From [Ruminococcus] torques ATCC 27756 (GTDB lineage: Bacteria; Bacillota; Clostridia; Lachnospirales; Lachnospiraceae): a stretch of DNA of 64,000 bases. The stretch covers positions 1 to 64,000 of the forward strand of contig NZ_DS264347.1 of the NCBI RefSeq assembly GCF_000153925.1. Reading direction: 5' to 3'. The position numbers and the translations under genes were made by a program. Each line of letters begins with the position of its first letter. Position 1 is the stretch's first letter. Of this stretch, positions 1 to 64,000 are shown in pieces. The notes beneath the pieces are model-generated. The model did not search any database, was not told the DNA's origin, and saw only the letters and a program-made list of their open reading frames with translations.

Positions 1-600
1 TGGAACGTGGTTCCGTAGTATTAGATGTGACCTATAAAATCCGTGTAAACGTAGAAAAATTCAATCACCATTGAAAAGACAGTTTTGTGTAGTCCGGTCG
101 TAAAACCCAAAATGAGAATACACTACATGCAGATTTGTTTCTGGCAGGAATTTCTCAATTAATAACTGTCATGGTTGCTGATAAAATTCACCAGCATCAA
201 TACATACGAAGTTTAAATCCGATCATAGCATAGGACTTACCAATTTCATAAGCCCATGAGGTTTATTTGTTATGCCAAGAAATGAACGATTTTCACTTCC
301 TATCCCAAGAATCGTGCATGACAGGAGCCTTCGCCTGTTTTTAGTCAGGATTGCGGAATATTTCGCATTTACCTATACATACATAACAAAGTGAGCTAAC
401 ATACCTCAACGCCCTCCTTCCCTTACTCATAAAGGGCTTGGCCTTTGCGCGCCGCAGAGCGGCAGACTTCCTCGATGCGGCATACACATCCTCCCGGAGG
501 GTTTTATGCTGTAAGAAATTAAAATTTGCTACAGCATAAAAAAAAGTGCAAATGAAAATCTTGTCATTCACACTGCAGATGTATATATTTTACCATGAAA
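1..600. other. Unassigned, probably degenerate region
   Basis: I see no convincing gene here. The longest minus-strand reading frame (341-571, 76 codons) has a basic, Ala/Arg/Lys-rich middle and no clear ribosome binding site or recognisable domain. The rest is broken by stops in all frames I read. The stretch could be the worn remains of a mobile element, but I could not recognise a transposase or terminal repeats, so this is only a suspicion. Confidence 0.3.
502..541. repeat. Perfect 12-bp inverted repeat
   Basis: TTTTATGCTGTA at 502-513 is exactly mirrored by TACAGCATAAAA at 530-541 across a 16-base AT-rich spacer. Neither strand has a proper U-tract after the stem, so it is not a standard intrinsic terminator. 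It may be a protein-binding site or the remnant of an element end. Confidence 0.5.
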
Positions 601-627
601 TAATTTGCTTGTCAAAGAGCAAAACAG

Positions 628-656
628 TTGACATCATTCCACGTGGGTGTTATGAT
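628..656 (+). promoter_or_regulatory. Sigma-A promoter of the lysine riboswitch-dapA unit
   Basis: A perfect -35 TTGACA (628-633), a 17-base spacer and a near-perfect -10 TATGAT (651-656) predict a transcript starting near 663, about 80 bases before the riboswitch. Confidence 0.75.
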
Positions 657-740
657 TTTTTTATATTAGATGAAGCGTTTTGTATAACTCATTTCAGGTT
701 CGCAAAACAATTTTTTTCATATAATAACTAATAAAGGAAC

Positions 741-905
741 GAGATAGAGGTCGCATTTTTCATAAGTACGATGACGGATGTATTCAAGAGCAGAAGAACT
801 CATCAGAAAGGGGAAGATGCCGAAAGGATATGGAGACTTGAACCCTTTTCCTTGGGCATGTCGTCAACAGCGCCATGACTGTCATCGCAAGATGGAGAGC
901 TATCG
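741..905 (+). promoter_or_regulatory. Lysine riboswitch (L box)
   Basis: The leader carries the conserved L-box blocks in order: AGAGGTCGC near 745, AAAGGGGAAGATGCCGAAAG around 807-826, CTTGGGC near 852, and ACTGTCATCGC followed by GGAGAGCTATCG ending at 905. In this family lysine binding favours premature termination. The next gene is dapA, first enzyme of the lysine branch, and an intrinsic terminator follows 24 bases later, so the arrangement is self-consistent. Confidence 0.88.
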
Positions 906-928
906 AAGTATACCGTAAAGTATATTTT

Positions 929-956
929 GAGACGGCGCATCCTGCCGTTTCTTTTA
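929..956 (+). terminator. Riboswitch expression-platform terminator
   Basis: GAGACGGC (929-936) pairs with GCCGTTTC (944-951) across a 7-base loop and is followed directly by TTTTATTTA. It sits between the lysine aptamer and the dapA ribosome binding site, so it is the likely attenuator used when lysine is bound. Confidence 0.8.
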
Positions 957-1007
957 TTTACGCAAAGCACTATCAAACGAACGCAAACATTTAAGGAGGA
1001 TTTAATT

Positions 1008-1892
1008 ATGTCAATTTTCAAAGGCGCAGGCGTAGCGATCGTTACTCCTATGAAATCAGATCTTGAAGTCAATTACGATAAACTTGCGGAACTACTCGAA
1101 GAACAGATTGCAGGAAAAACAGATGCGATCATCATCTGCGGAACGACCGGAGAATCTGCAACAATGTCCGAAGAGGAACACAGCAAAGTGATCCGTTTTG
1201 CCATTGAACGTGTAAACCACCGTATCCCGGTGATCGCAGGCACAGGATCCAACTCTACACGCACAGCGATCCAGCTTTCTCAGGAAGCAGCCAAAGACGG
1301 TGCAGACGGACTTCTTCTTGTCACACCGTACTACAACAAAGCGACGCAAAACGGTTTGATCGCACACTATACACAGATTTGTAACTCCGTCGATATCCCG
1401 GCGATCCTTTATAATGTGCCGAGCCGTACAGGATGTGCGATCCAGCCTACAACTGTAGCTCATCTTGTAAAAAATGTAGATAACATCGTCGGCATCAAAG
1501 AAGCTTCCGGCGATATTTCGGTCGGTGCAAAGATCATGCATCTGTGCGACGGAAACATCGACCTTTACTCAGGGAACGATGATCAGGTAGTACCTCTTCT
1601 TTCCCTTGGCGGAATCGGTGTTATCTCCGTACTTTCCAACGTAGCTCCGACTTACGTTCACGACATGGTAACAAAATATCTTTCAGGCGATACGGCAGGA
1701 AGCTGCAAAATGCAGTTAGACGCGCTTCCGATCTGCGACGCTCTTTTCTGCGAAGTCAATCCGATCCCTGTAAAAGCCGCTATGAACATGATGGGCAAAG
1801 AAGTCGGTTCTCTTAGAGCTCCTCTTACAGAATTAGAAGAGCCTCACAAAGAACTGCTGAAAAAAGCAATGACTGAATTCGGTCTGCTGTAA
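1008..1892 (+). CDS. dapA: 4-hydroxy-tetrahydrodipicolinate synthase
   Basis: This 294-aa enzyme condenses pyruvate with aspartate semialdehyde, the committed step to diaminopimelate and lysine. The N-terminus shows the family pattern GAGVAIVTPM, then ICGTTGESATM, the YYNKATQNG segment, the YNVPSRTG motif and the Schiff-base lysine in GIKEASG. Length is normal for the family. The ATG at 1008 is chosen because AAGGAGGA lies 7 bases upstream; the frame is open further upstream, but those codons overlap the riboswitch terminator. The gene is controlled by the lysine riboswitch just upstream and ends at the hairpin at 1947. It stands alone on its strand, with ddh at 31.2 kb and hom at 56.5 kb elsewhere in the window. 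Confidence 0.96.
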   Translation: MSIFKGAGVAIVTPMKSDLEVNYDKLAELLEEQIAGKTDAIIICGTTGESATMSEEEHSKVIRFAIERVNHRIPVIAGTGSNSTRTAIQLSQEAAKDGADGLLLVTPYYNKATQNGLIAHYTQICNSVDIPAILYNVPSRTGCAIQPTTVAHLVKNVDNIVGIKEASGDISVGAKIMHLCDGNIDLYSGNDDQVVPLLSLGGIGVISVLSNVAPTYVHDMVTKYLSGDTAGSCKMQLDALPICDALFCEVNPIPVKAAMNMMGKEVGSLRAPLTELEEPHKELLKKAMTEFGLL

Positions 1893-1946
1893 AATTTTCT
1901 GTTTTGAATCTTTTTACTGCATATATTCTGCTATAATTAATCATTA

Positions 1947-1988
1947 AAGAGGTCTGCTCCACTTAGTGGAACGGACCTCTTGCTTTTT
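1947..1988 (+). terminator. Intrinsic terminator after dapA
   Basis: AAGAGGTC (1947-1954) pairs with GACCTCTT (1974-1981) and the stem continues inward almost unbroken to CCACT/AGTGG. GCTTTTTC follows. The long stem may also stop minus-strand transcription arriving from the surface-protein gene. Confidence 0.85.
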
Positions 1989-2041
1989 CATTGTTTCGAT
2001 TTTCTTCTGTTCGATTTTCTTTTATTCTATTTTCATCTATT

Positions 2042-4495
2042 CTATTTTCTTCTGTTCTTTCTGTTCCCTGCCGATAAGATTGCGATCATCCCGCCTGTCA
2101 AAATGACAAAGAAAATATAAACTGCCGGATCTGTTTTGTCACCGGTTTTCACAGAAGCCGTTTTGTCTGATTCTTTCCGCGGCTCTTCTGTTTTGCCTGC
2201 TGCTTTTATCACCGCCGTTTCTTTATGACCACATACAGTACAGCTCCGCTCTTTTCTTCCGTCCTTTTTCTCTGTCGCTTTCTCTGTCACTTTCCATTCT
2301 CCGAATGTATGCTCTGCCACATCAGTTTTATTTTTACAGATCGTACATTCGTGCCAGTGAACCTTTCCGTCCGAACTCCATTTTTCTTCATATTCATGCG
2401 GCGTCACCGTACATTTAACAGGATCGCTCTTCGCGCCTAAAGAAGTTAACGTTGTTCCGTCTTTTTCCAGAACCGCAAATACTTCAACAGCGTAGTTTCC
2501 GCTTTCTGTAACTTCCAATTCCGCAGAAACAGCTCCATTTAACAACGCTCCGTCTTTGTACCACCGATAAAGATAATTCACCTGCTTTGTATCGTGTTCT
2601 GCCGAAGCTTTCAGCCGGATCTTTTTGCCGATGTGTACAGTCTTGCAGTCTGCCGTAACGGTTACATTTTTCGGTGCTGAAAGTTCTTCTGCATTAACAA
2701 GTTCATATGTTTTAGATCCGTCTTCATGAACAGTTTCTTTTACGATCATTCCGTCAATTCCGGATGTCACTTCCAAAACGACTCCGGGAGCAACTGTCAA
2801 TATTACGTTTTCTCCTTCCAAAGCTTCCTGTTTTACAGAAGAGTTTTCGTTAATATATATGTGAATATTTCCGTCTTCCGTATTCGATCCAAGCGCTTCT
2901 TCTACTGTATTATAATATGTTGTCTTTCCGTCTCTGTCCGTTGCCGCAGCAGCTACATCCTTTGCAACTTTTACGGTAGTATTGGATTTCATTGTGTCAA
3001 GAGTCTTTTTATCCGGATCAAAACGGGTCGTATTATCTCCGCTTGTAATTACTTTGACCGCACCTTTTCCTGCTGCCGGCTGCAAAGATCCGCCTGTCAC
3101 AGAAATATCTGCTCTCACATCTGATTTTTCTTCTGTATTATAGATCGTGACCGCATTACCGTTTACGCTTTTAAGCGTTCCACCGAGAATATTAACGACA
3201 AGAGAAGAATCATTGATGCAGCCGTCGTACATCTGCGCCGATCCAAGAAACGCTGAACCTTCAGGATTTGCCCCACCGTTTTGCGGCTTTTCTTCTTTCC
3301 ATTCGCCGCTTCCTGTGATGACCGCATTATCCTTGATCGTAATTGTTCCCATTTTTGCTTCGATCCCGGTTCCTCCTTCGATCACCGCATTGCCGCCGAT
3401 CGTAAGTTGTCCTTCCATCGGCCAGTAAATAGCTGTTCCGCCCGATATATTTTTCAGGCTTCCGCCTGTGATCGCAACTTCCGCTCCTGCCGACTCCTGA
3501 TTGTTTCCCGAAACCGGAAAATCTTTTGTCTCGATCCTACCGCCTGTAATCTCTACTTGCGCCGATACAGTACCTTCTTCGTTTCTGTTGCTGTTAAACA
3601 CATCGATCCCGCCGTTTCCTGACAGCACCGCATCCCCCGAAAGAGTCATCTTTGCTCCGATCAACTGAACCGCAGATTTCCCTTCTCCTGCTGCCATAAG
3701 ATGGGCCGATGCGCCTATATGCACTTCGCCGAACTGTGAAAGAACCGTATTTCTTGCTGATGCCGTCAACGTACCGCCTGTGATGTTCACGATTCCGCCT
3801 ACATTCTGCACAACTCCCTGACCGGTGATCTCACTGCTTTGGATATTTAAAACCGCGCCGCCGGTATTATTGATCATGATCAGCGGGTACGTTCCCACAC
3901 TGCCATCAATCTTTCCGCTTCCGACAATATTGAATGTTCCCCGATTCGTAAACATAAAATTGCCTTTGAATCCTGCTGCCGCCGATACAGTAAATCCATT
4001 TGTATCTAACGTCACATTCTTTGTCAGCAAGATCGGTTGTGAAACTTCTGCATTTTCTAAAAGCCGCAGTACGTCCCCGTCTTTTGCCGCTGCAAATGCT
4101 TCGGTAAGAGTCGGATATATCTGCTCTCCGATCTGAACTTCCCCTGCCGTCCTTTCCTCCGCCTGTACATCGACTGCATCTGAAGCTTCTTCGGCTTTTT
4201 CTGTATTCTGCCGTACCGCTTCCAAAACACCCTGTTTTGCCTGATTTTGTCCTTCTGCCTGCACATCCGATTTTTCTTCATTCTGTGTTTCTGCCGTCAT
4301 ATCCGGCATTTCTGCTGATATTTCTTCCTTTTGTGTTTCTGCTGTCACATTCGGCGTTTCTGCTGATATTCCCGCTGTCGGCGCGATATTTTCGCCTTCT
4401 TCCACTGTTTCTGCATTTGCCGGAATTCCAGCCGGGATCATCATAGCCGCCACAGTTAAAATAACCAGCCATTTCCTAATAAATTTGTTTTTCAT
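2042..4495 (-). CDS. Sortase-type cell-surface protein with beta-helix-like repeats
   Basis: An 817-aa secreted protein. Start chosen at 4495 because AAAGGAGAG lies just upstream; an in-frame ATG at 4516 sits inside that ribosome binding site. Residues 1-29 form a signal peptide (KNKFIRKW, hydrophobic core, ANAE). A Glu/Thr/Gln-rich linker with near-repeats of an AETQ-type unit follows. Residues of about 120-480 consist of short repeats (GGTL, GNAVIEGG, ITGG) typical of right-handed beta-helix surface proteins. Near residue 710 there is a HWHECTICKN and CTVCGHKE pair, a four-Cys likely metal site common in clostridial surface proteins. The C-terminus has SVKTGD, a hydrophobic helix and a basic tail, a variant of the (S/P)PxTG sortase signal. 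Ligand unknown. No sortase gene is in the window. Confidence 0.75.
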   Translation of the reverse strand: MKNKFIRKWLVILTVAAMMIPAGIPANAETVEEGENIAPTAGISAETPNVTAETQKEEISAEMPDMTAETQNEEKSDVQAEGQNQAKQGVLEAVRQNTEKAEEASDAVDVQAEERTAGEVQIGEQIYPTLTEAFAAAKDGDVLRLLENAEVSQPILLTKNVTLDTNGFTVSAAAGFKGNFMFTNRGTFNIVGSGKIDGSVGTYPLIMINNTGGAVLNIQSSEITGQGVVQNVGGIVNITGGTLTASARNTVLSQFGEVHIGASAHLMAAGEGKSAVQLIGAKMTLSGDAVLSGNGGIDVFNSNRNEEGTVSAQVEITGGRIETKDFPVSGNNQESAGAEVAITGGSLKNISGGTAIYWPMEGQLTIGGNAVIEGGTGIEAKMGTITIKDNAVITGSGEWKEEKPQNGGANPEGSAFLGSAQMYDGCINDSSLVVNILGGTLKSVNGNAVTIYNTEEKSDVRADISVTGGSLQPAAGKGAVKVITSGDNTTRFDPDKKTLDTMKSNTTVKVAKDVAAAATDRDGKTTYYNTVEEALGSNTEDGNIHIYINENSSVKQEALEGENVILTVAPGVVLEVTSGIDGMIVKETVHEDGSKTYELVNAEELSAPKNVTVTADCKTVHIGKKIRLKASAEHDTKQVNYLYRWYKDGALLNGAVSAELEVTESGNYAVEVFAVLEKDGTTLTSLGAKSDPVKCTVTPHEYEEKWSSDGKVHWHECTICKNKTDVAEHTFGEWKVTEKATEKKDGRKERSCTVCGHKETAVIKAAGKTEEPRKESDKTASVKTGDKTDPAVYIFFVILTGGMIAILSAGNRKNRRK

Positions 4496-4729
4496 CTTAC
4501 TCTCCTTTCCCACCATACATAATCGTCATGCATTAAGTGTTTTTTCTTTAATAATACGATGCTTTTTCTGCTTCTTCAATATATTTTCAGTAAATTCCGA
4601 CTTTATTTACAACAATTAACCATTCTATCTCAAAACGCCTGTTTCATGACCTCTCCTGAAATCCATTTAAGTTATGTTCCGTTTTTATCGAAACTTTTCA
4701 AATTTTTTCAAAAAATAACTATATTTTTC

Positions 4730-4758
4730 TTGACAAATCCGATATGAATAGGTATTAT
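4730..4758 (+). promoter_or_regulatory. Sigma-A promoter of tRNA-Trp
   Basis: TTGACA (4730-4735), a 17-base spacer and TATTAT (4753-4758) lie about 37 bases before the tRNA, giving a start near 4765. Confidence 0.75.
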
Positions 4759-4794
4759 ATACAAGTGACTTGCGATAAGAAGTCAAACATACAT

Positions 4795-4865
4795 AGGGGA
4801 TTGGTCAAATGGTATGATAGGGGTCTCCAAAACCTTTGGTGGGAGTTCGATTCTCTCATCCCCTG
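4795..4865 (+). tRNA. trnW: tRNA-Trp (CCA)
   Basis: The acceptor stem AGGGGAT (4795-4801) pairs perfectly with ATCCCCT (4858-4864), followed by discriminator G. The anticodon loop CTCCAAA gives anticodon CCA, tryptophan. The T-arm contains GTTCGATT. The 3' CCA is not encoded. The last 21 bases are repeated at 11275-11295, so the 3' end of this gene is the integration site of the element that follows and is kept intact by it. Confidence 0.93.
4845..4865 (+). repeat. attL: tRNA-Trp 3' end at the left junction
   Basis: A 21-base sequence starting GTTCGATTCTCTC and ending CCCCTG is present here and, identically, at 11275-11295. It covers the T-loop and the acceptor stem of the tRNA. Direct repeats of a tRNA 3' end flanking a tyrosine integrase gene are the signature of site-specific integration. 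Confidence 0.88.
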
Positions 4866-4876
4866 TTGACCGAAGA

Positions 4877-4914
4877 GTCAGAAACCTTGAATTTTCAAGG
4901 CTTCTGGCTTTTTC
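4877..4914 (+). terminator. tRNA-Trp terminator supplied by the element
   Basis: GTCAGAAACCTTGA (4877-4890) pairs with TCAAGGCTTCTGGC (4895-4908) across a short loop, followed by TTTTTC. It lies inside the element, and a related hairpin stands just outside the right junction at 11307. Confidence 0.8.
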
Positions 4915-4933
4915 ATTTCCCGGGTAATTCCAA

Positions 4934-4955
4934 TGTAGTTAAGTATGTAGTCAAA
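4934..4955 (+). repeat. Candidate integrase arm sites, left end
   Basis: TGTAGTTAAG (4934-4943) and TGTAGTCAAA (4946-4955) are spaced 12 bases apart between attL and the integrase gene. Three further copies lie just inside the right end at 11192-11222. Repeats near both ends of an element fit the arm-type binding sites of a tyrosine recombinase. Confidence 0.5.
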
Positions 4956-4967
4956 CAGGAATCATTC

Positions 4968-6206
4968 CTAAAATGAGATAGCATTTTCAATCTGTTTTTC
5001 TTTGTTTTTCGTTGTTTTATTGCTGAAATAATATAATTTTTTTGTTGTACTGATATCACTGTGTCCCATTTGTTCTGTAATAAATCCCTCATCTACATCA
5101 CTATCTATTAAGGTTGTTCCGTAAGTCTTTCGTATCTTGTGCATGGTACGATGTGGGATATGTAATTCATTACATATTCTGGACAGTCTTTTATTAAAAG
5201 TATTTCCTCTGATACGTTTTCCGTTATGCTCGAATAAATATGTTCCTGATGTATTCAGTTCCAATATTTGATTCAACGTATCCAGTGCGGTAGAGGATAT
5301 GATTAAATCCCGATTACCAGCGTCTGTTTTAGCGTGTTCTTTTACAGCTACAATCCATTTATTGTTTTCGTCTCGGTATTTATCTTCGGTACGTCTGATT
5401 TTAATAATACGTCCGTGTAAGTCTTCTTTCTTTAGAGTGCTTAGTTCACCGACACGTAAACCTGTCTGAAATGTAAGCAGAATACCAAGATTATAAATAT
5501 CCGGCTTTGCTTTCAGACGTTGAATAACTACGGGAATTTCATCTTCCATAAACACTTCTTTCTGCTTGTCTATAATCTTCCGTTTAAAAAGATTATTCGG
5601 CAATTCCAAATCTCCAAAAAATTCAGTGATACTGATTGCAGTATACTTTTTCTTCTTACCGTATTTGAAGATACCACGAATCAATGTCCGTAATCCGGCA
5701 TATGCCTTTCTGGTAAGTGTAAGGTCACGAATGGTGCATTTGATAAATACTTCCAAATCATCTTCTGTGACATTTTTAAATTTCTTTTTGGTAATTGAAA
5801 CAGAAGTGTAGTGGAAAAATCTTTTGTAATCGTTCACGTATCTGTCATAAGACGCTTTCTGTATCTCGCTGAAATCCAGTTTGCGGTTTATCCATTCATA
5901 GAAAACATCATCAATATAAATTTCTTCCTGTAGAGCCTTGTAAAACTCTACAATGACATTTTCCAGTTCTTCACGGGTATTTCTGCGTCTGTAAAGTCGT
6001 TTTCCGTCTTGTTGTGGAAGATACGTGGAATAAATTTCTTTTCCCGATTTGTCTGTTGTTACTGTAATTGCGTAAACATGCTGTGCAAGTATTTCCTTTC
6101 TTTCCATATCTGCTATATCATTCAGCATGGTATCTAAAGAGATTATACCTGTTTGGATTGCGTAATTCAATAAATCTGTATCGTCATAAGCGTTGGGTTC
6201 AGTCAT
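4968..6206 (-). CDS. int: Tyrosine recombinase (integrase)
   Basis: A 412-aa site-specific recombinase that would integrate and excise the element at tRNA-Trp. The catalytic set is complete: Arg251 in TGLRVGEL, a Lys near 293 in EHAKTDAGNR, HxxR at 356-359 (HKIRK), His382 in MGHSDIST and the nucleophile Tyr392 or Tyr393 in KLYYFSNK. Residues of about 105-185 form a SAM-like core-binding domain, and the N-terminal 60-70 residues may be the arm-binding domain. Gene and tRNA converge, with the stop codon about 100 bases from attL, the usual layout. The ATG at 6206 has no strong ribosome binding site, so the start is uncertain. The 149 bases upstream contain nothing I recognise. Confidence 0.92.
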   Translation of the reverse strand: MTEPNAYDDTDLLNYAIQTGIISLDTMLNDIADMERKEILAQHVYAITVTTDKSGKEIYSTYLPQQDGKRLYRRRNTREELENVIVEFYKALQEEIYIDDVFYEWINRKLDFSEIQKASYDRYVNDYKRFFHYTSVSITKKKFKNVTEDDLEVFIKCTIRDLTLTRKAYAGLRTLIRGIFKYGKKKKYTAISITEFFGDLELPNNLFKRKIIDKQKEVFMEDEIPVVIQRLKAKPDIYNLGILLTFQTGLRVGELSTLKKEDLHGRIIKIRRTEDKYRDENNKWIVAVKEHAKTDAGNRDLIISSTALDTLNQILELNTSGTYLFEHNGKRIRGNTFNKRLSRICNELHIPHRTMHKIRKTYGTTLIDSDVDEGFITEQMGHSDISTTKKLYYFSNKTTKNKEKQIENAISF

Positions 6207-6355
6207 AAATTACATCAATATGATAAGGGTATTGTCTCAAAATATCTTTTTTCTCTTTAATTTTTTCTATGTATAGTTAATGCCCTGTATTTTTTAATTT
6301 TAAATTTATATTGTCATTTATCTGGTATTATGGGCGAATCATTCAGATATTTCGC

Positions 6356-7450
6356 TTACTCATTATCAGAATAACTCCTTTCTGTTATTGGTAGTTTGGA
6401 AGATTTTTTGTAATCTTCATAAATTTTTATCTGGGTATCATTCATCTTTGCCTGTTCGATTAATACCTGTATATAATCGCAGTTATCCAGTTCTCCGATT
6501 TTTGAAAATAATTTTAAAGACGGAGCAACGGAACTTTCTAACCAGTTCCAGATACTATCAAGTGTCTTTTTCTGCGGTTGAATTGTCAGATTTATTTTCT
6601 CTATATCTTGCATAAATAATTCCCAAGGGGGATAAGTAGGATAAAGTCTTTTCCGTGAAGTGGATTTGTTTTCCGGCTGTTCAAGAAAACGGATTTTACC
6701 ATTTAGTACAGACATTGCAATTTCTGCAACATCACGTCTGGCGATTAATTCTTGCACAACTATATTTGCCCGTTCCTGTCGGAATCGCAGTTCATATCTG
6801 TTCCAGTTCGGGTCTAATTCTTTGCCAAATTTTTCTGCCTGTTCGTACCCTTTTTCATAGAAAATGATTCGGAAATCACTGTTGCTACTCCCAAGATAAA
6901 GCGTGTTTCCTTTATGAACAGGTATTGATTCACTTAATTCACCAGAAGCATTTTCAGAATAATTACGTAACTGACTAGATATTAAGCCTTGCTTTGTTAA
7001 ACGTATCAGTTCCGGAATGTTAAGATATGGTTTATGGTCATCTATTGCTAAATCAATTCGTGGAAAATTCACATGATACTGACATACCCTTGCGAAGAAA
7101 TCAAACCATGTTTCTTTGTTTATCACAAGGAAGTTTTCATAATTTCTACAGCCAGAGCCACTCATTAATATCTGAAATCCATTATACTGCATTTTGCCAG
7201 TTGGTTTTAGGATCTTGATATTATCAAATCCGGCAACCAGTTCATGTCCGGCAATTCCTTTCCCTTTATTCTGAAGTTCCATAAGTGAAAGAGGAATTTT
7301 TAGGATATCCGTTATGACAGTGAATAAATCTACATCTTTCACTGTAATCTGACACCAGTCAATTAAGGCTGTCAGACTGTTTTTTTGTCGTGTTACCCTC
7401 CTGTTAGTATAGGAGGGTTTTGAAAGACCTGATTTACTTCTTTCTTCCAA
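6356..7450 (-). CDS. Replication initiation factor (Rep_trans-like)
   Basis: A protein of about 364 aa resembling the Rep_trans replication initiators of small plasmids and the Tn916-type relaxase-replicases. The N-terminal segment SLTALIDWCQITVKDVD and the later FPRIDLAIDD and WNRYELRFRQER segments fit that family, which nicks one strand at a double-strand origin and starts rolling-circle replication. I place the start at a TTG at 7450 because AAAGGAGG lies 8 bases upstream; an in-frame TTG at 7573 would add 41 residues but would translate through two perfect hairpins. The upstream DUF961-like gene ends at 7549. The family is recognised from motifs only, and the catalytic tyrosine was not pinned down. 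Confidence 0.75.
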   Translation of the reverse strand: MEERSKSGLSKPSYTNRRVTRQKNSLTALIDWCQITVKDVDLFTVITDILKIPLSLMELQNKGKGIAGHELVAGFDNIKILKPTGKMQYNGFQILMSGSGCRNYENFLVINKETWFDFFARVCQYHVNFPRIDLAIDDHKPYLNIPELIRLTKQGLISSQLRNYSENASGELSESIPVHKGNTLYLGSSNSDFRIIFYEKGYEQAEKFGKELDPNWNRYELRFRQERANIVVQELIARRDVAEIAMSVLNGKIRFLEQPENKSTSRKRLYPTYPPWELFMQDIEKINLTIQPQKKTLDSIWNWLESSVAPSLKLFSKIGELDNCDYIQVLIEQAKMNDTQIKIYEDYKKSSKLPITERSYSDNE

Positions 7451-7469
7451 ATAATAATCCTCCTTTGCC

Positions 7470-7534
7470 GATAGTGGCAGAGCCACTATCCCCTGTCTCT
7501 TGCTGTCCGTTTGGTACGGACAGCAAGAGACAGG
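7470..7534 (-). repeat. Two adjacent perfect hairpins upstream of rep (candidate nick site)
   Basis: One hairpin has a 19-bp perfect stem, arms 7492-7510 and 7516-7534, with a 5-base loop. Next to it is a 9-bp perfect stem, GATAGTGGC (7470-7478) and GCCACTATC (7482-7490), with a 3-base loop. They lie between the DUF961-like gene and the rep ribosome binding site. Rep_trans proteins of pT181-type plasmids nick in a hairpin loop in or next to rep, so this is a candidate origin. An attenuator is the alternative. Confidence 0.6.
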
Positions 7535-7548
7535 AAGTTCATAGGTTA

Positions 7549-7878
7549 CTATGCATTTTTCTGAGAAATACAACGAATCCCTTTACAAGTTACACGCTCT
7601 ACCAGTGTAGGATAATTTCCTCTCTGAACATATGGAGCATAGACAGGTGTATCCAGTTCCACTACAGAATATGGTCCGATAGTTGGGATTTCTGTCATTT
7701 CCAGTCGAATATCAACACTGTTACCAAGTTTCATACTTCCAAGATGAAGTTTGACCGCTTCGATATCTTCGGTTTTCTTTCTGGTATCTTTGTCATAGCG
7801 GTAGCAATAATCAGCTCCCATATAACGAAGTTCCCCGAATACCTCTTTGACCTGTTCTTTTGTTAATGTAATCTGCAT
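7549..7878 (-). CDS. DUF961-like small protein of mobile elements
   Basis: A 109-aa protein with start chosen at MQITLTKEQ (7878); an ATG nine bases earlier is also possible, and AGAAAGG lies upstream of both. The C-terminal two thirds alternates beta-strand-like segments (VKLHLGS, VDIRLEM, YSVVELDTPVYAPYV), resembling the DUF961/Orf23-type proteins found beside the replication protein in Tn916-like elements. It is first in the minus-strand operon leading to rep and follows the two repressor operators. Function unknown; a role in single-strand DNA handling or origin use would be a guess. Confidence 0.55.
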   Translation of the reverse strand: MQITLTKEQVKEVFGELRYMGADYCYRYDKDTRKKTEDIEAVKLHLGSMKLGNSVDIRLEMTEIPTIGPYSVVELDTPVYAPYVQRGNYPTLVERVTCKGIRCISQKNA

Positions 7879-7952
7879 AAGCATTATCCTTTCTCCCCGT
7901 ATCACCGATAGGACAGTTGTCTTAATAAGTAATGAAATCCATGGACATTTAA

Positions 7953-8034
7953 AGTTTAGTTATTTCTAAACTGCTTAAATCATAGCATTGAGCAAAATGA
8001 AAATCAATACAAAGTTTAGAAATTTATAAACTTT
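7953..8034. promoter_or_regulatory. Two repressor operators between divergent operons
   Basis: AGTTTAG (7953-7959) with CTAAACT (7966-7972), and AAAGTTTA (8011-8018) with TAAACTTT (8027-8034), form two inverted repeats with the same half-site and centre spacing. They lie between the rep operon on the minus strand and the CI-like gene on the plus strand, so the repressor probably binds here to control both. Confidence 0.65.
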
Positions 8035-8116
8035 TTATTTTCTTTGAAGAGTATTTATGATATAGTGAGTACAGAAATGACAAATTAGCCACACAGAGAA
8101 AGTAGAGGATATCGGA

Positions 8117-8794
8117 ATGAATACGATAGCAGAACGAATCAAATTTGCGATGAATGTAAGAAATGTAAAGCAAGTGGAAATGGTACAGAGAACAGGAATT
8201 ACAAAGGGAGCGTTTAGTTCTTATCTTTCTGGAAATTACAATCCTAAAAAGGATAAACTGGAACTGATTGCTGACGCACTGGATATCAATATTAACTGGT
8301 TGATGGGTGAAAATGTGCCAATGGAAAATAGCAATGCTACAGATAATCAGACTACGGGATATGTGTTTTACAAAGAAATGGAATATTTATTGAACGATAA
8401 GGATACTGCATATATCGGATTTCAGACACAGTATGGGGCATTAATTCCAAGATATCGGATATATGTAGATGTCAGTTTAAATGAAATGCATATCGTACCT
8501 ATTTTTTTACGGGAAGATTCAAAAGAATGTTATCAATATCCAAAAGAACTTACTCAACCAGAATCATATGAGATATTTACAAGAGATTTTGCCAGTATTC
8601 ATATGACACTTGCCACTTCTCAGATATATTATTATGGAATCAATGAAAAGATATTAGAAATGGAAATCTCTTCGTTTGCCTATTCGTCCGAAAAAAATTG
8701 TTATGTAACGAGTGATTGTCAGCCTGTCTTGTGTGATGAATTTGTCCGTGAAATAGAAAAGGAAGTGCTTTATCTCCGGAAAGTTTCCAGATAA
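8117..8794 (+). CDS. CI-like XRE transcriptional repressor
   Basis: A 225-aa protein with an N-terminal helix-turn-helix (residues about 5-65: AERIKFAMNVRNVKQVEMVQ, TGITKGAFSSYLSGNYNPKK, LELIADALDININWLMGE), the standard XRE/CI DNA-binding domain. The remaining 150 residues match no domain I recognise; there is no obvious Ser-Lys autopeptidase motif of the LexA/CI type, so induction by self-cleavage is not supported. The ATG at 8117 follows AGAGGATATCGGA. It is transcribed away from rep, and the two inverted repeats upstream are its likely operators. It probably keeps the element quiescent. Confidence 0.8.
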   Translation: MNTIAERIKFAMNVRNVKQVEMVQRTGITKGAFSSYLSGNYNPKKDKLELIADALDININWLMGENVPMENSNATDNQTTGYVFYKEMEYLLNDKDTAYIGFQTQYGALIPRYRIYVDVSLNEMHIVPIFLREDSKECYQYPKELTQPESYEIFTRDFASIHMTLATSQIYYYGINEKILEMEISSFAYSSEKNCYVTSDCQPVLCDEFVREIEKEVLYLRKVSR

Positions 8795-8800
8795 CAGACA

Positions 8801-8919
8801 AGAGGACTTGCAAGGTTCGTGACCTTTCAAGTCCTCTATATAGCATGGTGGTATTGGATACCGTCCGTTCTGTCAAGGACTGCCCTGACGGCGTATCGGC
8901 TTCGCCTTGTTCCTTGACA
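8801..8919. repeat. Structured spacer with nested hairpins
   Basis: AGAGGACTTG (8801-8810) pairs with CAAGTCCTCT (8828-8837), and inside it AAGGT pairs with ACCTT, giving a 15-bp stem. After a gap, TGTCAAGGA (8871-8879) pairs with TCCTTGACA (8911-8919) and encloses GGCG/CGCC. No U-tract follows either stem. It may be a bidirectional stop between convergent genes, but the elaborate folding also fits a single-strand origin or transfer origin. Confidence 0.5.
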
Positions 8920-8942
8920 TCACTAGGTAGAAAAAGATAGTA

Positions 8943-10340
8943 TCATAACAAGGATTTTTCCTTTAAACGTTCTCTAATATGTATTTCGGTTAATGGTTCA
9001 TCAAAATCAACAGTTAATAAAGTTACCCCCTTTTCCCGACATATTCTTGCTTTTCTGAAATCGTGTTCTTTTTGCTTTTTCAACTGTTTTTCACCGCCCC
9101 AATGTTTGATTGGATTGTAATGTTGCTGTCCTTGATATTCTATTCCAAGTTTAATTGAATCAATATAAATATCTAATTCTAATCCCTCTAACCATTTAGG
9201 ACGATAATGTGTTTTAACTTCATAGTCGGGATAAATAGTTTTAATAATATTAGCCAAAGTTGTTTCACTGACCCAAGATTCACCTACATTTTTAAAACCA
9301 AATTCTTTTCTTACAGTGTTTTCGATACTTTTTTCAAATTCTCTTCTTGCTTCTTTAGCTTGTGTATACAAAATATCAGAGTTTGGATTAGCTTCACTTT
9401 GTTCACTGGCTAATATAAACTTATCCCAATATTTTAATATACTTTGAGGACATTTATCTCTGAGTATTAATTGCTTTTGTATATTAACATGTCCTTCTAA
9501 CATATAGTCTATACCATATTCTAAATACCGTTGTCGAATATACCAACCATATTGTCGTCTAAATGCAGTTCCATACATTGTTGAACAATATTCTTCTTGT
9601 GGTAATTTCCCATTGCATTTGTGACATATTTTACTTTTAAATTTGAATAAAGAAAGTGGATTCCCAGAATTTTTTGATGTTATTTCTTCTATAAGTTCTG
9701 GAAATTCGTCCGTTCTTAATACGATTTTTTCGTCTTGATGTCCGAAAATTTCTTGCCTTTTCTTTTCTAGCGCTATATAGTTTTGTATGGCTTGCTTTTC
9801 GCAATCACAAAAATAAATATCTTTAGATTCTCTAGATTTTTTAAAAGCGAAGAATCCTCCATATAAATCGGGGTATAAAACATAAGGAAATGGTAAATCT
9901 TCTAATGGTTCTTTAGGAATATACTCATAAAATGCATTAGGATTGATTAATTCACTATATTCACCTGCATTTGCTTCCAAAACTTTCTTAAAATGCCACA
10001 TATCCGTTTTTGTTTCAAATTTTTTCCCATTTAATAGTATGGTGACATTTTTCCATTTCCGAATTTTGGAGATTATGTATTCAATAAAAATAGTATTATC
10101 AATATATTCTTTGATGGTATTTATAGTAAAAGAATGGGATTCATTATTTTCCGTATAATTTGGCAATGTTTTAGCTTTGCCAATTATATCATCGTAATAT
10201 TTCGATTTAGTTTTTTTAAATTCAACATAAACGATATTATTGTTTGATAAATTTTCAGTGTTCCAAAATTTATCCGAAATACAATCTGGTATTTGAGTGT
10301 GTTCGTTATATCCCTCTATTGATAATTCCAAAAAATTCAT
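8943..10340 (-). CDS. Unknown protein with C-terminal PD-(D/E)XK-like nuclease domain
   Basis: A 465-aa protein I do not recognise as a whole. The C-terminus looks like a restriction-endonuclease fold: Glu359 (SWVSETTL), Asp390 in LELDIYI, then Glu401-Tyr-Gln403 in GIEYQGQQHY, and a trailing HDFRKARICREKGVTLLTVD, the arrangement of VSR-like and DUF559-type nucleases. The middle has Cys178-x-Cys180, CxxC at 239-242 (ICHKCNGK), Cys252 and Cys298, possibly zinc-binding. The N-terminal 170 residues are unassigned. ATG at 10340 follows AAGGAGA with about 10 bases spacing. The gene is strikingly AT-rich, and it is the element's main cargo. A defence or DNA-processing role is plausible but inferred from position and fold only. 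Confidence 0.6.
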   Translation of the reverse strand: MNFLELSIEGYNEHTQIPDCISDKFWNTENLSNNNIVYVEFKKTKSKYYDDIIGKAKTLPNYTENNESHSFTINTIKEYIDNTIFIEYIISKIRKWKNVTILLNGKKFETKTDMWHFKKVLEANAGEYSELINPNAFYEYIPKEPLEDLPFPYVLYPDLYGGFFAFKKSRESKDIYFCDCEKQAIQNYIALEKKRQEIFGHQDEKIVLRTDEFPELIEEITSKNSGNPLSLFKFKSKICHKCNGKLPQEEYCSTMYGTAFRRQYGWYIRQRYLEYGIDYMLEGHVNIQKQLILRDKCPQSILKYWDKFILASEQSEANPNSDILYTQAKEARREFEKSIENTVRKEFGFKNVGESWVSETTLANIIKTIYPDYEVKTHYRPKWLEGLELDIYIDSIKLGIEYQGQQHYNPIKHWGGEKQLKKQKEHDFRKARICREKGVTLLTVDFDEPLTEIHIRERLKEKSLL

Positions 10341-10415
10341 AATATGTTGGTCTCCTTGCTTTATTTTATAGGGCTATTGTAACATTGAACGATAGCAACT
10401 GCATACCATCATAAA

Positions 10416-10793
10416 CTATTCAACACAATTTTTTGTTTCCAATTTTCCATCGTCTGATGTATACATGATTTGAAATGTCATACAATTGTGTTGATAATGC
10501 CATTCAGTATTATATACTGATATAATAATTTCGTTCGGATAGCCTGTAATATCATAAGAAAAGCGAACATTTCTATACTTATTCCCAACTGCCTTTTCAA
10601 TGAGTACTTCTGCATATTTTTCTTTGTCCAAGATAAACAGCTTATTAGCAATAACATCGAACTCCTGTTTATAAAAAGTATCAGAAGTACTGACCATAGT
10701 GTTGACAGCTTGTTCTTCGCGTCCGTATTGTAAATATCCCAGAAGAGCAACAATACATATCAATATTACCATAATAATATAGCGTTTTTTCAT
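10416..10793 (-). CDS. Small membrane-anchored protein of unknown function
   Basis: A 125-aa protein with a short basic start (KKRY), one hydrophobic helix at residues 5-20 and a polar domain of about 100 residues that would lie outside the membrane. There is no lipobox. The domain mixes a Lys/Glu-rich helix (DKEKYAEVLIEKAVGNKY) with beta-like segments and carries two cysteines. AGAGGTG precedes the ATG. It lies upstream of the nuclease gene on the same strand, 75 bases away, so the two could share a transcript. The 20-base palindrome in front suggests repression by the neighbouring small XRE protein. Confidence 0.6.
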   Translation of the reverse strand: MKKRYIIMVILICIVALLGYLQYGREEQAVNTMVSTSDTFYKQEFDVIANKLFILDKEKYAEVLIEKAVGNKYRNVRFSYDITGYPNEIIISVYNTEWHYQHNCMTFQIMYTSDDGKLETKNCVE

Positions 10794-10810
10794 ACGACAC
10801 CTCTCAATTC

Positions 10811-10830
10811 AGTGTTCGTATACGAACACT
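10811..10830. promoter_or_regulatory. 20-base perfect palindrome, candidate operator
   Basis: AGTGTTCGTA followed by TACGAACACT is a perfect palindrome between the divergent small membrane protein and small XRE genes. It is the likely operator for one or both directions. The half-site order (GTTCG then CGAAC) is opposite to a Bacillus SOS box. Confidence 0.6.
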
Positions 10831-10877
10831 ATTATAAACGCTATTTTACGCTAATAATAATTACATAGCAAGGAATT

Positions 10878-10907
10878 ATGAAAGAAAGCGGAAAATTCGT
10901 GAGATGA
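10878..10907 (+). CDS. Possible 9-codon leader peptide overlapping the XRE start
   Basis: ATG at 10878 follows AAGGAATT and opens a frame of nine codons (MKESGKFVR) whose TGA overlaps the ATG of the XRE gene as ATGA. The XRE gene itself has no good ribosome binding site, so translational coupling through this leader is plausible. This is inference from spacing alone. Confidence 0.35.
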   Translation: MKESGKFVR

Positions 10908-11116
10908 TTAAATACGATAAATTATGGGAGACAATGAAAGCCAAAGGCATTTCACAATATGATTTGTATACGCATTATCATATGAACCGTTCTCAATTGA
11001 ACAGGTTAAGACATAATCAGAATGTTGAAGTGAATACCATTGATAAGCTGTGTAATATATTGGATTGTAATGTGGAAGATATTATGACACATTATCCAGA
11101 CGATAATGTATTTTAG
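10904..11116 (+). CDS. Small XRE/Cro-type regulator
   Basis: A 70-aa protein made almost entirely of one helix-turn-helix domain (YDKLWETMKAKGISQYDLYT, MNRSQLNRLRHNQNVEV, NTIDKLCNILDCNVEDIM), matching the short Cro-like HTH family common in Firmicutes mobile elements. It lacks a strong ribosome binding site and appears coupled to a nine-codon leader. The palindrome 75 bases upstream is a plausible binding site. It is the last gene before the right end, so it could act as a Cro-like counterpart to the repressor at 8117 or as a directionality factor. Neither role is shown by sequence. Confidence 0.75.
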   Translation: MIKYDKLWETMKAKGISQYDLYTHYHMNRSQLNRLRHNQNVEVNTIDKLCNILDCNVEDIMTHYPDDNVF

Positions 11117-11191
11117 AGGGGATATGAAGTGACGTATGAAAAAGATGACACCATGCTGAACGATTTCTCCTTTCTTGTTTTTTACCACCCA

Positions 11192-11222
11192 TGTAGTCAA
11201 AAGGTAGTCAAATGTAGTCAAA
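11192..11222 (+). repeat. Candidate integrase arm sites, right end
   Basis: TGTAGTCAAA (11192-11201), GGTAGTCAAA (11203-11212) and TGTAGTCAAA (11213-11222) repeat in the same orientation with 10-11 base spacing, and match the pair at the left end. Confidence 0.5.
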
Positions 11223-11274
11223 ACTCAATCGAAGAAATGCTTATTTTACGGGGATTGTGAGGATTTCCCACAGG

Positions 11275-11295
11275 GTTCGATTCTCTCATCCCCTG
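11275..11295 (+). repeat. attR: duplicated tRNA-Trp 3' end
   Basis: Identical over 21 bases to 4845-4865. It lacks the rest of a tRNA: the sequence just upstream does not fold as one. This marks the right end of the element. Confidence 0.88.
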
Positions 11296-11306
11296 CTTTC
11301 AGAAAC

Positions 11307-11345
11307 GCCGGAAGCCTTGATTTTTTCAAGGTATCCGGCATTTTT
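11307..11345 (+). terminator. Original chromosomal tRNA-Trp terminator
   Basis: GCCGGAAGCCTTGA (11307-11320) pairs with TCAAGGTATCCGGC (11326-11339), followed by ATTTTTC. It probably ended the tRNA transcript before integration. Its core resembles the hairpin at 4877. Confidence 0.75.
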
Positions 11346-11531
11346 CATTTTCCGGAAAATTCCTATAAGGAATGAAATAAAAAGAAAAATCAAACTATTT
11401 ATTGACACAGTGCTTAGATTCAATGCAATGATATTAAATCATTCGTTTTCGATAAATCAAATCTAATTTAAAGCAAAGACAAACAATAGATAAAAAAACA
11501 GCGAACAGCGCTTAGCAAGGAGGAACATGGG

Positions 11532-12050
11532 ATGGGAGAGATAATAAAATTTCTTATATATGCTATTTCTATGTGCGCCATAGAGCTCGTGATCAATTCT
11601 TTATATAACCGAAAAAGTATCACTGACAATGCCGGCCGGAATGAATTCCATTATGTGCTTAAAATCCCCGGAGCATTAAAATATACATGCATGGCTTTCT
11701 TCATTTTAGGATTATGCATGTTTTGCATCTTTTTTGTATTTAAACTACAGAATAATCCAACTGTAACAAACGGACACCTATGGATGTGTTTGGGGGTAAT
11801 GGCAATCGGTCTTCTTGGCATAATCCGGGCAAGCAAATGGAAGATCGCGGTAAACGGAAATCAGATGGAGATACAACGTTTATTTCGGAAAAGTATAGTT
11901 TTACAGATAAGTGAAATTGAACGTGTGGAAATCGGGAAAAAGAACCAACTACTTTTATACGCCAGCGGTAAAAAACTGATAACGATTGATTTTCTTACCG
12001 AGAATTATGAATACCTGGAAGAGACATTAAAAAGAAACGGGAAGTATTGA
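11532..12050 (+). CDS. Small membrane protein with PH-like domain
   Basis: A 172-aa protein. Start 11532 follows AAGGAGG with 8 bases spacing. An N-terminal hydrophobic stretch is followed by two strong transmembrane helices near residues 50-72 and 83-98. The rest (KWKIAVNGNQMEIQRLF, IVLQISEIERVEIG, LLLYASGKKLITIDFL) has the strand pattern of a bacterial PH-like domain facing the cytoplasm. Such proteins, e.g. the DUF6560-type, are widespread in Clostridia and their role is unknown. It stands alone just outside the right end of the integrative element and is not part of it. Confidence 0.65.
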   Translation: MGEIIKFLIYAISMCAIELVINSLYNRKSITDNAGRNEFHYVLKIPGALKYTCMAFFILGLCMFCIFFVFKLQNNPTVTNGHLWMCLGVMAIGLLGIIRASKWKIAVNGNQMEIQRLFRKSIVLQISEIERVEIGKKNQLLLYASGKKLITIDFLTENYEYLEETLKRNGKY

Positions 12051-12117
12051 CCGGCTCTGCGTATTTCCTCGCAAGCCGATCCAACTTCCCGCCTTAACAT
12101 TTCAAAAGTGTAACCTT

Positions 12118-13137
12118 TCAGGGATTACAGCTTTTACAGGGGCTGTACCCATCCTCAAGCAGCTTAGATCTTTTTCCTTTATATGGTTTCTTGTTTTTCT
12201 CTTTCATATCTTTCACCCCCGCACAATCCGGCCTGTGGAATTTATGTGTACTCGTATTTAAAATATACTCGCTCTCTACAGACACTTTTCCGGCGCCGGA
12301 TGTCCCCGCCGCCTCTTTTTCATCGTCATCTTCTGCTCTGTTATCTCCTGTTTTATAGTCAATGATAATATCCGGCTGTATATTGTACACATAAACATTA
12401 AACTTGATTCCCTTTCCGCCATCTTCTACAGATTCCGCTTCCATCTGTACTCCTGAAGCAACAAGATTTTCATTTTCAAATATAGGCGTTACACGATACA
12501 TCACATGATTATCTGTTTCATGCACATATTCTGCCACAAGATTTTCAAAAGGGAGCATTCCCTCTGTATTCATATACCGTGTTCCGGTAATCAGATTTTC
12601 TTCATTTGCATTTTCTCCGGACAACTGATACGCGATCAAATGGCAGCGATTATACAGCGATCCTCCCTCCACATTTTCATACCGAACAGACTGCCATCCC
12701 GTCGGCTTTACACTGCTGATATCACCGCGCTTTTCATCAGGCATCAGTTCTTCTCCCACGCACGCTTCTGCCGTCTGACATCTCCCGTAGCTGTCCAAAG
12801 GACTGTACTGCTCATAAACTGTCGTCGTCATCTCGTCCTCTGTAAACGCCGGCTCGTTTCCGTCCAATATCACGTATGGTTCTCCTTCATATTCCGGCAC
12901 TTCAACAGCAGAATCATAACTTTCTTCACTATATGCAGAATCAAAAATTTCTTTCTGAAGATTCTGCCATCCCTGCTGCCTGCCAACCCCGTTACCGCCT
13001 GTACCGCCGCCAAGCGCCAGTTCGGCAATGACTGCCGCTCCTGCTAACAGCGCACATGTACTCGTAATAATAATCCCTTTTTTCTCTTTGCCATCTTTGA
13101 TACTCCCATTTTTCCCGATCAGATATATTTTTTGCAA
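12118..13137 (-). CDS. Secreted DNA/RNA non-specific endonuclease
   Basis: About 339 aa as read. One hydrophobic helix near the N-terminus exports or anchors it. The core (residues about 110-240) is of the streptococcal DNase/EndA type: YGRCQTAEACVG, WQSVRYENVEGGSLYNRCHL with the catalytic-type His, then ENLITGTRYMN with the metal-binding Asn. The C-terminus (NTSTHKFHRPDCAGVKDM, CKSCNP) is a small Cys/His domain often attached to surface proteins. The only in-frame start is a weak TTG at 13137. One extra A in the A-run at 13078-13083 would join this frame to an ATG at 13094 preceded by GGGAG with 8-base spacing, giving a normal MAKRKKG signal start, so a one-base error is likely. Confidence 0.8.
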   Translation of the reverse strand: MQKIYLIGKNGSIKDGKEKKGIIITSTCALLAGAAVIAELALGGGTGGNGVGRQQGWQNLQKEIFDSAYSEESYDSAVEVPEYEGEPYVILDGNEPAFTEDEMTTTVYEQYSPLDSYGRCQTAEACVGEELMPDEKRGDISSVKPTGWQSVRYENVEGGSLYNRCHLIAYQLSGENANEENLITGTRYMNTEGMLPFENLVAEYVHETDNHVMYRVTPIFENENLVASGVQMEAESVEDGGKGIKFNVYVYNIQPDIIIDYKTGDNRAEDDDEKEAAGTSGAGKVSVESEYILNTSTHKFHRPDCAGVKDMKEKNKKPYKGKRSKLLEDGYSPCKSCNP

Positions 13138-13318
13138 TACCTGTTTTATCTGCCGGCTGTTCTTCTTCGTTTATACGAAATCTTATTTATGAAAAATCAT
13201 TGTATCACAGAAGATTCTTTTCTGCAAAATCAGATCATGACAATACTGCATCTTGCAAATTTTTCATACACTCGTTATTATTGAAGTACATAAAATTTAC
13301 GGAAAGCAGGAATACACT

Positions 13319-13894
13319 ATGGCAAATCAATGTTTTGACCAAAAACAAGAATCACTCGAACCGGAACAAGAACCTTCCGACAAAAACGAACTCTTCCACT
13401 GGATACTGACACTCGCAATCGCAGTTATCATTGCCCTTTGCGTCAACCGTTTTGTCCTTGTAAATGCGGAAATTCCTTCCGGTTCTATGGAGAATACGAT
13501 CATGACCGGAGACCGTGTTTTCGGAAACCGGCTTGCTTATATATTCGGCGAACCGAAACGGTTCGATATCATTATCTTCCGATACCCGGATGACGAAAAG
13601 CAGCTTTTTATTAAACGCATCATCGGACTTCCCGGTGAAACAGTGGAAATCCATGACGGACAGATCTTCATCGACGGCTCGAAAACCCCTCTTAAAGATG
13701 TAACGACAAAAGAATTTATGCAAGGTTCTTTCGGTCCTTATACTGTACCTGACAACTGTTATTTCGTCATGGGGGATAACCGAAACAACTCAAAAGACTC
13801 CCGCTACTGGGAACATACTTTTGTTACGGATGATGAAATCGTCGGAAAAGCTTTCCTACGGTACTGGCCTCTCAACAAAATCAAATTCCTCTGA
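13319..13894 (+). CDS. lepB: Signal peptidase I
   Basis: A 191-aa type I signal peptidase that cleaves signal peptides outside the membrane. One N-terminal transmembrane helix (residues about 27-48) is followed by the catalytic motif IPSGSM with Ser56, and by the general-base Lys99 in LFIKRIIGLPGE. The conserved VMGDNRNNSKDSRYW box lies near residue 150. Length is typical of Gram-positive SipS-type enzymes. Start 13319 is chosen for AGGA upstream and the normal N-terminus; the frame is open further upstream. Divergent from the secreted nuclease gene, with 180 bases between. Confidence 0.92.
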   Translation: MANQCFDQKQESLEPEQEPSDKNELFHWILTLAIAVIIALCVNRFVLVNAEIPSGSMENTIMTGDRVFGNRLAYIFGEPKRFDIIIFRYPDDEKQLFIKRIIGLPGETVEIHDGQIFIDGSKTPLKDVTTKEFMQGSFGPYTVPDNCYFVMGDNRNNSKDSRYWEHTFVTDDEIVGKAFLRYWPLNKIKFL

Positions 13895-13916
13895 TCAAAT
13901 CCCGCTTAAGCAGATC

Positions 13917-14606
13917 TCACTCAATCGGATGGACTTCTTCAATCAAAAGTCCATCCAGTTTTTTCATGTCTTTCTGACGGATTCCGTAATTCCCGCGCCC
14001 TTCTTTTTCTATATGCAGTACAACATCTTCCGCTCTTCCATAAAGCATTCCCACCTCTGCCTGTTCTTTTAGCACCTCATAATAAATCTGATAAATCTTT
14101 TCCTGCATTTCTTCATCCGTAGGCATCTGCGCGCCTTTCGTCACATGATCTGTAACTTCTTTCGCATACTGCTCTGCACGACTCAAAAACAGATCATATG
14201 TATCAGTAAAAAGTGTGATCGGTTTTACTTTCACCGAAACGATATATGTTCCGTCTTTTTCCTTTTGCGCCTCCCCTACTGTATAATTTACTTTTTTTGC
14301 AATTTCACCGAAGAGTTCTCTGTATTTTCCTTTTAACGAATCCGGCATATCAGATGCATCAAACCCCTGCATCGTCGCATCCAGATTCTTTTCAAATACT
14401 GCTTTTGCCTCCTTTTCAGACACATCTGCCACTTCCTGATACAAGGTTGTCTTATTTTTATAAGACACATCAAGCACAGCCTGCACATACTTTGATGCAT
14501 CAAACCTGTTCACATACAGATAAACGCCAACTACAGAGGCCAGAATCATAACCCCCACAGAAACACCTATCAATATTTTCTTTAAGTTACAACCCTTTTT
14601 ATTCAT
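13917..14606 (-). CDS. Membrane-anchored protein, DUF5105-like
   Basis: A 229-aa protein with a basic start (MNKKGCNLKK), one transmembrane helix at residues 11-28 and a charged extracytoplasmic domain. The domain has the look of DUF5105-type clostridial proteins (YVQAVLDVSYKNKTTLYQEV, TDTYDLFLSRAEQYAKEVTD). Start 14606 follows AGGAGGG with 6 bases spacing; an ATG 69 bases upstream has no such site. The Cys6 is not in a lipobox. Function unknown. It converges with lepB and lies downstream of the ABC permease on the same strand, 107 bases away. Confidence 0.6.
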   Translation of the reverse strand: MNKKGCNLKKILIGVSVGVMILASVVGVYLYVNRFDASKYVQAVLDVSYKNKTTLYQEVADVSEKEAKAVFEKNLDATMQGFDASDMPDSLKGKYRELFGEIAKKVNYTVGEAQKEKDGTYIVSVKVKPITLFTDTYDLFLSRAEQYAKEVTDHVTKGAQMPTDEEMQEKIYQIYYEVLKEQAEVGMLYGRAEDVVLHIEKEGRGNYGIRQKDMKKLDGLLIEEVHPIE

Positions 14607-14713
14607 ACTTTTCCCTCCTGTCATTTCGCCACAGTATAACATCTTCCAAATAAAAAAAAAGAAGAACTCTGTCATATAGACAAAAATTCTTCTTTCTATT
14701 ATCCATCACTTTA

Positions 14714-16693
14714 TTATTTCAATATACACTTCACTCTCACATAAGAAGCCGTCTCCTCATCTGTCACTACCGCCTCTGCGTTTTGGGTGTGATCTGTCGG
14801 ATAGAGAATCTGCTGCACATCAAATGCTTTCGGGATCAGCTTTTCTTTCCATTGATCTACTTCCTCAGGTTCTTCATAAAAATGCACATAACTTCCGCCG
14901 CTTACATTCGGCAAAACCGCAGAAGTTTTCTTTATTTCTACAGATTCAACAGGATAGTCTTTTATCTGTTTTTCCGGATCAATCCCCCGGCTTTCAAGGA
15001 AATCGCATGTTTTTTCAAAAAACGGATATACGATAAGCTCGGTTTCTTCTCCGTCTGCCGGAGACGAGATTTCAAGAATTCCGCATGGACAGGCTTTCGT
15101 AAGCTGCTCCATCTGAAATCGGAACACGTCTTCTTTGTACCGCTTTAAAAGCTCCTCTTTTTCCTCAGCTTCTATTTTCATAGTCTGCGAGAAAACGCCG
15201 TCTTTCCAACTAAACTTATCTTGTCCCACTTCCTCAAGCGAAACTCCTTCATAAGCAAGCGTCTTATACTCTTTTGTTTCATAAACGGAGGAAAACTTGC
15301 GCAGACTTTCTTCTGTCACCGGATAAGTCCGATAATGTCTGCTCCCGCCTTCTGTTTCATAACAAACAGTCGCTTTCGTCACCGATTTTTGTTCTTCCGC
15401 ATCTCTGCCGTTCACAGCAACCGCCAAATCTTTTGCCCATTGAAGCGTCATTTTTTTACCTTCTCCCGTCATACGGAAGCGATATAAATACTTTTCTGTC
15501 ACCGTATTTTCCTGTCCGTCGAGCATTTCATATTCATCGCGGCTCATTCCCACTCCCTCGATCACAACGCTTACCGCTTCCGCTTCTTTCGGAAAATATC
15601 CGTCATAAAAACGTGCGCCAAACATCATAGCAGGGCCTATACAGGCGGCGGCAATACTTACTGCCGCAAACTGCCCCTTCCTCCGCAGAAGACTAACCCC
15701 CTGCTTCTTCACAGCCAGTTCTATCAGGTACTGTACAAAAAAAGCTGCCGCCGCCCCACACAGCGCTTCCACAAACCCGAAAAGTAAACTGTCTGTTTTC
15801 GTCAATTCCGCTGCAAATGCCGCAAACCACGCTCCTGCCAAAACGGAAAGCAATATTTCTGTCAGTCTTTGCACATTGCGAAACATAAACGGTGTTCCTA
15901 CATATTCCGGTTTTCTTTTCTTCTGAGCAGCAGAAAACAAAACGAACAGAACAGCCGCCCATACAACAGCAGCGATTATGTAAGGCGCCGGAAGCGGATA
16001 CTGCAGAGCTATCCTCTTCTCATATATTCCAAGTCCCGCCAGCCGTTTTGCCAATCCAAACGGAGATAGTATATTATTTAGTTTTTCAAGCAATTCAATT
16101 TTGTAATAAGTAACAAAATAATGTTTTGCAAACACTTTGATGACATTTTCAATAAATAAAGAAGAATACGCAATGATCGAAACACAGAGTGAGACTGCAC
16201 ATATAAAATTGCCGCATACCGAAACACATAAAATCCCTATATGATAGAAGATTAAAAAAGCAAATCCAAACGCAAGAATACTTTTCGCGGTATAACTTCC
16301 GACAAAAGGAGCAAATTCCGGATCGACCATCGCCTGCCATATTCCACATACGGAAATCATGAGCAAAAACGGAAGAAAGAAATGGATCACCCCATGCGTA
16401 TATCTAGACCAAAAGATCATTCCTTTTTTCACCGGAAGACTGTAATAAAAATCCTGTTTCTTCTGCTGCAGCAAATAAAAGAACTCCAGAAAAGAAAACA
16501 GGACGCCCAGTCCCATACTCAGCCAAAGCAGAACTGTATTTCCAATCCCGAAAAACGTATAGGAAGTATCAAGACTTAAACGCATTACAAGAAGGACAGT
16601 ATATATAAAAAATGTTGTCCATCCAAACAACGCGGTAAGGTGTCCTCTTCCGGCTTCTTTCAGCCAACTACCGAAGCACTTTACGGATGTCAT
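14714..16693 (-). CDS. ABC-type permease with extracytoplasmic domain
   Basis: A 659-aa membrane protein. Residues 1-270 contain six or seven hydrophobic helices in ABC-2 permease style, more helices follow near 290-370, and the C-terminal 280 residues form a polar domain rich in Glu and Lys (DUF6449-like). Start 16693 follows GGAGGG; it overlaps the 3' end of the upstream ATPase gene by 26 bases, so translation is coupled. The pair is probably an exporter for a peptide, lipid or drug. No regulator lies nearby. Substrate cannot be deduced. Confidence 0.75.
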   Translation of the reverse strand: MTSVKCFGSWLKEAGRGHLTALFGWTTFFIYTVLLVMRLSLDTSYTFFGIGNTVLLWLSMGLGVLFSFLEFFYLLQQKKQDFYYSLPVKKGMIFWSRYTHGVIHFFLPFLLMISVCGIWQAMVDPEFAPFVGSYTAKSILAFGFAFLIFYHIGILCVSVCGNFICAVSLCVSIIAYSSLFIENVIKVFAKHYFVTYYKIELLEKLNNILSPFGLAKRLAGLGIYEKRIALQYPLPAPYIIAAVVWAAVLFVLFSAAQKKRKPEYVGTPFMFRNVQRLTEILLSVLAGAWFAAFAAELTKTDSLLFGFVEALCGAAAAFFVQYLIELAVKKQGVSLLRRKGQFAAVSIAAACIGPAMMFGARFYDGYFPKEAEAVSVVIEGVGMSRDEYEMLDGQENTVTEKYLYRFRMTGEGKKMTLQWAKDLAVAVNGRDAEEQKSVTKATVCYETEGGSRHYRTYPVTEESLRKFSSVYETKEYKTLAYEGVSLEEVGQDKFSWKDGVFSQTMKIEAEEKEELLKRYKEDVFRFQMEQLTKACPCGILEISSPADGEETELIVYPFFEKTCDFLESRGIDPEKQIKDYPVESVEIKKTSAVLPNVSGGSYVHFYEEPEEVDQWKEKLIPKAFDVQQILYPTDHTQNAEAVVTDEETASYVRVKCILK

Positions 16694-17564
16694 ACTCTTT
16701 TCCCTCCATTTCGGCAATAAAAATCTCTTCTAACGTCATCGGCACTTCTTTCATAAACACAGGCGAAAAACTGTTCAGCCGGGCCATTGTTTCCGGCTGC
16801 ATACGAACGATAAGCGTCACAAAATATCCATCCGCATGAAAACGAATAAGATCGACCGCCTTTTTTACTTCTTCAAGATCGGTCTGTTCCGAAAATACAC
16901 ACTGATATTTGCATATATTTCCGGCCTGATGCCTCATATCTTTCGAGGTCAGGACTCCTCCTTTATGAAGGATCGCGATACTGTGGCATATATCCTCAAG
17001 TTCCCGAAGTTTATGAGATGCCACTACCACCGTAAACTTCCGTTCTTTCATTTCCTGACGAAACAGGTTTTTCATCACTTCCGTCACGATCGGATCAAGA
17101 CCGTCGAACACTTCATCACAGAGAAGGTATTTTGTTCCGGCACAAAGGGCAAGGATAAGAAATGCCTGACGTTTCATACCTTTTGAAAATGTACGAAGTG
17201 GGCGCTTCGTTTCCAGATTCAATTTCCCCGCCATATAAGCCGCCGCCTCAGCATCCATGCGAGGATAATATTTCTTATAAAACAAAATCATTTCTTCCAT
17301 AGAGGCGTTCGGAAAAAAATAAGGATCATCCGGCAAATAAAAAATCTCTTCAGATACGTCTCCGGATGTGATATTTGCACCGTCAACGACAATGCTGCCG
17401 TCATCGGCTTCCAGCACTCCCGCAATCATACGAAGGAGCGTTGTCTTCCCCGCTCCGTTCGTTCCGAGCAGGCCGAGCATCTCTCCTTCCGGAATATTTA
17501 AAGTAATATTATTGACCGCACATACATCATCAAAATTTTTCACAAGTTCTTTCACGCAGATCAT
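16668..17564 (-). CDS. ABC transporter ATP-binding protein
   Basis: A 298-aa ATPase. Walker A is GTNGAGKTT near residue 35, the signature region reads TFSKGMKRQAF near 135, and Walker B is YLLCDEVFDGLDP. The signature Ser-Lys-Gly-Met form and the short C-terminal extension fit exporter-type ATPases paired with ABC-2 permeases. It overlaps its permease (14714-16693) by 26 bases. Only 15 bases separate it from the D-lactate dehydrogenase gene upstream, so the three may be cotranscribed, though their functions look unrelated. Confidence 0.88.
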   Translation of the reverse strand: MICVKELVKNFDDVCAVNNITLNIPEGEMLGLLGTNGAGKTTLLRMIAGVLEADDGSIVVDGANITSGDVSEEIFYLPDDPYFFPNASMEEMILFYKKYYPRMDAEAAAYMAGKLNLETKRPLRTFSKGMKRQAFLILALCAGTKYLLCDEVFDGLDPIVTEVMKNLFRQEMKERKFTVVVASHKLRELEDICHSIAILHKGGVLTSKDMRHQAGNICKYQCVFSEQTDLEEVKKAVDLIRFHADGYFVTLIVRMQPETMARLNSFSPVFMKEVPMTLEEIFIAEMEGKEYDIRKVLR

Positions 17565-17579
17565 CTGAATCCCCTTTTC

Positions 17580-18563
17580 TTAAACAACCTCCCACGGGTC
17601 TTTCTTTCCGGCTTCACGGAGAATACAGCTTTCTATCGAATGTTTTACCATATCGCTCACAGCCTGATCGGTATAAAACGCCATATGCGGCGTGACGATC
17701 ACATTCGGGAAACCACGCAGAACATACAGATCTCTTTTGGACAATATATCTGATTTCCTGTTGTAATAATACATTCCAAGTTCATCTTCGATCACATCCA
17801 GACCGGCTGCGCCGACTTTCCCGGATTCCAAAGCTTCGATCAATGCCTTTGTGTCGATCAGACTTCCCCTCGCTGTATTGATAATAACGACACCGTCTTT
17901 CATATTTTTCATCGCAGACGCATCGATAATATGGAAATTATCTTCCGAAAGCGGCATATGCAAAGTAATCAGATCACACTTTTCATAAATCACCGAAAGA
18001 TCCGCATACTCCGCGAACTGTTTTACCGCTTCATTCTCATATTTATCGTACGCATAAATCTTACACCCGAAACCGTGCAGATCCCGGATCACCGCTTGTC
18101 CGATCCTCCCCGTACCGAGAACTCCTATTGTAAAATTAGGAAGCTCACGTCCTTGAATCCCCGGCAATGAAAAATCATTGATCTCCGCCCTCTGCATGAT
18201 CCGTTTCATTTTTCGGATCGACATCAAAATAAGCATCATCGTATAATCCGCCACACATTCCGGCGAATAGGATACGTTGCTCACGCGTATTCCGAGCTGC
18301 CGCGCCGCCTCCAGGTCAATGTGATCGTATCCGACTGTCCTTGTCGATATCATCTTCACCCCGAACTCACGGAACTTTTCCAAAAGAGGTCGGTCGATCT
18401 TCGTTGTGATAATGCTTACATATTCATACCCTTTTACAAGATATGCATTTTCAAGCGATGGCGCCTCTTTGCAGATACCAAGCTCCACATGATACTCTTT
18501 TGAAAATTTTTCAAAATATTCCGCCTCGTCAAACTCTCTGTAATTATATACAAAAATTTTCAT
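17580..18563 (-). CDS. D-lactate dehydrogenase family 2-hydroxyacid dehydrogenase
   Basis: A 327-aa NAD-dependent enzyme. The Rossmann motif GVLGTGRIGQAV lies near residue 145, the ARG catalytic box is INTARGSLID near 235, and the catalytic His sits in VTPHMAFYTD near 297. The HMAFYT form is typical of D-lactate and D-2-hydroxyisocaproate dehydrogenases (LdhA/VanH group). It would reduce pyruvate or a related 2-keto acid at the end of fermentation; which one cannot be read from sequence. Start 18563 (MKIFVYNY) follows GAGGTG with 6 bases spacing. Confidence 0.85.
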   Translation of the reverse strand: MKIFVYNYREFDEAEYFEKFSKEYHVELGICKEAPSLENAYLVKGYEYVSIITTKIDRPLLEKFREFGVKMISTRTVGYDHIDLEAARQLGIRVSNVSYSPECVADYTMMLILMSIRKMKRIMQRAEINDFSLPGIQGRELPNFTIGVLGTGRIGQAVIRDLHGFGCKIYAYDKYENEAVKQFAEYADLSVIYEKCDLITLHMPLSEDNFHIIDASAMKNMKDGVVIINTARGSLIDTKALIEALESGKVGAAGLDVIEDELGMYYYNRKSDILSKRDLYVLRGFPNVIVTPHMAFYTDQAVSDMVKHSIESCILREAGKKDPWEVV

Positions 18564-18693
18564 TCTCATCACCTCGCACAATAATATTTGCCTTATTTTA
18601 CTCCCCTTTTCTCGAAATGTCTACCTCTGTTTTGTTCATACTTTTCCCTGCCTTTTCATATAAATATGACAAAACTTAAGAGGTTTATCTACT

Positions 18694-19478
18694 ATGTTTT
18701 CAAACATATCTAAAAAAACTTTTTTCTTACTTCCCGCTCTTTTTCTCTCATCCTATGTGATCGGAGCCGGAGCCGGAAGCCTCACCTCTGCCGCTGCCGA
18801 AGGAAACTGGGGATTAAGTTTTCATGAAGAAAACACACCGCCGACAGCTAATGCTTCCACAGATGAACTTGCACAGTATGACGCTTATTATATGCAAGAT
18901 ACAGATGAAAAAATACTCTATCTTACATTTGATGCAGGATACGAAAACGGAAACACAGAAAAATTTTAGACGTATTAAAAAAGCATGACGTATCCGCTGC
19001 TTTTTTCGTTGTCGGAACATATATCGAGTCAAATCCCGAACTCGTCAAGAGGATGTGCAAGGACGGACACATCGTAGGAAACCATACATGGCATCATCCT
19101 GATATGTCGCAAATGTCAACTCTTGAATCATTTCAAAAAGAATTAACGGATGTAGAGAAAATATATAAAGAAACCACCGGAAAAGATATGGTTCGTTTCT
19201 ATCGTCCTCCGCAAGGAAAATACAGCAAAGAAAACTTAAAAATGGCTCAAGATCTCGGATACAAAACTTTTTTCTGGAGTCTTGCCTATGTCGACTGGTA
19301 CGATACAGATCAGCCTACAAAAGCAGAAGCGTTTGATAAACTGCTCAAACGCATCCACCCAGGCGCGATCGTCCTGCTCCACAGCACATCAAAAACAAAC
19401 GCCGACATCTTAGATGAATTACTGACAAAATGGAAAGAAATGGGTTATCAGATCAAGCCTTTAACCCAACTTCCTTAA
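18694..19478 (+). pseudogene. pdaA: Polysaccharide deacetylase PdaA, one-base frameshift
   Basis: The two parts, 18694-18969 and about 18961-19478, read as one 261-aa protein if one base is added in the A5T4 run at 18959-18967. Together they match the PdaA group of NodB-type deacetylases that make muramic delta-lactam in spore cortex. Visible are a signal peptide, LTFDAGYENG (the catalytic-Asp motif), NHTWHHPDM (metal His pair), RPPQGKYS and LLHSTSK. As printed, the frame stops right after the first motif, so the product would be dead. Because hisS and aspS have the same kind of A-run shift, a sequencing error is the better explanation. The gene implies a spore former. Confidence 0.85.
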
Positions 19479-19486
19479 GTTTTCGC

Positions 19487-20269
19487 TTATCCAAGCGCCA
19501 CATCAAGTATCATCATCAGAACAAAGCCTGCCGCCACTCCGATCGTTCCGATATTGGAATGTTCTCCGGCCTGAGATTCGGGAATGAGTTCTTCTACAAC
19601 GACATAGATCATGGCTCCTGCCGCAAAAGACAAAAGATAAGGAAGGAGAGGCACGGCGATTCCGGTCAGAAAAATGGTGATCACCGCCGCAATCGGTTCT
19701 ACAATGCCGGACATTGCCCCGTATAAAAATGCCTTTCCTTTTGACAATCCATGACTTTGCAGAGGCATGGATATAATTGCCCCTTCCGGAAAGTTTTGAA
19801 TTGCAATCCCAATCGAAAGCGCCAGCGCGCCGGCAAGAGAGATTACCGAATTTTCTGTCATTACTCCCGCAAACGTCACTCCGACCGCCATCCCTTCCGG
19901 AATGTTATGAAGCGTTACCGCAAGGACAAGCATCGTCGTTTTTTTTAACTGAGACGGAACTCCTTCCGGCTTCTCTTCCGTAAAGTGGAGGTGTGGGATC
20001 AATGTATCCAAAACAAGAAGAAAACCCATTCCAAATAAAAAGCCGACTGCCGGAGGCATCCATGAAATTCCTCCCGCCTGCTCTGACATGTCAATGGCCG
20101 GAATAAGAAGCGACCAGACCGACGCCGCGATCATTACTCCCGACGCAAATCCGAGAAGCATTTTCTGCAGGCGGACATTCATTTCCTTTTTCATAAAAAA
20201 TACCATTGCCGAACCAAGTGTCGTTCCGATAAACGGAATCATTATTCCTAATAAAATATTACTGTTCAT
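19487..20269 (-). CDS. zupT: ZIP family metal transporter
   Basis: A 260-aa integral membrane protein with about eight helices, of the ZIP/GufA family that imports divalent metals, mainly zinc. The two binding-site motifs are VTLHNIPEGMAVG in helix 4 and IQNFPEGAIIS in helix 5, followed by SGIVEPIAAV. A short His-containing loop, LIPHLHF, lies before helix 4. Start 20269 follows GGAGGAATAGAG; the frame is open upstream but those codons look random. The gene converges with pdaA with only 8 bases between. Metal preference (zinc, iron or manganese) cannot be decided. Confidence 0.85.
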   Translation of the reverse strand: MNSNILLGIMIPFIGTTLGSAMVFFMKKEMNVRLQKMLLGFASGVMIAASVWSLLIPAIDMSEQAGGISWMPPAVGFLFGMGFLLVLDTLIPHLHFTEEKPEGVPSQLKKTTMLVLAVTLHNIPEGMAVGVTFAGVMTENSVISLAGALALSIGIAIQNFPEGAIISMPLQSHGLSKGKAFLYGAMSGIVEPIAAVITIFLTGIAVPLLPYLLSFAAGAMIYVVVEELIPESQAGEHSNIGTIGVAAGFVLMMILDVALG

Positions 20270-20533
20270 CTCTATTCCTCCGATTTTTATACTGCCGCGG
20301 ACAATCTTCTTCACCATATCCACCGCCGACTGTAATATAGAATTACACCGATACTTTATCCTATGCATATGCCCAAAACTCTGACACATATATTCATAAT
20401 TCATATATCGGATCATATCATACGTTTCTGCATATTGCAATTATTTTGATATCTATTCTCATTTCGTCTTTTTCAACGCTCTTCTTTATAGTAATATTGT
20501 TTAATTTTTTTTATTTTTTTATCCTTTTTTTAG

Positions 20534-20562
20534 TTGTTTCACACATAGAATTAGTGTATAAT
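20534..20562 (+). promoter_or_regulatory. Sigma-A promoter of the P-loop gene
   Basis: TTGTTT (20534-20539), a 17-base spacer and TATAAT (20557-20562) give a start near 20569 and a leader of about 55 bases. Confidence 0.65.
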
Positions 20563-20624
20563 AAGTTTAACACATTTGAGAGGTGATATTCTCAAACAAT
20601 ACTTACATAAAGGAGAGATTCGCC

Positions 20625-21047
20625 ATGGTATATTTAGTAACAGGCCCGAGAGGCAGCGGAAAAACTCAGCAGATGATCGATCTTGCTAACGAAAAAGTAA
20701 AAACATCTAACGGTAATGTAGTATTTATCAAAAAAAGCCATAAAGATACTTACACGGTTGACTTCAATATCCGTGTAATCCGCATGGCTGATTATCCGGA
20801 CGTTCTAACGCTCGAAGAATTCGTAGGTTTCCTTTACGGTATGGCAGCCGGAAACCATGATATCGAAGCAGTCTTTATTGACAGTGTTTTAAAACAGGCT
20901 AACATCACTCTTGAAAGTCTTGCCGCTTTCCTTCACAAATTAAACAAGATTTCAACAGAAAACAATATTGATTTTTATCTCAGCATCAGCGCGGATAAAA
21001 AAGATATTCCCGGAATCGATTCATCTGATTGTACAGTTGTCAGCTAA
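20625..21047 (+). CDS. Small P-loop protein of unknown function
   Basis: A 140-aa protein. Start 20625 (MVYLVTGP) follows AAGGAGAG; the longer frame from 20583 adds residues overlapping the ribosome binding site. Walker A is GPRGSGKT at residues 6-13, and a Walker B-like strand AVFIDSVL lies near residue 83, so it is probably a minimal nucleotide-binding fold. After Walker B come two predicted helices and the strand IDFYLSISAD. It has its own promoter and terminator, so it is monocistronic. I do not recognise a named family, and the role is unknown. Confidence 0.75.
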   Translation: MVYLVTGPRGSGKTQQMIDLANEKVKTSNGNVVFIKKSHKDTYTVDFNIRVIRMADYPDVLTLEEFVGFLYGMAAGNHDIEAVFIDSVLKQANITLESLAAFLHKLNKISTENNIDFYLSISADKKDIPGIDSSDCTVVS

Positions 21048-21088
21048 CTGCTACATCTATATTTTATCGACAGTCACCTGTACAGCAA

Positions 21089-21126
21089 AACGGTTCACAG
21101 CGCTATTGACTGTGAACCGTTTTTTA
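21089..21126 (+). terminator. Intrinsic terminator of the P-loop gene
   Basis: AACGGTTCACAG (21089-21100) pairs perfectly with CTGTGAACCGTT (21110-21121), followed by TTTTT. Confidence 0.88.
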
Positions 21127-21132
21127 ATTCTT

Positions 21133-22749
21133 TTATTGTATTGTTTTCACTTCGGTAAGCGACAGAACCGTATTGCTCTTTTCGCCTTCTTTATATTCTA
21201 TCGTCACCTGATCTCCCACGTTATAGCGGATAATGTCAATAAAATCAACAACCGACACATCAAATATATCGTCAGATCCTTCCACCATAATATAGTAATG
21301 TGAGTTTCCTTCCACTACTCCCTGAGCAATTTTCGTAATCGGAGCCGTAATCGTCTGTACTTCCCTTACGTCTTCCTCTTCTTCTTTAATACCGTTTTCA
21401 TACATTAAATCTGTATAAACGCTTTCACACTCGCTTACAGTATCGCCGATCGCAACGATCTGATATTTCTGAACATTTACCATCGCATACTTTTTCACAA
21501 GTCCCGCATCATCTTTAAGTGCAATAAAATATGTCGGTTCTCCTGAAATATTTAACAGTAAAGGAAACGTCGCAACATATTTCAAGTTCTGTACCTGTCC
21601 TTCTGCAGAAGACATCGCAGACGCCTCTGTCGCACCTTCAACTTCGTAAAATTTAGTTTCCATCGTACGCTGATTCATCAGAACAAACCCGACATTCGAC
21701 TGATCGCCTGTGATCGAAGTAACTCCTGTATAAACCCATACATCATCGTTGATCGCCAGATAATTATATCCGTCCGTTGTGGCAAGACAGTCTTTCTGTC
21801 CGAGCACGCTGTTAAAATATCCATGCTTCAATGTTCCGTAATAATCGTATAATTGAACAAGAAGATCTGCCGAATATACGCGATCTACCCACTGCGGAAC
21901 GTCTTTGACTTTATAATCTACCGTTTCTCCGGTAACTGCGTTGCAAAGCACAACCCGATCCACTGTCACACCGCCGAAAAGACCGATATTATATTTTTTC
22001 ACAGGGCAAACCCAATACGGCGTACCTTCTTCGTCTACTTCAAAGCTTAAATCATTAAAAATATATGTCGGATACTTAAATCTCAAATGACGATAAATAT
22101 TTCTGTTAAAATGATCGCTTGTCGTATATTTCATCCCTTTTTCAAGTTTCACAAGCTCCGTATTCTGTGTTGCCATATCAATCTTGATATACGCCGGTAT
22201 TCCATCTGACTGATTCGTAAACCATTTGATGACGCTTGCGTATTTCAGCGGAGAAACACGTACAGGACGATCCTGGTAATTGATCTGTGAATAGAGCTCA
22301 TCCACTTCAAACTGAGAAACCATATCAACCATACTTCCCATCTTTCTGTTACCCAGAAGCGTCGCAGAATCACGGTCAAGAAGCGGAATCTGATCAAAAG
22401 AAAGTTCCTCTATATCCTTTGTAAACTCTCCGGTCTCCACTTTCATAAGCTTTTGATATTTCTTTGCGTTCACTATCGGAGAGGAAAGAAGAGATCCCAA
22501 CAGATATACCGCTACGATCACTACAAGAACCGTAAGAATCGCTTTTAATCCTTTCGATTCCTTCATCTCGTATCTGTTTAACTTTTTCTTCCTGACATAG
22601 ATCAGCGCTGCCAAAACAACAAGAATCACAAGGAAGATCCAAAATTCTGTCGCATGAATGTTAACTGCAGGAAGAGCTACGTAATAGTAAACACCAAGCA
22701 ACGCGATCACCGCCAGTACAACCGCTATCTTTCCACCTATTTTTTTCAT
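21133..22749 (-). CDS. Large membrane protein of unknown function
   Basis: A 538-aa protein. Three hydrophobic helices (residues about 8-28, 35-52 and 70-90) precede a polar domain of about 440 residues. The domain has many short strands and Tyr-rich turns (YTGVTSITGDQSNVGFVLMN, TPYWVCPVKKYNIGLFGGV), and ends with an OB-like segment on VGDQVTIEYKEGEKSN. No catalytic motif is evident. It is transcribed alone, with AAAGG before the ATG. Proteins of this layout occur in Lachnospiraceae without a known role; that statement is from memory. It could be an envelope assembly or sensing protein. Confidence 0.65.
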   Translation of the reverse strand: MKKIGGKIAVVLAVIALLGVYYYVALPAVNIHATEFWIFLVILVVLAALIYVRKKKLNRYEMKESKGLKAILTVLVVIVAVYLLGSLLSSPIVNAKKYQKLMKVETGEFTKDIEELSFDQIPLLDRDSATLLGNRKMGSMVDMVSQFEVDELYSQINYQDRPVRVSPLKYASVIKWFTNQSDGIPAYIKIDMATQNTELVKLEKGMKYTTSDHFNRNIYRHLRFKYPTYIFNDLSFEVDEEGTPYWVCPVKKYNIGLFGGVTVDRVVLCNAVTGETVDYKVKDVPQWVDRVYSADLLVQLYDYYGTLKHGYFNSVLGQKDCLATTDGYNYLAINDDVWVYTGVTSITGDQSNVGFVLMNQRTMETKFYEVEGATEASAMSSAEGQVQNLKYVATFPLLLNISGEPTYFIALKDDAGLVKKYAMVNVQKYQIVAIGDTVSECESVYTDLMYENGIKEEEEDVREVQTITAPITKIAQGVVEGNSHYYIMVEGSDDIFDVSVVDFIDIIRYNVGDQVTIEYKEGEKSNTVLSLTEVKTIQ

Positions 22750-22792
22750 ATACTTTTCTTACCTTTCTGGAATCCCATTTTAAAGCTTCTCT

Positions 22793-24238
22793 CTAAAACC
22801 TCTTTCGCCAAAGATCAGGTGACAGTATCAGAAGATAAGGGAATATTTCCAATCTTCCGAATAGCATATCAAAACTAAACACAATCTTCGACAGCGCAGA
22901 AAACGCATGGAAATTATCGGTAGGGCCTACTTGTGAAATTCCCGGTCCTACGTTGTTTATTGTTGTCAAAACTCCGCTGAATGATGTGGCAAAATCAAAA
23001 TTATCAAGCGAAACAAGCAGCACTGACACAATAATGATAAATACATATGCCGAAAAATAAATATTAATGCTGCGCATCGTATCTGCGCCTACTTTCTTTC
23101 CGTTCATCCTAACCATCGTCACCGCATTCGGATGAAGCATCTTATGAATTTCCTGACGGATCGATTTGCAAAGGATCATAAAACGACTTACTTTAATACC
23201 GCCTCCCGTTGATCCCCCGCATGCTCCGATCACCATAAGCATCATCAGTATCGTTTTAGATAACTCGGGCCACTGTTCAAAATCGGCCGTATAAAATCCC
23301 GTTGTCGTAATGATCGCCCCTACCTGGAACGAGGCATAGCGAAACGCGTGCGCCACTGTTTCATACATACTCAATATATTGATCGTAATCGTTACGATCG
23401 CCGCGGCAACTACTCCGAGATACACTCTAAGCTCTTCATTTTTCAACACGCTCTTCCAGTCTTTAAGCAACAGCAGAAAGTAGAGATTAAAGTTGATTCC
23501 GAACAAGATCATAAACACGGTGATCACGCCGTCAATATATGCGCTGTCATAAAATGCAACGCTCGCATTTCTGTTGGAGAATCCTCCTGTTCCCGCCGTA
23601 CTGAACGAATGAACGACAGCATCATACAAATTCATTCCGCCAAACATAAGGAAGATCACTTCCGCGATCGTCAGAACAAAATACATCTGATACAACAGTT
23701 TTGCCGTATGACGAACTTTCGGAACGAGTTTATCCATCTCCGGTCCCGGCACTTCGGCCCGCATAAGCGACATAGAATTATCCGTATCAAGAGAAGTGAT
23801 CATCATCACAAAAACGAGCACTCCCATTCCGCCGATCCAATGTGTAAAGCACCGCCAGAAATTCATTCCTTTCGGAAGAGCCTCTATATTCTGCAAAATA
23901 GTAGATCCGGTCGTCGTAAAACCGGAAACCGTTTCAAAAACCGCATCAATATAATTCGGAATACAATCCGACAAAAAGAACGGAAGCGCTCCGAACAACG
24001 ACCATAAAATCCACGCAAGTCCGACGATCACAAAGCCTTCCTTCCCGTAGATCTGTTTGTTCTCCGGCTTTTTCCTTCCCAATCCAAGATAAAGAGCAAA
24101 TAATACCGCCGCCACTACAAGAAAATAAACTCCCGTTTTTTCTTTGTAAAGGAGAGACACCACCGCCGGTATAAGAAGCAAAAGCCCTTCCGTACCAAGC
24201 ATTTTCCCCAGTATATACACTATCATCTTTTTATTCAT
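22793..24238 (-). CDS. trkH: Potassium uptake channel subunit TrkH
   Basis: A 481-aa integral membrane protein of the Trk/Ktr superfamily. The four P-loop filter segments are visible, e.g. TVSGFTTTGSTIL near residue 105, STAGTGGFSNRN near 220 and GACGGSTGGGIKVSR near 345. The fourth lies near INNVGPGISQVG. With TrkA it forms a potassium uptake system driven by the ion gradient. It starts directly after the trkA stop with the ATG one base beyond the TAA, so the two are coupled. Confidence 0.93.
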   Translation of the reverse strand: MNKKMIVYILGKMLGTEGLLLLIPAVVSLLYKEKTGVYFLVVAAVLFALYLGLGRKKPENKQIYGKEGFVIVGLAWILWSLFGALPFFLSDCIPNYIDAVFETVSGFTTTGSTILQNIEALPKGMNFWRCFTHWIGGMGVLVFVMMITSLDTDNSMSLMRAEVPGPEMDKLVPKVRHTAKLLYQMYFVLTIAEVIFLMFGGMNLYDAVVHSFSTAGTGGFSNRNASVAFYDSAYIDGVITVFMILFGINFNLYFLLLLKDWKSVLKNEELRVYLGVVAAAIVTITINILSMYETVAHAFRYASFQVGAIITTTGFYTADFEQWPELSKTILMMLMVIGACGGSTGGGIKVSRFMILCKSIRQEIHKMLHPNAVTMVRMNGKKVGADTMRSINIYFSAYVFIIIVSVLLVSLDNFDFATSFSGVLTTINNVGPGISQVGPTDNFHAFSALSKIVFSFDMLFGRLEIFPYLLILSPDLWRKRF

Positions 24239-24239
24239 C

Positions 24240-25613
24240 TTACTGTACCTGCGCTATAATATCCGAAAGATCTTCCAGATGTTTTTCCATCGTAACAACA
24301 ATCACGCTGTCTCCTGCCTCTATGCTGTCATTTCCATTCGGTATGATAATCTGACGCTTTCTTACGATACATGCGATCAGATTATTCGGTTTCACTTTCA
24401 AATCTTTCAACGTTATACCTGTATAATTCGTTTCATTTTTCACAATGAACTCCAATGCTTCTACTTTTTCGTCCACAAGTTGGTACATCGTCTCTACATT
24501 TGCGCTCTTTTGGGAGTTCTTTCTCGCTCTGACGTAACTTAAAATCGCATCTGCCGTTGCCGTTTTCGCCGAAACGATACTGTCGATACCGAAATCCGCT
24601 ACCATTCTCGCCCTTCTGTCTTCATTCACTTTGGCAATAATCTTTCCCGCGCCCTGGCTTTTCGCATAAAGCGAAAGAATAATGTTTTCTTCATCGATTC
24701 CTGTCAGCGCAACAAATGCATCTACATTCTCCACGCCTTCTTCACTTAAAAGATCATGATCTGTCGCATCTCCGTGGATCACTGTTACTTTCGGAAGACA
24801 ATCGCATAATTCTTCACACCGATTTTCGTCTTTTTCGATGATCTTTACATGCATTCCGATCTTACAAAGTCTCGCCGCCAGATAATAGGCCACCCGGCCT
24901 CCTCCGCAAATAAGAACTTTCTTGATCTTTGTCTGAAGCTGACGTTTTCCATGCATTTTGAAAAACGCTTCCATCGCCTCATGCGCACCGGTAATATGAA
25001 GTTTATCCCCTGCCTGAAGTACATATTCCCCATCCGGTATAAATACTTTTCCCTCATGTTCTACCGCGCAAACAAGGATTTTGATCTGAAACTTTTTATA
25101 GATTGCCGCAAGAGACATTCCTACAAGACGATTGTCCTCCGAAACAGTAAACTCTATCAATTCAACTCTTCCTTTTACAAACGTCTCAATCTTACTCGCA
25201 ACCGGAAACAGAAGCAGACGACTGATATCATTCGCCACAATCAATTCCGGATTCACCGCCATACTAAGATGAAGCTCTTCTTTTAAAAGACCGATCTGTT
25301 TAAAATAAATCGGATTACGCACGCGGGCGATCGTATGACGAGCTCCGAGCTTTCTTGCAATAAGACAGCTCAACATATTACATTCATCTGCCGATGTACA
25401 TGCGATCACCAGATCTGCATGCGGCACATCCGCCGCTTTTTGCACGTCGGCATCCACCCCGTTTCCGTGGACGCAGAAAATATCAAGTCTGTCGATAGCA
25501 AACCGAAGTTTTCTCTCGTTACTGTCGATCATCACAATGTCATAATCATCCGCCGAAAGCTGACGGGCCAGTTTATATCCGACTTTCCCATCACCTATAA
25601 TCACAATCTTCAT
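24240..25613 (-). CDS. trkA: Trk potassium transport regulatory subunit TrkA
   Basis: A 457-aa cytoplasmic protein with two RCK repeats. The first Rossmann motif, GDGKVGYKLARQL, starts near residue 7, and the second, CGGGRVAYYLAARL, near 236. Each RCK_N domain is followed by an RCK_C domain (residues 140-215 and 375-455). It binds NAD(H) or ATP and gates TrkH, whose gene follows without a gap. A good sigma-A promoter lies about 80 bases upstream. Single full-length TrkA with doubled RCK is typical of TrkA rather than KtrA. Confidence 0.93.
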   Translation of the reverse strand: MKIVIIGDGKVGYKLARQLSADDYDIVMIDSNERKLRFAIDRLDIFCVHGNGVDADVQKAADVPHADLVIACTSADECNMLSCLIARKLGARHTIARVRNPIYFKQIGLLKEELHLSMAVNPELIVANDISRLLLFPVASKIETFVKGRVELIEFTVSEDNRLVGMSLAAIYKKFQIKILVCAVEHEGKVFIPDGEYVLQAGDKLHITGAHEAMEAFFKMHGKRQLQTKIKKVLICGGGRVAYYLAARLCKIGMHVKIIEKDENRCEELCDCLPKVTVIHGDATDHDLLSEEGVENVDAFVALTGIDEENIILSLYAKSQGAGKIIAKVNEDRRARMVADFGIDSIVSAKTATADAILSYVRARKNSQKSANVETMYQLVDEKVEALEFIVKNETNYTGITLKDLKVKPNNLIACIVRKRQIIIPNGNDSIEAGDSVIVVTMEKHLEDLSDIIAQVQ

Positions 25614-25693
25614 TCTCTTTCCCTCTAACTGATTCTCTTAAATATCATTTTATAATTTTAAATTTTATGTCTGTATTTCTTGACAGTAGAGCA

Positions 25694-25722
25694 ATTATAG
25701 CACCTTTACACATAAAGTACAA
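25694..25722 (-). promoter_or_regulatory. Sigma-A promoter of trkA-trkH
   Basis: On the minus strand TTGTAC (25722-25717), a 17-base spacer and TATAAT (25699-25694) point at trkA. Confidence 0.65.
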
Positions 25723-25759
25723 TGATCTTTGCAAATTCTTAACGAACCGCCGTCATAAG

Positions 25760-25799
25760 AAAAGCAGAATACCGCACACCATAAAAGATGCGCGGTATT
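25760..25799 (-). terminator. Intrinsic terminator of the EF-G paralogue gene
   Basis: GCGGTATT/AATACCGC arms at 25768-25775 and 25792-25799 form an 8-bp stem. On the minus strand CTGCTTTTC follows. Confidence 0.7.
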
Positions 25800-25875
25800 T
25801 GATCCTTTTTATAACAGAAATACCTGCCGGTCCGCAAACTGAGCATACCGTTCTTTTCTGTTCTTTTTTTCTGTT

Positions 25876-27948
25876 TTACTCTTCCGCTCTTGCTGCGATC
25901 TCTTTCTCCTGTACATCAGACGGAGCCTGCTCATATCTTGCAAATTCATATGCGTATGTTCCTCTTCCGCCTGTCATGGAGCGAAGCACCGTACAATACC
26001 CGAACAATCCTGTCATCGGAACGTCCGCTTCGATCACTTGCTTTCCACCTGCGATCGGAGTCATGCCAAGCACTCGTCCGCGTCTCTTATTCAGATCTCC
26101 CATCACATCTCCCGTATAATCGTCCGGAACAGTCACTTTCAAAGAAGCGATCGGCTCAAGAAGTACCGGAGATGCCTCAAGAAATCCTTTCTTAAATGCC
26201 TGGGTTGTAGCTGTTTTGAACGCCATTTCCGAAGAATCTACCGGATGATAAGATCCGTCATACAAAGTCGCTTTTACACCGACCACCGGATATCCGGCAA
26301 GAGGCCCTTTAAGAACCGATTCCTGCAATCCTTTTTCTACAGCCGGGAAATAGTTTTTCGGAACTGCTCCGCCGACTACGCACTCTTCAAATACATACGG
26401 TGTATCAAGATCGTGAGACGGTTCAAATTTCATCTTAACGTGTCCGTACTGTCCGTGGCCGCCGGTCTGTTTCTTATATTTCATATCTACATCCGAATTT
26501 TTGCGGATCGTTTCGCGGAATGCAACTTTCGGTGTCTCAAGCGTGATCTCCACTTTATATCTCGCCGCAAGTTTGCTTGCTGCGATCTCGAGATGCTGAT
26601 CTCCCATTCCATAGAGAAGCGTCTGACGGTTCTCACTGTCATTTACCGACTTCAGAGTAACATCCTCTGCCGTCATTTTTGCAAGCGCCTGTGAAACCTT
26701 ATCTTCATCGCCCTTTGTTTTCACCGTATACTTCATATATGTGTAAGGAACAGAATAATCTGTTTTCGCATAAGATACCGGATTTGCCTTTGTAGAAAGC
26801 GTATCGCCCGTGCGTGTACTGCCGAGTTTTGCGATAGCCCCGATATCTCCTGCAAACAGTTCGGAAACTTCCGCCGGTTTATTTCCGCACATTGTGTAAA
26901 TCTTTCCGGGTTTCTCTTCTGCGTCTGCGTCTGCATTATATAAAATATCATCGCCTTTCAACACTCCGGAGCATACTTTTACGAATGAATATTTTCCAAT
27001 GAACGGATCGACCATCGTCTTAAATACATATGCGGTCTTTGCTTTTGAGAATTCATAATTGCCTTCAAAAATCTCGTTTGTTCTGCGATTAATACCTGCG
27101 CATTTTCTTTTATCCGGACTCGGGAAGAATCTTACAATGTCAGAAAGCAGATTCGTAACGCCTTGCGCCTGCACGTTTGATCCCATAGCGACAGGAACGA
27201 TATCTCCGTCCATCACTTCCGTACGCATTGCAGAGCGTATCTCTTCTACCGAAAATTCTTCGCCGTTGAAATAACGCTCCATAAACTCTTCACTTGTCTC
27301 TGCGACAGCTTCCATAAGAGAGTCTCTCAAAATCTCAAGATTCGGTTTACAGTAATCAGGAATCTCGCACTCTTCTCTTTGCCCGATCTCCGTATATCTT
27401 CTTCCTGCATTTTTAATAACATTGATATATCCGACAAGTTTTTCGTTCTCGCGGATCGGCTGGAAATGTGGCGCGATCTTTTTGCCGTAACGGGTAGTCA
27501 GATCTTCTACTACCTGACGGAAACTTGCATCGTCAACGTCCATCTCTGTCACATAGATCATTCGCGGAAGGTTATACTTATCACACAGCTCCCAGGCTTT
27601 CTCCGTGCCTACCTGAACTCCCGCTTTGCCGGAAACAACGATGACCGCTGCGTCCGCCGCGCTTACCGCTTCTTCCACTTCTCCCACAAAATCAAAATAT
27701 CCCGGTGTATCAAGAATGTTGATCTTCGCCTTTTCCCATTCGATCGGAACAAGACTTGTGCTGATCGAAAAACCACGTTTCTGTTCTTCTTTATCAAAAT
27801 CACTGACCGTGTTAGATTCTGTCACTTTCCCCATTCGGTTCGTAACGCCTGATACATACAGCATCGCTTCAACAAGACTCGTCTTTCCGCTTCCGCCGTG
27901 TCCGAGCAATACCACATTTCTAATTTCGTCTGTTCTGTAAACTTTCAT
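25876..27948 (-). CDS. EF-G-like translation factor GTPase paralogue
   Basis: A 690-aa translational GTPase with all five EF-G domains. G1 is GHGGSGKT near residue 16, G3 is DTPGYFDF near 80, and the NKxD position of G4 reads TEMD, so the guanine-specificity motif is altered. The C-terminal half has KKQTGGHGQYGHVKMKFEP and MTGGRGTYAYEFARYEQAP, the domain IV-V hallmarks. It is the fusA2 type, a second EF-G-like protein found beside the essential FusA in many Firmicutes; known paralogues act in recycling or stress. No ribosomal genes lie nearby. AAGGAGG precedes the ATG. Confidence 0.85.
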   Translation of the reverse strand: MKVYRTDEIRNVVLLGHGGSGKTSLVEAMLYVSGVTNRMGKVTESNTVSDFDKEEQKRGFSISTSLVPIEWEKAKINILDTPGYFDFVGEVEEAVSAADAAVIVVSGKAGVQVGTEKAWELCDKYNLPRMIYVTEMDVDDASFRQVVEDLTTRYGKKIAPHFQPIRENEKLVGYINVIKNAGRRYTEIGQREECEIPDYCKPNLEILRDSLMEAVAETSEEFMERYFNGEEFSVEEIRSAMRTEVMDGDIVPVAMGSNVQAQGVTNLLSDIVRFFPSPDKRKCAGINRRTNEIFEGNYEFSKAKTAYVFKTMVDPFIGKYSFVKVCSGVLKGDDILYNADADAEEKPGKIYTMCGNKPAEVSELFAGDIGAIAKLGSTRTGDTLSTKANPVSYAKTDYSVPYTYMKYTVKTKGDEDKVSQALAKMTAEDVTLKSVNDSENRQTLLYGMGDQHLEIAASKLAARYKVEITLETPKVAFRETIRKNSDVDMKYKKQTGGHGQYGHVKMKFEPSHDLDTPYVFEECVVGGAVPKNYFPAVEKGLQESVLKGPLAGYPVVGVKATLYDGSYHPVDSSEMAFKTATTQAFKKGFLEASPVLLEPIASLKVTVPDDYTGDVMGDLNKRRGRVLGMTPIAGGKQVIEADVPMTGLFGYCTVLRSMTGGRGTYAYEFARYEQAPSDVQEKEIAARAEE

Positions 27949-28257
27949 GCTGCTGCCTCCTTGATATGTAGTTATTTTGCATGTATTTCTTTCCTCTCGC
28001 CATGCACATCATAGGTATATTGTACTAAAATTTTTATAAATTACAACTATTTTATATATTTTTCACATATTTCTTGTGCAGTTCAACATTGCAGTTTTCT
28101 TCCTGTTTCTGAGGAAAACAGTGTCGTCATACACGATAAGCATACAGTGCGGTTTTACGAACCGGATTGGCTTAACTATTACCATTACTTTGTTTACTTT
28201 TACAAGTCAGCGTGTTAAAATACCTCTATATTATAATAAGGAAAGGATTTTACTTTT
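27949..28257. other. 309-base intergenic region
   Basis: The region separates divergent genes. Apart from the promoter at 28193-28221 I see no gene, hairpin or repeat that I would call. Confidence 0.5.
28193..28221 (+). promoter_or_regulatory. Probable sigma-A promoter of tyrA-aroA
   Basis: TTTACT (28193-28198), a 17-base spacer and TAAAAT (28216-28221). The -35 is weak and the -10 is good. Confidence 0.5.
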
Positions 28258-29367
28258 ATGTTTTCAGACATCACTCCTGCAAAAATCGGCTTTATCGGGC
28301 TCGGACTTATCGGCGGTTCTGTCGCAAAGGCGATCCGCACATACTTCCCCGATTATGAGCTGATTGCATTCGATAAAAATAAAGAAACTCTCGCTCTCGC
28401 AGTCCAGGAAAACATCATCGACACTTCCTGTTCTGCGATCGATGACAATTTTAAAGGCTGCAGCTATATTTTCTTATGCGCCCCCGTTTCATACAACACC
28501 GCCTGCCTTACCCAGCTAAAATCTCTGATCGATCCAGACTGTATTTTAACAGATGTAGGAAGCGTTAAAACTTCAATCCACGAAGAAATAATCTCGCTTG
28601 GTATGGAAGAAAATTTTATAGGCGGTCATCCGATGGCAGGTTCGGAGAAAAACGGATTCGCCAATTCAAAAGCGCATTTGATCGAGAACGCTTACTATAT
28701 TCTCACCCCTTCAGCTAAAGTATCCGAAGAAAAAATCAACGCTTACCGGAACTTTGTTTCTTCTTTAAAAGCGCTGCCTATTGTCCTCGACTACAGGCAG
28801 CACGACTGCATAACCGGAACGATCAGCCATCTGCCTCACATCATTGCTTCTACACTTGTAAACTTCGTCCGGGATACCGATACGAAAGAAGAACTGATGA
28901 AAGCGCTTGCCGCCGGCGGTTTCAAAGACATTACGAGGATCGCATCCTCGTCCCCGGTTATGTGGCAGCAAATCTGTCTGAAAAACGGAAAAAATATCTC
29001 GCATATTTTAGGACAGTATATCGAAGCACTCATACAAGCTAAACTTTCTATAGATACGGAAGATGAAAATGCGCTTTATACTTTATTTGAATCTTCCCGC
29101 GATTATCGTAATTCTATGCCTAACACCTCGGCAGGGCCGATCAAAAAACAGTTTGCCGTATACTGTGATATTATTGATGAAACCGGAGGAATCGCGACGA
29201 TCGCAACTATATTGGCAAGCAATAATATCAGTATTAAAAATATCGGCATTATCCACAACCGCGAATTTGAAGAAGGCGTACTCCGAATCGAATTTTATGA
29301 TGAATCCTCCTCTTCCAAAGCTTCTGCGCTGCTGAAAAAATACCGATATATCGTATACGAAGTCTAA
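28258..29367 (+). CDS. tyrA: Prephenate dehydrogenase with ACT domain
   Basis: A 369-aa enzyme that oxidises prephenate to 4-hydroxyphenylpyruvate for tyrosine. The NAD motif GFIGLGLIGGSVAKAI starts near residue 9. The central substrate region has DVGSVKTSIHEEI, GGHPMAGSEKNGF and SHLPHIIASTLVN. Residues of about 297-369 form an ACT domain (FAVYCDIIDETGGIATIATI), the usual site of tyrosine feedback. AAAGGA lies upstream of the ATG. aroA follows 35 bases later on the same strand, so both form one aromatic operon. Confidence 0.94.
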   Translation: MFSDITPAKIGFIGLGLIGGSVAKAIRTYFPDYELIAFDKNKETLALAVQENIIDTSCSAIDDNFKGCSYIFLCAPVSYNTACLTQLKSLIDPDCILTDVGSVKTSIHEEIISLGMEENFIGGHPMAGSEKNGFANSKAHLIENAYYILTPSAKVSEEKINAYRNFVSSLKALPIVLDYRQHDCITGTISHLPHIIASTLVNFVRDTDTKEELMKALAAGGFKDITRIASSSPVMWQQICLKNGKNISHILGQYIEALIQAKLSIDTEDENALYTLFESSRDYRNSMPNTSAGPIKKQFAVYCDIIDETGGIATIATILASNNISIKNIGIIHNREFEEGVLRIEFYDESSSSKASALLKKYRYIVYEV

Positions 29368-29402
29368 GAAAGAAACAATAATTTAAACAGGAGGAAAAAG
29401 CA

Positions 29403-30692
29403 ATGGAATTAGCCGGTATTCAAGGATTAAAGGGAACAGTTTCCGTTCCCGGAGATAAATCAATTTCCCACCGATGCATCATGTTCGGATCGATTGCAAA
29501 CGGAACGACGGAAATCCACAATTTTCTGAAAGGCGCGGACTGTCTTGCCACGATCCGCTGCTTTCAGTCTATGGGCATTAATATAGAAGAAACAGATCAT
29601 ACGATCACGGTCCACGGGAAAGGATTACACGGACTATCCGCTCCCTTAAATATCCTCGACGTCGGAAACAGCGGCACTACAACCCGCCTTTTGTCTGGCA
29701 TTCTCGCGGGACAGAAGTTTGAATCAAAACTTTCGGGAGACGAGTCTTTAAACTCCCGCCCTATGAAACGGATCATCGAACCGCTTACAATGATGGGCGC
29801 AAATATTTCAAGTATTCTCAGAAACGGATGCGCTCCGCTGTACATCGCTCCGGGAAATCTGCACGGAATCCACTACGATTCCCCCGTCTCTTCCGCACAG
29901 GTGAAATCATGTATCCTGCTTGCCGGATTGTACGCAGAAGGAGAAACTTCGGTTACAGAACCGTCGCTTTCCAGGAACCACACTGAACTGATGCTGAAAG
30001 AATTCGGCGCTGACATACGGACTCTTCACTCGCTGTCAGGAACAGAAGCAACCGCATATATTAAACCGTACCCAAAACTATACGGTCAAAAAATCGTTGT
30101 TCCGGGAGATATTTCTTCTGCGGCATATTTTATCGCAGCAGGACTGATCGTTCCCGATTCGGAAATATTGATCGAACATGTGGGGATCAACCCGACCAGA
30201 TCCGGTATTTTGAAAGTATGCGAAGATATGGGCGGCGATATCACACTTCTTAACGAACGATGTGAGGCCGGCGAAAAAATTGCCGACATCCTCGTCCGCA
30301 CGAGCAGTCTGCACGGAATTACGATCGAAGGCGATATTATCCCGACATTGATCGACGAAATTCCGATCATCGCAGTCATGGCTGCCGTCGCAGACGGAAC
30401 AACTGTCATCAAAGACGCCGCTGAACTGAAAGTAAAAGAAACTGACCGCATCGAAACTGTGACAGATAATTTAAAAGCGATGGGATGTAACGTCACCCCC
30501 ACAGAAGACGGAATGATCATCACAGGCGGAACACTTCACGGCGCTTCGATCCACACCCTTCTCGATCACAGGATTGCAATGGCGTTCAGCATCGCGGCTC
30601 TTGTCGCTGACGGAACAACGAAAATCCTTGACAGTAAATGTGTGGACGTATCGTATCCTACTTTTTATGATACATTTGAACAATTATTATAA
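29403..30692 (+). CDS. aroA: 3-phosphoshikimate 1-carboxyvinyltransferase (EPSP synthase)
   Basis: A 429-aa enzyme of the shikimate pathway that joins shikimate-3-phosphate and phosphoenolpyruvate. The family motifs run in order: GDKSISHR near residue 18, DVGNSGTTTRLLSG near 88, SSAQVKSCILLAG near 164, PGDISSAAYF near 230, DEIPIIAVMAA near 318, KVKETDRI near 343 and DHRIAMAFSIAA near 388. Length is normal and AGGAGG precedes the ATG. It follows tyrA in the same transcription unit. The class (I or II) was not determined. Confidence 0.95.
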   Translation: MELAGIQGLKGTVSVPGDKSISHRCIMFGSIANGTTEIHNFLKGADCLATIRCFQSMGINIEETDHTITVHGKGLHGLSAPLNILDVGNSGTTTRLLSGILAGQKFESKLSGDESLNSRPMKRIIEPLTMMGANISSILRNGCAPLYIAPGNLHGIHYDSPVSSAQVKSCILLAGLYAEGETSVTEPSLSRNHTELMLKEFGADIRTLHSLSGTEATAYIKPYPKLYGQKIVVPGDISSAAYFIAAGLIVPDSEILIEHVGINPTRSGILKVCEDMGGDITLLNERCEAGEKIADILVRTSSLHGITIEGDIIPTLIDEIPIIAVMAAVADGTTVIKDAAELKVKETDRIETVTDNLKAMGCNVTPTEDGMIITGGTLHGASIHTLLDHRIAMAFSIAALVADGTTKILDSKCVDVSYPTFYDTFEQLL

Positions 30693-30821
30693 TCGTATCC
30701 GAATTCATATAACTTCAAAAAAGTTATTTAACTTCCTTATTTTCAATGGTAAAAATCACGTTTTTGCTATATTGGAATTGAATAATATCAGTTTCTTAAT
30801 AGAAAAAGGAGGGTACAATTT

Positions 30822-31025
30822 ATGATTAAAAAGCTAATAAAAAAAGAAAAGAAGCAGCTTATCGCCCTATTCATATCACTTATATCTCTTATTATATTTT
30901 CTTTGCTGGACAATAAAATAGATAAAATTTTTCTATTTTTCTTTATCGGGGATTTAATTATTATATTTGTCGACGTTTGTTTGGAACTTAAAAAATATTG
31001 GAAAAATAAAAAAGATAAAAAATAG
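30822..31025 (+). CDS. Small membrane protein
   Basis: A 67-aa protein with a Lys-rich start (MIKKLIKKEKKQ), two hydrophobic helices (residues about 12-29 and 34-52) and a Lys-rich tail (KKYWKNKKDKK). Both basic ends would stay in the cytoplasm. AAGGAGGG at a good distance from the ATG and a terminator straight after the stop argue that it is real. It lies 130 bases after aroA. Function unknown; small size and charge pattern fit many small membrane regulators. Confidence 0.65.
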   Translation: MIKKLIKKEKKQLIALFISLISLIIFSLLDNKIDKIFLFFFIGDLIIIFVDVCLELKKYWKNKKDKK

Positions 31026-31031
31026 CATTTT

Positions 31032-31102
31032 AAAAGAGACATTCATCGATCGCACTGTTTTCATTCGATCAGAAACAGTAAGATCATCGATGTCTCTTTT
31101 TT
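31032..31102 (+). terminator. Intrinsic terminator of the small membrane gene
   Basis: AAAAGAGACAT (31032-31042) pairs with ATGTCTCTTTT (31090-31100), enclosing an ACTGTTT/AAACAGT hairpin; T-rich sequence follows. Confidence 0.75.
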
Positions 31103-31119
31103 GTGACGGCAATAAACTA

Positions 31120-31198
31120 AGGTCCGGGCAACCCCGGACCTCAGCGACTGTTTACAATCGCGAAATGTGCCTTTTGGCACTTCAGACGATTGCTTTTT
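31120..31198. terminator. Two further hairpins at the end of ddh
   Basis: AGGTCCGGG (31120-31128) pairs with CCCGGACCT (31133-31141). Then CAATCG (31155-31160) pairs with CGATTG (31187-31192), enclosing GTGCC/GGCAC, with CTTTTT after it on the plus strand. They lie between convergent genes and probably stop transcripts from both sides. Confidence 0.65.
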
Positions 31199-32183
31199 AC
31201 AGCATCTCTTTTCTTAATTCTTCTCCGCTTTTTGCGCTTAAATATGCCGGAGCGATATCGAACACTGTCTTGCATCCGCTCTGACCTTCCGCAGCAAGTC
31301 TGTAAGCTGCGCGGGCATATGCAACGATCACGGACGATGTAAACTCAGGATTAGAGTCTAATTTTAAGCTGTACTCGATCAAATGGCTGTTTTCTCCGTC
31401 CCAGCCTGTCTTTCCGCTTCTAAGTACGAAACCGCCGTGCGGGATTCCGCTGTGATCGCGTTTTAATTCTTCTTCACTTATAAAATGAACCGTCGTATCA
31501 TAATCGGCAAAATAGTTCGGCATCGATTTGATCTCCGCTTCTACTTTTGCCGCGTCCGCGCCCTCTTCAAGGACAACAAAACACTCTCTTGTATGTTTCT
31601 GACGTGTCGTAAGTTCCGGGTTTTCTCCGTTTCGCACTGCCTCAAGAGCTGCTTCTGACGGAATCGTGTACTGTTTTCCGTCTTTTACGCCTTCTACTCT
31701 TCTGATCGCATCTGAATGACCCTGGCTTACTCCTTTTCCCCAGAATGTATAATCTTTTCCGTCAGGAAGGATCGCGTTTGCATACAATCTGTTTAAAGAG
31801 AACATACCCGGATCCCAGCCTACGGAAATAATTCCGACTTTTCCACTCTCCTTCGCCGCAGCATCCACATTCGCAAAATGCTCCGGAATGCGGGCATGTG
31901 TGTCAAAACTGTCAATTACATTAAACAGCTTTGCAAACTCCGGCGTCTGTTTCGGAAGATCTGTCGCGCTTCCTCCGCAAAGAATCAATACGTCGATCTT
32001 ATCTTTCCAGTCTGCGGCGTCATCCACACTGCATACCGGAACTCCTTCTGTCAAAATTGTCACGCCTGAAGGATCTCTTCTTGTAAATACTGCCGCAAGT
32101 TCCATATCATCATTTTGTTTTACTGCACATTCTACACCTCTGCCTAAGTTACCATATCCCAAAATACCAACTCGAATACTCAT
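31197..32183 (-). CDS. ddh: meso-Diaminopimelate dehydrogenase
   Basis: A 328-aa NADPH enzyme that makes meso-diaminopimelate from tetrahydrodipicolinate in one step, bypassing the acylated intermediates. The Rossmann motif GILGYGNLGRGVE starts near residue 6. The region GVSQGHSDAIRRVEGVKDG and the C-terminal NPEFTSSVIVAYARAAYRL are family hallmarks. Start 32183 (MSIRVGIL) follows AAGGAGAG; the 17 codons further upstream look random. It complements dapA at 1.0 kb. The product serves both lysine and cell-wall crosslinks. No lysine riboswitch was seen in front of it. Confidence 0.95.
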   Translation of the reverse strand: MSIRVGILGYGNLGRGVECAVKQNDDMELAAVFTRRDPSGVTILTEGVPVCSVDDAADWKDKIDVLILCGGSATDLPKQTPEFAKLFNVIDSFDTHARIPEHFANVDAAAKESGKVGIISVGWDPGMFSLNRLYANAILPDGKDYTFWGKGVSQGHSDAIRRVEGVKDGKQYTIPSEAALEAVRNGENPELTTRQKHTRECFVVLEEGADAAKVEAEIKSMPNYFADYDTTVHFISEEELKRDHSGIPHGGFVLRSGKTGWDGENSHLIEYSLKLDSNPEFTSSVIVAYARAAYRLAAEGQSGCKTVFDIAPAYLSAKSGEELRKEML

Positions 32184-32329
32184 TGTCTGCACTCTCCTTT
32201 TTGAATATTTTTCGCATAGCCCTTCCCGTGACAACTCACGTTTTTCAAACTATCACTTTGCTATTATACAATCGTCAAGATAAGTTTTCAATGCCATTTT
32301 TTTGAATATTTTGTGAGTATTTCTGATCT

Positions 32330-32377
32330 CTTACTTTCAAAACTGTAAGTGTATAACGCGCCGTTGATTGTTATAAT
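32330..32377 (+). promoter_or_regulatory. Candidate response-regulator box and promoter of the Bce module
   Basis: CTTAC (32330-32334) and GTAAG (32345-32349) form an inverted repeat, and TATAAT lies at 32372-32377 with no recognisable -35. A strong -10 without a -35, just downstream of a palindrome, fits a promoter activated by the module's own regulator. The palindrome is not identical to published BceR sites, so this is tentative. Confidence 0.45.
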
Positions 32378-32409
32378 CTAAACAGACAGAAGCCGAAAGG
32401 AGTATTCTT

Positions 32410-33180
32410 ATGGAACATATATTAAAACTGGAACAAGTCAAAAAATATTACGGCGGAGCTGCCGGAAATATTACGAAAGCGGTAGACGGCATTTCCATGG
32501 AAGTAAACAAAGGAGAATTTACTGCGATCATGGGTGCAAGCGGATCAGGCAAAACAACGCTTCTAAACTGTATTTCCACGATCGACACCGTAACCGCAGG
32601 ACACATTACTGTCAATCATCAGGATATTACAAAAATCAAAGAAAAAGACTTTGCCTCATTCCGACGAAAGAATCTGGGATTTATCTTTCAGGACTTTAAC
32701 CTTTTAGACACATTAACTATAGAAGAAAATATTTCTCTCTCGCTCATCATCAATAAAGCGAACCCGTCTTCGATCGAGCGGCGTGTCCATGCGATTGCCG
32801 ACAAATTAGGTATCCGCGATATTTTATCGAAATTTCCTTACGAAGTTTCCGGCGGTCAGAAGCAGCGCTGTGCCTGCGCAAGAGCATTGATCAACGAACC
32901 GAATCTAATCTTAGCCGATGAACCTACCGGTGCTTTAGATTCCCGTTCATCGAGATTATTACTGGAAACAATGTCTGATATTAACCGGAAAATGCATACG
33001 ACAATTTTAATGGTAACTCATGATCCGTTCAGCGCCTCTTTTTGCGAGCGTATCCTGTTTTTAAAAGACGGAAAATTATTCAACGAAATATTCAAAGGAG
33101 AAAAAAGCAGAAAAGAATTTTTCAATGAAATATTGGATATATTGACCTTGCTCGGAGGTGAATTGGGAAATGTTAGGTAA
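32410..33180 (+). CDS. bceA: BceA-type ABC transporter ATPase
   Basis: A 256-aa ATPase of the MacB/BceA type. Walker A is GASGSGKTTLLN near residue 46, the signature is VSGGQKQRCACARAL near 147, and Walker B is LILADEPTGALDS near 167. It begins a four-gene unit followed by the permease, response regulator and kinase, the layout of peptide antibiotic resistance modules (bacitracin, lantibiotics, cationic peptides) in Firmicutes. The last 11 bases overlap the permease gene. Confidence 0.92.
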   Translation: MEHILKLEQVKKYYGGAAGNITKAVDGISMEVNKGEFTAIMGASGSGKTTLLNCISTIDTVTAGHITVNHQDITKIKEKDFASFRRKNLGFIFQDFNLLDTLTIEENISLSLIINKANPSSIERRVHAIADKLGIRDILSKFPYEVSGGQKQRCACARALINEPNLILADEPTGALDSRSSRLLLETMSDINRKMHTTILMVTHDPFSASFCERILFLKDGKLFNEIFKGEKSRKEFFNEILDILTLLGGELGNVR

Positions 33181-35146
33181 ACTGGCTTATCGAAACGCAA
33201 AAAGAAGTATCAAAGATTATTTGATCTATCTGATTACAATAACACTTTCTTTTTCTTTAATACTTGCGTTTAATCTTGTGGCAAGTTCTGATGAGGTTGC
33301 AGCGCTGTCATCCGGAATGAGCACATTTAAAAATGTATTGATCTTCGTAAATATCGTCATCGTATTTGTAGTATGTTTTTTAATCAACTACACGACGAAA
33401 TTTATGTTTGAAAAAAGAAGCAAAGAATTCGGAACATATATGCTGCTCGGTATCAAAAAAACATCAATCGCCCGTCTGCTTGTAACGGAAAATATATTAG
33501 TAGGAATCTTTGCATTTATTTTGGCAATCCCTATCGGCTTTGTATTCAGTCAGTTTATATCTGTAATCATCGTAAAACTGCTCAAAATACCGAAAACAAT
33601 CTTCATCTTTGTAAACTTTGTGTCTATCGGAATGCTGGCTGTTTACTTTCTGCTGATCTACCTTTTAGTTCTTCTAAATCTGTTAAGACGAATAAGGAAA
33701 ATGACTGTACACGATTTTCTTTACTTTGAAAAGCAAAATGAAACGAAAATGTTTCACGGAAACAGAAAACGAAACATTTTATTTCTATTGAGTATCATAC
33801 TCGGAATTGCCGCTCTTGCCCTTTGGGCTTCCCGGTGGACACTGGAAAAAAACGGAGCACAGGAAACGCTCACTTATTTAATTATCAGTATGTCGATACT
33901 GATCGTAAGTATGTACGGCATTTGTGCCACATGCGCAGACATGTTATTGTCCTCTTTATTGAAAAGCAAAAAAATAAAATACAAAAAAGATTACCTTTTT
34001 ACAGCCAGAACGTTTGCGTCAAAGGCGCGGACAATGAGTTTTACGTTCGGAACTCTTTCTATGCTGATCCTGCTTTCTTTATTATGTTTAAATTATTCAA
34101 GCATATGCAAAGGAGTCTATCATAGAAGTATTGAATTAACAGCTCCTTACGACGTTGATATTTTCGATTATGAACAGCCTTTTGACGATTTTAACGAATA
34201 TCTTCGTGTGATAGATGAAGATTATACGATAAACGAATCAATCGAATTTAATATTTACAAAGATCCTGCCCATCAAATACAAAATTACTACGATGTTCAA
34301 TTTTATGATTTTGATCCGGTAATGAAATTAAGCGACTATAATAAATTATTAAAAATGCGCAGCTTAACTCCGATCGAGCTAAAAAGCGACGAATATTTCC
34401 TTGTCACCGACCGCCAGTTGTTATATAAAGTGAAAGGTAACAACGAGATCCAAAATATCCGGTTCGCAGATCAAAAGCTGCATTTAAAAGGAATCGATAC
34501 AAACTCCTTTTGGTATACTATGAATAATACAGGCAGATTTACGGTAATTGTTCCCGACAAATATGTCAGCGGATTAGAAATAAGCGAAAAGCATCTGATC
34601 GCAGACACGAAAGAAGATACAACATCTAAATTGGAAGAAAAAATAAAAACGGATTTAAACCATCTGCTCGTCACAAAAAATGATGACAACGAGACAATCC
34701 GCGAATATTACAGAGTCAATGTAAGAGGTACTGCTGTCGAGGAACAAAATACAATGACTGCAATGATCGCAAGCCTCTGCCTGTATATTGCTTTCATCCT
34801 GATCTCTGCAGTAGGTACAATTCTTGCGATACAATCGTTGAGCGACTCTGCAAAATATAAATACCGCTACACGACACTGCAAAGGCTCGGCGTAAACGAT
34901 TCTTCTATTTTTCGGACGATCCGCAGACAATTACTTATCTTTTTCTTTGTACCTGTCATTTGTCCTGTGATTGCCGGATTTTGTATGTTAGCTTCTATGA
35001 ATAATGTTTATCATATCATGCTGGAAAGCAGATATACTTACCTGCTCTATTTTATAAGCGGATTAGCGATTTTCTTTTTCATATACGGTATTTACTGGAT
35101 CACGGCTTACATCGGCTTTAAACGAAATATCAATGAGGAGAGTTAG
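33170..35146 (+). CDS. bceB: BceB-type ABC permease
   Basis: A 658-aa permease with about ten transmembrane helices. FtsX-like regions lie at residues about 50-180 and 530-655. Between helices 7 and 8 is a large extracytoplasmic domain (about 310-510), the site that senses peptides in BceAB systems. Start 33170 (MLGKLAYRNAKRS) is preferred: GGAGGTG lies 9 bases upstream; a GTG at 33158 is in frame but falls inside that site. In known systems BceAB both frees lipid II-bound peptides and signals flux to its kinase. Confidence 0.9.
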   Translation: MLGKLAYRNAKRSIKDYLIYLITITLSFSLILAFNLVASSDEVAALSSGMSTFKNVLIFVNIVIVFVVCFLINYTTKFMFEKRSKEFGTYMLLGIKKTSIARLLVTENILVGIFAFILAIPIGFVFSQFISVIIVKLLKIPKTIFIFVNFVSIGMLAVYFLLIYLLVLLNLLRRIRKMTVHDFLYFEKQNETKMFHGNRKRNILFLLSIILGIAALALWASRWTLEKNGAQETLTYLIISMSILIVSMYGICATCADMLLSSLLKSKKIKYKKDYLFTARTFASKARTMSFTFGTLSMLILLSLLCLNYSSICKGVYHRSIELTAPYDVDIFDYEQPFDDFNEYLRVIDEDYTINESIEFNIYKDPAHQIQNYYDVQFYDFDPVMKLSDYNKLLKMRSLTPIELKSDEYFLVTDRQLLYKVKGNNEIQNIRFADQKLHLKGIDTNSFWYTMNNTGRFTVIVPDKYVSGLEISEKHLIADTKEDTTSKLEEKIKTDLNHLLVTKNDDNETIREYYRVNVRGTAVEEQNTMTAMIASLCLYIAFILISAVGTILAIQSLSDSAKYKYRYTTLQRLGVNDSSIFRTIRRQLLIFFFVPVICPVIAGFCMLASMNNVYHIMLESRYTYLLYFISGLAIFFFIYGIYWITAYIGFKRNINEES

Positions 35147-35249
35147 ATTTTTCTGGCTCTCCCGCCGTAATTTTATTATAATAATAAATCAGGAATACTA
35201 AGCAAAAGGATCACCGCAATTACAAAAAGCAAATCAAGAGGTACGGAAA

Positions 35250-35909
35250 ATGAAAATTGCAATTATAGAAGATGACAAAATCACCCGTCTCGAACTTTCC
35301 AAATTACTGAACTCGCACGGATATGAAACTGTTTTATTAACAGATTTCGAGAATTTATCAGAAGAATCAAAAAAATATTCTTTCGATCTGATCTTACTGG
35401 ATATTAATCTTCCATACGAAAACGGATATGAAATATGCAGGAAGATGAAAAAGCTCATGTCTGTACCGATTATTTTTGTGACAAGCAGGGACACAAGCGC
35501 CGACGAACTGCTAAGTATTCAGGCAGGAGGGATCGATTTTATCACGAAACCATATGACACACTTATTCTCCTGGAGAAAATCAAACGGGCACTTCAATTA
35601 TCAAATCCGAATAATTTCCGGGAACTTACAAAAAAAGACTGCACTCTCGATCTTCATTTGTCCGTATTAAAATACGAAGGAAAAAGTATCGAGCTGACAA
35701 GGAACGAATTTCGCATTTTATATTATTTTTTCATGAACGAAGATAAGATCATCAGTAAAGAAGAGCTATTAGAAAAACTATGGAACGATAAATATTATTT
35801 AGATGAAAACGTACTGCTTGTTAATATGACCCGGTTAAAAAAGAAAATGAAAGAAATCGGAATTATTCATCTATTAGAAAATATAAGAGGAAAGGGGTGG
35901 AAGTTGTGA
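35250..35909 (+). CDS. OmpR-family response regulator of the Bce module
   Basis: A 219-aa regulator. The receiver domain (residues 1-115) has IEDDK acidic residues at the N-terminus, the phosphorylation Asp in LILLDINLP near residue 52, FVTSRD near 80 and the Lys in ITKPYD near 103. The C-terminal winged helix (about 128-219) has LTRNEFRIL and the recognition-helix region of OmpR/PhoB regulators (ENVLLVNMTRLKKKM). The gene lies 103 bases after bceB and overlaps the kinase gene by four bases. It would activate the bceAB promoter. Confidence 0.92.
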   Translation: MKIAIIEDDKITRLELSKLLNSHGYETVLLTDFENLSEESKKYSFDLILLDINLPYENGYEICRKMKKLMSVPIIFVTSRDTSADELLSIQAGGIDFITKPYDTLILLEKIKRALQLSNPNNFRELTKKDCTLDLHLSVLKYEGKSIELTRNEFRILYYFFMNEDKIISKEELLEKLWNDKYYLDENVLLVNMTRLKKKMKEIGIIHLLENIRGKGWKL

Positions 35910-36904
35910 GCTTTTTGACATTTTTAGAAGGGAAAATATCCGAATTATTATTTCAAATTTTCTTTCTTTCAGGCATTGTATTTCTCTTGATTTTCTACGA
36001 TGTAGATTCATCATTTATTATTTTATCGGCAGTCCTTTTTCTTTCGGCGCAAATCTCTTTTCTATGGTTTTCATTTCAAAAGAAACAAAAAGATTCACAA
36101 CGCATTATTAATCTTGCAGATGAGCTTCAAGAGAGCTATTATATCTCAGATATTTTGCCAAAGCCGGGCGACCTTCAGAACAAAGCCTACTATTATGCGT
36201 TAAAAAAAGCGTGCAAAGCTATGAATGACAAAATCTCACAAATCGAAAAAGAAAAACAAGAATACGAAGAATATGTAGAAAGCTTCGCGCATGAGATCAA
36301 AATTCCGATCGGCGCGTTATCTTTGACTTTTGACAACACAAAAAACTATGCGCTGAAAAAAGAAACCGACAAACTCTATCGCCTTACAGAACAGATGCTT
36401 TATTATGCGCGAAGCGAAAGTACAGAAAAAGATTATTTTGTAAAAAAACTGAACTTAGAAGAAGTCATACACAACGTCATTTTAAAGTTCCGCCATGATC
36501 TGATCGATCACAAAGTCATAATAGAAACTCATGCGATTGACCAGATCGTCTACACAGATGAGAAATGGCTGACTTTCATACTGTCACAGATCATACAAAA
36601 TTCGATCAAATACTTTGACAAACAAGAAAATAAACTTACGATAACCGGTCAGGATAACGACACAAATATTATCCTTTCGATCAAGGACAACGGCTGCGGC
36701 ATCTCCTCTTCCGACCTGTCAAGAGTATTTGAAAAAGGGTTTACCGGATCTGACCGGAGCAAATCGAACTCAACAGGCGTAGGGTTATATCTCGCCCGAA
36801 AACTTTCCTTTCGTCTGGGACTAAAATTAGATATTGCATCCGAAGAAAAAGAATATACCATATTACAGATCACTTTTCCGAAAGGAACGGTTCACCGGAT
36901 CTGA
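35906..36904 (+). CDS. BceS-like intramembrane-sensing histidine kinase
   Basis: A 332-aa kinase. The start is taken as GTG at 35906, overlapping the regulator stop as GTGA and following AAAGGGGTGG. Two transmembrane helices (residues about 13-31 and 37-55) are joined by only a few residues, so it has no real sensor domain, the hallmark of BceS-type intramembrane-sensing kinases that read the state of the permease. H box: FAHEIKIPIGAL near residue 130. N box: ILSQIIQNSIKYF near 220. G boxes: KDNGCGIS and TGVGLYLARKL. No transporter-independent ligand is expected. Confidence 0.9.
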   Translation: MSFLTFLEGKISELLFQIFFLSGIVFLLIFYDVDSSFIILSAVLFLSAQISFLWFSFQKKQKDSQRIINLADELQESYYISDILPKPGDLQNKAYYYALKKACKAMNDKISQIEKEKQEYEEYVESFAHEIKIPIGALSLTFDNTKNYALKKETDKLYRLTEQMLYYARSESTEKDYFVKKLNLEEVIHNVILKFRHDLIDHKVIIETHAIDQIVYTDEKWLTFILSQIIQNSIKYFDKQENKLTITGQDNDTNIILSIKDNGCGISSSDLSRVFEKGFTGSDRSKSNSTGVGLYLARKLSFRLGLKLDIASEEKEYTILQITFPKGTVHRI

Positions 36905-36908
36905 AAAT

Positions 36909-37352
36909 CTATCCTCTGTTTGCCAGGTAGCTTTCCGTCAGCGCAACCGCATCTAAAATGCATTGGTCGCAGCTTACTCTTTGCTTTCCGTCCACAACGC
37001 TTTTGAGTTCACGGCAGTAATATGTTCCGTTTTTCTCTTTAAACCGATTGGCGTATTCTTTTACTTTCTTATATGTATCTGCTTTTGTAAGTTTTCCGTT
37101 GTCAGGATTTCCAACGCTATTATCCAGTCCCATCACCATAAACATACCAGTAACCGCACCGCATATGTCCATCATGCCCATACCGAAACCAAAACCTTCA
37201 GCAATACGAAACATCGTTTCTTCATCCACTCCAAACTCCTCACAAAAAGAACATGCCACTGCTTGCGAGCAATTATATCCTTTCTTATGATATTCCAAAG
37301 CTTTCTTTGCTCTTTCATTCATTTCTTGCATTTCATTGATTTCCATACTCAT
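36909..37352 (-). CDS. C_GCAxxG_C_C family redox protein
   Basis: A 147-aa protein named for its cysteine pattern: NCSQAV near residue 28, FCEEFG, ICGAVTGMFMV near 65, CREL near 112 and CDQCI near 126. The invariant Cys-Gly-Ala-Xaa-Xaa-Gly motif is present as CGAVTG. Members are often found near redox or metal-related genes and are thought to bind a metal or cofactor; function is not settled. Start 37352 follows AAAGGAG. It converges with the Bce kinase (4 bases between) and lies downstream of eno on the same strand, with a hairpin between. Confidence 0.8.
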   Translation of the reverse strand: MSMEINEMQEMNERAKKALEYHKKGYNCSQAVACSFCEEFGVDEETMFRIAEGFGFGMGMMDICGAVTGMFMVMGLDNSVGNPDNGKLTKADTYKKVKEYANRFKEKNGTYYCRELKSVVDGKQRVSCDQCILDAVALTESYLANRG

Positions 37353-37493
37353 CCTTTTCTCCTTTTTTATCTTATCTTGTTCTTTTCAAACTCATTTCCA
37401 ACTTTGTTTATCGCCATAGCCTGCGTCATCCTCCCAATAAAATATCAGATCAAAACGGCGTTTTGCCAGATGGCTTCCGCGTAAAAGTATAAC

Positions 37494-37534
37494 AGGTGAA
37501 GAAAAGATATGCAACCATTCCCGTATCTTCACCT
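37494..37534 (-). terminator. Weak intrinsic terminator after eno
   Basis: AGGTGAAGA (37494-37502) pairs perfectly with TCTTCACCT (37526-37534). On the minus strand a T-rich TTATACTTTT follows. Confidence 0.5.
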
Positions 37535-37591
37535 GCACAGCCCTCACTACACGTCTCTTACGCTTCTTCCGCCGCTCGCTGCATATCGTTC

Positions 37592-38887
<1,296 letters not shown>

Positions 38888-39014
38888 TTATTTTCTTTCT
38901 ATTCTTTTATTAATACATTATCTCCTCATTTTTATACTTAATACGTTGACTTTTTATTTTTAGAAGATTACAATTCGAGTAGAGTTTTTAATTTTATACT
39001 TTGGAGAAAATAAA

Positions 39015-39854
39015 ATGAATAAATTAAAACATTTCTTTATGCTTACATTCAGCACGCTTCTTATTGCATTCGGAACATACTTTTTTAAATTTACGAATAA
39101 TTTCACTTTTGGCGGAATTACCGGTCTTGCCGTTCTTATCGCTAAAACCGGACTCATTTCGGCAGGTGACTTTAACTTTATCGCAAGCATGATTCTGCTC
39201 ATCATCGGAATGTTCATCCTCGGGAAAAAATTCGCCGCAACTACCGCCTACTGCAGCATCCTTCTCTCCGTTTCGCTCTCGGTGCTGGAACGGCTCTTTC
39301 CTATGCACTCTCCTTTTACCGATGAACCGATGCTTGAATTATGTTTTGCCATAGCTCTTCCGGCGCTTGGATCGGCGATTCTTTTTAACATCGGTTCTTC
39401 CAGCGGCGGAACAGATATCATCGCAATGATCCTGAAAAAATATTCCAGCTTCGACATCGGCAAGGCATTATTGATTTCAGATGCATTGATAACGGCATCC
39501 GGATTTTTTATTTTCGATATAGAAACCGGACTGTTTTCCCTGCTCGGACTTTCTATTCGTTCTTTCATGATCGACACATTTATCGAAAGCTTTAACCTGT
39601 CGAAATATTTTAACGTCGTATGCGATAACCCTGAGCCGATCTGTGATTACATCGTACATACGCTCGGACGAAGCGCCAGCGTGTGTCTCGCCAAGGGAGC
39701 GTATTCAGGAAATGATAAATACATCATCCTCACTGCTTTAAACAGAATGCAGGCTGTGCATCTTCGCAACTTTATCCGTGAAAATGATAAAGAAGCTTTC
39801 ATCCTTATCTCAAACACAAGCGAGATCATCGGAAAAGGCTTTCACAGCGTATAA
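39015..39854 (+). CDS. YitT family membrane protein
   Basis: A 279-aa protein with five or six transmembrane helices in the first 170 residues (FMLTFSTLLIAFGTYFFK, GGITGLAVLIAKTG, GSAILFNIGSSSGGTDIIAM). The last 80 residues are a DUF2179 cytoplasmic domain (VCLAKGAYSGNDKYIILTAL). This is the YitT/YvjA layout; substrates are unknown, although some members are linked to export. GGAGAAAATAAA precedes the ATG. It is divergent from eno and monocistronic. Confidence 0.85.
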   Translation: MNKLKHFFMLTFSTLLIAFGTYFFKFTNNFTFGGITGLAVLIAKTGLISAGDFNFIASMILLIIGMFILGKKFAATTAYCSILLSVSLSVLERLFPMHSPFTDEPMLELCFAIALPALGSAILFNIGSSSGGTDIIAMILKKYSSFDIGKALLISDALITASGFFIFDIETGLFSLLGLSIRSFMIDTFIESFNLSKYFNVVCDNPEPICDYIVHTLGRSASVCLAKGAYSGNDKYIILTALNRMQAVHLRNFIRENDKEAFILISNTSEIIGKGFHSV

Positions 39855-39945
39855 ATCACAAAACGCGCAAAAAAGCATTCCAAAATCATAAGCAGCTGGC
39901 AAAGCCTTAGGAAAACCCGGACTTTGTCTCGTCGCCGTTACAACA

Positions 39946-39993
39946 GGAGGCTGTAATTCTAACAATTAAATTCTTGTCAGAATTACAGCCTCC
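39946..39993. terminator. Long hairpin between convergent genes
   Basis: A perfect 15-bp stem, GGAGGCTGTAATTCT (39946-39960) with AGAATTACAGCCTCC (39979-39993), and an 18-base loop. Neither side has a strong U-tract. It probably stops both the YitT and the acetyltransferase transcripts. Confidence 0.65.
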
Positions 39994-40012
39994 TTACAAT
40001 ACATATCATTAA

Positions 40013-40504
40013 TTATAATTCATGATAATGTGGAATAATATCTTCATAATGTCCGTCATTCATTTCAAACCCTTTTGAAATCGTTCCTAAACGGACAAAA
40101 CCAAGCTTTTCATAAAGTTTCAAAGCTCCTGCATTGCTTTTCACAACCGCATTAAACTGTAAAATGCGAAAACCGAATTTTTTTCCCATTTTCATACAAT
40201 GTTTTACAAGCATTTCCCCGATATGAAGTCCCCACATATCTTTTCGGACAGCATAACTTGCATTACATATGTGACCGCATCTTCCGATATTATTCGGATG
40301 CAAAATGTACATTCCGACAATTTCTTTTTTCTCTTCGTCATAAGCGATCCCCGTAAATGTCTGCTCTTTAAAAAACAGATCTCCTGTCGACTCTGTAAGA
40401 GTCTCTTTCTGTGGAAATGCGATCCCTTCTTTTACAACTTCGTTCCAGATGGCAATCGTTTCTTTTACATCCTCTTCCGCATACTGTCTGATCTTAATAT
40501 CCAC
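40013..40504 (-). CDS. GNAT family N-acetyltransferase
   Basis: A 163-aa acetyltransferase. The acetyl-CoA loop lies around KDMWGLHIGEMLVKHCM, and the family ending NAGALKLYEKLGFVRLG is clear. The N-terminus (IRQYAEEDVKETIAIWNEVV) is phosphinothricin-acetyltransferase-like. It would transfer an acetyl group to a small amine or antibiotic; the acceptor is unknown. It lies 27 bases upstream of the YitT-end hairpin and is preceded by the SleB-like gene on the same strand, 27 bases away. Confidence 0.82.
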   Translation of the reverse strand: MDIKIRQYAEEDVKETIAIWNEVVKEGIAFPQKETLTESTGDLFFKEQTFTGIAYDEEKKEIVGMYILHPNNIGRCGHICNASYAVRKDMWGLHIGEMLVKHCMKMGKKFGFRILQFNAVVKSNAGALKLYEKLGFVRLGTISKGFEMNDGHYEDIIPHYHEL

Positions 40505-40531
40505 ACTATTTCCTTCTTTCGTATCTATGAT

Positions 40532-41233
40532 TTAATGAAAAAAATGATCCCCGATCTGGATTCCCCAGTTTCCGTTTCCAAAGGAAAGGCAATCGCCAAT
40601 CGGATTACTTCCCGCAAGAGCGTCTGCCGCTGCCTGCATCGCTGTCTCTGTATAGCCTCCCGACGAAAGAACCGAATCAAGCCACCCTGTCATCGCCGGT
40701 CCGAACTGCCCAGACTGATAGATCACTTCACTGATCGTATTCGGATAAGAACCGCTTCTCACACGATTCATTACAACTGCTCCGACTGCAACCTGACCTT
40801 CATATGGCTGATTTCCCGCTTCGCAATAGATAAGAGCGGCAAGAAGTTCCTGCTCCCCTGCCATAACATTCGCCGCTTCCAACTGTGTCGCTTCCAAAGC
40901 CGCTGCCTGTGCTGCTTGTTCTTCGGCAATTCTTGCTTCTTCTGCGGCTCTTTCTTCCTCTGCCCGAATCATTTCTTCAATACGGACAGCCTCTGTTTTC
41001 CATACGTCTCCTGCCGTTTGAACGCTTTGCGAAACCTGTTTCGTTCCTTTGATCATACTGATCGTACCGTCCGCAACTGAATCCCCGATCTGAGCGGCTA
41101 TCTCACCTCCCGCATAACGGAGATCTCCGGCGGTATTCATCTTTGTCCCGGGACTTGTAAATCCCGAAAGCAACATAACACTTGACACTGTAAGATGCAG
41201 CGCCACAATCATTCTTTTTTTATTATAATTCAT
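40532..41233 (-). CDS. SleB/CwlJ-like cell wall hydrolase
   Basis: A 233-aa secreted protein. A signal-like hydrophobic N-terminus (LHLTVSSVMLLSGF) is followed by a long Ala/Glu-rich coiled-coil segment (residues about 80-120, e.g. EERAAEEARIAEEQAAQAAA). The C-terminal catalytic domain has LLAALIYCEAGNQPYEGQVA, with the likely catalytic Glu, and AVVMNRVRSGSYPNTISEVI, the Hydrolase_2 pattern of spore cortex-lytic enzymes. The family members SleB and CwlJ act in germination, but relatives also act on vegetative wall. The 252 bases upstream hold no recognisable gene. Confidence 0.85.
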   Translation of the reverse strand: MNYNKKRMIVALHLTVSSVMLLSGFTSPGTKMNTAGDLRYAGGEIAAQIGDSVADGTISMIKGTKQVSQSVQTAGDVWKTEAVRIEEMIRAEEERAAEEARIAEEQAAQAAALEATQLEAANVMAGEQELLAALIYCEAGNQPYEGQVAVGAVVMNRVRSGSYPNTISEVIYQSGQFGPAMTGWLDSVLSSGGYTETAMQAAADALAGSNPIGDCLSFGNGNWGIQIGDHFFH

Positions 41234-41485
41234 ATACTCCTCCTCGTAAACATTTGCAATATCTTCACAATATATTTTTAATAATCCCCTTTTAAAATAT
41301 ATGTGTTGTTTTCATATTTATTACAGATATTACAAAAATGTTACGACTGGGATTGTACTACAAAGAAAAGAAGTTGTCAACTTTTTTCTTTCTCATTTTT
41401 TGCTGCATCTTTTTCTGCCGCAAAAAAACAGTCCTATCCGCATCTTTTCAAAACAAAGATACAGATAAGACTTTCATCTACTTGA

Positions 41486-42055
41486 TCATTTACGCAAAAA
41501 CATTGCGATCCGCTTATACAAAAGAAATGTAACCGCCCCGTTTATTCCCGCTTTTATCACATTGAAGCCGATAATAAACGGCATTAATTTCCATACGACA
41601 TCTTTTGATACTCCCATAAACATCGGAGTAATCAATAAATTTGCCCCGACCATAACAACTGCCATTGCAGCCATTCCCGCCGTCAATCCAAAAACAGCCG
41701 TTGCCTTTGTCTTTTTTCTGTTGTAGATCATTCCAGATACGAGGACAAGAACACCCGTAGCGATCATATGCATCAATATCCCATACAGTCCGCTCCCCGC
41801 ACTCACTGTCAGTCCCTGAACAACCGCCGTCACAACTGTCAAAACAAGCCCAGCCTCCGGTCCGAAGGCAAATGTTCCGATCAGAATAGAAATATCCGCC
41901 GGATCATACTCTAAAAACGGCACTGCCGGAAAAATCGGAAAATGAACAAGATATACCATCGCTACCGATATGGCTACCATCACTCCCATTTTTACCATTT
42001 TCACTGTTTTCTTCTTACTCATCACCATTTTTACCGTTCCTGTTTCCTTTTCCAT
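41486..42055 (-). CDS. ribU: Riboflavin ECF transporter substrate-binding subunit RibU
   Basis: A 189-aa membrane protein with about six helices, the S component of an energy-coupling factor transporter. The segment PAVPFLEYDPADISILIGTFAFGPEAG matches RibU. Start 42055 (MEKETGT) follows AAAGGAG; an upstream frame from 42133 crosses the riboswitch terminator and is not expected to be translated. It lies under an FMN riboswitch on the same strand, so it imports riboflavin when FMN is scarce. No EcfA/T genes are in the window. Confidence 0.93.
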   Translation of the reverse strand: MEKETGTVKMVMSKKKTVKMVKMGVMVAISVAMVYLVHFPIFPAVPFLEYDPADISILIGTFAFGPEAGLVLTVVTAVVQGLTVSAGSGLYGILMHMIATGVLVLVSGMIYNRKKTKATAVFGLTAGMAAMAVVMVGANLLITPMFMGVSKDVVWKLMPFIIGFNVIKAGINGAVTFLLYKRIAMFLRK

Positions 42056-42091
42056 TTTTTCTTCTCCTTTTTTTCGTTTCTGCAATTTTAT

Positions 42092-42124
42092 AAAAAAATC
42101 CCGAACATATATCATGTTCGGGAT
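42092..42124 (-). terminator. FMN riboswitch terminator
   Basis: On the minus strand ATCCCGAACAT pairs with ATGTTCGGGAT and is followed by seven T, at 42124 down to 42092. It lies between the FMN aptamer and ribU and should form when FMN binds. Confidence 0.9.
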
Positions 42125-42174
42125 AAACTGCACCTGTGTAACTTACCGCCCTTTCCTGAGCAATAAGCGGCACT

Positions 42175-42303
42175 ATCTTCTCTCATCCAGACTATACTGT
42201 CGGTATCGGAATTCTTTCTGTTTAAGAAAGTCACCGATTCCACCGCATCGCTGCGGGTCGCGGACTATACCGCCGGTTGGGACTTGCACCCTACCCCGAA
42301 GAT
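42175..42303 (-). promoter_or_regulatory. FMN riboswitch (RFN element)
   Basis: Read on the minus strand, the leader begins ATCTTCGGGGTAGGGTG and contains the RFN blocks AAGTCCCAACCGGCGG, TATAGTCCGCGACCCG, CGGTGGAATCGGTGA and CCGACAGTATAGTCTGGATG, ending GAGAGAAGAT. These match the conserved aptamer closely. The gene downstream is ribU and the terminator lies 50 bases further on. Confidence 0.95.
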
Positions 42304-42324
42304 CGTATTCCATTTACTCTATTC

Positions 42325-42353
42325 ATTATAAATCTATAGTTCTCTATTTTCAA
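42325..42353 (-). promoter_or_regulatory. Sigma-A promoter of the FMN riboswitch-ribU unit
   Basis: On the minus strand TTGAAA (42353-42348), a 17-base spacer and TATAAT (42330-42325), close upstream of the aptamer. Confidence 0.75.
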
Positions 42354-42564
42354 GGACTTTGTTTTCTTTTTAACCTCTATTTTCACATTTTCACAAGCAC
42401 AAATCCTCCAAAAAAACAAATTTTCTTATGGGTAGTCACTTTTTTAATTTACTTTATCATCTTTTTATTTCTTTTATCACTTTTTCATGTATATAAATAT
42501 TGTAATAATATCATTTTTCTTTCTGATGCCTTGATTTCTCCGTCAAAGATTCCTCTTTATCCGT

Positions 42565-42606
42565 TTTTTTCATATTTGGTTCAAATTTTTTCATATTTGG
42601 TTCAAA
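42565..42606. repeat. Two perfect 21-base tandem copies
   Basis: A 21-base unit starting TTTTTTCATATTTGG occurs twice in direct succession, at 42565-42585 and 42586-42606. There is no third copy. It may be a recent slippage duplication or a pair of protein-binding sites. Confidence 0.6.
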
Positions 42607-42642
42607 AGTTCCTCACATTTTTACACATTTTCTGTGTATACT

Positions 42643-42717
42643 AAAAGTGTTCTCAGATGAGAACACTTTTTCATAAACTTTTTCCCCCATGAGCCGCAGA
42701 AATGTGGCTCATCCTTT
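42643..42717 (+). terminator. Two consecutive hairpins with T-tracts
   Basis: AAAAGTGTTCTCA (42643-42655) pairs perfectly with TGAGAACACTTTT (42658-42670). ATGAGCC (42689-42695) pairs with GGCTCAT (42706-42712) and is followed by CCTTTTT. Both would terminate plus-strand transcription, although no plus-strand gene precedes them. The first also works for the minus strand. Confidence 0.6.
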
Positions 42718-42729
42718 TTATATCGTTCT

Positions 42730-43263
42730 TTATGACATCACTCTTCCGCGCATCTTTCCCCAAAGGCGAACCTGAACATAATCATATGCCTTATCATAGA
42801 TAAGTATTCCTATCTGTCCGGCTATCATAACACCGACAAGAATCGGGGTCGATACTGCTTTTGCAAATAACATTTCTCTGAAAATAACAACGATCGGGAT
42901 ATATACAAGATTAAAGATTCCGTATTTAAAAAGAAGAAACGCCGTCCTGCTCTTTTCTTCCCGCACATGCCGCACGATCCATCTCCATGCAGCTTCTCTC
43001 CCCCATATGTATAATCCCATCGCCGCAAATGTAAACACATAAAACTTATTCGGCGCTGTAATAAATCCAAGTATCACTCCTGCCGCATAAAATGCCGCTC
43101 CTATCCTAAGTCCGAACTCCCGGATAATGATCCCGACAAAAAAAGATGCCGCCGCCAGCAGAAATAATGTGCTCGTCTCGATCACACTGCCCAACACCAT
43201 AAAGATCACAGTCAGCGCAAGAAGAAGTCCGCTAAACGCCATTGTTTTTGCCTTTACATGCAT
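42730..43263 (-). CDS. Membrane protein, unknown function
   Basis: A 177-aa protein with about five transmembrane helices, e.g. [39 protein letters not shown] and [19 protein letters not shown]. The layout resembles small ECF-type or DUF-class membrane proteins, but no substrate motif is visible. Start 43263 (MHVKAKT) is inside the DnaJ-like gene by 10 bases, with GGGAGG upstream. It is the last of a three-gene operon after the DUF5685 and DnaJ-like genes. Confidence 0.65.
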
Positions 43264-43907
43264 GAACACAAGTCGCCTCCCATACATTCGCACAACGAAT
43301 CCGCAACAAACAGATCACAACACATATTGCCTGTACCGCACGGTGTAGTACCGCTGCTGTATCCATTGCCATAAGAGCTGTTCTGATAACGGCTGCTCGC
43401 ATAATTCAACTGATTCAAAAGCTGTCTGTACTGCATATTGTTCGGCTCCATATTCACAGCCTGAGCCGCATGGTCTCTTGCCAGAACATTATTGCCAAGT
43501 CCCGCATTCGCACAGCTGCTTAAATAATACCAGATTGCAGATCGTTCGTTAATCTGATCAAGCGTGTTGAGCGCTTCGCGAAATCTTCTGCTGTTAATAT
43601 AATTCACAGCCGCCTGAAGCCTCGGATCCTGCTGTGCGTTCTGATAATTACCGCCCGCACCATAAGAAGAACTGCCCGAGGACGACCCGTAACCATAAGA
43701 ATATCCGCCGCCCGAAGCTCTCTCTTTCATGATCATATCATAAGCTTCCTGTACTTCTTTAAACTTTTCTTCTGCAAGATCTGCAAGAGGATTATCAACA
43801 TTCGCATCCGGATGATACTTTCTTGTAAGATCACGATATGCTTTTTTTATCTCATCATCTGACGCGCTTGGAGAAACGCCGAGCACTTCATACGGGTTAT
43901 TTATCAT
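43254..43907 (-). CDS. DnaJ-domain protein with TPR-like and Cys-rich tail
   Basis: A 217-aa protein. Residues 3-64 form a J domain with the HPD motif ([10 protein letters not shown]). A Gly/Ser/Tyr-rich linker follows, then a TPR-like helical pair ([40 protein letters not shown]). The C-terminus is rich in cysteine ([20 protein letters not shown], eight Cys in about 30 residues). This suggests metal or cluster binding. The J domain would recruit DnaK. It overlaps its upstream neighbour, DUF5685, by four bases, and downstream the membrane protein by 10. Confidence 0.85.
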
Positions 43908-44740
43908 TTTTTCTGTTCCTCACTTTTCTTTCTCTGTATCTTATTATAACAATTCCACACTCCATCATACAATATATTCCGCAAAATGTCTATATCCGAA
44001 AGGCATGGAAGCTTCTCAAATTCTGCCGTACTCTCTGCTATCATCATGCATAAGATCTGTTTGATCCGCTCTTCATATCCTTCTTCTTCGGCAATCTTCT
44101 TCAACGGGTTATAGCATCCTTTTTCCAGATCATTCGGCAGATCTTCATATGCGTCCATAAGATAAATAAACTTTCCCATAAAAAATCCCATCTTCCGAAG
44201 AGTTTCTTCCCACCGGTCTTTTTTATATAAAAACAGCTCTTCCATCAGTTTCCCGAAACATCCTGCCGTTTTATCCAAATCTGTACTTCCTTCTCTTTCG
44301 CAAACAGACAATTCATTCAGAGCCGATTCGATTGCCCTGCTCTGCCTCGGATATTGTTCCATGATTTTTTTTACTTTACCTCGAAGCATCGTTTTTACAG
44401 TCAGGCTTGAAACTTTCCTTTCATCCTGCCAATCATCTTCCATATGATAATATGCCATCAACACGTTCATGGCCGCACCATATGACGTAATCTCGTTTGT
44501 CAACATTATCTGCTTTTTTACCGGATGCACTTTGCAGCAATGCATATCTGCTCTCGTGTCACTTTCATATAGCGAAGATAACAAAATAATTGCAAATGTC
44601 ATATCATATGTAAGTGTCATCTGACCTATAAACCCATACTCTTCTTTTAATACATGACACAAACCGCAATAATATGCCTTATATTTTTTTAAATCTTTCA
44701 CCTTTAATTCCGGTTCACATACCGTCACATACCCAAACAT
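43904..44740 (-). CDS. DUF5685 family protein
   Basis: A 278-aa soluble, mostly helical protein. The N-terminus has [16 protein letters not shown] and [14 protein letters not shown], with a CxxC motif near residue 30; the helical part is rich in Glu and Lys with [11 protein letters not shown] near 200. No enzyme motif was recognised. Start 44740 follows GAGGAGAAGAG; codons upstream do not look conserved. It overlaps the DnaJ-like gene (ATGA). The fixed neighbourhood suggests a client and chaperone pair. Confidence 0.75.
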
Positions 44741-45125
44741 CACTCTTCTCCTCAAACACTTCTTCATTTTCTACATTGTCTTGCTTTGACATGCTTTCAT
44801 TGTAAAACAATATTTTCCGTCACATTCTTATCGCATTATAACACGCATTCGGCCTGCTGTTTATAAAAATACGGTGAATTATAACTGTGTACTGTTACAC
44901 AGCTTGCTGATATTAACTATAAATAGCCTTTACAATGTTTTATAAAGTATTTTCAACGTCAGATTCTAATTGTAAACCTGTTTTTATTTTAGGTTGACTT
45001 TTGTTTCTTTTTCTATTATACTACGCTCGGATACACCAATAAAACCGTGTTCTTTTTCATAACAGTTTTTATGTGCTTTCGTTCTTTTTTATCAAACCAT
45101 ACATTTTACGTAAAGGAGTAATCTT
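44741..45125. other. Intergenic region with bioY control signals
   Basis: The region separates the divergent DUF5685 and bioY genes. It contains the BirA box and promoter at 44970-45022. I see no further gene or hairpin in it. Confidence 0.5.
44970..45022 (+). promoter_or_regulatory. BirA operator overlapping the bioY promoter
   Basis: TTGTAAACC (44970-44978) and GGTTGACTT (44992-45000) form the inverted BirA box pattern with a 13-base spacer. The promoter is TTGACT (44994-44999), 17 bases and TATACT (45017-45022), so the right half-site covers the -35. Biotinyl-BirA would block it. Confidence 0.75.
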
Positions 45126-45689
45126 ATGAACCAGCGCCTCACTGCCTCACAGGCAGAAAAAACAAAAAAAATCACAATGATCGGACTTATGACAGCTGTA
45201 ACATGCATTCTCGGACCTCTTTCCCTCCCGCTTCCATTTAGTCCTGTGCCGATCACTCTGACAAACTTTGCGGTTTTTCTTTCTATTTATATACTCGGAA
45301 TGAAATACGGAACGATCAGTCTGCTCATTTACCTTGCTCTCGGTACAATCGGACTTCCTGTCTTTTCGTCGTTCAGCGGCGGTCTTGGGAAGCTAGCCGG
45401 ACCGACCGGGGGATATTTGTTCGGTTTCATCTTCCTTGCACTCATCCATGGATTTTTTATGCTGAGATTTCATAAAAAAACGTTTGCTTCAATCATCGGC
45501 ATGACTCTCGGCATGATTGCCTGTTATCTATTCGGAACGATATGGCTTGCACTACATATGAGCCTTACTTTCAAAGCTGCCCTTATGATCGGAGTCATCC
45601 CTTATCTTCCCGGAGATGCTGTCAAGATCGCTCTCGCAGCAATCATCGGACCGAAACTATCAAGCGCAATACAAAAGACACAGAAATGA
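45126..45689 (+). CDS. bioY: Biotin transporter BioY
   Basis: A 187-aa membrane protein with six helices, the biotin-specific S component of ECF transporters. Family signs are MTAVTCILGPLSLPLPFSPVPITLTNFAV, the GGLGKLAGPTGGYLFGF block near residue 85 and the ending LPGDAVKIALAAIIGPKL. Start 45126 follows AAAGGAG. The BirA box upstream agrees. Some BioY proteins work alone and some use shared EcfAAT; no ATPase is nearby. It is monocistronic. Confidence 0.95.
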   Translation: MNQRLTASQAEKTKKITMIGLMTAVTCILGPLSLPLPFSPVPITLTNFAVFLSIYILGMKYGTISLLIYLALGTIGLPVFSSFSGGLGKLAGPTGGYLFGFIFLALIHGFFMLRFHKKTFASIIGMTLGMIACYLFGTIWLALHMSLTFKAALMIGVIPYLPGDAVKIALAAIIGPKLSSAIQKTQK

Positions 45690-46053
45690 TTATATACTTT
45701 CTTAATTCCCTGTTTATAATTTTTCGTATTCTTTTATAGTTTAAACATACTTTTGACATATTTGTTCTTTATAATCTGAGTTAGATAGTTGATAAGCAAC
45801 TATCTTCCCCTCATAAAGTTGAAGTGTCAAAAGCACTCTACTTTAACTCTCATTCCTTTAGATAACTATAAAACAACGAAACCCGTTAGCCGGAAGGTTA
45901 GCGGGTTTTCGCTGTTTATCGTATTCTATGCATCATTTAAAACTATCAAAACAAACTGTCCTATACAAAAAGATCCCGCTTAACGCAGGATCTTTTTCTC
46001 ACATATAAGAAGCACTTTCACATAACATAACCGTTCTGCTTCTGTTTTTCTTT
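45690..46053. other. Region between bioY and livK
   Basis: 364 bases without a convincing gene. It holds a set of hairpins (45784-45909) and, near the livK stop, sequence without features. Confidence 0.5.
45784..45909 (+). ncRNA. Candidate structured RNA of three hairpins
   Basis: GATAGTTG (45784-45791) pairs perfectly with CAACTATC (45797-45804). Next come AAAGT/ACTTT with inner AGTG/CACT around 45815-45844. Last is a terminator, AACCCGTTAGCC and GGTTAGCGGGTT (about 45880-45908), followed by TTTTCG. TATAAT lies at about 45771. The last hairpin may simply end bioY, so an independent small RNA is only a possibility. Confidence 0.35.
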
Positions 46054-47232
46054 TTATTCTGCATGAAGGATTTTATAAACTCCGCCCTGAACAATTACAA
46101 CTGTCGGATCTTTTGTCGGTTCTCCGTCTTCACTCCATGTAATTGATTTTCCTGTCATTCTGTCAACTTTGATCTCTGTCATCGCTTTTTTCAAAGCATC
46201 ACTCATATCGGAAACGCTCATATCAGGTGTAAGTTCAGCCTTTTCTGCTGCCTCTTTGATCACATATACGCAGTCATAAGCATCCGCTGCAAACTGATTC
46301 GGAGTTCCCTTGAAAGCAGCTTCAAAATCGGATACAAATTTCTGTGTCGCTTCATCTTCCGCATCTGCCGTAAACGGTGTAAGGAACATTAAATTCTCAG
46401 CCAACGCTGCATCAAATCCGTCTAATGCAAGCAGTCCGTCCATTCCGTCACATCCGAACCACTTCGGTGCAAATCCCATTTTGTTTGCCTGAGCAAGAAT
46501 CAAAGATGCCTCCTGATAATAAATCGGCAGGAAAACAAGTTCTGCGCCTGCGTCTTTCGCTTTCTGAAGCTGAACGGAAAAGTCTGTCTTACTGTCTGCC
46601 GTAAACGCTTCTGCCGCTACAATATCAAGTCCGAGTGTTTTCGCCCGCTCTGCGAATTTCTGATAAACTCCCGATGAATATGTGTCGGAACTGTTGTAAA
46701 TAACCGCTATCTTTTTCGCCAGATTATTCTCTGAGATATAATCAGCCGATGCTTTTCCCTGATCCGGATCTGAGAAGCACATACGGAATGCATTGTCATA
46801 CTGAATACTTTCTACAGCCGTTGCCGACGGTGTGAGCTGGAACATATTATCTGCATGTGTCTCTTCTACAACTGCCGTACACGGTGTTGATGTCGTCGTT
46901 CCGACTAACATCTGCATTCCCCAGTCTTTCAGCGTATTGTACGCATTAACCGACTTTTCGGAATCAGACTGGTCATCCTCAAATTTAAATTCGATCTGAT
47001 ATCCGTTGATACCGCCAGCTTCATTGATCTCGTCAATCGCAAGCTGGATACCGTTTTGTACTGCCGTACCATAAATCGCCGCATCTCCTGTTGTAGGTCC
47101 GATACCTCCGATCTTAAATGTATCCGCGTCTGCCGAACCCTTGTCACTTCCGCCGCCGTTTCCGCAAGCCGCCATTGATACTGTCAGAGCTGATACAAGC
47201 GCGATACTTGCTGCTTTCTTCCACATTTTCAT
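46054..47232 (-). CDS. Branched-chain amino acid ABC transporter binding lipoprotein
   Basis: A 392-aa lipoprotein of the LivJ/LivK type I periplasmic-binding fold. A signal peptide ends in the lipobox SMAAC. Then come IGGIGPTTGDAAIYGTAVQNG, VGTTTSTPCTAVVEETHA and KKIAVIYNSSDTYSSGVY, the usual leucine-isoleucine-valine-binding pattern. Substrate may be a branched-chain amino acid, an amide or urea. livHMGF are absent in the window, so the partner transporter genes are elsewhere. AAGGAGGAG precedes the ATG. Confidence 0.85.
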   Translation of the reverse strand: MKMWKKAASIALVSALTVSMAACGNGGGSDKGSADADTFKIGGIGPTTGDAAIYGTAVQNGIQLAIDEINEAGGINGYQIEFKFEDDQSDSEKSVNAYNTLKDWGMQMLVGTTTSTPCTAVVEETHADNMFQLTPSATAVESIQYDNAFRMCFSDPDQGKASADYISENNLAKKIAVIYNSSDTYSSGVYQKFAERAKTLGLDIVAAEAFTADSKTDFSVQLQKAKDAGAELVFLPIYYQEASLILAQANKMGFAPKWFGCDGMDGLLALDGFDAALAENLMFLTPFTADAEDEATQKFVSDFEAAFKGTPNQFAADAYDCVYVIKEAAEKAELTPDMSVSDMSDALKKAMTEIKVDRMTGKSITWSEDGEPTKDPTVVIVQGGVYKILHAE

Positions 47233-47268
47233 AACTAAAACTCCTCCTTGCTAACTTACTGTGTTACT

Positions 47269-47297
47269 ATGGTAACTTGCAGAAGCAGTTTTGTCAA
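47269..47297 (-). promoter_or_regulatory. Promoter of livK with palindrome over the -10
   Basis: On the minus strand TTGACA (47297-47292), a 17-base spacer and TACCAT (47274-47269). GTTAC and GTAAC (47263-47276) form a small inverted repeat across the -10. Confidence 0.6.
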
Positions 47298-47298
47298 G

Positions 47299-47332
47299 AG
47301 AAAAAACAGATTGTACTCTGTTTTTTCCCTCA
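47299..47332 (-). terminator. Terminator of the GntR-ABC operon
   Basis: GAAAAAACAG pairs with CTGTTTTTTC around an 8-base loop; the minus strand reads T-rich through the second arm. It lies just after the permease gene and before the livK promoter. Confidence 0.75.
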
Positions 47333-47364
47333 AGCTTTTTCACCGATAAAATCAAACCGCTGAT

Positions 47365-48027
47365 TTAAAACTCTTTTTTTTCTAAAATCCGCTGACTCCA
47401 AAACCACGAAGCAATCGTAACAATAACTGCCGCCACTATGACAATCGCTGCAATCCCATATTCTCCTATATTGAAAGCAGCCAGAAGAAACTTCTCTTTT
47501 AAAGTTTCCGACAGCATTCCTGCTAATTTTGCAGCAATCAGGGCAATCACCATTGCTCCTCCGAATACAATAGGAATAACCAAGCGGCCCTTCTCGCTTT
47601 CAAATCTTAATTTCAAAGGAATCATAATATCGTTTAAAATCAATACGGTGATTGTATAAACTCCGTACATCAAGATAAGTTCAGTCAAGCTTTCTTTCGG
47701 AGTAAGTAAGAAAAACTGTACAACGACTGAGACTATGCCGACCAAAAACGAAATCGCTGTCATGATCAAAACAAACACGTACTTTTCATTTACATACTGT
47801 CTTCTTGTAATCGGCAGAGTAAACAAAAACGGATAACCGTTATCATATTCATCATAACTGATCGTACTTACCATAAACAAAGTAAAAATAAAAGTGACAT
47901 ATCCAACTGCCGCATAAAGTTCTTTCGTCATGATCCCCATCATCGTTCCGATGATCAAAAAGACCAGCAGCAGATTTTTCCCATTATTTTTCATTAATTT
48001 CAAATCTTTGATCAAAAGTCCTTTCAC
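47365..48027 (-). CDS. ABC-2 type permease
   Basis: A 220-aa membrane protein with six helices (LLLVFLIIGTMMGIM, AVGYVTFIFTLFMVSTISY, AFNIGEYGIAAIVIVAAVIV). The DEYDNGYPFLFTLPITRRQYV segment matches ABC-2 permeases such as BcrB/YtrC-like proteins. The ATG overlaps the stop of the ATPase gene by four bases. With the GntR regulator and ATPase it forms an antibiotic- or stress-responsive transporter operon. Cargo unknown. Confidence 0.85.
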   Translation of the reverse strand: MKGLLIKDLKLMKNNGKNLLLVFLIIGTMMGIMTKELYAAVGYVTFIFTLFMVSTISYDEYDNGYPFLFTLPITRRQYVNEKYVFVLIMTAISFLVGIVSVVVQFFLLTPKESLTELILMYGVYTITVLILNDIMIPLKLRFESEKGRLVIPIVFGGAMVIALIAAKLAGMLSETLKEKFLLAAFNIGEYGIAAIVIVAAVIVTIASWFWSQRILEKKEF

Positions 48028-48875
48028 AGTTCGTTCCCTCCTATCATCATCGCAATCAATTCGTCTACAGTGCCTTTTTCCACTACAATATCCGGATAAT
48101 TTTCGATATAATATTGTTTCTCTTTTGTCAGACAGGCATATCCATAATGTTCTTTCCTTTTTTTCAGCAAATACCTCTTGTCAAGTTCCTCAAACTGCTT
48201 TTCATCTACTTTCAGCAATCCGTATTGATTCAGAAGTACATCCGTATCTTCATGAAAGATAATCCTTCCTTCATGAATCATATAAATATCGTCGCACAAA
48301 CCTTCCAGATCAGAAGAAATATGGGAACTGATCAAAATTGTTCTCTCCCCGTCTTCCTCCATATATTCTCTGAACAGATTCAAAATACTTTCTCTCGCCA
48401 TCACATCCAGACCTGCTGTCGGTTCATCAAGAAGCAGAAACTTCGCTTTATGCGTCAGCGCGCAAAGCACTTTCAACTTTGCTTTCATTCCGGTTGAAAA
48501 CTCTTTAATCGATTTATTAAGAGGAATATCCAACTTATTACACAAATCCAGAAAACGCGACTTCTCAAATTCGGTATATAGCGACTCCATCACCGGTATG
48601 ATATCTTTTACTTTTAAATATCCGCTGAATCCCGAATCTGTCAAAACAATTCCCATCTTCGCTCTGTCTTTCGCTGTTAGCTCCAAAGGTTTTTTCCCGA
48701 AGATAGTGATTTCTCCTCCATCCGGCTTTATAAGGCCGAGAAGCGCTTTAAATGTTGTACTTTTTCCTGCTCCGTTTTCACCTACGAGCGCCGTAATATA
48801 CCCTTTTTCCACCTTCATCGAACAATTCAGCTCGAAATTTTCATATTTTTTTTGCAATTTATTTATTTCCAACAT
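48024..48875 (-). CDS. ABC transporter ATP-binding protein (GntR-linked)
   Basis: A 283-aa ATPase. Walker A is GENGAGKSTTFKALLG near residue 33, the signature region is EFSTGMKAKLKVL near 131, and Walker B is FLLLDEPTAGLD near 151. It lies four bases downstream of the GntR gene and overlaps the permease. The C-terminal 70 residues are a helical extension. This is the YtrB/BcrA type. Confidence 0.9.
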   Translation of the reverse strand: MLEINKLQKKYENFELNCSMKVEKGYITALVGENGAGKSTTFKALLGLIKPDGGEITIFGKKPLELTAKDRAKMGIVLTDSGFSGYLKVKDIIPVMESLYTEFEKSRFLDLCNKLDIPLNKSIKEFSTGMKAKLKVLCALTHKAKFLLLDEPTAGLDVMARESILNLFREYMEEDGERTILISSHISSDLEGLCDDIYMIHEGRIIFHEDTDVLLNQYGLLKVDEKQFEELDKRYLLKKRKEHYGYACLTKEKQYYIENYPDIVVEKGTVDELIAMMIGGNEL

Positions 48876-48878
48876 CTT

Positions 48879-49250
48879 TTAGTCCTCCATGATCAACTCT
48901 AACATTTCCCTAATCTGACTGTCATCCAGACCACATCCTCTTGCCTTTTGAACTACTTTTTCCAGATCGCTTTCTATCTCTCTTTTCAATTCCTCTAATA
49001 TCCGCTCTTTATTTGAAGCCGCGACATAAGTTCCCTTTCCGTGAATCGTCACTGTAAATCCTTCCTGTTCAAGATTATCATACGCTTTCTTTACAGTCAG
49101 CGCACTGATCTTCAACTCTTTTGCAAGAGTTCGGACTGAAGGAAGAGCATCATTTTGCTTCAGATCTCCGCCTGTAATAAGTGATTTGATCTGATCCATA
49201 ATTTGTTCATAAATCGGTACCATCGACGAACTGTTGATTATAATCTTCAT
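48879..49250 (-). CDS. GntR family (YtrA-type) regulator
   Basis: A 123-aa repressor. The winged-helix GntR domain (residues about 10-75) has PIYEQIMDQIKSLITGGDL, LPSVRTLAKELKISALTVKK and AYDNLEQEGFTVTIHGKGTY. The short helical C-terminus (about 45 residues) is the YtrA type, typically controlling a neighbouring ABC operon. It starts after AAAGGAGGAAG. Its own promoter is embedded in a strong inverted repeat, so it is likely autoregulated and released by an envelope stress or antibiotic. Confidence 0.9.
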   Translation of the reverse strand: MKIIINSSSMVPIYEQIMDQIKSLITGGDLKQNDALPSVRTLAKELKISALTVKKAYDNLEQEGFTVTIHGKGTYVAASNKERILEELKREIESDLEKVVQKARGCGLDDSQIREMLELIMED

Positions 49251-49268
49251 ATACTTCCTCCTTTCGTC

Positions 49269-49318
49269 AAACAGTATATAACAGTATATAACTGTTTGTC
49301 AACTGTTATATACTGTTT
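49269..49318 (-). promoter_or_regulatory. GntR operator with embedded promoter
   Basis: AAACAGTATATAACAG (49269-49284) is the perfect reverse complement of CTGTTATATACTGTTT (49303-49318), with an 18-base spacer holding a third imperfect half-site. On the minus strand TTGACA lies between the arms and a TATACT/TATATA -10 overlaps the downstream arm, so bound repressor would cover the promoter. Confidence 0.8.
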
Positions 49319-49408
49319 ATTTGAAAGTTCATCATAACTTTTCCAAAATGCAAATCCATTTTCTTACATTAACCCAGAAATATCAGAAGGCACATTTCCG
49401 TTACAAAA

Positions 49409-49446
49409 AGCGGGATCGACTGTTTTTTTCAACAATCGATCCCGCT
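49409..49446 (-). terminator. Terminator of ilvBN
   Basis: AGCGGGATCGA (49409-49419) pairs perfectly with TCGATCCCGCT (49436-49446). On the minus strand TTTTTG follows. Confidence 0.85.
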
Positions 49447-49471
49447 ATACTAACCGTCCCGGCGCTTCGGA

Positions 49472-49981
49472 CTATCGTTCCATCATACTGATAGACTCTA
49501 TTCCTACGCTTCCTCCCCGGACAACTTCTATTGTTTTAAATTCTTCCTTCATTAATTTTACGACCGCGTCGTTTTTCGTAGCAGTCTGAACAAACTCCAC
49601 AAGCACACTGTCTTTTCCGTAATCGATCACTTTCGCCTTAAACGTTTCCGCAATCTGAAACACTTCAACTTTATCCTCAGGTGTGCATTTAAACACTTTC
49701 ACATATAAAATTTCTTTCATACGCACAAAGATATTTGTAAAATCAATCACTTTGATCACTTCTACCATTCGGTTCAGCTGTTTTTTGATCTGCTCAAAAG
49801 TTTCATCATCGCTCACTGTAGCGATCGTCATTCTTGATACTGTCGGGTCTTCCGTTGTTCCTACTGTCAGACTGTCCAGATTATATGTCTTTCCGGAAAA
49901 AAGTCCTGTAATTTTTGAAAGTACGCCGACTTGATTTTCAACATAAAGGGAAATCCATCTTTTTTTCATTTTATTTTCCAT
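49472..49981 (-). CDS. ilvN: Acetolactate synthase small subunit
   Basis: A 169-aa regulatory subunit. The ACT domain starts at residue about 10 (WISLYVENQVGVLSKITGLFSGK, YNLDSLTVG) and gives valine feedback. The C-terminal ACT-like domain (VLVEFVQTATKNDAV) completes it. Start 49981 (MENKMKKRW) with AGGGAG upstream; the longer frame runs into ilvB. It follows ilvB with about 16 bases between. Confidence 0.92.
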   Translation of the reverse strand: MENKMKKRWISLYVENQVGVLSKITGLFSGKTYNLDSLTVGTTEDPTVSRMTIATVSDDETFEQIKKQLNRMVEVIKVIDFTNIFVRMKEILYVKVFKCTPEDKVEVFQIAETFKAKVIDYGKDSVLVEFVQTATKNDAVVKLMKEEFKTIEVVRGGSVGIESISMMER

Positions 49982-49997
49982 ATTCACGCGCTCCCTT

Positions 49998-51716
49998 CTA
50001 ACATTCCACAATCATTTCTTCCAGTGTTCCGCCCGGTTTTATCATCGGATAAACCATCTCTTCCGGATCAATGATAAACTCGATCAAAGTTGGCACAGTT
50101 GTATTTTTTCCGGCTTCTTCAAAAGCCTCCTTTATCTCTTCTTTCTTTGTCACGCGGATTCCCTTTGCGCCGTAACTTTCTGCCAGACGCACAAAATCCG
50201 GTGTATATTCCGGCATTTCTTCCCCATTTGTTCTTCGGAACAACGCCCCGGAACGCAGATTCGTCATCCCGTAGCGTTTTCCATAAAACAGTTTCTGCCA
50301 CTGACGGACCATACCGAGATATTCATTATTAAAGACGCACAGAATCAACGGAAGTTCCTCCAAAACAGCAGTCGCAAACTCCTGTATATTCATCTGCATT
50401 CCGCCATCACCGGAAATCGCGATCACGGTTCTGTCCGGATTGCCTATCTTCGCTCCGATCGCAGCGGGGAATCCATATCCCATAGTTCCGAGTCCGCCTG
50501 ATGTAACGAGCTGCTTCTTTTCCGTTATTTCTGCATACTGCGTCACAAACATCTGATGCTGTCCTACATCCGTTGTAATAATAGCATCGTCAAACTGTCT
50601 GTTCATCTCTTCGATAATATCTCTTGGTCCTATCGAACCGTGAACTTTCATTGTAAGCGGATGTTCTGCATTCCACTGCGCGATACGTTCTAACCACTCT
50701 TTTGTCTCACATGGTTCCACATATTCTCTCATCTTCGCCACAGCTTCTTTCGCATCGGCAACAATAGGCACATGCACATGAATATTTCTTGATATCGACG
50801 CTGTATCAATATCTATATGTACAATCTGTGCATTCGGTGCAAATTCATGAAGTTTCCCTGTAATCCGATCATTAAAACGAGTACCGATAGAAAACAACAG
50901 ATCGCATTCGCTCACTGCCATGTTCGCGGCATACGCCCCATGCATTCCCAGGTTTCCGATAAACAGCGGATGATCTGTCGGAACCGCGCCTCGTCCCATG
51001 ATCGTCGTCACTACAGGAACGTTTGTTATATTGACTACTTCCGTAAACTCTTTATTCGCTCTTGCGATATTCACTCCGCCTCCTGCAAGAAACAGCGGTT
51101 TTTTCGCCTTATTGAGCATCTTAAGCGCGCGTTTAAGCTGCCCCATATGAACGCTCGTATTCGGCTTATATCCACGAAGATTTACCGTTTCCGGATATTC
51201 CGGGCTTCCAAGCTCACTCATCACATCTTTCGGAAGGTCGATCAGCACTGGTCCCGGTCTCCCTGTCCGCGCAATATAAAACGCCTCTTTAATGATCCTT
51301 CCAAGATCTTCTCTTTTACTCACGGTCACACCGTACTTTGTAATACTTCGTGTGATTCCTACGATATCCACTTCCTGAAACGCATCGTTTCCGATCAGAT
51401 GGCGGGCCACCTGACCTGTAAAACAAACTAACGGCACACTGTCATAATTCGCCGTTGCCAACCCGGTAACAAGATTCGTCGCTCCCGGACCGCTTGTCAC
51501 AAGGCACACGCCGACTTTCCCCGTTGTCCGCGCATATGCATCTGCCGCATGTACAAGCGCCTGTTCATGTCTTGGCAAGATCACTTTGATCTCATCTTGT
51601 CTGTATAACTCATCGCTAATATCAATCGTACACGCTCCCGGATATCCGAAAATCGTATCGACTCCTTCTTCTTTTAACGCTCTTACGAGCAGCTTATTTC
51701 CCGTAATCTGTCTCAA
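49998..51716 (-). CDS. ilvB: Acetolactate synthase large subunit
   Basis: A 572-aa thiamine diphosphate enzyme for the first common step of valine, leucine and isoleucine synthesis. FGYPGACTIDISDELY and the catalytic Glu in LPRHEQALVHAADAYAR are near the N-terminus; the ThDP motif GDGGMQMNIQEFATAV lies near residue 435; GTRFNDR marks the centre. The start is TTG at 51716 with AGGAGG before it; no better ATG exists. ilvN follows. A promoter lies about 100 bases upstream. No T-box or leader peptide was recognised. Confidence 0.95.
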   Translation of the reverse strand: MRQITGNKLLVRALKEEGVDTIFGYPGACTIDISDELYRQDEIKVILPRHEQALVHAADAYARTTGKVGVCLVTSGPGATNLVTGLATANYDSVPLVCFTGQVARHLIGNDAFQEVDIVGITRSITKYGVTVSKREDLGRIIKEAFYIARTGRPGPVLIDLPKDVMSELGSPEYPETVNLRGYKPNTSVHMGQLKRALKMLNKAKKPLFLAGGGVNIARANKEFTEVVNITNVPVVTTIMGRGAVPTDHPLFIGNLGMHGAYAANMAVSECDLLFSIGTRFNDRITGKLHEFAPNAQIVHIDIDTASISRNIHVHVPIVADAKEAVAKMREYVEPCETKEWLERIAQWNAEHPLTMKVHGSIGPRDIIEEMNRQFDDAIITTDVGQHQMFVTQYAEITEKKQLVTSGGLGTMGYGFPAAIGAKIGNPDRTVIAISGDGGMQMNIQEFATAVLEELPLILCVFNNEYLGMVRQWQKLFYGKRYGMTNLRSGALFRRTNGEEMPEYTPDFVRLAESYGAKGIRVTKKEEIKEAFEEAGKNTTVPTLIEFIIDPEEMVYPMIKPGGTLEEMIVEC

Positions 51717-51817
51717 AATCTTACCTCCTCAAACTAAGGGTCTGTCTCTCATACTCTCATTGCCTGAAAAAACAACAACTCCGAATCCAAATTTTCTCTT
51801 CCGGCATCTTAAGCAAT

Positions 51818-51846
51818 ATGATACTTTGTATCCGGTATCTTGTCAA
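51818..51846 (-). promoter_or_regulatory. Sigma-A promoter of ilvBN
   Basis: On the minus strand TTGACA (51846-51841), a 17-base spacer and TATCAT (51823-51818). GATAC and GTATC form an inverted repeat within the spacer, a possible operator. Confidence 0.65.
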
Positions 51847-51978
51847 TTTCCTATCCTTGATCTTTTTTATCTATGGCAGCAGTTCAGCCATACAGACGTC
51901 CGCCCGTTCATGAGTAAAACAGCAGCACCGGCCACAAGAAGCACCCGTGCGGTTTTACGAATGACGCAGTCGGAACTG

Positions 51979-52800
51979 TTACTTTCTGCATCGTATCATT
52001 CCGACAATAGAATACACCGCTAGAGCCGCAGCATTTACGATGACAACACTTGCTCCTGCGGGAGTTGCCCATACATAAGAAATCGCAATCCCGATCACAA
52101 GACATAAAACAGATATTACGGCGGAATTTATAATGACAGACCGAAATGTTCTGCATACACGCATCGACGTCAGCGCCGGAAAGATGATCAGACTGGAGAT
52201 CAAAAGAGCTCCCATCATCCGCATCCCAAGCACGATTGTCACGGCTGTCAGCACAGCGATCAGCGTATTGTACAGATTGGCTTTTACTCCCGTTGCCTGC
52301 GCAAATGTTTCATCGAATGTGACCGCAAATATTTTATTATAAAAAAGAAGATACAAAACGAGAACGATTCCCGCCAAAATAACACTCAGCCGAACATCTT
52401 CGGCGCTCATAGCCAAAATACTGCCGAACATATAATTGTACACATCTGTATTCATTCCTGTCGTCATGGAAATCACCATGACTCCAAGGGCAAGAGAGGT
52501 TGTCGAAATAAGCGCGATTGCCGCATCACCTTTGATCTTGCCGTTTCCCTTTATCCTTAAAATCAAAACAGCAGCAAGTACAACAACCGGGATCGCAACA
52601 GAAAGCGGAGCTGCCTGAAACGCAGTTGCCACCGCAAGAGCGCCAAAACCAACATGAGACAAGCCGTCTCCTATCATCGAATATTGTTTCAGCACAAGAC
52701 TGACGCCAAGCAGCGCGGCGCAAAGGGCAACTAATGAACCTACCGCAAACGCCCGTACCATAAACGGATAAGAAAACATTTCCACAATCGTATCAATCAT
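51979..52800 (-). CDS. znuB: Zinc ABC transporter permease
   Basis: A 273-aa permease with eight helices of the ABC-3 family. Family signs are AVGSLVALCAALLGVSLVLKQ, SMIGDGLSHVGFGALAVA and the ATGVKANLYNTLIAVLTAV block. Start 52800 follows GGAGGTG; it overlaps the ATPase gene by 8 bases. It is the third component of ZnuABC. Zinc is favoured over manganese because of the His-rich binding protein. Confidence 0.9.
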   Translation of the reverse strand: MIDTIVEMFSYPFMVRAFAVGSLVALCAALLGVSLVLKQYSMIGDGLSHVGFGALAVATAFQAAPLSVAIPVVVLAAVLILRIKGNGKIKGDAAIALISTTSLALGVMVISMTTGMNTDVYNYMFGSILAMSAEDVRLSVILAGIVLVLYLLFYNKIFAVTFDETFAQATGVKANLYNTLIAVLTAVTIVLGMRMMGALLISSLIIFPALTSMRVCRTFRSVIINSAVISVLCLVIGIAISYVWATPAGASVVIVNAAALAVYSIVGMIRCRK

Positions 52801-53503
52801 GCTCTTCACCTCCGAGGAATTTCTTTCCGATCCGGCTTTTACGATAGTCTTCTGCCGTTCCGAAAAATCGGACCGTCTCCTGCAAATGAAGAATATGACT
52901 TGCATTTTCCACTGCAGTTTCTATATCATGAGAGACCATCACAACCGCGATATTTGATTCCTGATTGATCTTTCGGATCAGATCATAAAATTCTCCTGTT
53001 ACGATCGGATCAAGTCCCGTCACAGGTTCATCAAGTAAAAGTAGGCTTTTCGTCGCACAAAGCGCCCTTGCAAGAAGCGCTCTTTGCTGCTGTCCGCCCG
53101 AAAGATCCCGAAAGCATTGGCGCGCCAAATCTGTGATTCCTAACATTTCCATCTTTTCTGCCGCAGCTTCTTTATCTTCTTTCCTATAAAACGGCTTCCA
53201 CCCACGGCCGTTTAATCTTCCCGACAAAACGACTTCATAAACGCTGGCAGGAAATCCTTTTTGCTCTTCATTTTTCTGCGGCAGATATCCGATCTCATTT
53301 TTCTTCAGTCCGTCTCCGTATATGATTTTCCCCCGGTCTGCGCCTTTTAGTCCGAGCAGGCTTTTGACAAGGGTGCTTTTACCTGATCCATTCTCTCCGA
53401 CAATGCAGAGGTAATCTCCCCTTTCAATAGAAAAATTCAATTCTTTTACAACCGTTTGTCCTTCGTAACCGATGGAAACATTTTCACACGTTATCAGCGC
53501 CAT
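52793..53503 (-). CDS. znuC: Zinc ABC transporter ATPase
   Basis: A 236-aa ATPase. Walker A is GENGSGKSTLVKSLLG near residue 37, the signature is DLSGGQQQRALLARAL near 133, and Walker B is LLLLDEPVTGLDP near 155. GYLPQKNE is the Q-loop. It overlaps the binding-protein stop by one base (TGATG) and the permease start by eight, so it is translationally coupled to both. Confidence 0.92.
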   Translation of the reverse strand: MALITCENVSIGYEGQTVVKELNFSIERGDYLCIVGENGSGKSTLVKSLLGLKGADRGKIIYGDGLKKNEIGYLPQKNEEQKGFPASVYEVVLSGRLNGRGWKPFYRKEDKEAAAEKMEMLGITDLARQCFRDLSGGQQQRALLARALCATKSLLLLDEPVTGLDPIVTGEFYDLIRKINQESNIAVVMVSHDIETAVENASHILHLQETVRFFGTAEDYRKSRIGKKFLGGEEHD

Positions 53504-54534
53504 CAGTTCAAAACCTCCTTTAACGTATCTGCGTTCTTTTGCATCATCGTAAGATATGTCTCGCCTTTTTCAAAATCTTCTGCCGAAAGGTTATGGCAGC
53601 TATAAAATATTCTCACTTCCGTACCGGAAGCTTCGGCTACCGCATTTGCAATGTCTGCATTGCTTAACTCCATTTTAAGCACTGCCGGAACGTTCTCGTC
53701 TTTTGCCTTTTCAATCAAAAATACCATTGTCGCCGCGCTCGGCTCTGTATCACCTGCGCATCCCGGAAATGCCGCATAATATTCCAATCCATACTCTTTT
53801 GCAAAATAAAGAAACGGAAAACGATCTCCGAATATTAATAAATTTCTTTTTGACTGTCTCACAACTTCTCGAAACCGCTTATCCAATTGTGCAAGCTCTG
53901 TCTGATATCTATCTGCGTTTTCCTCATACGCCGCTTTATTTTCAGAGTCTTTTTGAATGAGAACTTCTTTGATCTTCTCCACGATCACAGATGCATTGAC
54001 AGGAGACGTCCATACATGTTCGTCAATTTCATGGACAGATCCCTCATGTTCCTCTTCACCGTGCATTTCATGGTGAGAGTCTCCTGCCGGTTCTTTCATT
54101 CCTTCTACATGTTCTTCTTCCTCCGTTTCAACACAATCGAGAAGTCTTATCGAAACCCGGTCTTTATCCGGCATGGAACTTAAAATATCTTCAACCCACA
54201 CATCATTTTCCCCGCCGACATAAATGAACACGTCACTGTTTTCAATAGCGATCATATCTTGCGGCGTCGGCTCATAAGAATGACTTTCCTCCCCGGGTTT
54301 TAAAAGCATTTTTAAGTCTACGCAGTCTCCGGCGATCTCCCTTACAAAATCATACGGAGGAAAAATTGTCGTCACAACACTCAGCCGCCCATTTTCATTT
54401 GTTTTGTTTTGTTCTCTATGCCCCCCGTCTTTATCAGCCGGGTAACCTGCACATCCCTGCACAATAACAGCAAGGCACAGAACGAGAACCGCCGGTCCCC
54501 GTCTGCGCCATATTTTTTTCTTAACATCTTTCAT
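53503..54534 (-). CDS. znuA: Zinc-binding lipoprotein ZnuA
   Basis: A 343-aa substrate-binding lipoprotein. The signal peptide ends in the lipobox VIVQGC. Three His ligands of the cluster A-I fold are seen in EESHSYEP, DEHVWTSP and ILIFGDRFPFLYF region contexts. Between them lies a His/Glu-rich loop (DSHHEMHGEEEHEGSVHEID), the zinc-scavenging loop of ZnuA. Start 54534 (MKDVKKKIW) overlaps the folA end by 14 bases and lacks a good ribosome binding site, so coupling is likely; upstream GTG or TTG starts are alternatives. Confidence 0.9.
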   Translation of the reverse strand: MKDVKKKIWRRRGPAVLVLCLAVIVQGCAGYPADKDGGHREQNKTNENGRLSVVTTIFPPYDFVREIAGDCVDLKMLLKPGEESHSYEPTPQDMIAIENSDVFIYVGGENDVWVEDILSSMPDKDRVSIRLLDCVETEEEEHVEGMKEPAGDSHHEMHGEEEHEGSVHEIDEHVWTSPVNASVIVEKIKEVLIQKDSENKAAYEENADRYQTELAQLDKRFREVVRQSKRNLLIFGDRFPFLYFAKEYGLEYYAAFPGCAGDTEPSAATMVFLIEKAKDENVPAVLKMELSNADIANAVAEASGTEVRIFYSCHNLSAEDFEKGETYLTMMQKNADTLKEVLN

Positions 54535-55009
54535 ATGTTGTAAAACAAAATTCCAGATCAAAACAAGTCTGCTCCTCACTTTCCTGCGTCATCTTCCACT
54601 CGCTCATCTCATCCAAATTCGGGAAATAAGTGTCTGCCTGAAATGCACGATCCACTTTTGTCACATAAATTTTATCACAATACGAAAGCATCATCTTGTA
54701 GACGCTCTCTCCTCCGATAATGTAGATTTGTTCCGTATCATACTTTCCGAGTTCATTCATCAATTCTTCTTCATCGTGAACGATCACCGCACCTTTTGCT
54801 TCATAGTTTCTGTCTCTTGTAAGCACAATATTGATCCTGTTTTTAAGCGGCATCCCATTCGGGAAACTTTCCAGTGTCTTTCGACCCATTACGATAACTT
54901 TACCTGTCGTTGTTTCTCTAAAAAACTTCATATCAGACGGAATACTCACAAGAAGCCTGTTCTTGTATCCGATTCCCCAGTTTTTATCGGCACATACGAT
55001 TGCTCTCAT
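54521..55009 (-). CDS. folA: Dihydrofolate reductase
   Basis: A 162-aa enzyme that regenerates tetrahydrofolate with NADPH. The motifs are WGIGYKNRLLVSIPSDMKFF near residue 8, GKVIVMGRKTLESFPNGMPL near 37 and IIGGESVYKMML near 93. Start 55009 follows AAAGGAG. It lies 23 bases after thyA, the natural partner, since thymidylate synthase oxidises the folate. The znuA gene overlaps its end. Confidence 0.94.
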   Translation of the reverse strand: MRAIVCADKNWGIGYKNRLLVSIPSDMKFFRETTTGKVIVMGRKTLESFPNGMPLKNRINIVLTRDRNYEAKGAVIVHDEEELMNELGKYDTEQIYIIGGESVYKMMLSYCDKIYVTKVDRAFQADTYFPNLDEMSEWKMTQESEEQTCFDLEFCFTTYERC

Positions 55010-55032
55010 ACTCCGCACACTCCTTTCTCTAC

Positions 55033-55881
55033 TCAAACAGCAATCGGAATATTTTTAATCTGCGGATGCGTCTCATAGCGATCCAGTCTGACGTCATCCG
55101 GTGTAAAATCATAAAAGTCTGTAATCTCAGGATTCAGCCAGAACGTCGGCGCCGGAAGCGGTTCTCTGGAAATCAGTTCCTCGATCATCGGAACATGCCT
55201 GTCATAAATGTGCGCATCTGCGATCACATGCACAAACTCTCCTGCTTTCATTCCGCATACTTGTGCAAGCATATGAACGAGAACCGCATACTGACACACA
55301 TTCCAGTTATTTGCCGCAAGAACGTCCTGAGATCTTTGATTTAAAATAGCATTCAGCGTCAATTTCTCACTGTCTTTTTCTTTTGTCACATTGAACGTCA
55401 TACTATATGCACACGGATAAAGATGCATCTCATGCAGGTCATTATGAACATAAATGTTCGTCATGATACGTCTGCTGTACGGATTATTTTTCAGATCAAA
55501 TATGACACGGTCCGTCTGATCCATCCGGCCTTCTTTATACTGATGCTTCACTCCCATTTGATAGCCGTAGGCTTTTCCGATCGACCCTGTCTCATCCGCC
55601 CAACTGTCCCAAATGTGGCTTTTTAATTCATTTACATTATTTGATTTTTTCTGCCAGATCCAAAGCAGCTCGTCCACACAGCTTTTTATCGCTGTACGGC
55701 GCAGTGTCAACGCCGGAAATTCTTTCGATAAATCATATCGGTTCACAACGCCGAATCGTTTGATCGTATATGCAGACGTTCCGTCTTCCCAGACCGGACG
55801 CACTTTTTCTCCTTCTGTGCTCGTACCGTTGTCAATAATATCACGGCACATATCGATAAACACTTTATCTGCGTAACTCAT
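55033..55881 (-). CDS. thyA: Thymidylate synthase
   Basis: A 282-aa enzyme that methylates dUMP to dTMP. The catalytic Cys is in MHLYPCAYSMTFNV near residue 165. The usual PCH triplet reads PCA here, a variant. NQRSQD, IADAHIYDRHVPMIEE and the N-terminal RPVWEDGTSAYTIK are family hallmarks. Start 55881 (MSYADKV) follows AAAGGAG. It heads an operon with folA and znuACB. MarR lies 61 bases upstream on the same strand. Confidence 0.92.
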   Translation of the reverse strand: MSYADKVFIDMCRDIIDNGTSTEGEKVRPVWEDGTSAYTIKRFGVVNRYDLSKEFPALTLRRTAIKSCVDELLWIWQKKSNNVNELKSHIWDSWADETGSIGKAYGYQMGVKHQYKEGRMDQTDRVIFDLKNNPYSRRIMTNIYVHNDLHEMHLYPCAYSMTFNVTKEKDSEKLTLNAILNQRSQDVLAANNWNVCQYAVLVHMLAQVCGMKAGEFVHVIADAHIYDRHVPMIEELISREPLPAPTFWLNPEITDFYDFTPDDVRLDRYETHPQIKNIPIAV

Positions 55882-55942
55882 ATATCTTCTCCTTTTATCA
55901 ATTCCTTTTCCGCTCTTCCGGCTCATTTACTTCCGCCTGTTC

Positions 55943-56383
55943 TCACGGATCTGCAATATTATTCAATATCTTATCCAAATTCTTTCTAAGAGCTTCTGTT
56001 TCCCTCTTTGTCATCCCTCTCGTCAGTTCTCTGTCCAGCTTGCGCCTGTCAGCTTCCATTTTTCTTCTAATATCATAAGCTTTTTCCGTAAGATAAATTA
56101 TCTTTTTTCTTCTGTCGTTTGCATTCGGTACACAGAAAATATATCCTTTTTCATCTAAGCGCTTCAGTATTCCGGTCACAGTCGGATTTTTCAGATTCAG
56201 ATTTTTCTCCACATCTCTCTGACTCACTTCATCTTTACTCGTATGAAACAAATAATCGAGCACCGCGCACTGGGATGATGTGATTCCTATTTTTTTCAAT
56301 CGTTCATTAAGATCTTTTTCATATACATTATTGACCTGTTTTATGATAAAACCGATCGGCAAACTCCGATTTTCCATCTGCAC
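55943..56383 (-). CDS. MarR family transcriptional regulator
   Basis: A 146-aa winged-helix regulator. The HTH lies at residues about 45-100 (SSQCAVLDYLFHTS, VSQRDVEKNLNLKNPTVTGI, LKRLDEKGYIFCVP) and the wing has NANDRRKKIIYLTEKA. There is no His cluster as in the zinc regulator AdcR. Targets are not shown; it lies directly upstream of thyA-folA-znu and may control it or itself. 68 bases separate it from hom. Confidence 0.85.
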   Translation of the reverse strand: MQMENRSLPIGFIIKQVNNVYEKDLNERLKKIGITSSQCAVLDYLFHTSKDEVSQRDVEKNLNLKNPTVTGILKRLDEKGYIFCVPNANDRRKKIIYLTEKAYDIRRKMEADRRKLDRELTRGMTKRETEALRKNLDKILNNIADP

Positions 56384-56451
56384 TCCTTATTCGGACTTTT
56401 TGAAAATTCAACTGCTCCCGCCCGGCATCTAAAATCCGGCGGCAGTTTCTA

Positions 56452-57729
56452 TCAATACTCTCTGATCATGCTGCTCACTTCAAAAATACTTTTCATTTCC
56501 TTCAACTCACAAAGCGCGCTTCCCATATGTTTTTCTTTCACTTTCTCCGTTACGATCACAAGCTCCGCTCTGTCCGTCTTGGCGTTTTTCTGTACGACTC
56601 TTGCAATACTCACCTTATGTTCCCCGAACACCTTCGCGATCTGCGCCAGAACACCCGGGCAGTTTTCAACCTGCATCCTAAGGAAGAATTTATTTTTCAC
56701 ATCTCCGAAATCTTTTACGGCAAGCTGCTGATAACATGTACAGCTTATCCGTCCGCTGCATCCGTATTCAATATTTCTCGCCTCGTCGATCACATCCCCT
56801 ACAACCGCGCTTGCCGTCGGCATCTCTCCTGCGCCTCTTCCGTAGAACATCGCATCGTCCACTGCATCTCCGTGAATAAATACAGCGTTAAAAGAATCTC
56901 TTACAGATGCCAGCGGATGATCTCTCGCGATCATGACCGGGTAAACTCCGACCTCGATTCCTTCCGGCGTATTTCTCGCCACACCAAGCAGCTTGATCAC
57001 GCTGTCAAACTCTTTGGCATAGGCGATATCTGCCGCCGTAATTTTTGTAATTCCTTCCGTATACACATCCGCAAACACGACTCTTGAATGAAATGCAATA
57101 GAAGCCATGATCGCCATCTTCCTTCCGGCGTCAAGACCTTCTACGTCCGCCGTCGGATCTGCTTCCGCATAGCCGAGTTCCTGCGCTTTTTTCAAAGCAT
57201 CCGAAAATTCCATTCCATCCTCAAACATCTTCGTTAAAATATAGTTCGTCGTACCGTTCACGATTCCGAGTATGTCTGTCAGGTCGTTGCCCGCAAGACA
57301 CTGTTTCAGTGGTCGGATGATCGGAATACCACCTGCCACTGCCGCCTCAAACAGAAAATCTTTTCCCGCTGCCTGTGCCGTGTCAAAAATCTCTTTTCCT
57401 TCTTCCGCAATCAGATCTTTATTTGCAGACACAACGTTTTTCCCTGCTTTTAAAGCCTCCAGTATCATCGTTTTCGCCGGTTCGATACCGCCGATTACCT
57501 CAATTACGATCTGAATCTCATCATCTTCTATAATTTCTTTCCAATCATCTGTAAGAAGCGTCTCATCGACTCCTTCTCTTTTCTTATTCTTATTATGGAC
57601 AAGAATCTTTTTAATCTCAAGCTGCGCACCGATCGTCTTATCCATCGTCTCCGCCCTCTTACGAAGAAGCTTGTACACACCCATTCCGACAGTTCCAAGT
57701 CCGAGAAGTCCTACTTGTATTTTACGCAT
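56452..57729 (-). CDS. hom: Homoserine dehydrogenase
   Basis: A 425-aa NAD(P)-dependent enzyme at the branch point from aspartate semialdehyde to threonine and methionine. Rossmann GLLGLGTVGMGVYKLL starts near residue 8; the substrate region holds GIVNGTTNYILTKM and GYAEADPTADVEGLDAGRK near 180-215. The C-terminal ACT domain (FLRMQVENCPGVLAQIAKVF) gives feedback control. GGTGAGG precedes the ATG. It is monocistronic. It competes with dapA for the same semialdehyde. Confidence 0.95.
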   Translation of the reverse strand: MRKIQVGLLGLGTVGMGVYKLLRKRAETMDKTIGAQLEIKKILVHNKNKKREGVDETLLTDDWKEIIEDDEIQIVIEVIGGIEPAKTMILEALKAGKNVVSANKDLIAEEGKEIFDTAQAAGKDFLFEAAVAGGIPIIRPLKQCLAGNDLTDILGIVNGTTNYILTKMFEDGMEFSDALKKAQELGYAEADPTADVEGLDAGRKMAIMASIAFHSRVVFADVYTEGITKITAADIAYAKEFDSVIKLLGVARNTPEGIEVGVYPVMIARDHPLASVRDSFNAVFIHGDAVDDAMFYGRGAGEMPTASAVVGDVIDEARNIEYGCSGRISCTCYQQLAVKDFGDVKNKFFLRMQVENCPGVLAQIAKVFGEHKVSIARVVQKNAKTDRAELVIVTEKVKEKHMGSALCELKEMKSIFEVSSMIREY

Positions 57730-57861
57730 ATCGAAACCTCACCTTTTCTTTCCGTTCTTTTATAAATCTAATCTCTGAGATACATGTTATTTATTATACT
57801 TTGAAAAAAACAAATTGTAAAAGACTTTTTAACGTATATCATCTATTATATAGTATAAAAT

Positions 57862-57902
57862 AAAAAGCACTCGCATCTCATCTGAGATATCAAGTGCTTT
57901 TT
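57862..57902 (-). terminator. Terminator of tRNA-Gly
   Basis: AAAAAGCACT pairs with AGTGCTTTTT at the two ends; on the minus strand TTTTTATTTTA follows the tRNA by a few bases. Confidence 0.85.
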
Positions 57903-57905
57903 AAG

Positions 57906-57978
57906 AGCGACAGACGGGGTTCGAACCCGCGACCCCGACCTTGGCAAGGTCGTACTCTACCAGCTGAGCCACTGTCGC
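57906..57978 (-). tRNA. trnG: tRNA-Gly (GCC)
   Basis: On the minus strand the acceptor GCGACAG pairs with CTGTCGC and discriminator T follows. The anticodon stem CGACC/GGTCG holds the loop TTGCCAA, giving anticodon GCC. The D-arm has GGCTCAGCTGGTAGAG and the T-arm GGTTCGAACCC. The 3' CCA is not encoded. A single tRNA gene with its own promoter and terminator. Confidence 0.95.
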
Positions 57979-58011
57979 ATTTTCTCCGTTCCGTTGACCG
58001 GAACAATACAT

Positions 58012-58040
58012 ACTATACTACGCACAAAGAGAAATGTCAA
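58012..58040 (-). promoter_or_regulatory. Sigma-A promoter of tRNA-Gly
   Basis: On the minus strand TTGACA (58040-58035), 17 bases, TATAGT (58017-58012). Confidence 0.8.
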
Positions 58041-58157
58041 CACCTTTTTTTATTTTTTTATCATAAATTGCATTCATGGATTGTATTCCAAAAATTCTCA
58101 AAACTTTTTTATTTTCTCATTACTTTTAAAGAGTTTTCAGCTCCATATATTTTCGCA

Positions 58158-58186
58158 TTGCACCTCACCCACTTCGATGCTATACT
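58158..58186 (+). promoter_or_regulatory. Sigma-A promoter of the HicB-like gene
   Basis: TTGCAC (58158-58163), a 17-base spacer and TATACT (58181-58186), followed by a leader of about 35 bases with AAAGGAG. Confidence 0.7.
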
Positions 58187-58226
58187 TTTTATGTATTTGT
58201 ATTACTCAGAAAGGAGTCCTATCATT

Positions 58227-58505
58227 ATGAAATTTATATATCCTGCGGTCTTCCGCAAAAACGAAAGCGGCGGGTACGATGCATATTTCCCGGATCTTGA
58301 ATGCTGCGAAGCATCGGGAGATACTCTCGACGATGCAATCGACAATGCAAATGAAGCCGCCCGCAACTGGATCATGGTAGAATTTGAAGAAGAAAATCCT
58401 GTCTTCCCATATATTTCAGATATCAATGATATTGAAACAGAGGCGGGCGATATCGTTCGGAATATCTCGGTAAACATCCGGTTCTATGAAGGCTGGGATG
58501 AATAA
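58227..58505 (+). CDS. HicB-like protein without HicA partner
   Basis: A 92-aa protein of the HicB fold: KFIYPAVFRKNESGGYDAYFPDLECCEASGDTLDDAIDNANEAARNW shows the strands and helix of that family (described by position: residues 2-48). No C-terminal DNA-binding domain is visible; the tail ends IRFYEGWDE. HicB antitoxins normally follow or precede a small HicA toxin; none is seen in the 140 bases before or 120 after. Start 58227 is chosen for AAAGGAG; the frame is open upstream across the tRNA. It probably acts alone in another role. Confidence 0.75.
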   Translation: MKFIYPAVFRKNESGGYDAYFPDLECCEASGDTLDDAIDNANEAARNWIMVEFEEENPVFPYISDINDIETEAGDIVRNISVNIRFYEGWDE

Positions 58506-58553
58506 AGACGCATCCGGCGATATACGCTGAAATTCGTTTAGCTATAATAAAAT

Positions 58554-58630
58554 AAAACCTCACTGCAAAAACGTACCGGGCTTTGATCTGACTTTTTCAA
58601 AGCAGTACAGTTAAGGCAGTGAGGTTTTTA
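58554..58630. terminator. Bidirectional terminator between hicB-like gene and aspS
   Basis: AAAACCTCACTGC (58554-58566) pairs perfectly with GCAGTGAGGTTTT (58616-58628) around a long loop that has its own CTTTGA/TCAAAG stem. T-tracts exist on both sides, so it can serve both converging genes. Confidence 0.8.
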
Positions 58631-58633
58631 TTC

Positions 58634-60428
58634 TTATTTTTCTGTTTCGGCTGTTGTTTCAAGACCAAGTTCATTCAGCTGTTTTACATCAACGACACTT
58701 GGCGCTTCCGTCATAAGGCAAGACGCATCTTTCACTTTCGGGAATGCGATCACATCACGAATGCTGTCCTGTTTTGCCATAAGCATAACGAGACGATCCA
58801 AACCGTAAGCAAGTCCTGCATGAGGCGGAACTCCATATTTAAACGCATCAAGAAGGAATCCAAACTGGCTGTATGCCTGCTCTTTTGTAAAGCCGAGCAC
58901 TTCAAACATCTTCTCCTGAATATCATCCTGGAAGATTCGGACGCTTCCTCCTCCGATCTCATTTCCGTTCAAAACGATATCATATGCTTTTGCGCGCACT
59001 TTTCCCGGATCGCTGTCGATCAGCGGAAGATCTTCCTCCATCGGCATCGTAAACGGATGATGCATTGCCACATAGCGGTTCTGCTCTTCACTCCACTCAA
59101 GAAGAGGGAACTCTGTGATCCATACAAATCGGAATTCATTTTTATCAAGCAGTTCAAGCTGTTTTGCCAGTTCCACACGAAGCGCTCCGAGGCTGTCCCA
59201 CACAACCTTGTTCTTATCTGCCGCAAAAAGCAGTAAATCACCGGCTTCTGCTCCCATCGCCTTGATCAGCGCATCCATCTCTTCTTCCGTCATAAATTTT
59301 GCAAAGGAAGATTTTATACTTCCGTCTTCCTGGATCGCAATATAAGCGAGTCCTTTTGCGCCGTAATCTTTCACAAATGCCGTCAGTTTATCAATCTTCT
59401 TTCTCGGCATCCCGCCCTGACCTTTCGCGTTGATACCGCGTACACTTCCGCCATTTTCGACTGCTCCGGTAAATACGGAAAAGCCGCAGTTTTTCACGAC
59501 GTCTGTCACATCTGTAAGTTCCATGCCAAAACGAAGATCGGGCTTATCCGAACCGAAACGATCCATCGCTTCCTGCCATGTCATTCTCTGGATCGGAAGC
59601 GGTACATCTACGCCGAGAACTTCTTTAAATACTCTCGCAAGATAACGTTCATTTACATCGATCACTTCATCTACATCGACAAAAGAAAGTTCCATGTCGA
59701 TCTGTGTAAATTCCGGCTGTCTGTCCGCACGGAGATCTTCGTCACGAAAACATCTTGCAATCTGAATATACCGGTCAAATCCCGAACACATCAAAAGTTG
59801 TTTATAAAGCTGCGGCGACTGCGGAAGTCCGTAAAAACTTCCCGGATGCACGCGGCTTGGCACTAAATAATCTCTCGCGCCTTCCGGCGTACTTTTTCCG
59901 AGTACCGGCGTCTCTACCTCAAGAAATCCTTCCTCTGAGAAAAACTGTCTTGTCAATGTCATCACTTGACTTTTCATCATCAGATTTCTCTGAAGATCGG
60001 CTCTTCTAAGGTCAAGATAGCGATATTTCAAACGAACTTCTTCTTTTGTCTTAGAGTTTTCCTCAATCGGAAACGGCGGTGTCAAAGCCTCTGAAAGAAT
60101 TCTGAGTTCACTTGGGATAACCTCGATCTCCCCTGTCGCAATCTTATCGTTTACAGCGCCGGAACGCATTGCCACCTCTCCGACGATCGCAACGACATAT
60201 TCGGAACGAAGTCCTGCTGCCTTCTCGATCAGCGCCGCATCTGTCTTGCCTTCTTCACATACGACCTGAATGATTCCCGAACGATCACGCACATCTACAA
60301 ACACAAGCCCGCCTTTATTTCTGTTCTTTTGAACCCATCCCATAATGGTCACTTTTTTCACCTGCGTTTGCCGCAGATAATTCTCCACATCTGTGAGTTC
60401 TCTTAAGTCCCTGCATTGATTCAGCCAT
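58634..60428 (-). CDS. aspS: Aspartyl-tRNA synthetase, N-terminus shifted by one base
   Basis: A class II synthetase that charges tRNA-Asp. The open frame (58634-60388) holds the whole enzyme from residue about 12, with motif [18 protein letters not shown], the bacterial insertion domain ([17 protein letters not shown]) and motif [15 protein letters not shown]. The normal start, [16 protein letters not shown], lies in another frame at 60428 after GGAGGTG. One A too many in the run at 60353-60358 breaks the link. Removing it restores a complete, normal protein of about 597 residues. An essential gene is unlikely to be broken, so a sequence error is suspected. It overlaps the hisS end by 8 bases. 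Confidence 0.92.
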
Positions 60429-61670
60429 TGTACACCTCCGTAATATCTGTATATCCCTGTTCTGCAAGCTGTTCCTTTTGGAACTTCTTGTTTTTCTTCA
60501 TATTTACTATCATAACCTGTCTGCCTGCTTCCCGCTCTTTGCGCGCTTCTTCAAGCACCTCCAGAAGTTTCTCCTGCGGAAGTTTTTTCTCGATCAGAAA
60601 CGCTTTTTTCGGTTTGCTCGTCGGCACTTCGTATCCCCGTTCCAACAGCAGCATGACGATCCGCTCAAACCCGATGGAAAATCCAACTGCCGGCGTATCC
60701 TGTCCCGTAAATTTTCCGATCATCTTATCATAACGTCCGCCTCCGCCGACGCTTCCGCCGAATTCATCCATGGAAATCTCAAAGATTGTTCCTGTATAAT
60801 AAGACATTCCCCGCACAAGCGTCGGGTCAAAACTCATCTTAAATTCAGCTTCTTTCTGACTCTCCACACTCGTGATGATCATTTCCAGTGAATCCGCCGC
60901 CTCAGGCGCAAGATAGCCTTGTAATTTCTCTTTACAGAGACGGACGCCTTCCACATCATTCGTGATCTCTTCAAAAAGAGCGAGATATTTTTCCACCGAT
61001 TCTTCCGCATATCCGTTTCCTTTCAGCTCTGCCGCCACGCCGTCCAATCCGATCTTGTCCATCTTATCGAGCGTTATAAACACACTGTCATAATCTTCCT
61101 CTTTGAATCCGCTGTATGCAGCCATCGCCTTTAAGAAACGGCGGTCATTAATACGGATCGTAAAGTTTTTAAAATCCAATTTTCCAAGCAGCGCCGTTGT
61201 GGCAAGGATCAGTTCGATCTCTGCCAGATTCGACGGTTCTCCGAGAATATCGATATCGCACTGCATGAACTGACGAAAACGTCCTCTCTGCGGACGATCC
61301 GCTCTCCACACATTTCCCATCTGAAGTGCCTTAAACGGAGACGGCAGTTCATTCGCATGATTTGCATAGTATCTTGAGAGAGGAACAGTCAGGTCGTAAC
61401 GAAGTCCTCCGTCCACGAGATCTGCCTCTTCTTTCGCTGTATCAAGTTTTAGCTTCTCCCCTCTTTTAAAATCTTAAAAATAAGTTTTTCATTATCTCCG
61501 CCCTGCTTACTGCATAAGTTCTCGATATGTTCCACACACGGAGTTTCCATAGAGGAAAACCCAAATGTTTTATATGTCTCTTTGATAAGACCGATAACAT
61601 AATCCCGAACTTCCATTTCCGCCGGCATCATGTCTTTCATGCCTGTAACCGGTTTCTTTTTCAGCGCCAT
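60421..61670 (-). pseudogene. hisS: Histidyl-tRNA synthetase, one-base frameshift
   Basis: The two parts, 61449-61670 and 60421-about 61460, read as one class II synthetase of about 416 aa if one A is added to the A-run at 61464-61467. The first part has MALKKKPVTGMKDMMPAEMEV and ETPCVEHIENL, the second has LRYDLTVPLSRYYANH, motif 2 RADRPQRGRFRQFMQCDIDILG (residues described as a block) and GGSVGGGGRYDKM. As printed, the protein stops at residue 73, between motif 1 and motif 2. Loss would be lethal unless a second copy exists, so an assembly error is likely. Order hemZ-hisS-aspS with overlaps. Confidence 0.9.
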
Positions 61671-63139
61671 AACCATTCTCCTTTTCGTTCTATCATTTCA
61701 TCGACCCTGTCGATATATTCCATAATATTTTTCACGTTTTCACAGCGAACCAGATTAATCTCTTTCCCGCTATCTGTCCGGATCGGATCTTTGAGTAATA
61801 TCTTCGTCGACGCTCCCGCTCCGGCTGCCAGTATCGTCTGTTTTTCTTCCATAATCAGTATATTGTATATTCCGGCTTTGTCAAGTTCTGCATAACCGAC
61901 ATTTTCAAAATTTCCCGCAATATTTTTCTGCCTGTATAAATAATACGGCTGCAGTCCAATCCGCTTGGCACAATCAGCTGCCGACATTATCATCTGCGAA
62001 ATCTCAGAATGAAGATCCTGTTTTCTTCCCTCCTGTCCGTATCTCGCCGCTCTTTTGATCGCCAGCGCATGAACCGTCAGACTGTCAGGATGCATTTCTT
62101 CCACCTGCCGAAGCGTATCTTCCATATCAGAAGCATCCTCTCCCGGAAGCCCGGCGATAAGATCCATATTAATATTGTCAAATCCCAGTTTCCTCGCCAG
62201 ATAGAATGCATCTTTTGTCTGTGCCACCGTATGATTTCTTCCGACCAGATCTAATGTCTTTTGCTGCATTGTCTGAGGATTTATTGAAATACGAGTCACC
62301 GGGTATTTTCTGATCACCGCAAGCTTTTCTTCCGTAATGCTATCCGGTCTTCCTGCCTCCACTGTAAATTCAAGTACGTTTGACAAGTCGAAATTCTCCG
62401 TGATCGTCTTTAATAAACGATCCATCTGCTCTGCCTCCAAAGTCGTCGGCGTTCCTCCTCCGATATACACGCTGTCCGGTCTGTGCCCTTCCGACATTTT
62501 CCCGATTGCCCGGATTTCTTTCAACAAAGCAAAAAGGTAACTTTCCACCTTATCTTTCCACTCTGCGATCGGCGAAGAACTAAACGAACAGTAAGAGCAT
62601 ACGCTTGGGCAAAACGGAATCCCTACATATAAACTAAACCCATCCTTATAATCCAATTTGGACAAAAGTTTCTTTTCCCTCACAGCAATCTCACATGCAA
62701 GCTGCGCTTTCTCTTCACTGACAAAAAATTCATCACGAAACGCTCCGACTGTCCTGCGGACTGCTTCCGCTTCCGTCATCGATTCATATTGTTCCAATTT
62801 TGTCATGGCAAGTTTTGTCGGCCGCACTCCTGTAAGTGTTCCCCATGCAAGCGTTGTCCTTGTCTGTTGTTCGAGATATCGGTACAACAAACGAGTCAGT
62901 TCTTTTTTTATTGCCTGTTCTTTCGCCTCTTCTGTCTCCATTTCCGAAAGATCACCTGCTGCCGCTTCCACTTCCTCAAGCGCAATGGAAAAGCAAGACC
63001 CTCCGGGCAGATTTAATGCCACAAGAGATTCCTGCTTTTCATCTACATTCTGTATGATCTCTTCATTGGGGAAAAAGGCTTTTACAAGATGATATACATT
63101 GTATGTATATTTATTTTTCTTACTTGATACTTTAATCAT
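61661..63139 (-). CDS. hemZ: Coproporphyrinogen dehydrogenase HemZ (radical SAM)
   Basis: A 492-aa radical SAM enzyme of the HemN/HemZ family. The 4Fe-4S cluster motif PFCPSVCSYCSFSS (CxxxCxxC) lies near residue 170, and IGGGTPTTLE near 225 and RISINPQTMQQKTLDLVGR near 283 are family hallmarks. The 150-residue N-terminal extension is typical of HemZ. It acts without oxygen, fitting an anaerobe, although its true substrate in heme-poor Clostridia is unsure. Start 63139 with GGGAAGAG upstream. It overlaps the hisS start by 10 bases. Confidence 0.9.
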   Translation of the reverse strand: MIKVSSKKNKYTYNVYHLVKAFFPNEEIIQNVDEKQESLVALNLPGGSCFSIALEEVEAAAGDLSEMETEEAKEQAIKKELTRLLYRYLEQQTRTTLAWGTLTGVRPTKLAMTKLEQYESMTEAEAVRRTVGAFRDEFFVSEEKAQLACEIAVREKKLLSKLDYKDGFSLYVGIPFCPSVCSYCSFSSSPIAEWKDKVESYLFALLKEIRAIGKMSEGHRPDSVYIGGGTPTTLEAEQMDRLLKTITENFDLSNVLEFTVEAGRPDSITEEKLAVIRKYPVTRISINPQTMQQKTLDLVGRNHTVAQTKDAFYLARKLGFDNINMDLIAGLPGEDASDMEDTLRQVEEMHPDSLTVHALAIKRAARYGQEGRKQDLHSEISQMIMSAADCAKRIGLQPYYLYRQKNIAGNFENVGYAELDKAGIYNILIMEEKQTILAAGAGASTKILLKDPIRTDSGKEINLVRCENVKNIMEYIDRVDEMIERKGEWLWR

Positions 63140-63201
63140 CGTCTCTTCCCATTTCCTATTATCTCTGCGAAGCCTATTCCATCGCCACCTGTTATATCCA
63201 T
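63136..63201 (-). CDS. Possible 21-codon leader ORF before hemZ
   Basis: ATG at 63201 opens a frame of 21 codons (MDITGGDGIGFAEIIGNGKR) whose TGA overlaps the hemZ ATG as ATGA. The ribosome binding site is weak. It could couple hemZ to the gene before it, or be chance. Confidence 0.25.
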   Translation of the reverse strand: MDITGGDGIGFAEIIGNGKRR

Positions 63202-63237
63202 TCCTATATTCCAATCATTCCCGTTCACTTATTAACT

Positions 63238-63861
63238 TTATATGAAAGGATTATATTTCTTTTCATGCGAAATCGTTGTCTCTTCCATATGTCCGGGATA
63301 TACTCTCGTATCTTCCGGCAAAACCAGAAGTTTTTCTCTTACCGAACGGACAAGCTCACTTCCGCTTCCCGTAGGAAGATCCGTTCTTCCGATAGAATTA
63401 TGAAAAAGGGTATCTCCGCTGAACAATACATGTTCTTCTCCGATATAATAACAGCATCCGCCCTCTGTATGTCCCGGAGTCGGAATAATCTCCACCTGAA
63501 AGCCTGCGGTTTCTATCTGCGTATCCGCTTTTACATACTCTGCTTTTGTAAACACATATGACTGTCCGAGCATCGTCGCCGATGCATTCAGCACCGGATC
63601 GCATAAAATATTTTCTTCCCCTTCATATGCATAAACCGGACATCCGAAGATTTCCGCAAAGCGTTCCGCTCCCATAATATGATCAAAGTGACCATGCGTC
63701 AAAAGCAGCGCTTTTACGCAAAGTCCTGCATCTTTTATATGCTTTACGAATTCCTGAGGACAATCCGCCATATCTACGGCAAAACATTCCGAAGTCATCT
63801 CGTTTATTACGATATAACAATTCGTTCCTACAGGTCCGAATACAAATTTCTCAATGCGCAT
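63238..63861 (-). CDS. MBL-fold metallohydrolase (glyoxalase II-like)
   Basis: A 207-aa metallo-beta-lactamase-fold hydrolase. The metal motif THGHFDHIMG lies near residue 55, PTPGHTEGGCCYY near 130 and FSGDTLFHNSIGRTDLPTGS near 155, completing the binuclear site of the hydroxyacylglutathione-hydrolase-like group. Physiological substrate unknown; many such proteins are thioesterases. Start 63861 (MRIEKFVFGPVG) follows AAGGAG. It is upstream of hemZ on the same strand, probably in the same operon. Confidence 0.88.
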   Translation of the reverse strand: MRIEKFVFGPVGTNCYIVINEMTSECFAVDMADCPQEFVKHIKDAGLCVKALLLTHGHFDHIMGAERFAEIFGCPVYAYEGEENILCDPVLNASATMLGQSYVFTKAEYVKADTQIETAGFQVEIIPTPGHTEGGCCYYIGEEHVLFSGDTLFHNSIGRTDLPTGSGSELVRSVREKLLVLPEDTRVYPGHMEETTISHEKKYNPFI

Positions 63862-63972
63862 GAACTGTCTCTCCTTTTTATCAACTCTGACTTTGTTCAA
63901 ACTGTCATTTTACTCCCGCCGCCTCCGCAACGGGAACGCTATTGCTTCTTACTTGAAAGGCTTCATATAAGA

Positions 63973-64000
63973 TCAACCCGTCGTTCTCTCAATATCAAGA
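63973..64000 (-). CDS. C-terminal end of a minus-strand gene, perhaps relA
   Basis: The minus strand enters the window in a frame ending LDIERTTG and TGA at 63973-63975. This resembles the ACT-domain end of clostridial RelA/SpoT proteins, and in relatives relA often precedes the MBL-hemZ-hisS-aspS genes. With only eight residues seen, the call is weak. Confidence 0.3.

Follow-up and report, generated by a model that had tools for sequence, protein, structure and literature searches.

A 6.4-kb segment occupies the tRNA-Trp gene of [Ruminococcus] torques ATCC 27756 within the 64,000-nt stretch of DNA analysed here (the window). The question it raises is what class of mobile element it represents, and with whose machinery it might move between cells.

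Element ends and integrase

The segment is bounded by the direct repeat GTTCGATTCTCTCATCCCCTG, found exactly at 4845-4865 (attL core, + strand), where it forms 21 nt of the 3' end of tRNA-Trp(CCA) (attB gene, 4794-4866, +; ARAGORN; Rfam tRNA, E 3e-11), and at 11275-11295 (attR core, +). A given 21-mer would be expected by chance about 3e-8 times in 128 kb of strand (by arithmetic, with equal base frequencies), and the 64-kb window contained one other exact directly repeated 21-mer, at 42565/42586. Hominisplanchenecus faecis, a member of another genus, carries the same element in tRNA-Trp (locus L061); there too both cores are exact, and similarity to the window begins at the tRNA (4795) and stops where the right core ends (11295). 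Because its 3' end is supplied by the element, the tRNA gene is complete despite the insertion. It is followed by an element-borne terminator-like hairpin (4880-4913, +) that resembles the sequence after attR (80 % identity between 4881-4934 and the right flank).

The complete tyrosine integrase proposed at the left end by a sequence-only reading of this locus was borne out (4968-6206, -; 412 aa; Pfam PF00589, E 4.9e-19, covering positions 5-170 of 172 of Phage_integrase; PHROG integrase, E 2.4e-37), as were the exact ends, whose breakpoints recur in H. faecis; the integrase there is 99 % identical. The same reading had asked for the element in other hosts and for empty sites in relatives, and had taken the same genes at this place without direct repeats as evidence against it. 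The H. faecis copy has the repeats, and tRNA-Trp loci lacking the element were present in congeners. Alignment across the joined junction was rejected as sole proof of an empty site, since the occupied loci L061, L068 and L073 align as well, the element carrying a look-alike of the terminator.

Putative arm-type integrase repeats flank the cores on the inside, comprising TGTAGTTAAG and TGTAGTCAA on the left (4934-4954, +) and three copies of TAGTCAA on the right (11192-11221, +). All three occurrences of TGTAGTCAA in the 64 kb lie at element ends, as do 4/4 copies in L061 and in L068. The tRNA-Trp type yielded no excisionase-like gene of either kind known from sister elements. Near the right end, hth70 encodes a 70-aa HTH_26 Cro/C1-type regulator (10904-11116, +; PF13443, E 1.7e-17) that is 94-100 % identical in L061, L068 and L030. 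It is paired with a gene for a small protein of 125 aa (10416-10793, -; 78 % identical in L061) that, judged by eye, is probably membrane-anchored and has relatives in L068, L074, L080, L082 and L084. The candidacy of hth70 as a substitute for the absent excisionase was weakened by L074 and L082, which have such an HTH gene together with a xis-like gene.

Mobilization genes, origin and switch

The gene at 6356-7480 on the minus strand (TTG start uncertain, 7480 or 7450) encodes a MobT-type relaxase/rolling-circle initiator (Rol_Rep_N and Rep_trans; PF02486, E 1.1e-60; PF18106, E 4.8e-26). The NCBIfam MobT model matched at E 4.6e-58 with 197 bits, well below its 600-bit equivalog cut-off, and by its sequence the protein is a distant member of the MobT superfamily, outside the equivalog group. 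It also matched PDB entry 4cij (E 7.3e-24). The acidic triad and the motif III catalytic tyrosine, assigned by motif, are present in the PF02486 domain. D41, D143, Y208, K210, E213 and E230 were invariant in 7/7 aligned relaxases, window copy included, and correspond by motif to D72, D177, Y252, K254, E257 and E280 of RelSt3, whose roles are described in PMC6499999; in motif I the assignment chooses among D143, D147 and D148, all invariant. Pfam detected no N-terminal HTH of the kind typical of most ICE members, and NicK of ICEBs1 is likewise described as having none (PMC9371924). In a phylogeny of 27 relaxases, a single clade (100/99) comprised the 11 compact members and, together with Isobaculum, joined the relaxases of Tn916 and ICEBs1 type (97/97); six plasmid Rep proteins, several of them on long branches, fell outside this group. 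Identity to ICE relaxases was ~29-35 %, and the best plasmid match reached 35 %.

Within the 5' end of this gene (mobT) lies the putative oriT, a hairpin ACCCTCCT-ATACTAAC-AGGAGGGT (7395-7418, -). Its stem is G/C-rich and its loop contains CT'AA, the arrangement given for nic sites in PMC9371924, with the nick predicted between 7406 and 7405 on the minus strand. By similarity, 26/28 genome-contig loci have the same hairpin in the 5' portion of their mobT, and it also occurs within or next to the gene for the relaxase in an ICEBs1-like circle, a Tn916-like ICE and SAP077B. Three of the eight stem pairs were doubly changed (12 cells); none of 500 shuffles reached 12 cells and 41 reached three pairs, while slid versions gave 0 at five shifts and 3 cells at one. 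The hairpin is also part of a coding sequence, itself a source of constraint. Between mobT and the next gene upstream, a 19-bp perfect inverted repeat with a 5-nt loop (7492-7534; z -9.1), which has an imperfect counterpart in some relatives only, is a possible candidate relaxase-binding site.

HelP is a helicase helper of ICEs that raises helicase processivity and is needed for transfer. The gene upstream of mobT (7549-7881, -) encodes a HelP-like (DUF961/YdcP) protein of 110 aa, for which both profile similarity to HelP/DUF961 and an OB fold like that of SAG0934 were found. Compared as profiles with six DUF961/YdcP proteins of ICEs, it scored a probability of 95.8 (E 7e-9), and the predicted model (pLDDT 90.4) had 2k5d, SAG0934, as its best PDB match in a fold search that returned no match as good as E 0.001. 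Pfam DUF961 was weakly detected in 15/21 aligned members, the window copy not being reached. The gene is present in 26/28 loci, lying 1.8 kb away in L085, and a HelP-type gene is present in four ICE-type records too. According to PMC3542172, nicK and helP suffice for replication from the ICEBs1 oriT.

Divergent from this mobilization operon is a gene for a cI/RstR-like repressor of 225 aa (8117-8794, +; HTH_19, E 1.4e-6; PHROG transcriptional regulator, E 9e-18). In between lie two operator-like palindromes, AAAGTTTAGTTATTTCTAAACTGC (7951-7974), with counterparts in L061 and L074, and AAAGTTTAGAAATTTATAAACTTT (8011-8034).

Structured sequence, cargo and spread

The repressor gene is followed by a conserved structured non-coding sequence of ~130 nt (8795-8926), composed of a cI terminator-like hairpin and a second, branched hairpin, which is possibly a single-strand origin (sso). 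For ICEBs1, sso1 was examined by cloning into a rolling-circle plasmid devoid of an sso (PMC4595007). Support for the idea here comes from position, conservation and structure, since the match to sequence flanking the relaxase genes of four ICE-type records (L089-L092) was at chance level (best E 0.032). The sequence had no match in plasmids, and Rfam over 4700-11500 returned nothing besides the tRNA at gathering score and listed no match within 8795-8926. Searched against phage records, it gave one match, MT839987, a sister element filed as 'Bacteriophage sp.'. That this record is an excised circle was rejected: its ends do not overlap, and a chromosomal flank of ~155 nt is common to it and congener G018, which makes it an integrated copy.

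Copies differ in their cargo, which lies in the interval from the structured sequence to the right end. In the window it is a gene for a 465-aa protein (8943-10340, -) with similarity to homing/VSR-type endonucleases at its C terminus (PHROG homing endonuclease, E 2.2e-10, on residues 385-448); it is absent from the H. faecis copy, which has other cargo in its place. Relatives occurred in 64 phage records, only four of which cover at least 80 % of the protein, and four SPbeta-like Staphylococcus phage records showed 27 % identity over 93 %. Matches in 12/200 family genomes included the host, the other 11 being C-terminal parts only, and none was confirmed in viral contigs. A fold predicted without an alignment was unusable (pLDDT 37.9), and the PDB gave two very weak matches to replication-primase/helicase chains (E 0.065 and 0.085).

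The backbone is common to most of the 28 related loci. L061 is 96.9 % identical to the window over 4795-8926 and 92.7 % over 10453-11295, with different cargo in between. Four genomes, three of them in different named genera, share a sister element at 99.9 % identity over ~6.27 kb (Coprococcus comes, Eubacterium ramulus, Lactonifactor longoviformis and one congener). The host genome holds a second, truncated copy of the lineage on contig 35, and congener G008 has at tRNA-Trp a prophage arranged in tandem with a decayed relative. The lineage is a known kind of element, itself apparently undescribed so far. It is possible, though less likely than not, that Lachnospiraceae harbour undescribed, actively spreading 5-7-kb 'minimal' IMEs. 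Their fixed backbone would comprise the HelP-like protein, the integrase, a cI/operator switch and a MobT-type relaxase whose gene contains oriT, and would be joined to a new sso type bordering an exchangeable cargo slot, often with anti-phage genes, as a conjugation-borne counterpart of gut phage satellites.

Class, rival readings and known systems

The segment is probably a compact, MobT-type integrative mobilizable element (IME) that uses ICEs of the Tn916/ICEBs1 superfamily. It has its own recombinase and exact att sites, and its own relaxase and oriT as recognized by homology only. The sequence-only reading had seen replication, repression and cargo genes and no conjugation genes. The last point holds in that the seven element proteins, searched against Pfam and NCBIfam, matched no family of mating-pore or coupling proteins, whereas its 'replication' gene is the MobT-type relaxase with oriT. 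For this reason a named class can be assigned where that reading had seen none, namely IMEs with a MobT relaxase, a tyrosine integrase and no coupling protein. The other transfer-named match among the seven was a weak one of the repressor HTH to TrbA (NCBIfam, E 0.013). Neither TcpA nor an FA-type T4SS, the criterion for a Tn916-superfamily ICE, was found in the element with Pfam or NCBIfam.

We infer that the element excises and transfers. When integrated, the cI-like repressor would silence the operon of HelP-like gene, mobT and integrase via the two operators; once repression is lifted, the integrase would recombine the 21-nt cores, helped by the arm repeats, to yield a circle and a restored tRNA gene. 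The relaxase would then nick CT'AA in the hairpin within the 5' end of its gene and, with the HelP-like protein and the host PcrA helicase, drive rolling-circle replication that releases a single strand. The relaxosome may be offered to the TcpA and T4SS of a co-resident Tn916/ICEBs1-superfamily ICE, a helper that would be required because the element has neither coupling protein nor mating pore. In the recipient the strand would be closed, made double-stranded, perhaps from 8795-8926, and integrated at tRNA-Trp, bringing along its own tRNA 3' end and terminator, and copies would swap the cargo between structured sequence and right end. Two TcpC genes accompany the element in the H. faecis genome, and TcpC was found in 3/11 named host genomes searched (8/11 without) and in 9/58 congeneric genomes. 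The window's own host genome had no TcpC, and its three FtsK-family matches fall in a pair of proteins whose sizes (frames of 858 and 1526 aa) suggest SpoIIIE and EssC, not TcpA, so no fitting helper was seen there; its VirD4-type matches each cover less than half of the profile.

Because the nic hairpin also serves Rep_trans plasmids as double-strand origin (PMC9371924), sequence alone does not distinguish a relaxase from a pure replication protein. The segment could be an integrated rolling-circle plasmid whose Rep_trans protein only replicates the circle, with the hairpin as dso and spread by transformation or transduction. Small-plasmid Rep_trans proteins are described as nicking the same CT'AA hairpin (PMC9371924), many plasmid matches are annotated as replication initiators, and no coupling protein is encoded by the element; yet the relaxase clusters with those of ICEs and not with the six plasmid Reps (several long-branched), and the HelP-type gene accompanies it in 26/28 loci, as in the four ICE-type records. 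The protein may moreover serve both replication and transfer, as NicK does, and a streptococcal IME is reported to depend on a distant Rep_trans protein for its conjugative transfer (PMC7563843). We consider the plasmid reading improbable.

A dead-island reading, in which the segment has lost its mobility after a single integration and is retained for its cargo, would suit a host without a visible TcpA-type helper and the truncated copy on contig 35, but is very improbable given open backbone ORFs, intact motif residues, exact cores and a 97 % identical backbone with different cargo in another genus. The earlier alternatives of a phage satellite or a mobilisable plasmid-derived island fared differently, the mobilisable island standing and the satellite not. 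A PICI-like satellite using helper-phage capsids would accord with the size, the phage-type repressor, the tRNA site, the tandem prophage of G008, the 'Bacteriophage sp.' record and the nuclease's very weak primase/helicase matches. It is disfavoured and extremely improbable: the seven proteins include no packaging or capsid family (Pfam; PHROGs, E up to 0.1), a relaxase, oriT and HelP-like gene are present instead, and the 'phage' record carries chromosomal flank.

As a probable MobT-type IME, the element with its oriT and HelP-like partner offers a compact system for how a parasite of gut bacteria may exploit Tn916-type conjugation, and it could give nuclease genes, restriction genes and others of anti-phage-like type a passage between genera. 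In small islands of this kind the replication genes can readily be mistaken for those of a plasmid or phage, and descriptions of MobT IMEs in the literature appear mainly streptococcal. Among the closest of these by description is the part of the streptococcal Class_IME_1 (e.g. IME_Sag2603_tRNAlys) that likewise combines a tyrosine integrase with a Rel_PF02486/MobT relaxase and lacks coupling protein and mating pore. Those IMEs are given as 5-18 kb with one exception, often at 3' ends of tRNA or ribosomal-protein genes (PMC5357655, PMC5704250), and differ in host group and site. In IME_oriTs of streptococci a distant Rep_trans relaxase serves IME transfer by MobT ICEs (PMC7563843), but these insert mostly into the ICE oriT, not tRNA-Trp. 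The ICEs ICEBs1, Tn916 and ICESt3 share the MobT-type relaxase, the CT'AA oriT hairpin and a nearby HelP/Orf22-type OB-fold protein, and the ICEBs1-like record and SAP077B also have oriT inside the relaxase gene; the element differs from the ICEBs1-like circle in size (6.4 versus 20 kb) and in having no detected TcpA or T4SS. Rolling-circle plasmids of pT181/pSTK1 type share the PF02486 initiator and the nick hairpin rule, whereas the element is chromosomal, carries an integrase and a HelP-like gene, and has a relaxase that falls outside the tested plasmid-Rep clade.

Element boundaries and occupancy of tRNA-Trp

The tRNA-Trp gene occupies 4794-4866, and the 21 bases of its 3' end (4845-4865) recur as an exact second copy at 11275-11295. 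Between the two copies are seven open genes, encoding a 412-aa integrase, a PF02486 protein (mobT), a 110-aa HelP-like protein, a 225-aa cI-like repressor, a 465-aa nuclease-like protein, a 125-aa small protein and a 70-aa HTH protein. The nuclease-like protein had no PADLOC match, and the PADLOC matches of both HTH proteins were confined to the HTH region. Scanning the relaxase alignment against one genome per species (84,980 species) yielded 28 loci, the nearest of which, in Hominisplanchenecus faecis (L061), carries the same element in tRNA-Trp. Identity to the window was 96.9 % across 4795-8926 and 92.7 % across 10453-11295, with both 21-nt cores exact; between them, the nuclease cargo (8927-10452) was swapped for other genes, one with a DUF2716 domain. 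Similarity was bounded by the tRNA start and the core end, and no flank similarity to window 3500-13000 was found at E 1e-4. The ends of the element are real.

Further sequence features coincided with these ends. The repeat TGTAGTCAA occurs three times in 64 kb, every time at the element ends, as do all four copies in L061 and all four in L068, another tRNA-Trp locus of the lineage; it is a likely arm site of the integrase. A hairpin follows attL, and its region (4881-4934) shares 80 % identity with the sequence that comes behind attR. This region reads as a terminator look-alike borne by the element, so that tRNA-Trp would keep both its 3' end and a terminator on integration. L061, L068, L073 and L064 likewise have similar sequence behind the core. 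The tRNA-Trp adjoining the H. faecis element (L061:10615-10687) matches that of the window at 92 % over 72 nt and, despite several differences, is still called as a tRNA. In L064, which has a copy of the tRNA-Trp-type integrase, the core lies at the integrase-side end (4241-4264) without a preceding tRNA gene, suggesting either a secondary site or a tandem arrangement. Left of the window tRNA, a long ORF (2042-4516) contains imperfect 48-nt repeats in its coding part (4233-4364).

Element-free tRNA-Trp sites were seen in three congeneric genomes, all of species other than the window's host. In G009 (L039) and G013 (L040) the gene lies in the same neighbourhood but is inverted relative to its neighbours, with no match to the window integrase around it within the 9-10 kb fetched; in G033 (L042) it is oriented as in the window, with a remnant of the downstream gene ~0.7 kb on. 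GTAATCA-like repeats directly after the terminator at all three sites may be traces of another element. Among congeners, tRNA-Trp is inverted relative to the neighbouring genes: genes 3' of it in the window, L037 or L042 are 5' of it in L036, L039, L040, L043, L047 or L068. Other occupants were also observed. In G008 (L030:7165-11858, L050, L051) tRNA-Trp is occupied by a ~39-kb prophage; ten of its proteins were scanned, with portal, major head, tape measure and endolysin matches. Arranged in tandem with the prophage is a decayed relative of the element, which keeps the right end and the structured sequence described below and gave no match to the element's integrase or relaxase. G023 (L037:6557-14838) carries a different tRNA-Trp element, with a 55 % identical integrase at the opposite end relative to the core. 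As read by eye, its relaxase has an N-terminus that looks HTH-like, and it also contains a transposase-like gene and genes resembling those of ABC transporters.

Relaxase, HelP-like neighbour and candidate oriT

The sequence-only reading had described mobT as a replication gene. The product is a MobT-type relaxase: Rol_Rep_N (E 4.8e-26) and Rep_trans (E 1.1e-60) domains are present, and the NCBIfam MobT model is matched at E 4.6e-58, under the model cut-off. The sole PDB sequence at E 0.01 was 4cij ('GST REP', E 7.3e-24), which we take to be RepSTK1. The residues corresponding by motif to the key residues of RelSt3, namely D41, D143, Y208, K210, E213 and E230, were invariant in seven of seven aligned sequences including the window; six residues matter in RelSt3 (PMC6499999). 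A 27-sequence tree placed the 11 relaxases of compact elements in a single clade, which together with Isobaculum joined the Tn916/ICEBs1-type relaxases with 97/97 support; all six plasmid Reps (several on long branches), the SAP077B relaxase and the host's own C25 protein fell outside. No N-terminal HTH was recognised in the mobT product, as is described for NicK (PMC9371924).

The window 110-aa protein had no Pfam match at E 1, and weak matches to DUF961 (best E 0.0081) were obtained for 15 of 21 aligned members of its family. Compared by profile with six annotated YdcP/DUF961 proteins, the family reached a probability of 95.8 and E 7e-9 over 101 columns, from an alignment of low diversity that included the more distant member L085. 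The predicted fold (pLDDT 90.4) found no PDB match at E 0.001; its top match was 2k5d (SAG0934; probability 1.00, TM 0.63, E 0.029), with single-strand-binding proteins ranking next. SAG0934 is homologous to HelP and identical to Orf22 of Tn916, and expressing nicK and helP was enough for replication from ICEBs1 oriT (PMC3542172). The ICESt3 homologues are relaxosome parts required for conjugation (PMC12614216). Profile and predicted fold identify the 110-aa protein as HelP-like.

In this relaxase superfamily, nic is reported to be a CT'AA carried by the loop of a G/C-rich hairpin (PMC9371924), and such a hairpin adjoins or sits in the relaxase genes of ICEBs1-like, Tn916-like and SAP077B records. 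A candidate oriT hairpin, ACCCTCCT-ATACTAAC-AGGAGGGT, is present on the minus strand near the mobT start (7418-7395). The motif was found by similarity in 26/28 loci of the species-wide scan; L085 has it by pattern and L086 ends before its position. Among 20 distinct sequences, of which 16 belong to the lineage and the rest are L085 and three ICE-type records, three of eight pairs were doubly changed, in 12 cells, in a stretch that is coding and so constrained by that as well. None of 500 shuffles reached 12 cells, 41 reached three pairs and all 500 reached the pair-type number; slid pairings gave 3 cells at one shift and none at five others.

A putative switch and a conserved structured sequence

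The repressor gene faces the operon of the HelP-like gene and mobT, and between them lie two palindromes, AAAGTTTAG...CTAAAC; L061 and L074 have counterparts of these. Repressor and palindromes would together form a lysogeny-like switch. Behind the repressor, a structured sequence (8795-8926) is conserved above its surroundings; in one element from G010 its counterpart is 88 % identical, against 67 % in the surrounding 2.5 kb. It was present in 23/28 loci, the others being cut by contig ends (L064, L071, L086), broken (L088) or without it (L085).

The fold comprises the repressor terminator and a branched hairpin, in which five of 27 pairs were doubly changed (14 cells) across 26 aligned copies, near-duplicates and one fragment excluded, the structure being derived from that same alignment. 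None of 500 shuffles was as high on either measure, and slid versions scored 0, except one giving 1. Our best guess is a single-strand origin, an RNA being the alternative. Folded as DNA, the mobT-sense strand did slightly better than the other strand (z -5.2 versus -4.5); the second hairpin alone, folded as RNA, was unremarkable on the plus strand (z -0.97) and better on the minus strand (z -2.8). No Rfam match was listed within 8795-8926, and the ICE regions tested showed no similarity to it.

Lineage, helpers and known mobilizable elements

Gene order recurs across the lineage, with the HelP-like gene, mobT, sometimes an xis-like gene, and the integrase on one side, and the repressor, structured sequence and cargo on the other. 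The HelP-like gene was recognised in 26/28 loci and the integrase in 25/28; two small genes are read as putative xis-like genes. Integrase types vary: one is found at tRNA-Trp (window, L061, L068, L073), and another often lies beside a putative leuS gene. A third integrase type belongs to a sister element that occurs, with differing flanks, in Coprococcus comes, Eubacterium ramulus, Lactonifactor longoviformis and the congener G018 (L063:4466-10738, L066:4466-10732, L067:4468-10732, L034:7990-14255); its copies share 99.9 % identity across ~6.27 kb, indicating recent spread between genera. Six of ten cargo proteins matched PADLOC models at E 1e-5 and four did not; the ten were chosen partly for a defence-like look, so this is no frequency estimate. 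The matches were to FRG, GmrSD, a type II restriction enzyme, a methylase, Vsr and a DEDDh-nuclease protein, and sister-element cargo included a restriction enzyme, methylase and Vsr (L069:3557-5710), an FRG/GmrSD pair (L076:3841-6538) and a DEDDh exonuclease protein (L080:3898-5766).

Several related sequences were noted alongside. A small protein recurs in several elements, mostly with an adjoining HTH gene (window 10416-11116; L074:5813-6450; L080:5815-6255; L082:5816-6453; L084:5814-6451). The 4.6-kb GenBank record MT839987.1 (L060), labelled 'Bacteriophage sp.', is not a phage; it is an integrated sister MobT element with some chromosomal flank. The window's own genome holds a second, truncated element of the lineage on contig 35 (L007:7976-10817), with the HelP-like gene cut and neither repressor nor structured sequence found. 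A small cluster on contig 25 (L008:12176-15879) is perhaps a further small element; it combines an integrase-like and an HTH repressor-like gene with one for a distant PF02486 protein (25 % identical).

We infer Tn916-type mobilisation of the element. TcpC is absent from the host genome, where no FtsK match was TcpA-like by size and each VirD4-type match covered less than half of the profile. The H. faecis genome has two TcpC genes. TcpC was found in three of 11 named host genomes searched (hosts of 11/28 loci) and in 9/58 congeneric genomes, although in three of these nine the matches were only partial; among the ten congeneric genomes with a compact-type relaxase (at least 300 bits), three had a match, full-length in G018 only. 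This distribution indicates that only some hosts contain a helper.

Judged by titles and abstract openings, no description of this lineage was found in the open-licence PMC literature. A gut IME described in PMC12904643 is a different element, with a serine recombinase. ImmeDB implies that MOBT relaxases occur among gut IMEs (PMC6907783). Transfer of an IME_oriT is reported to require its distant Rep_trans protein (PMC7563843). The architecture of the window element is the same as that outlined for streptococcal MobT IMEs without a coupling protein (PMC5357655, PMC5704250).
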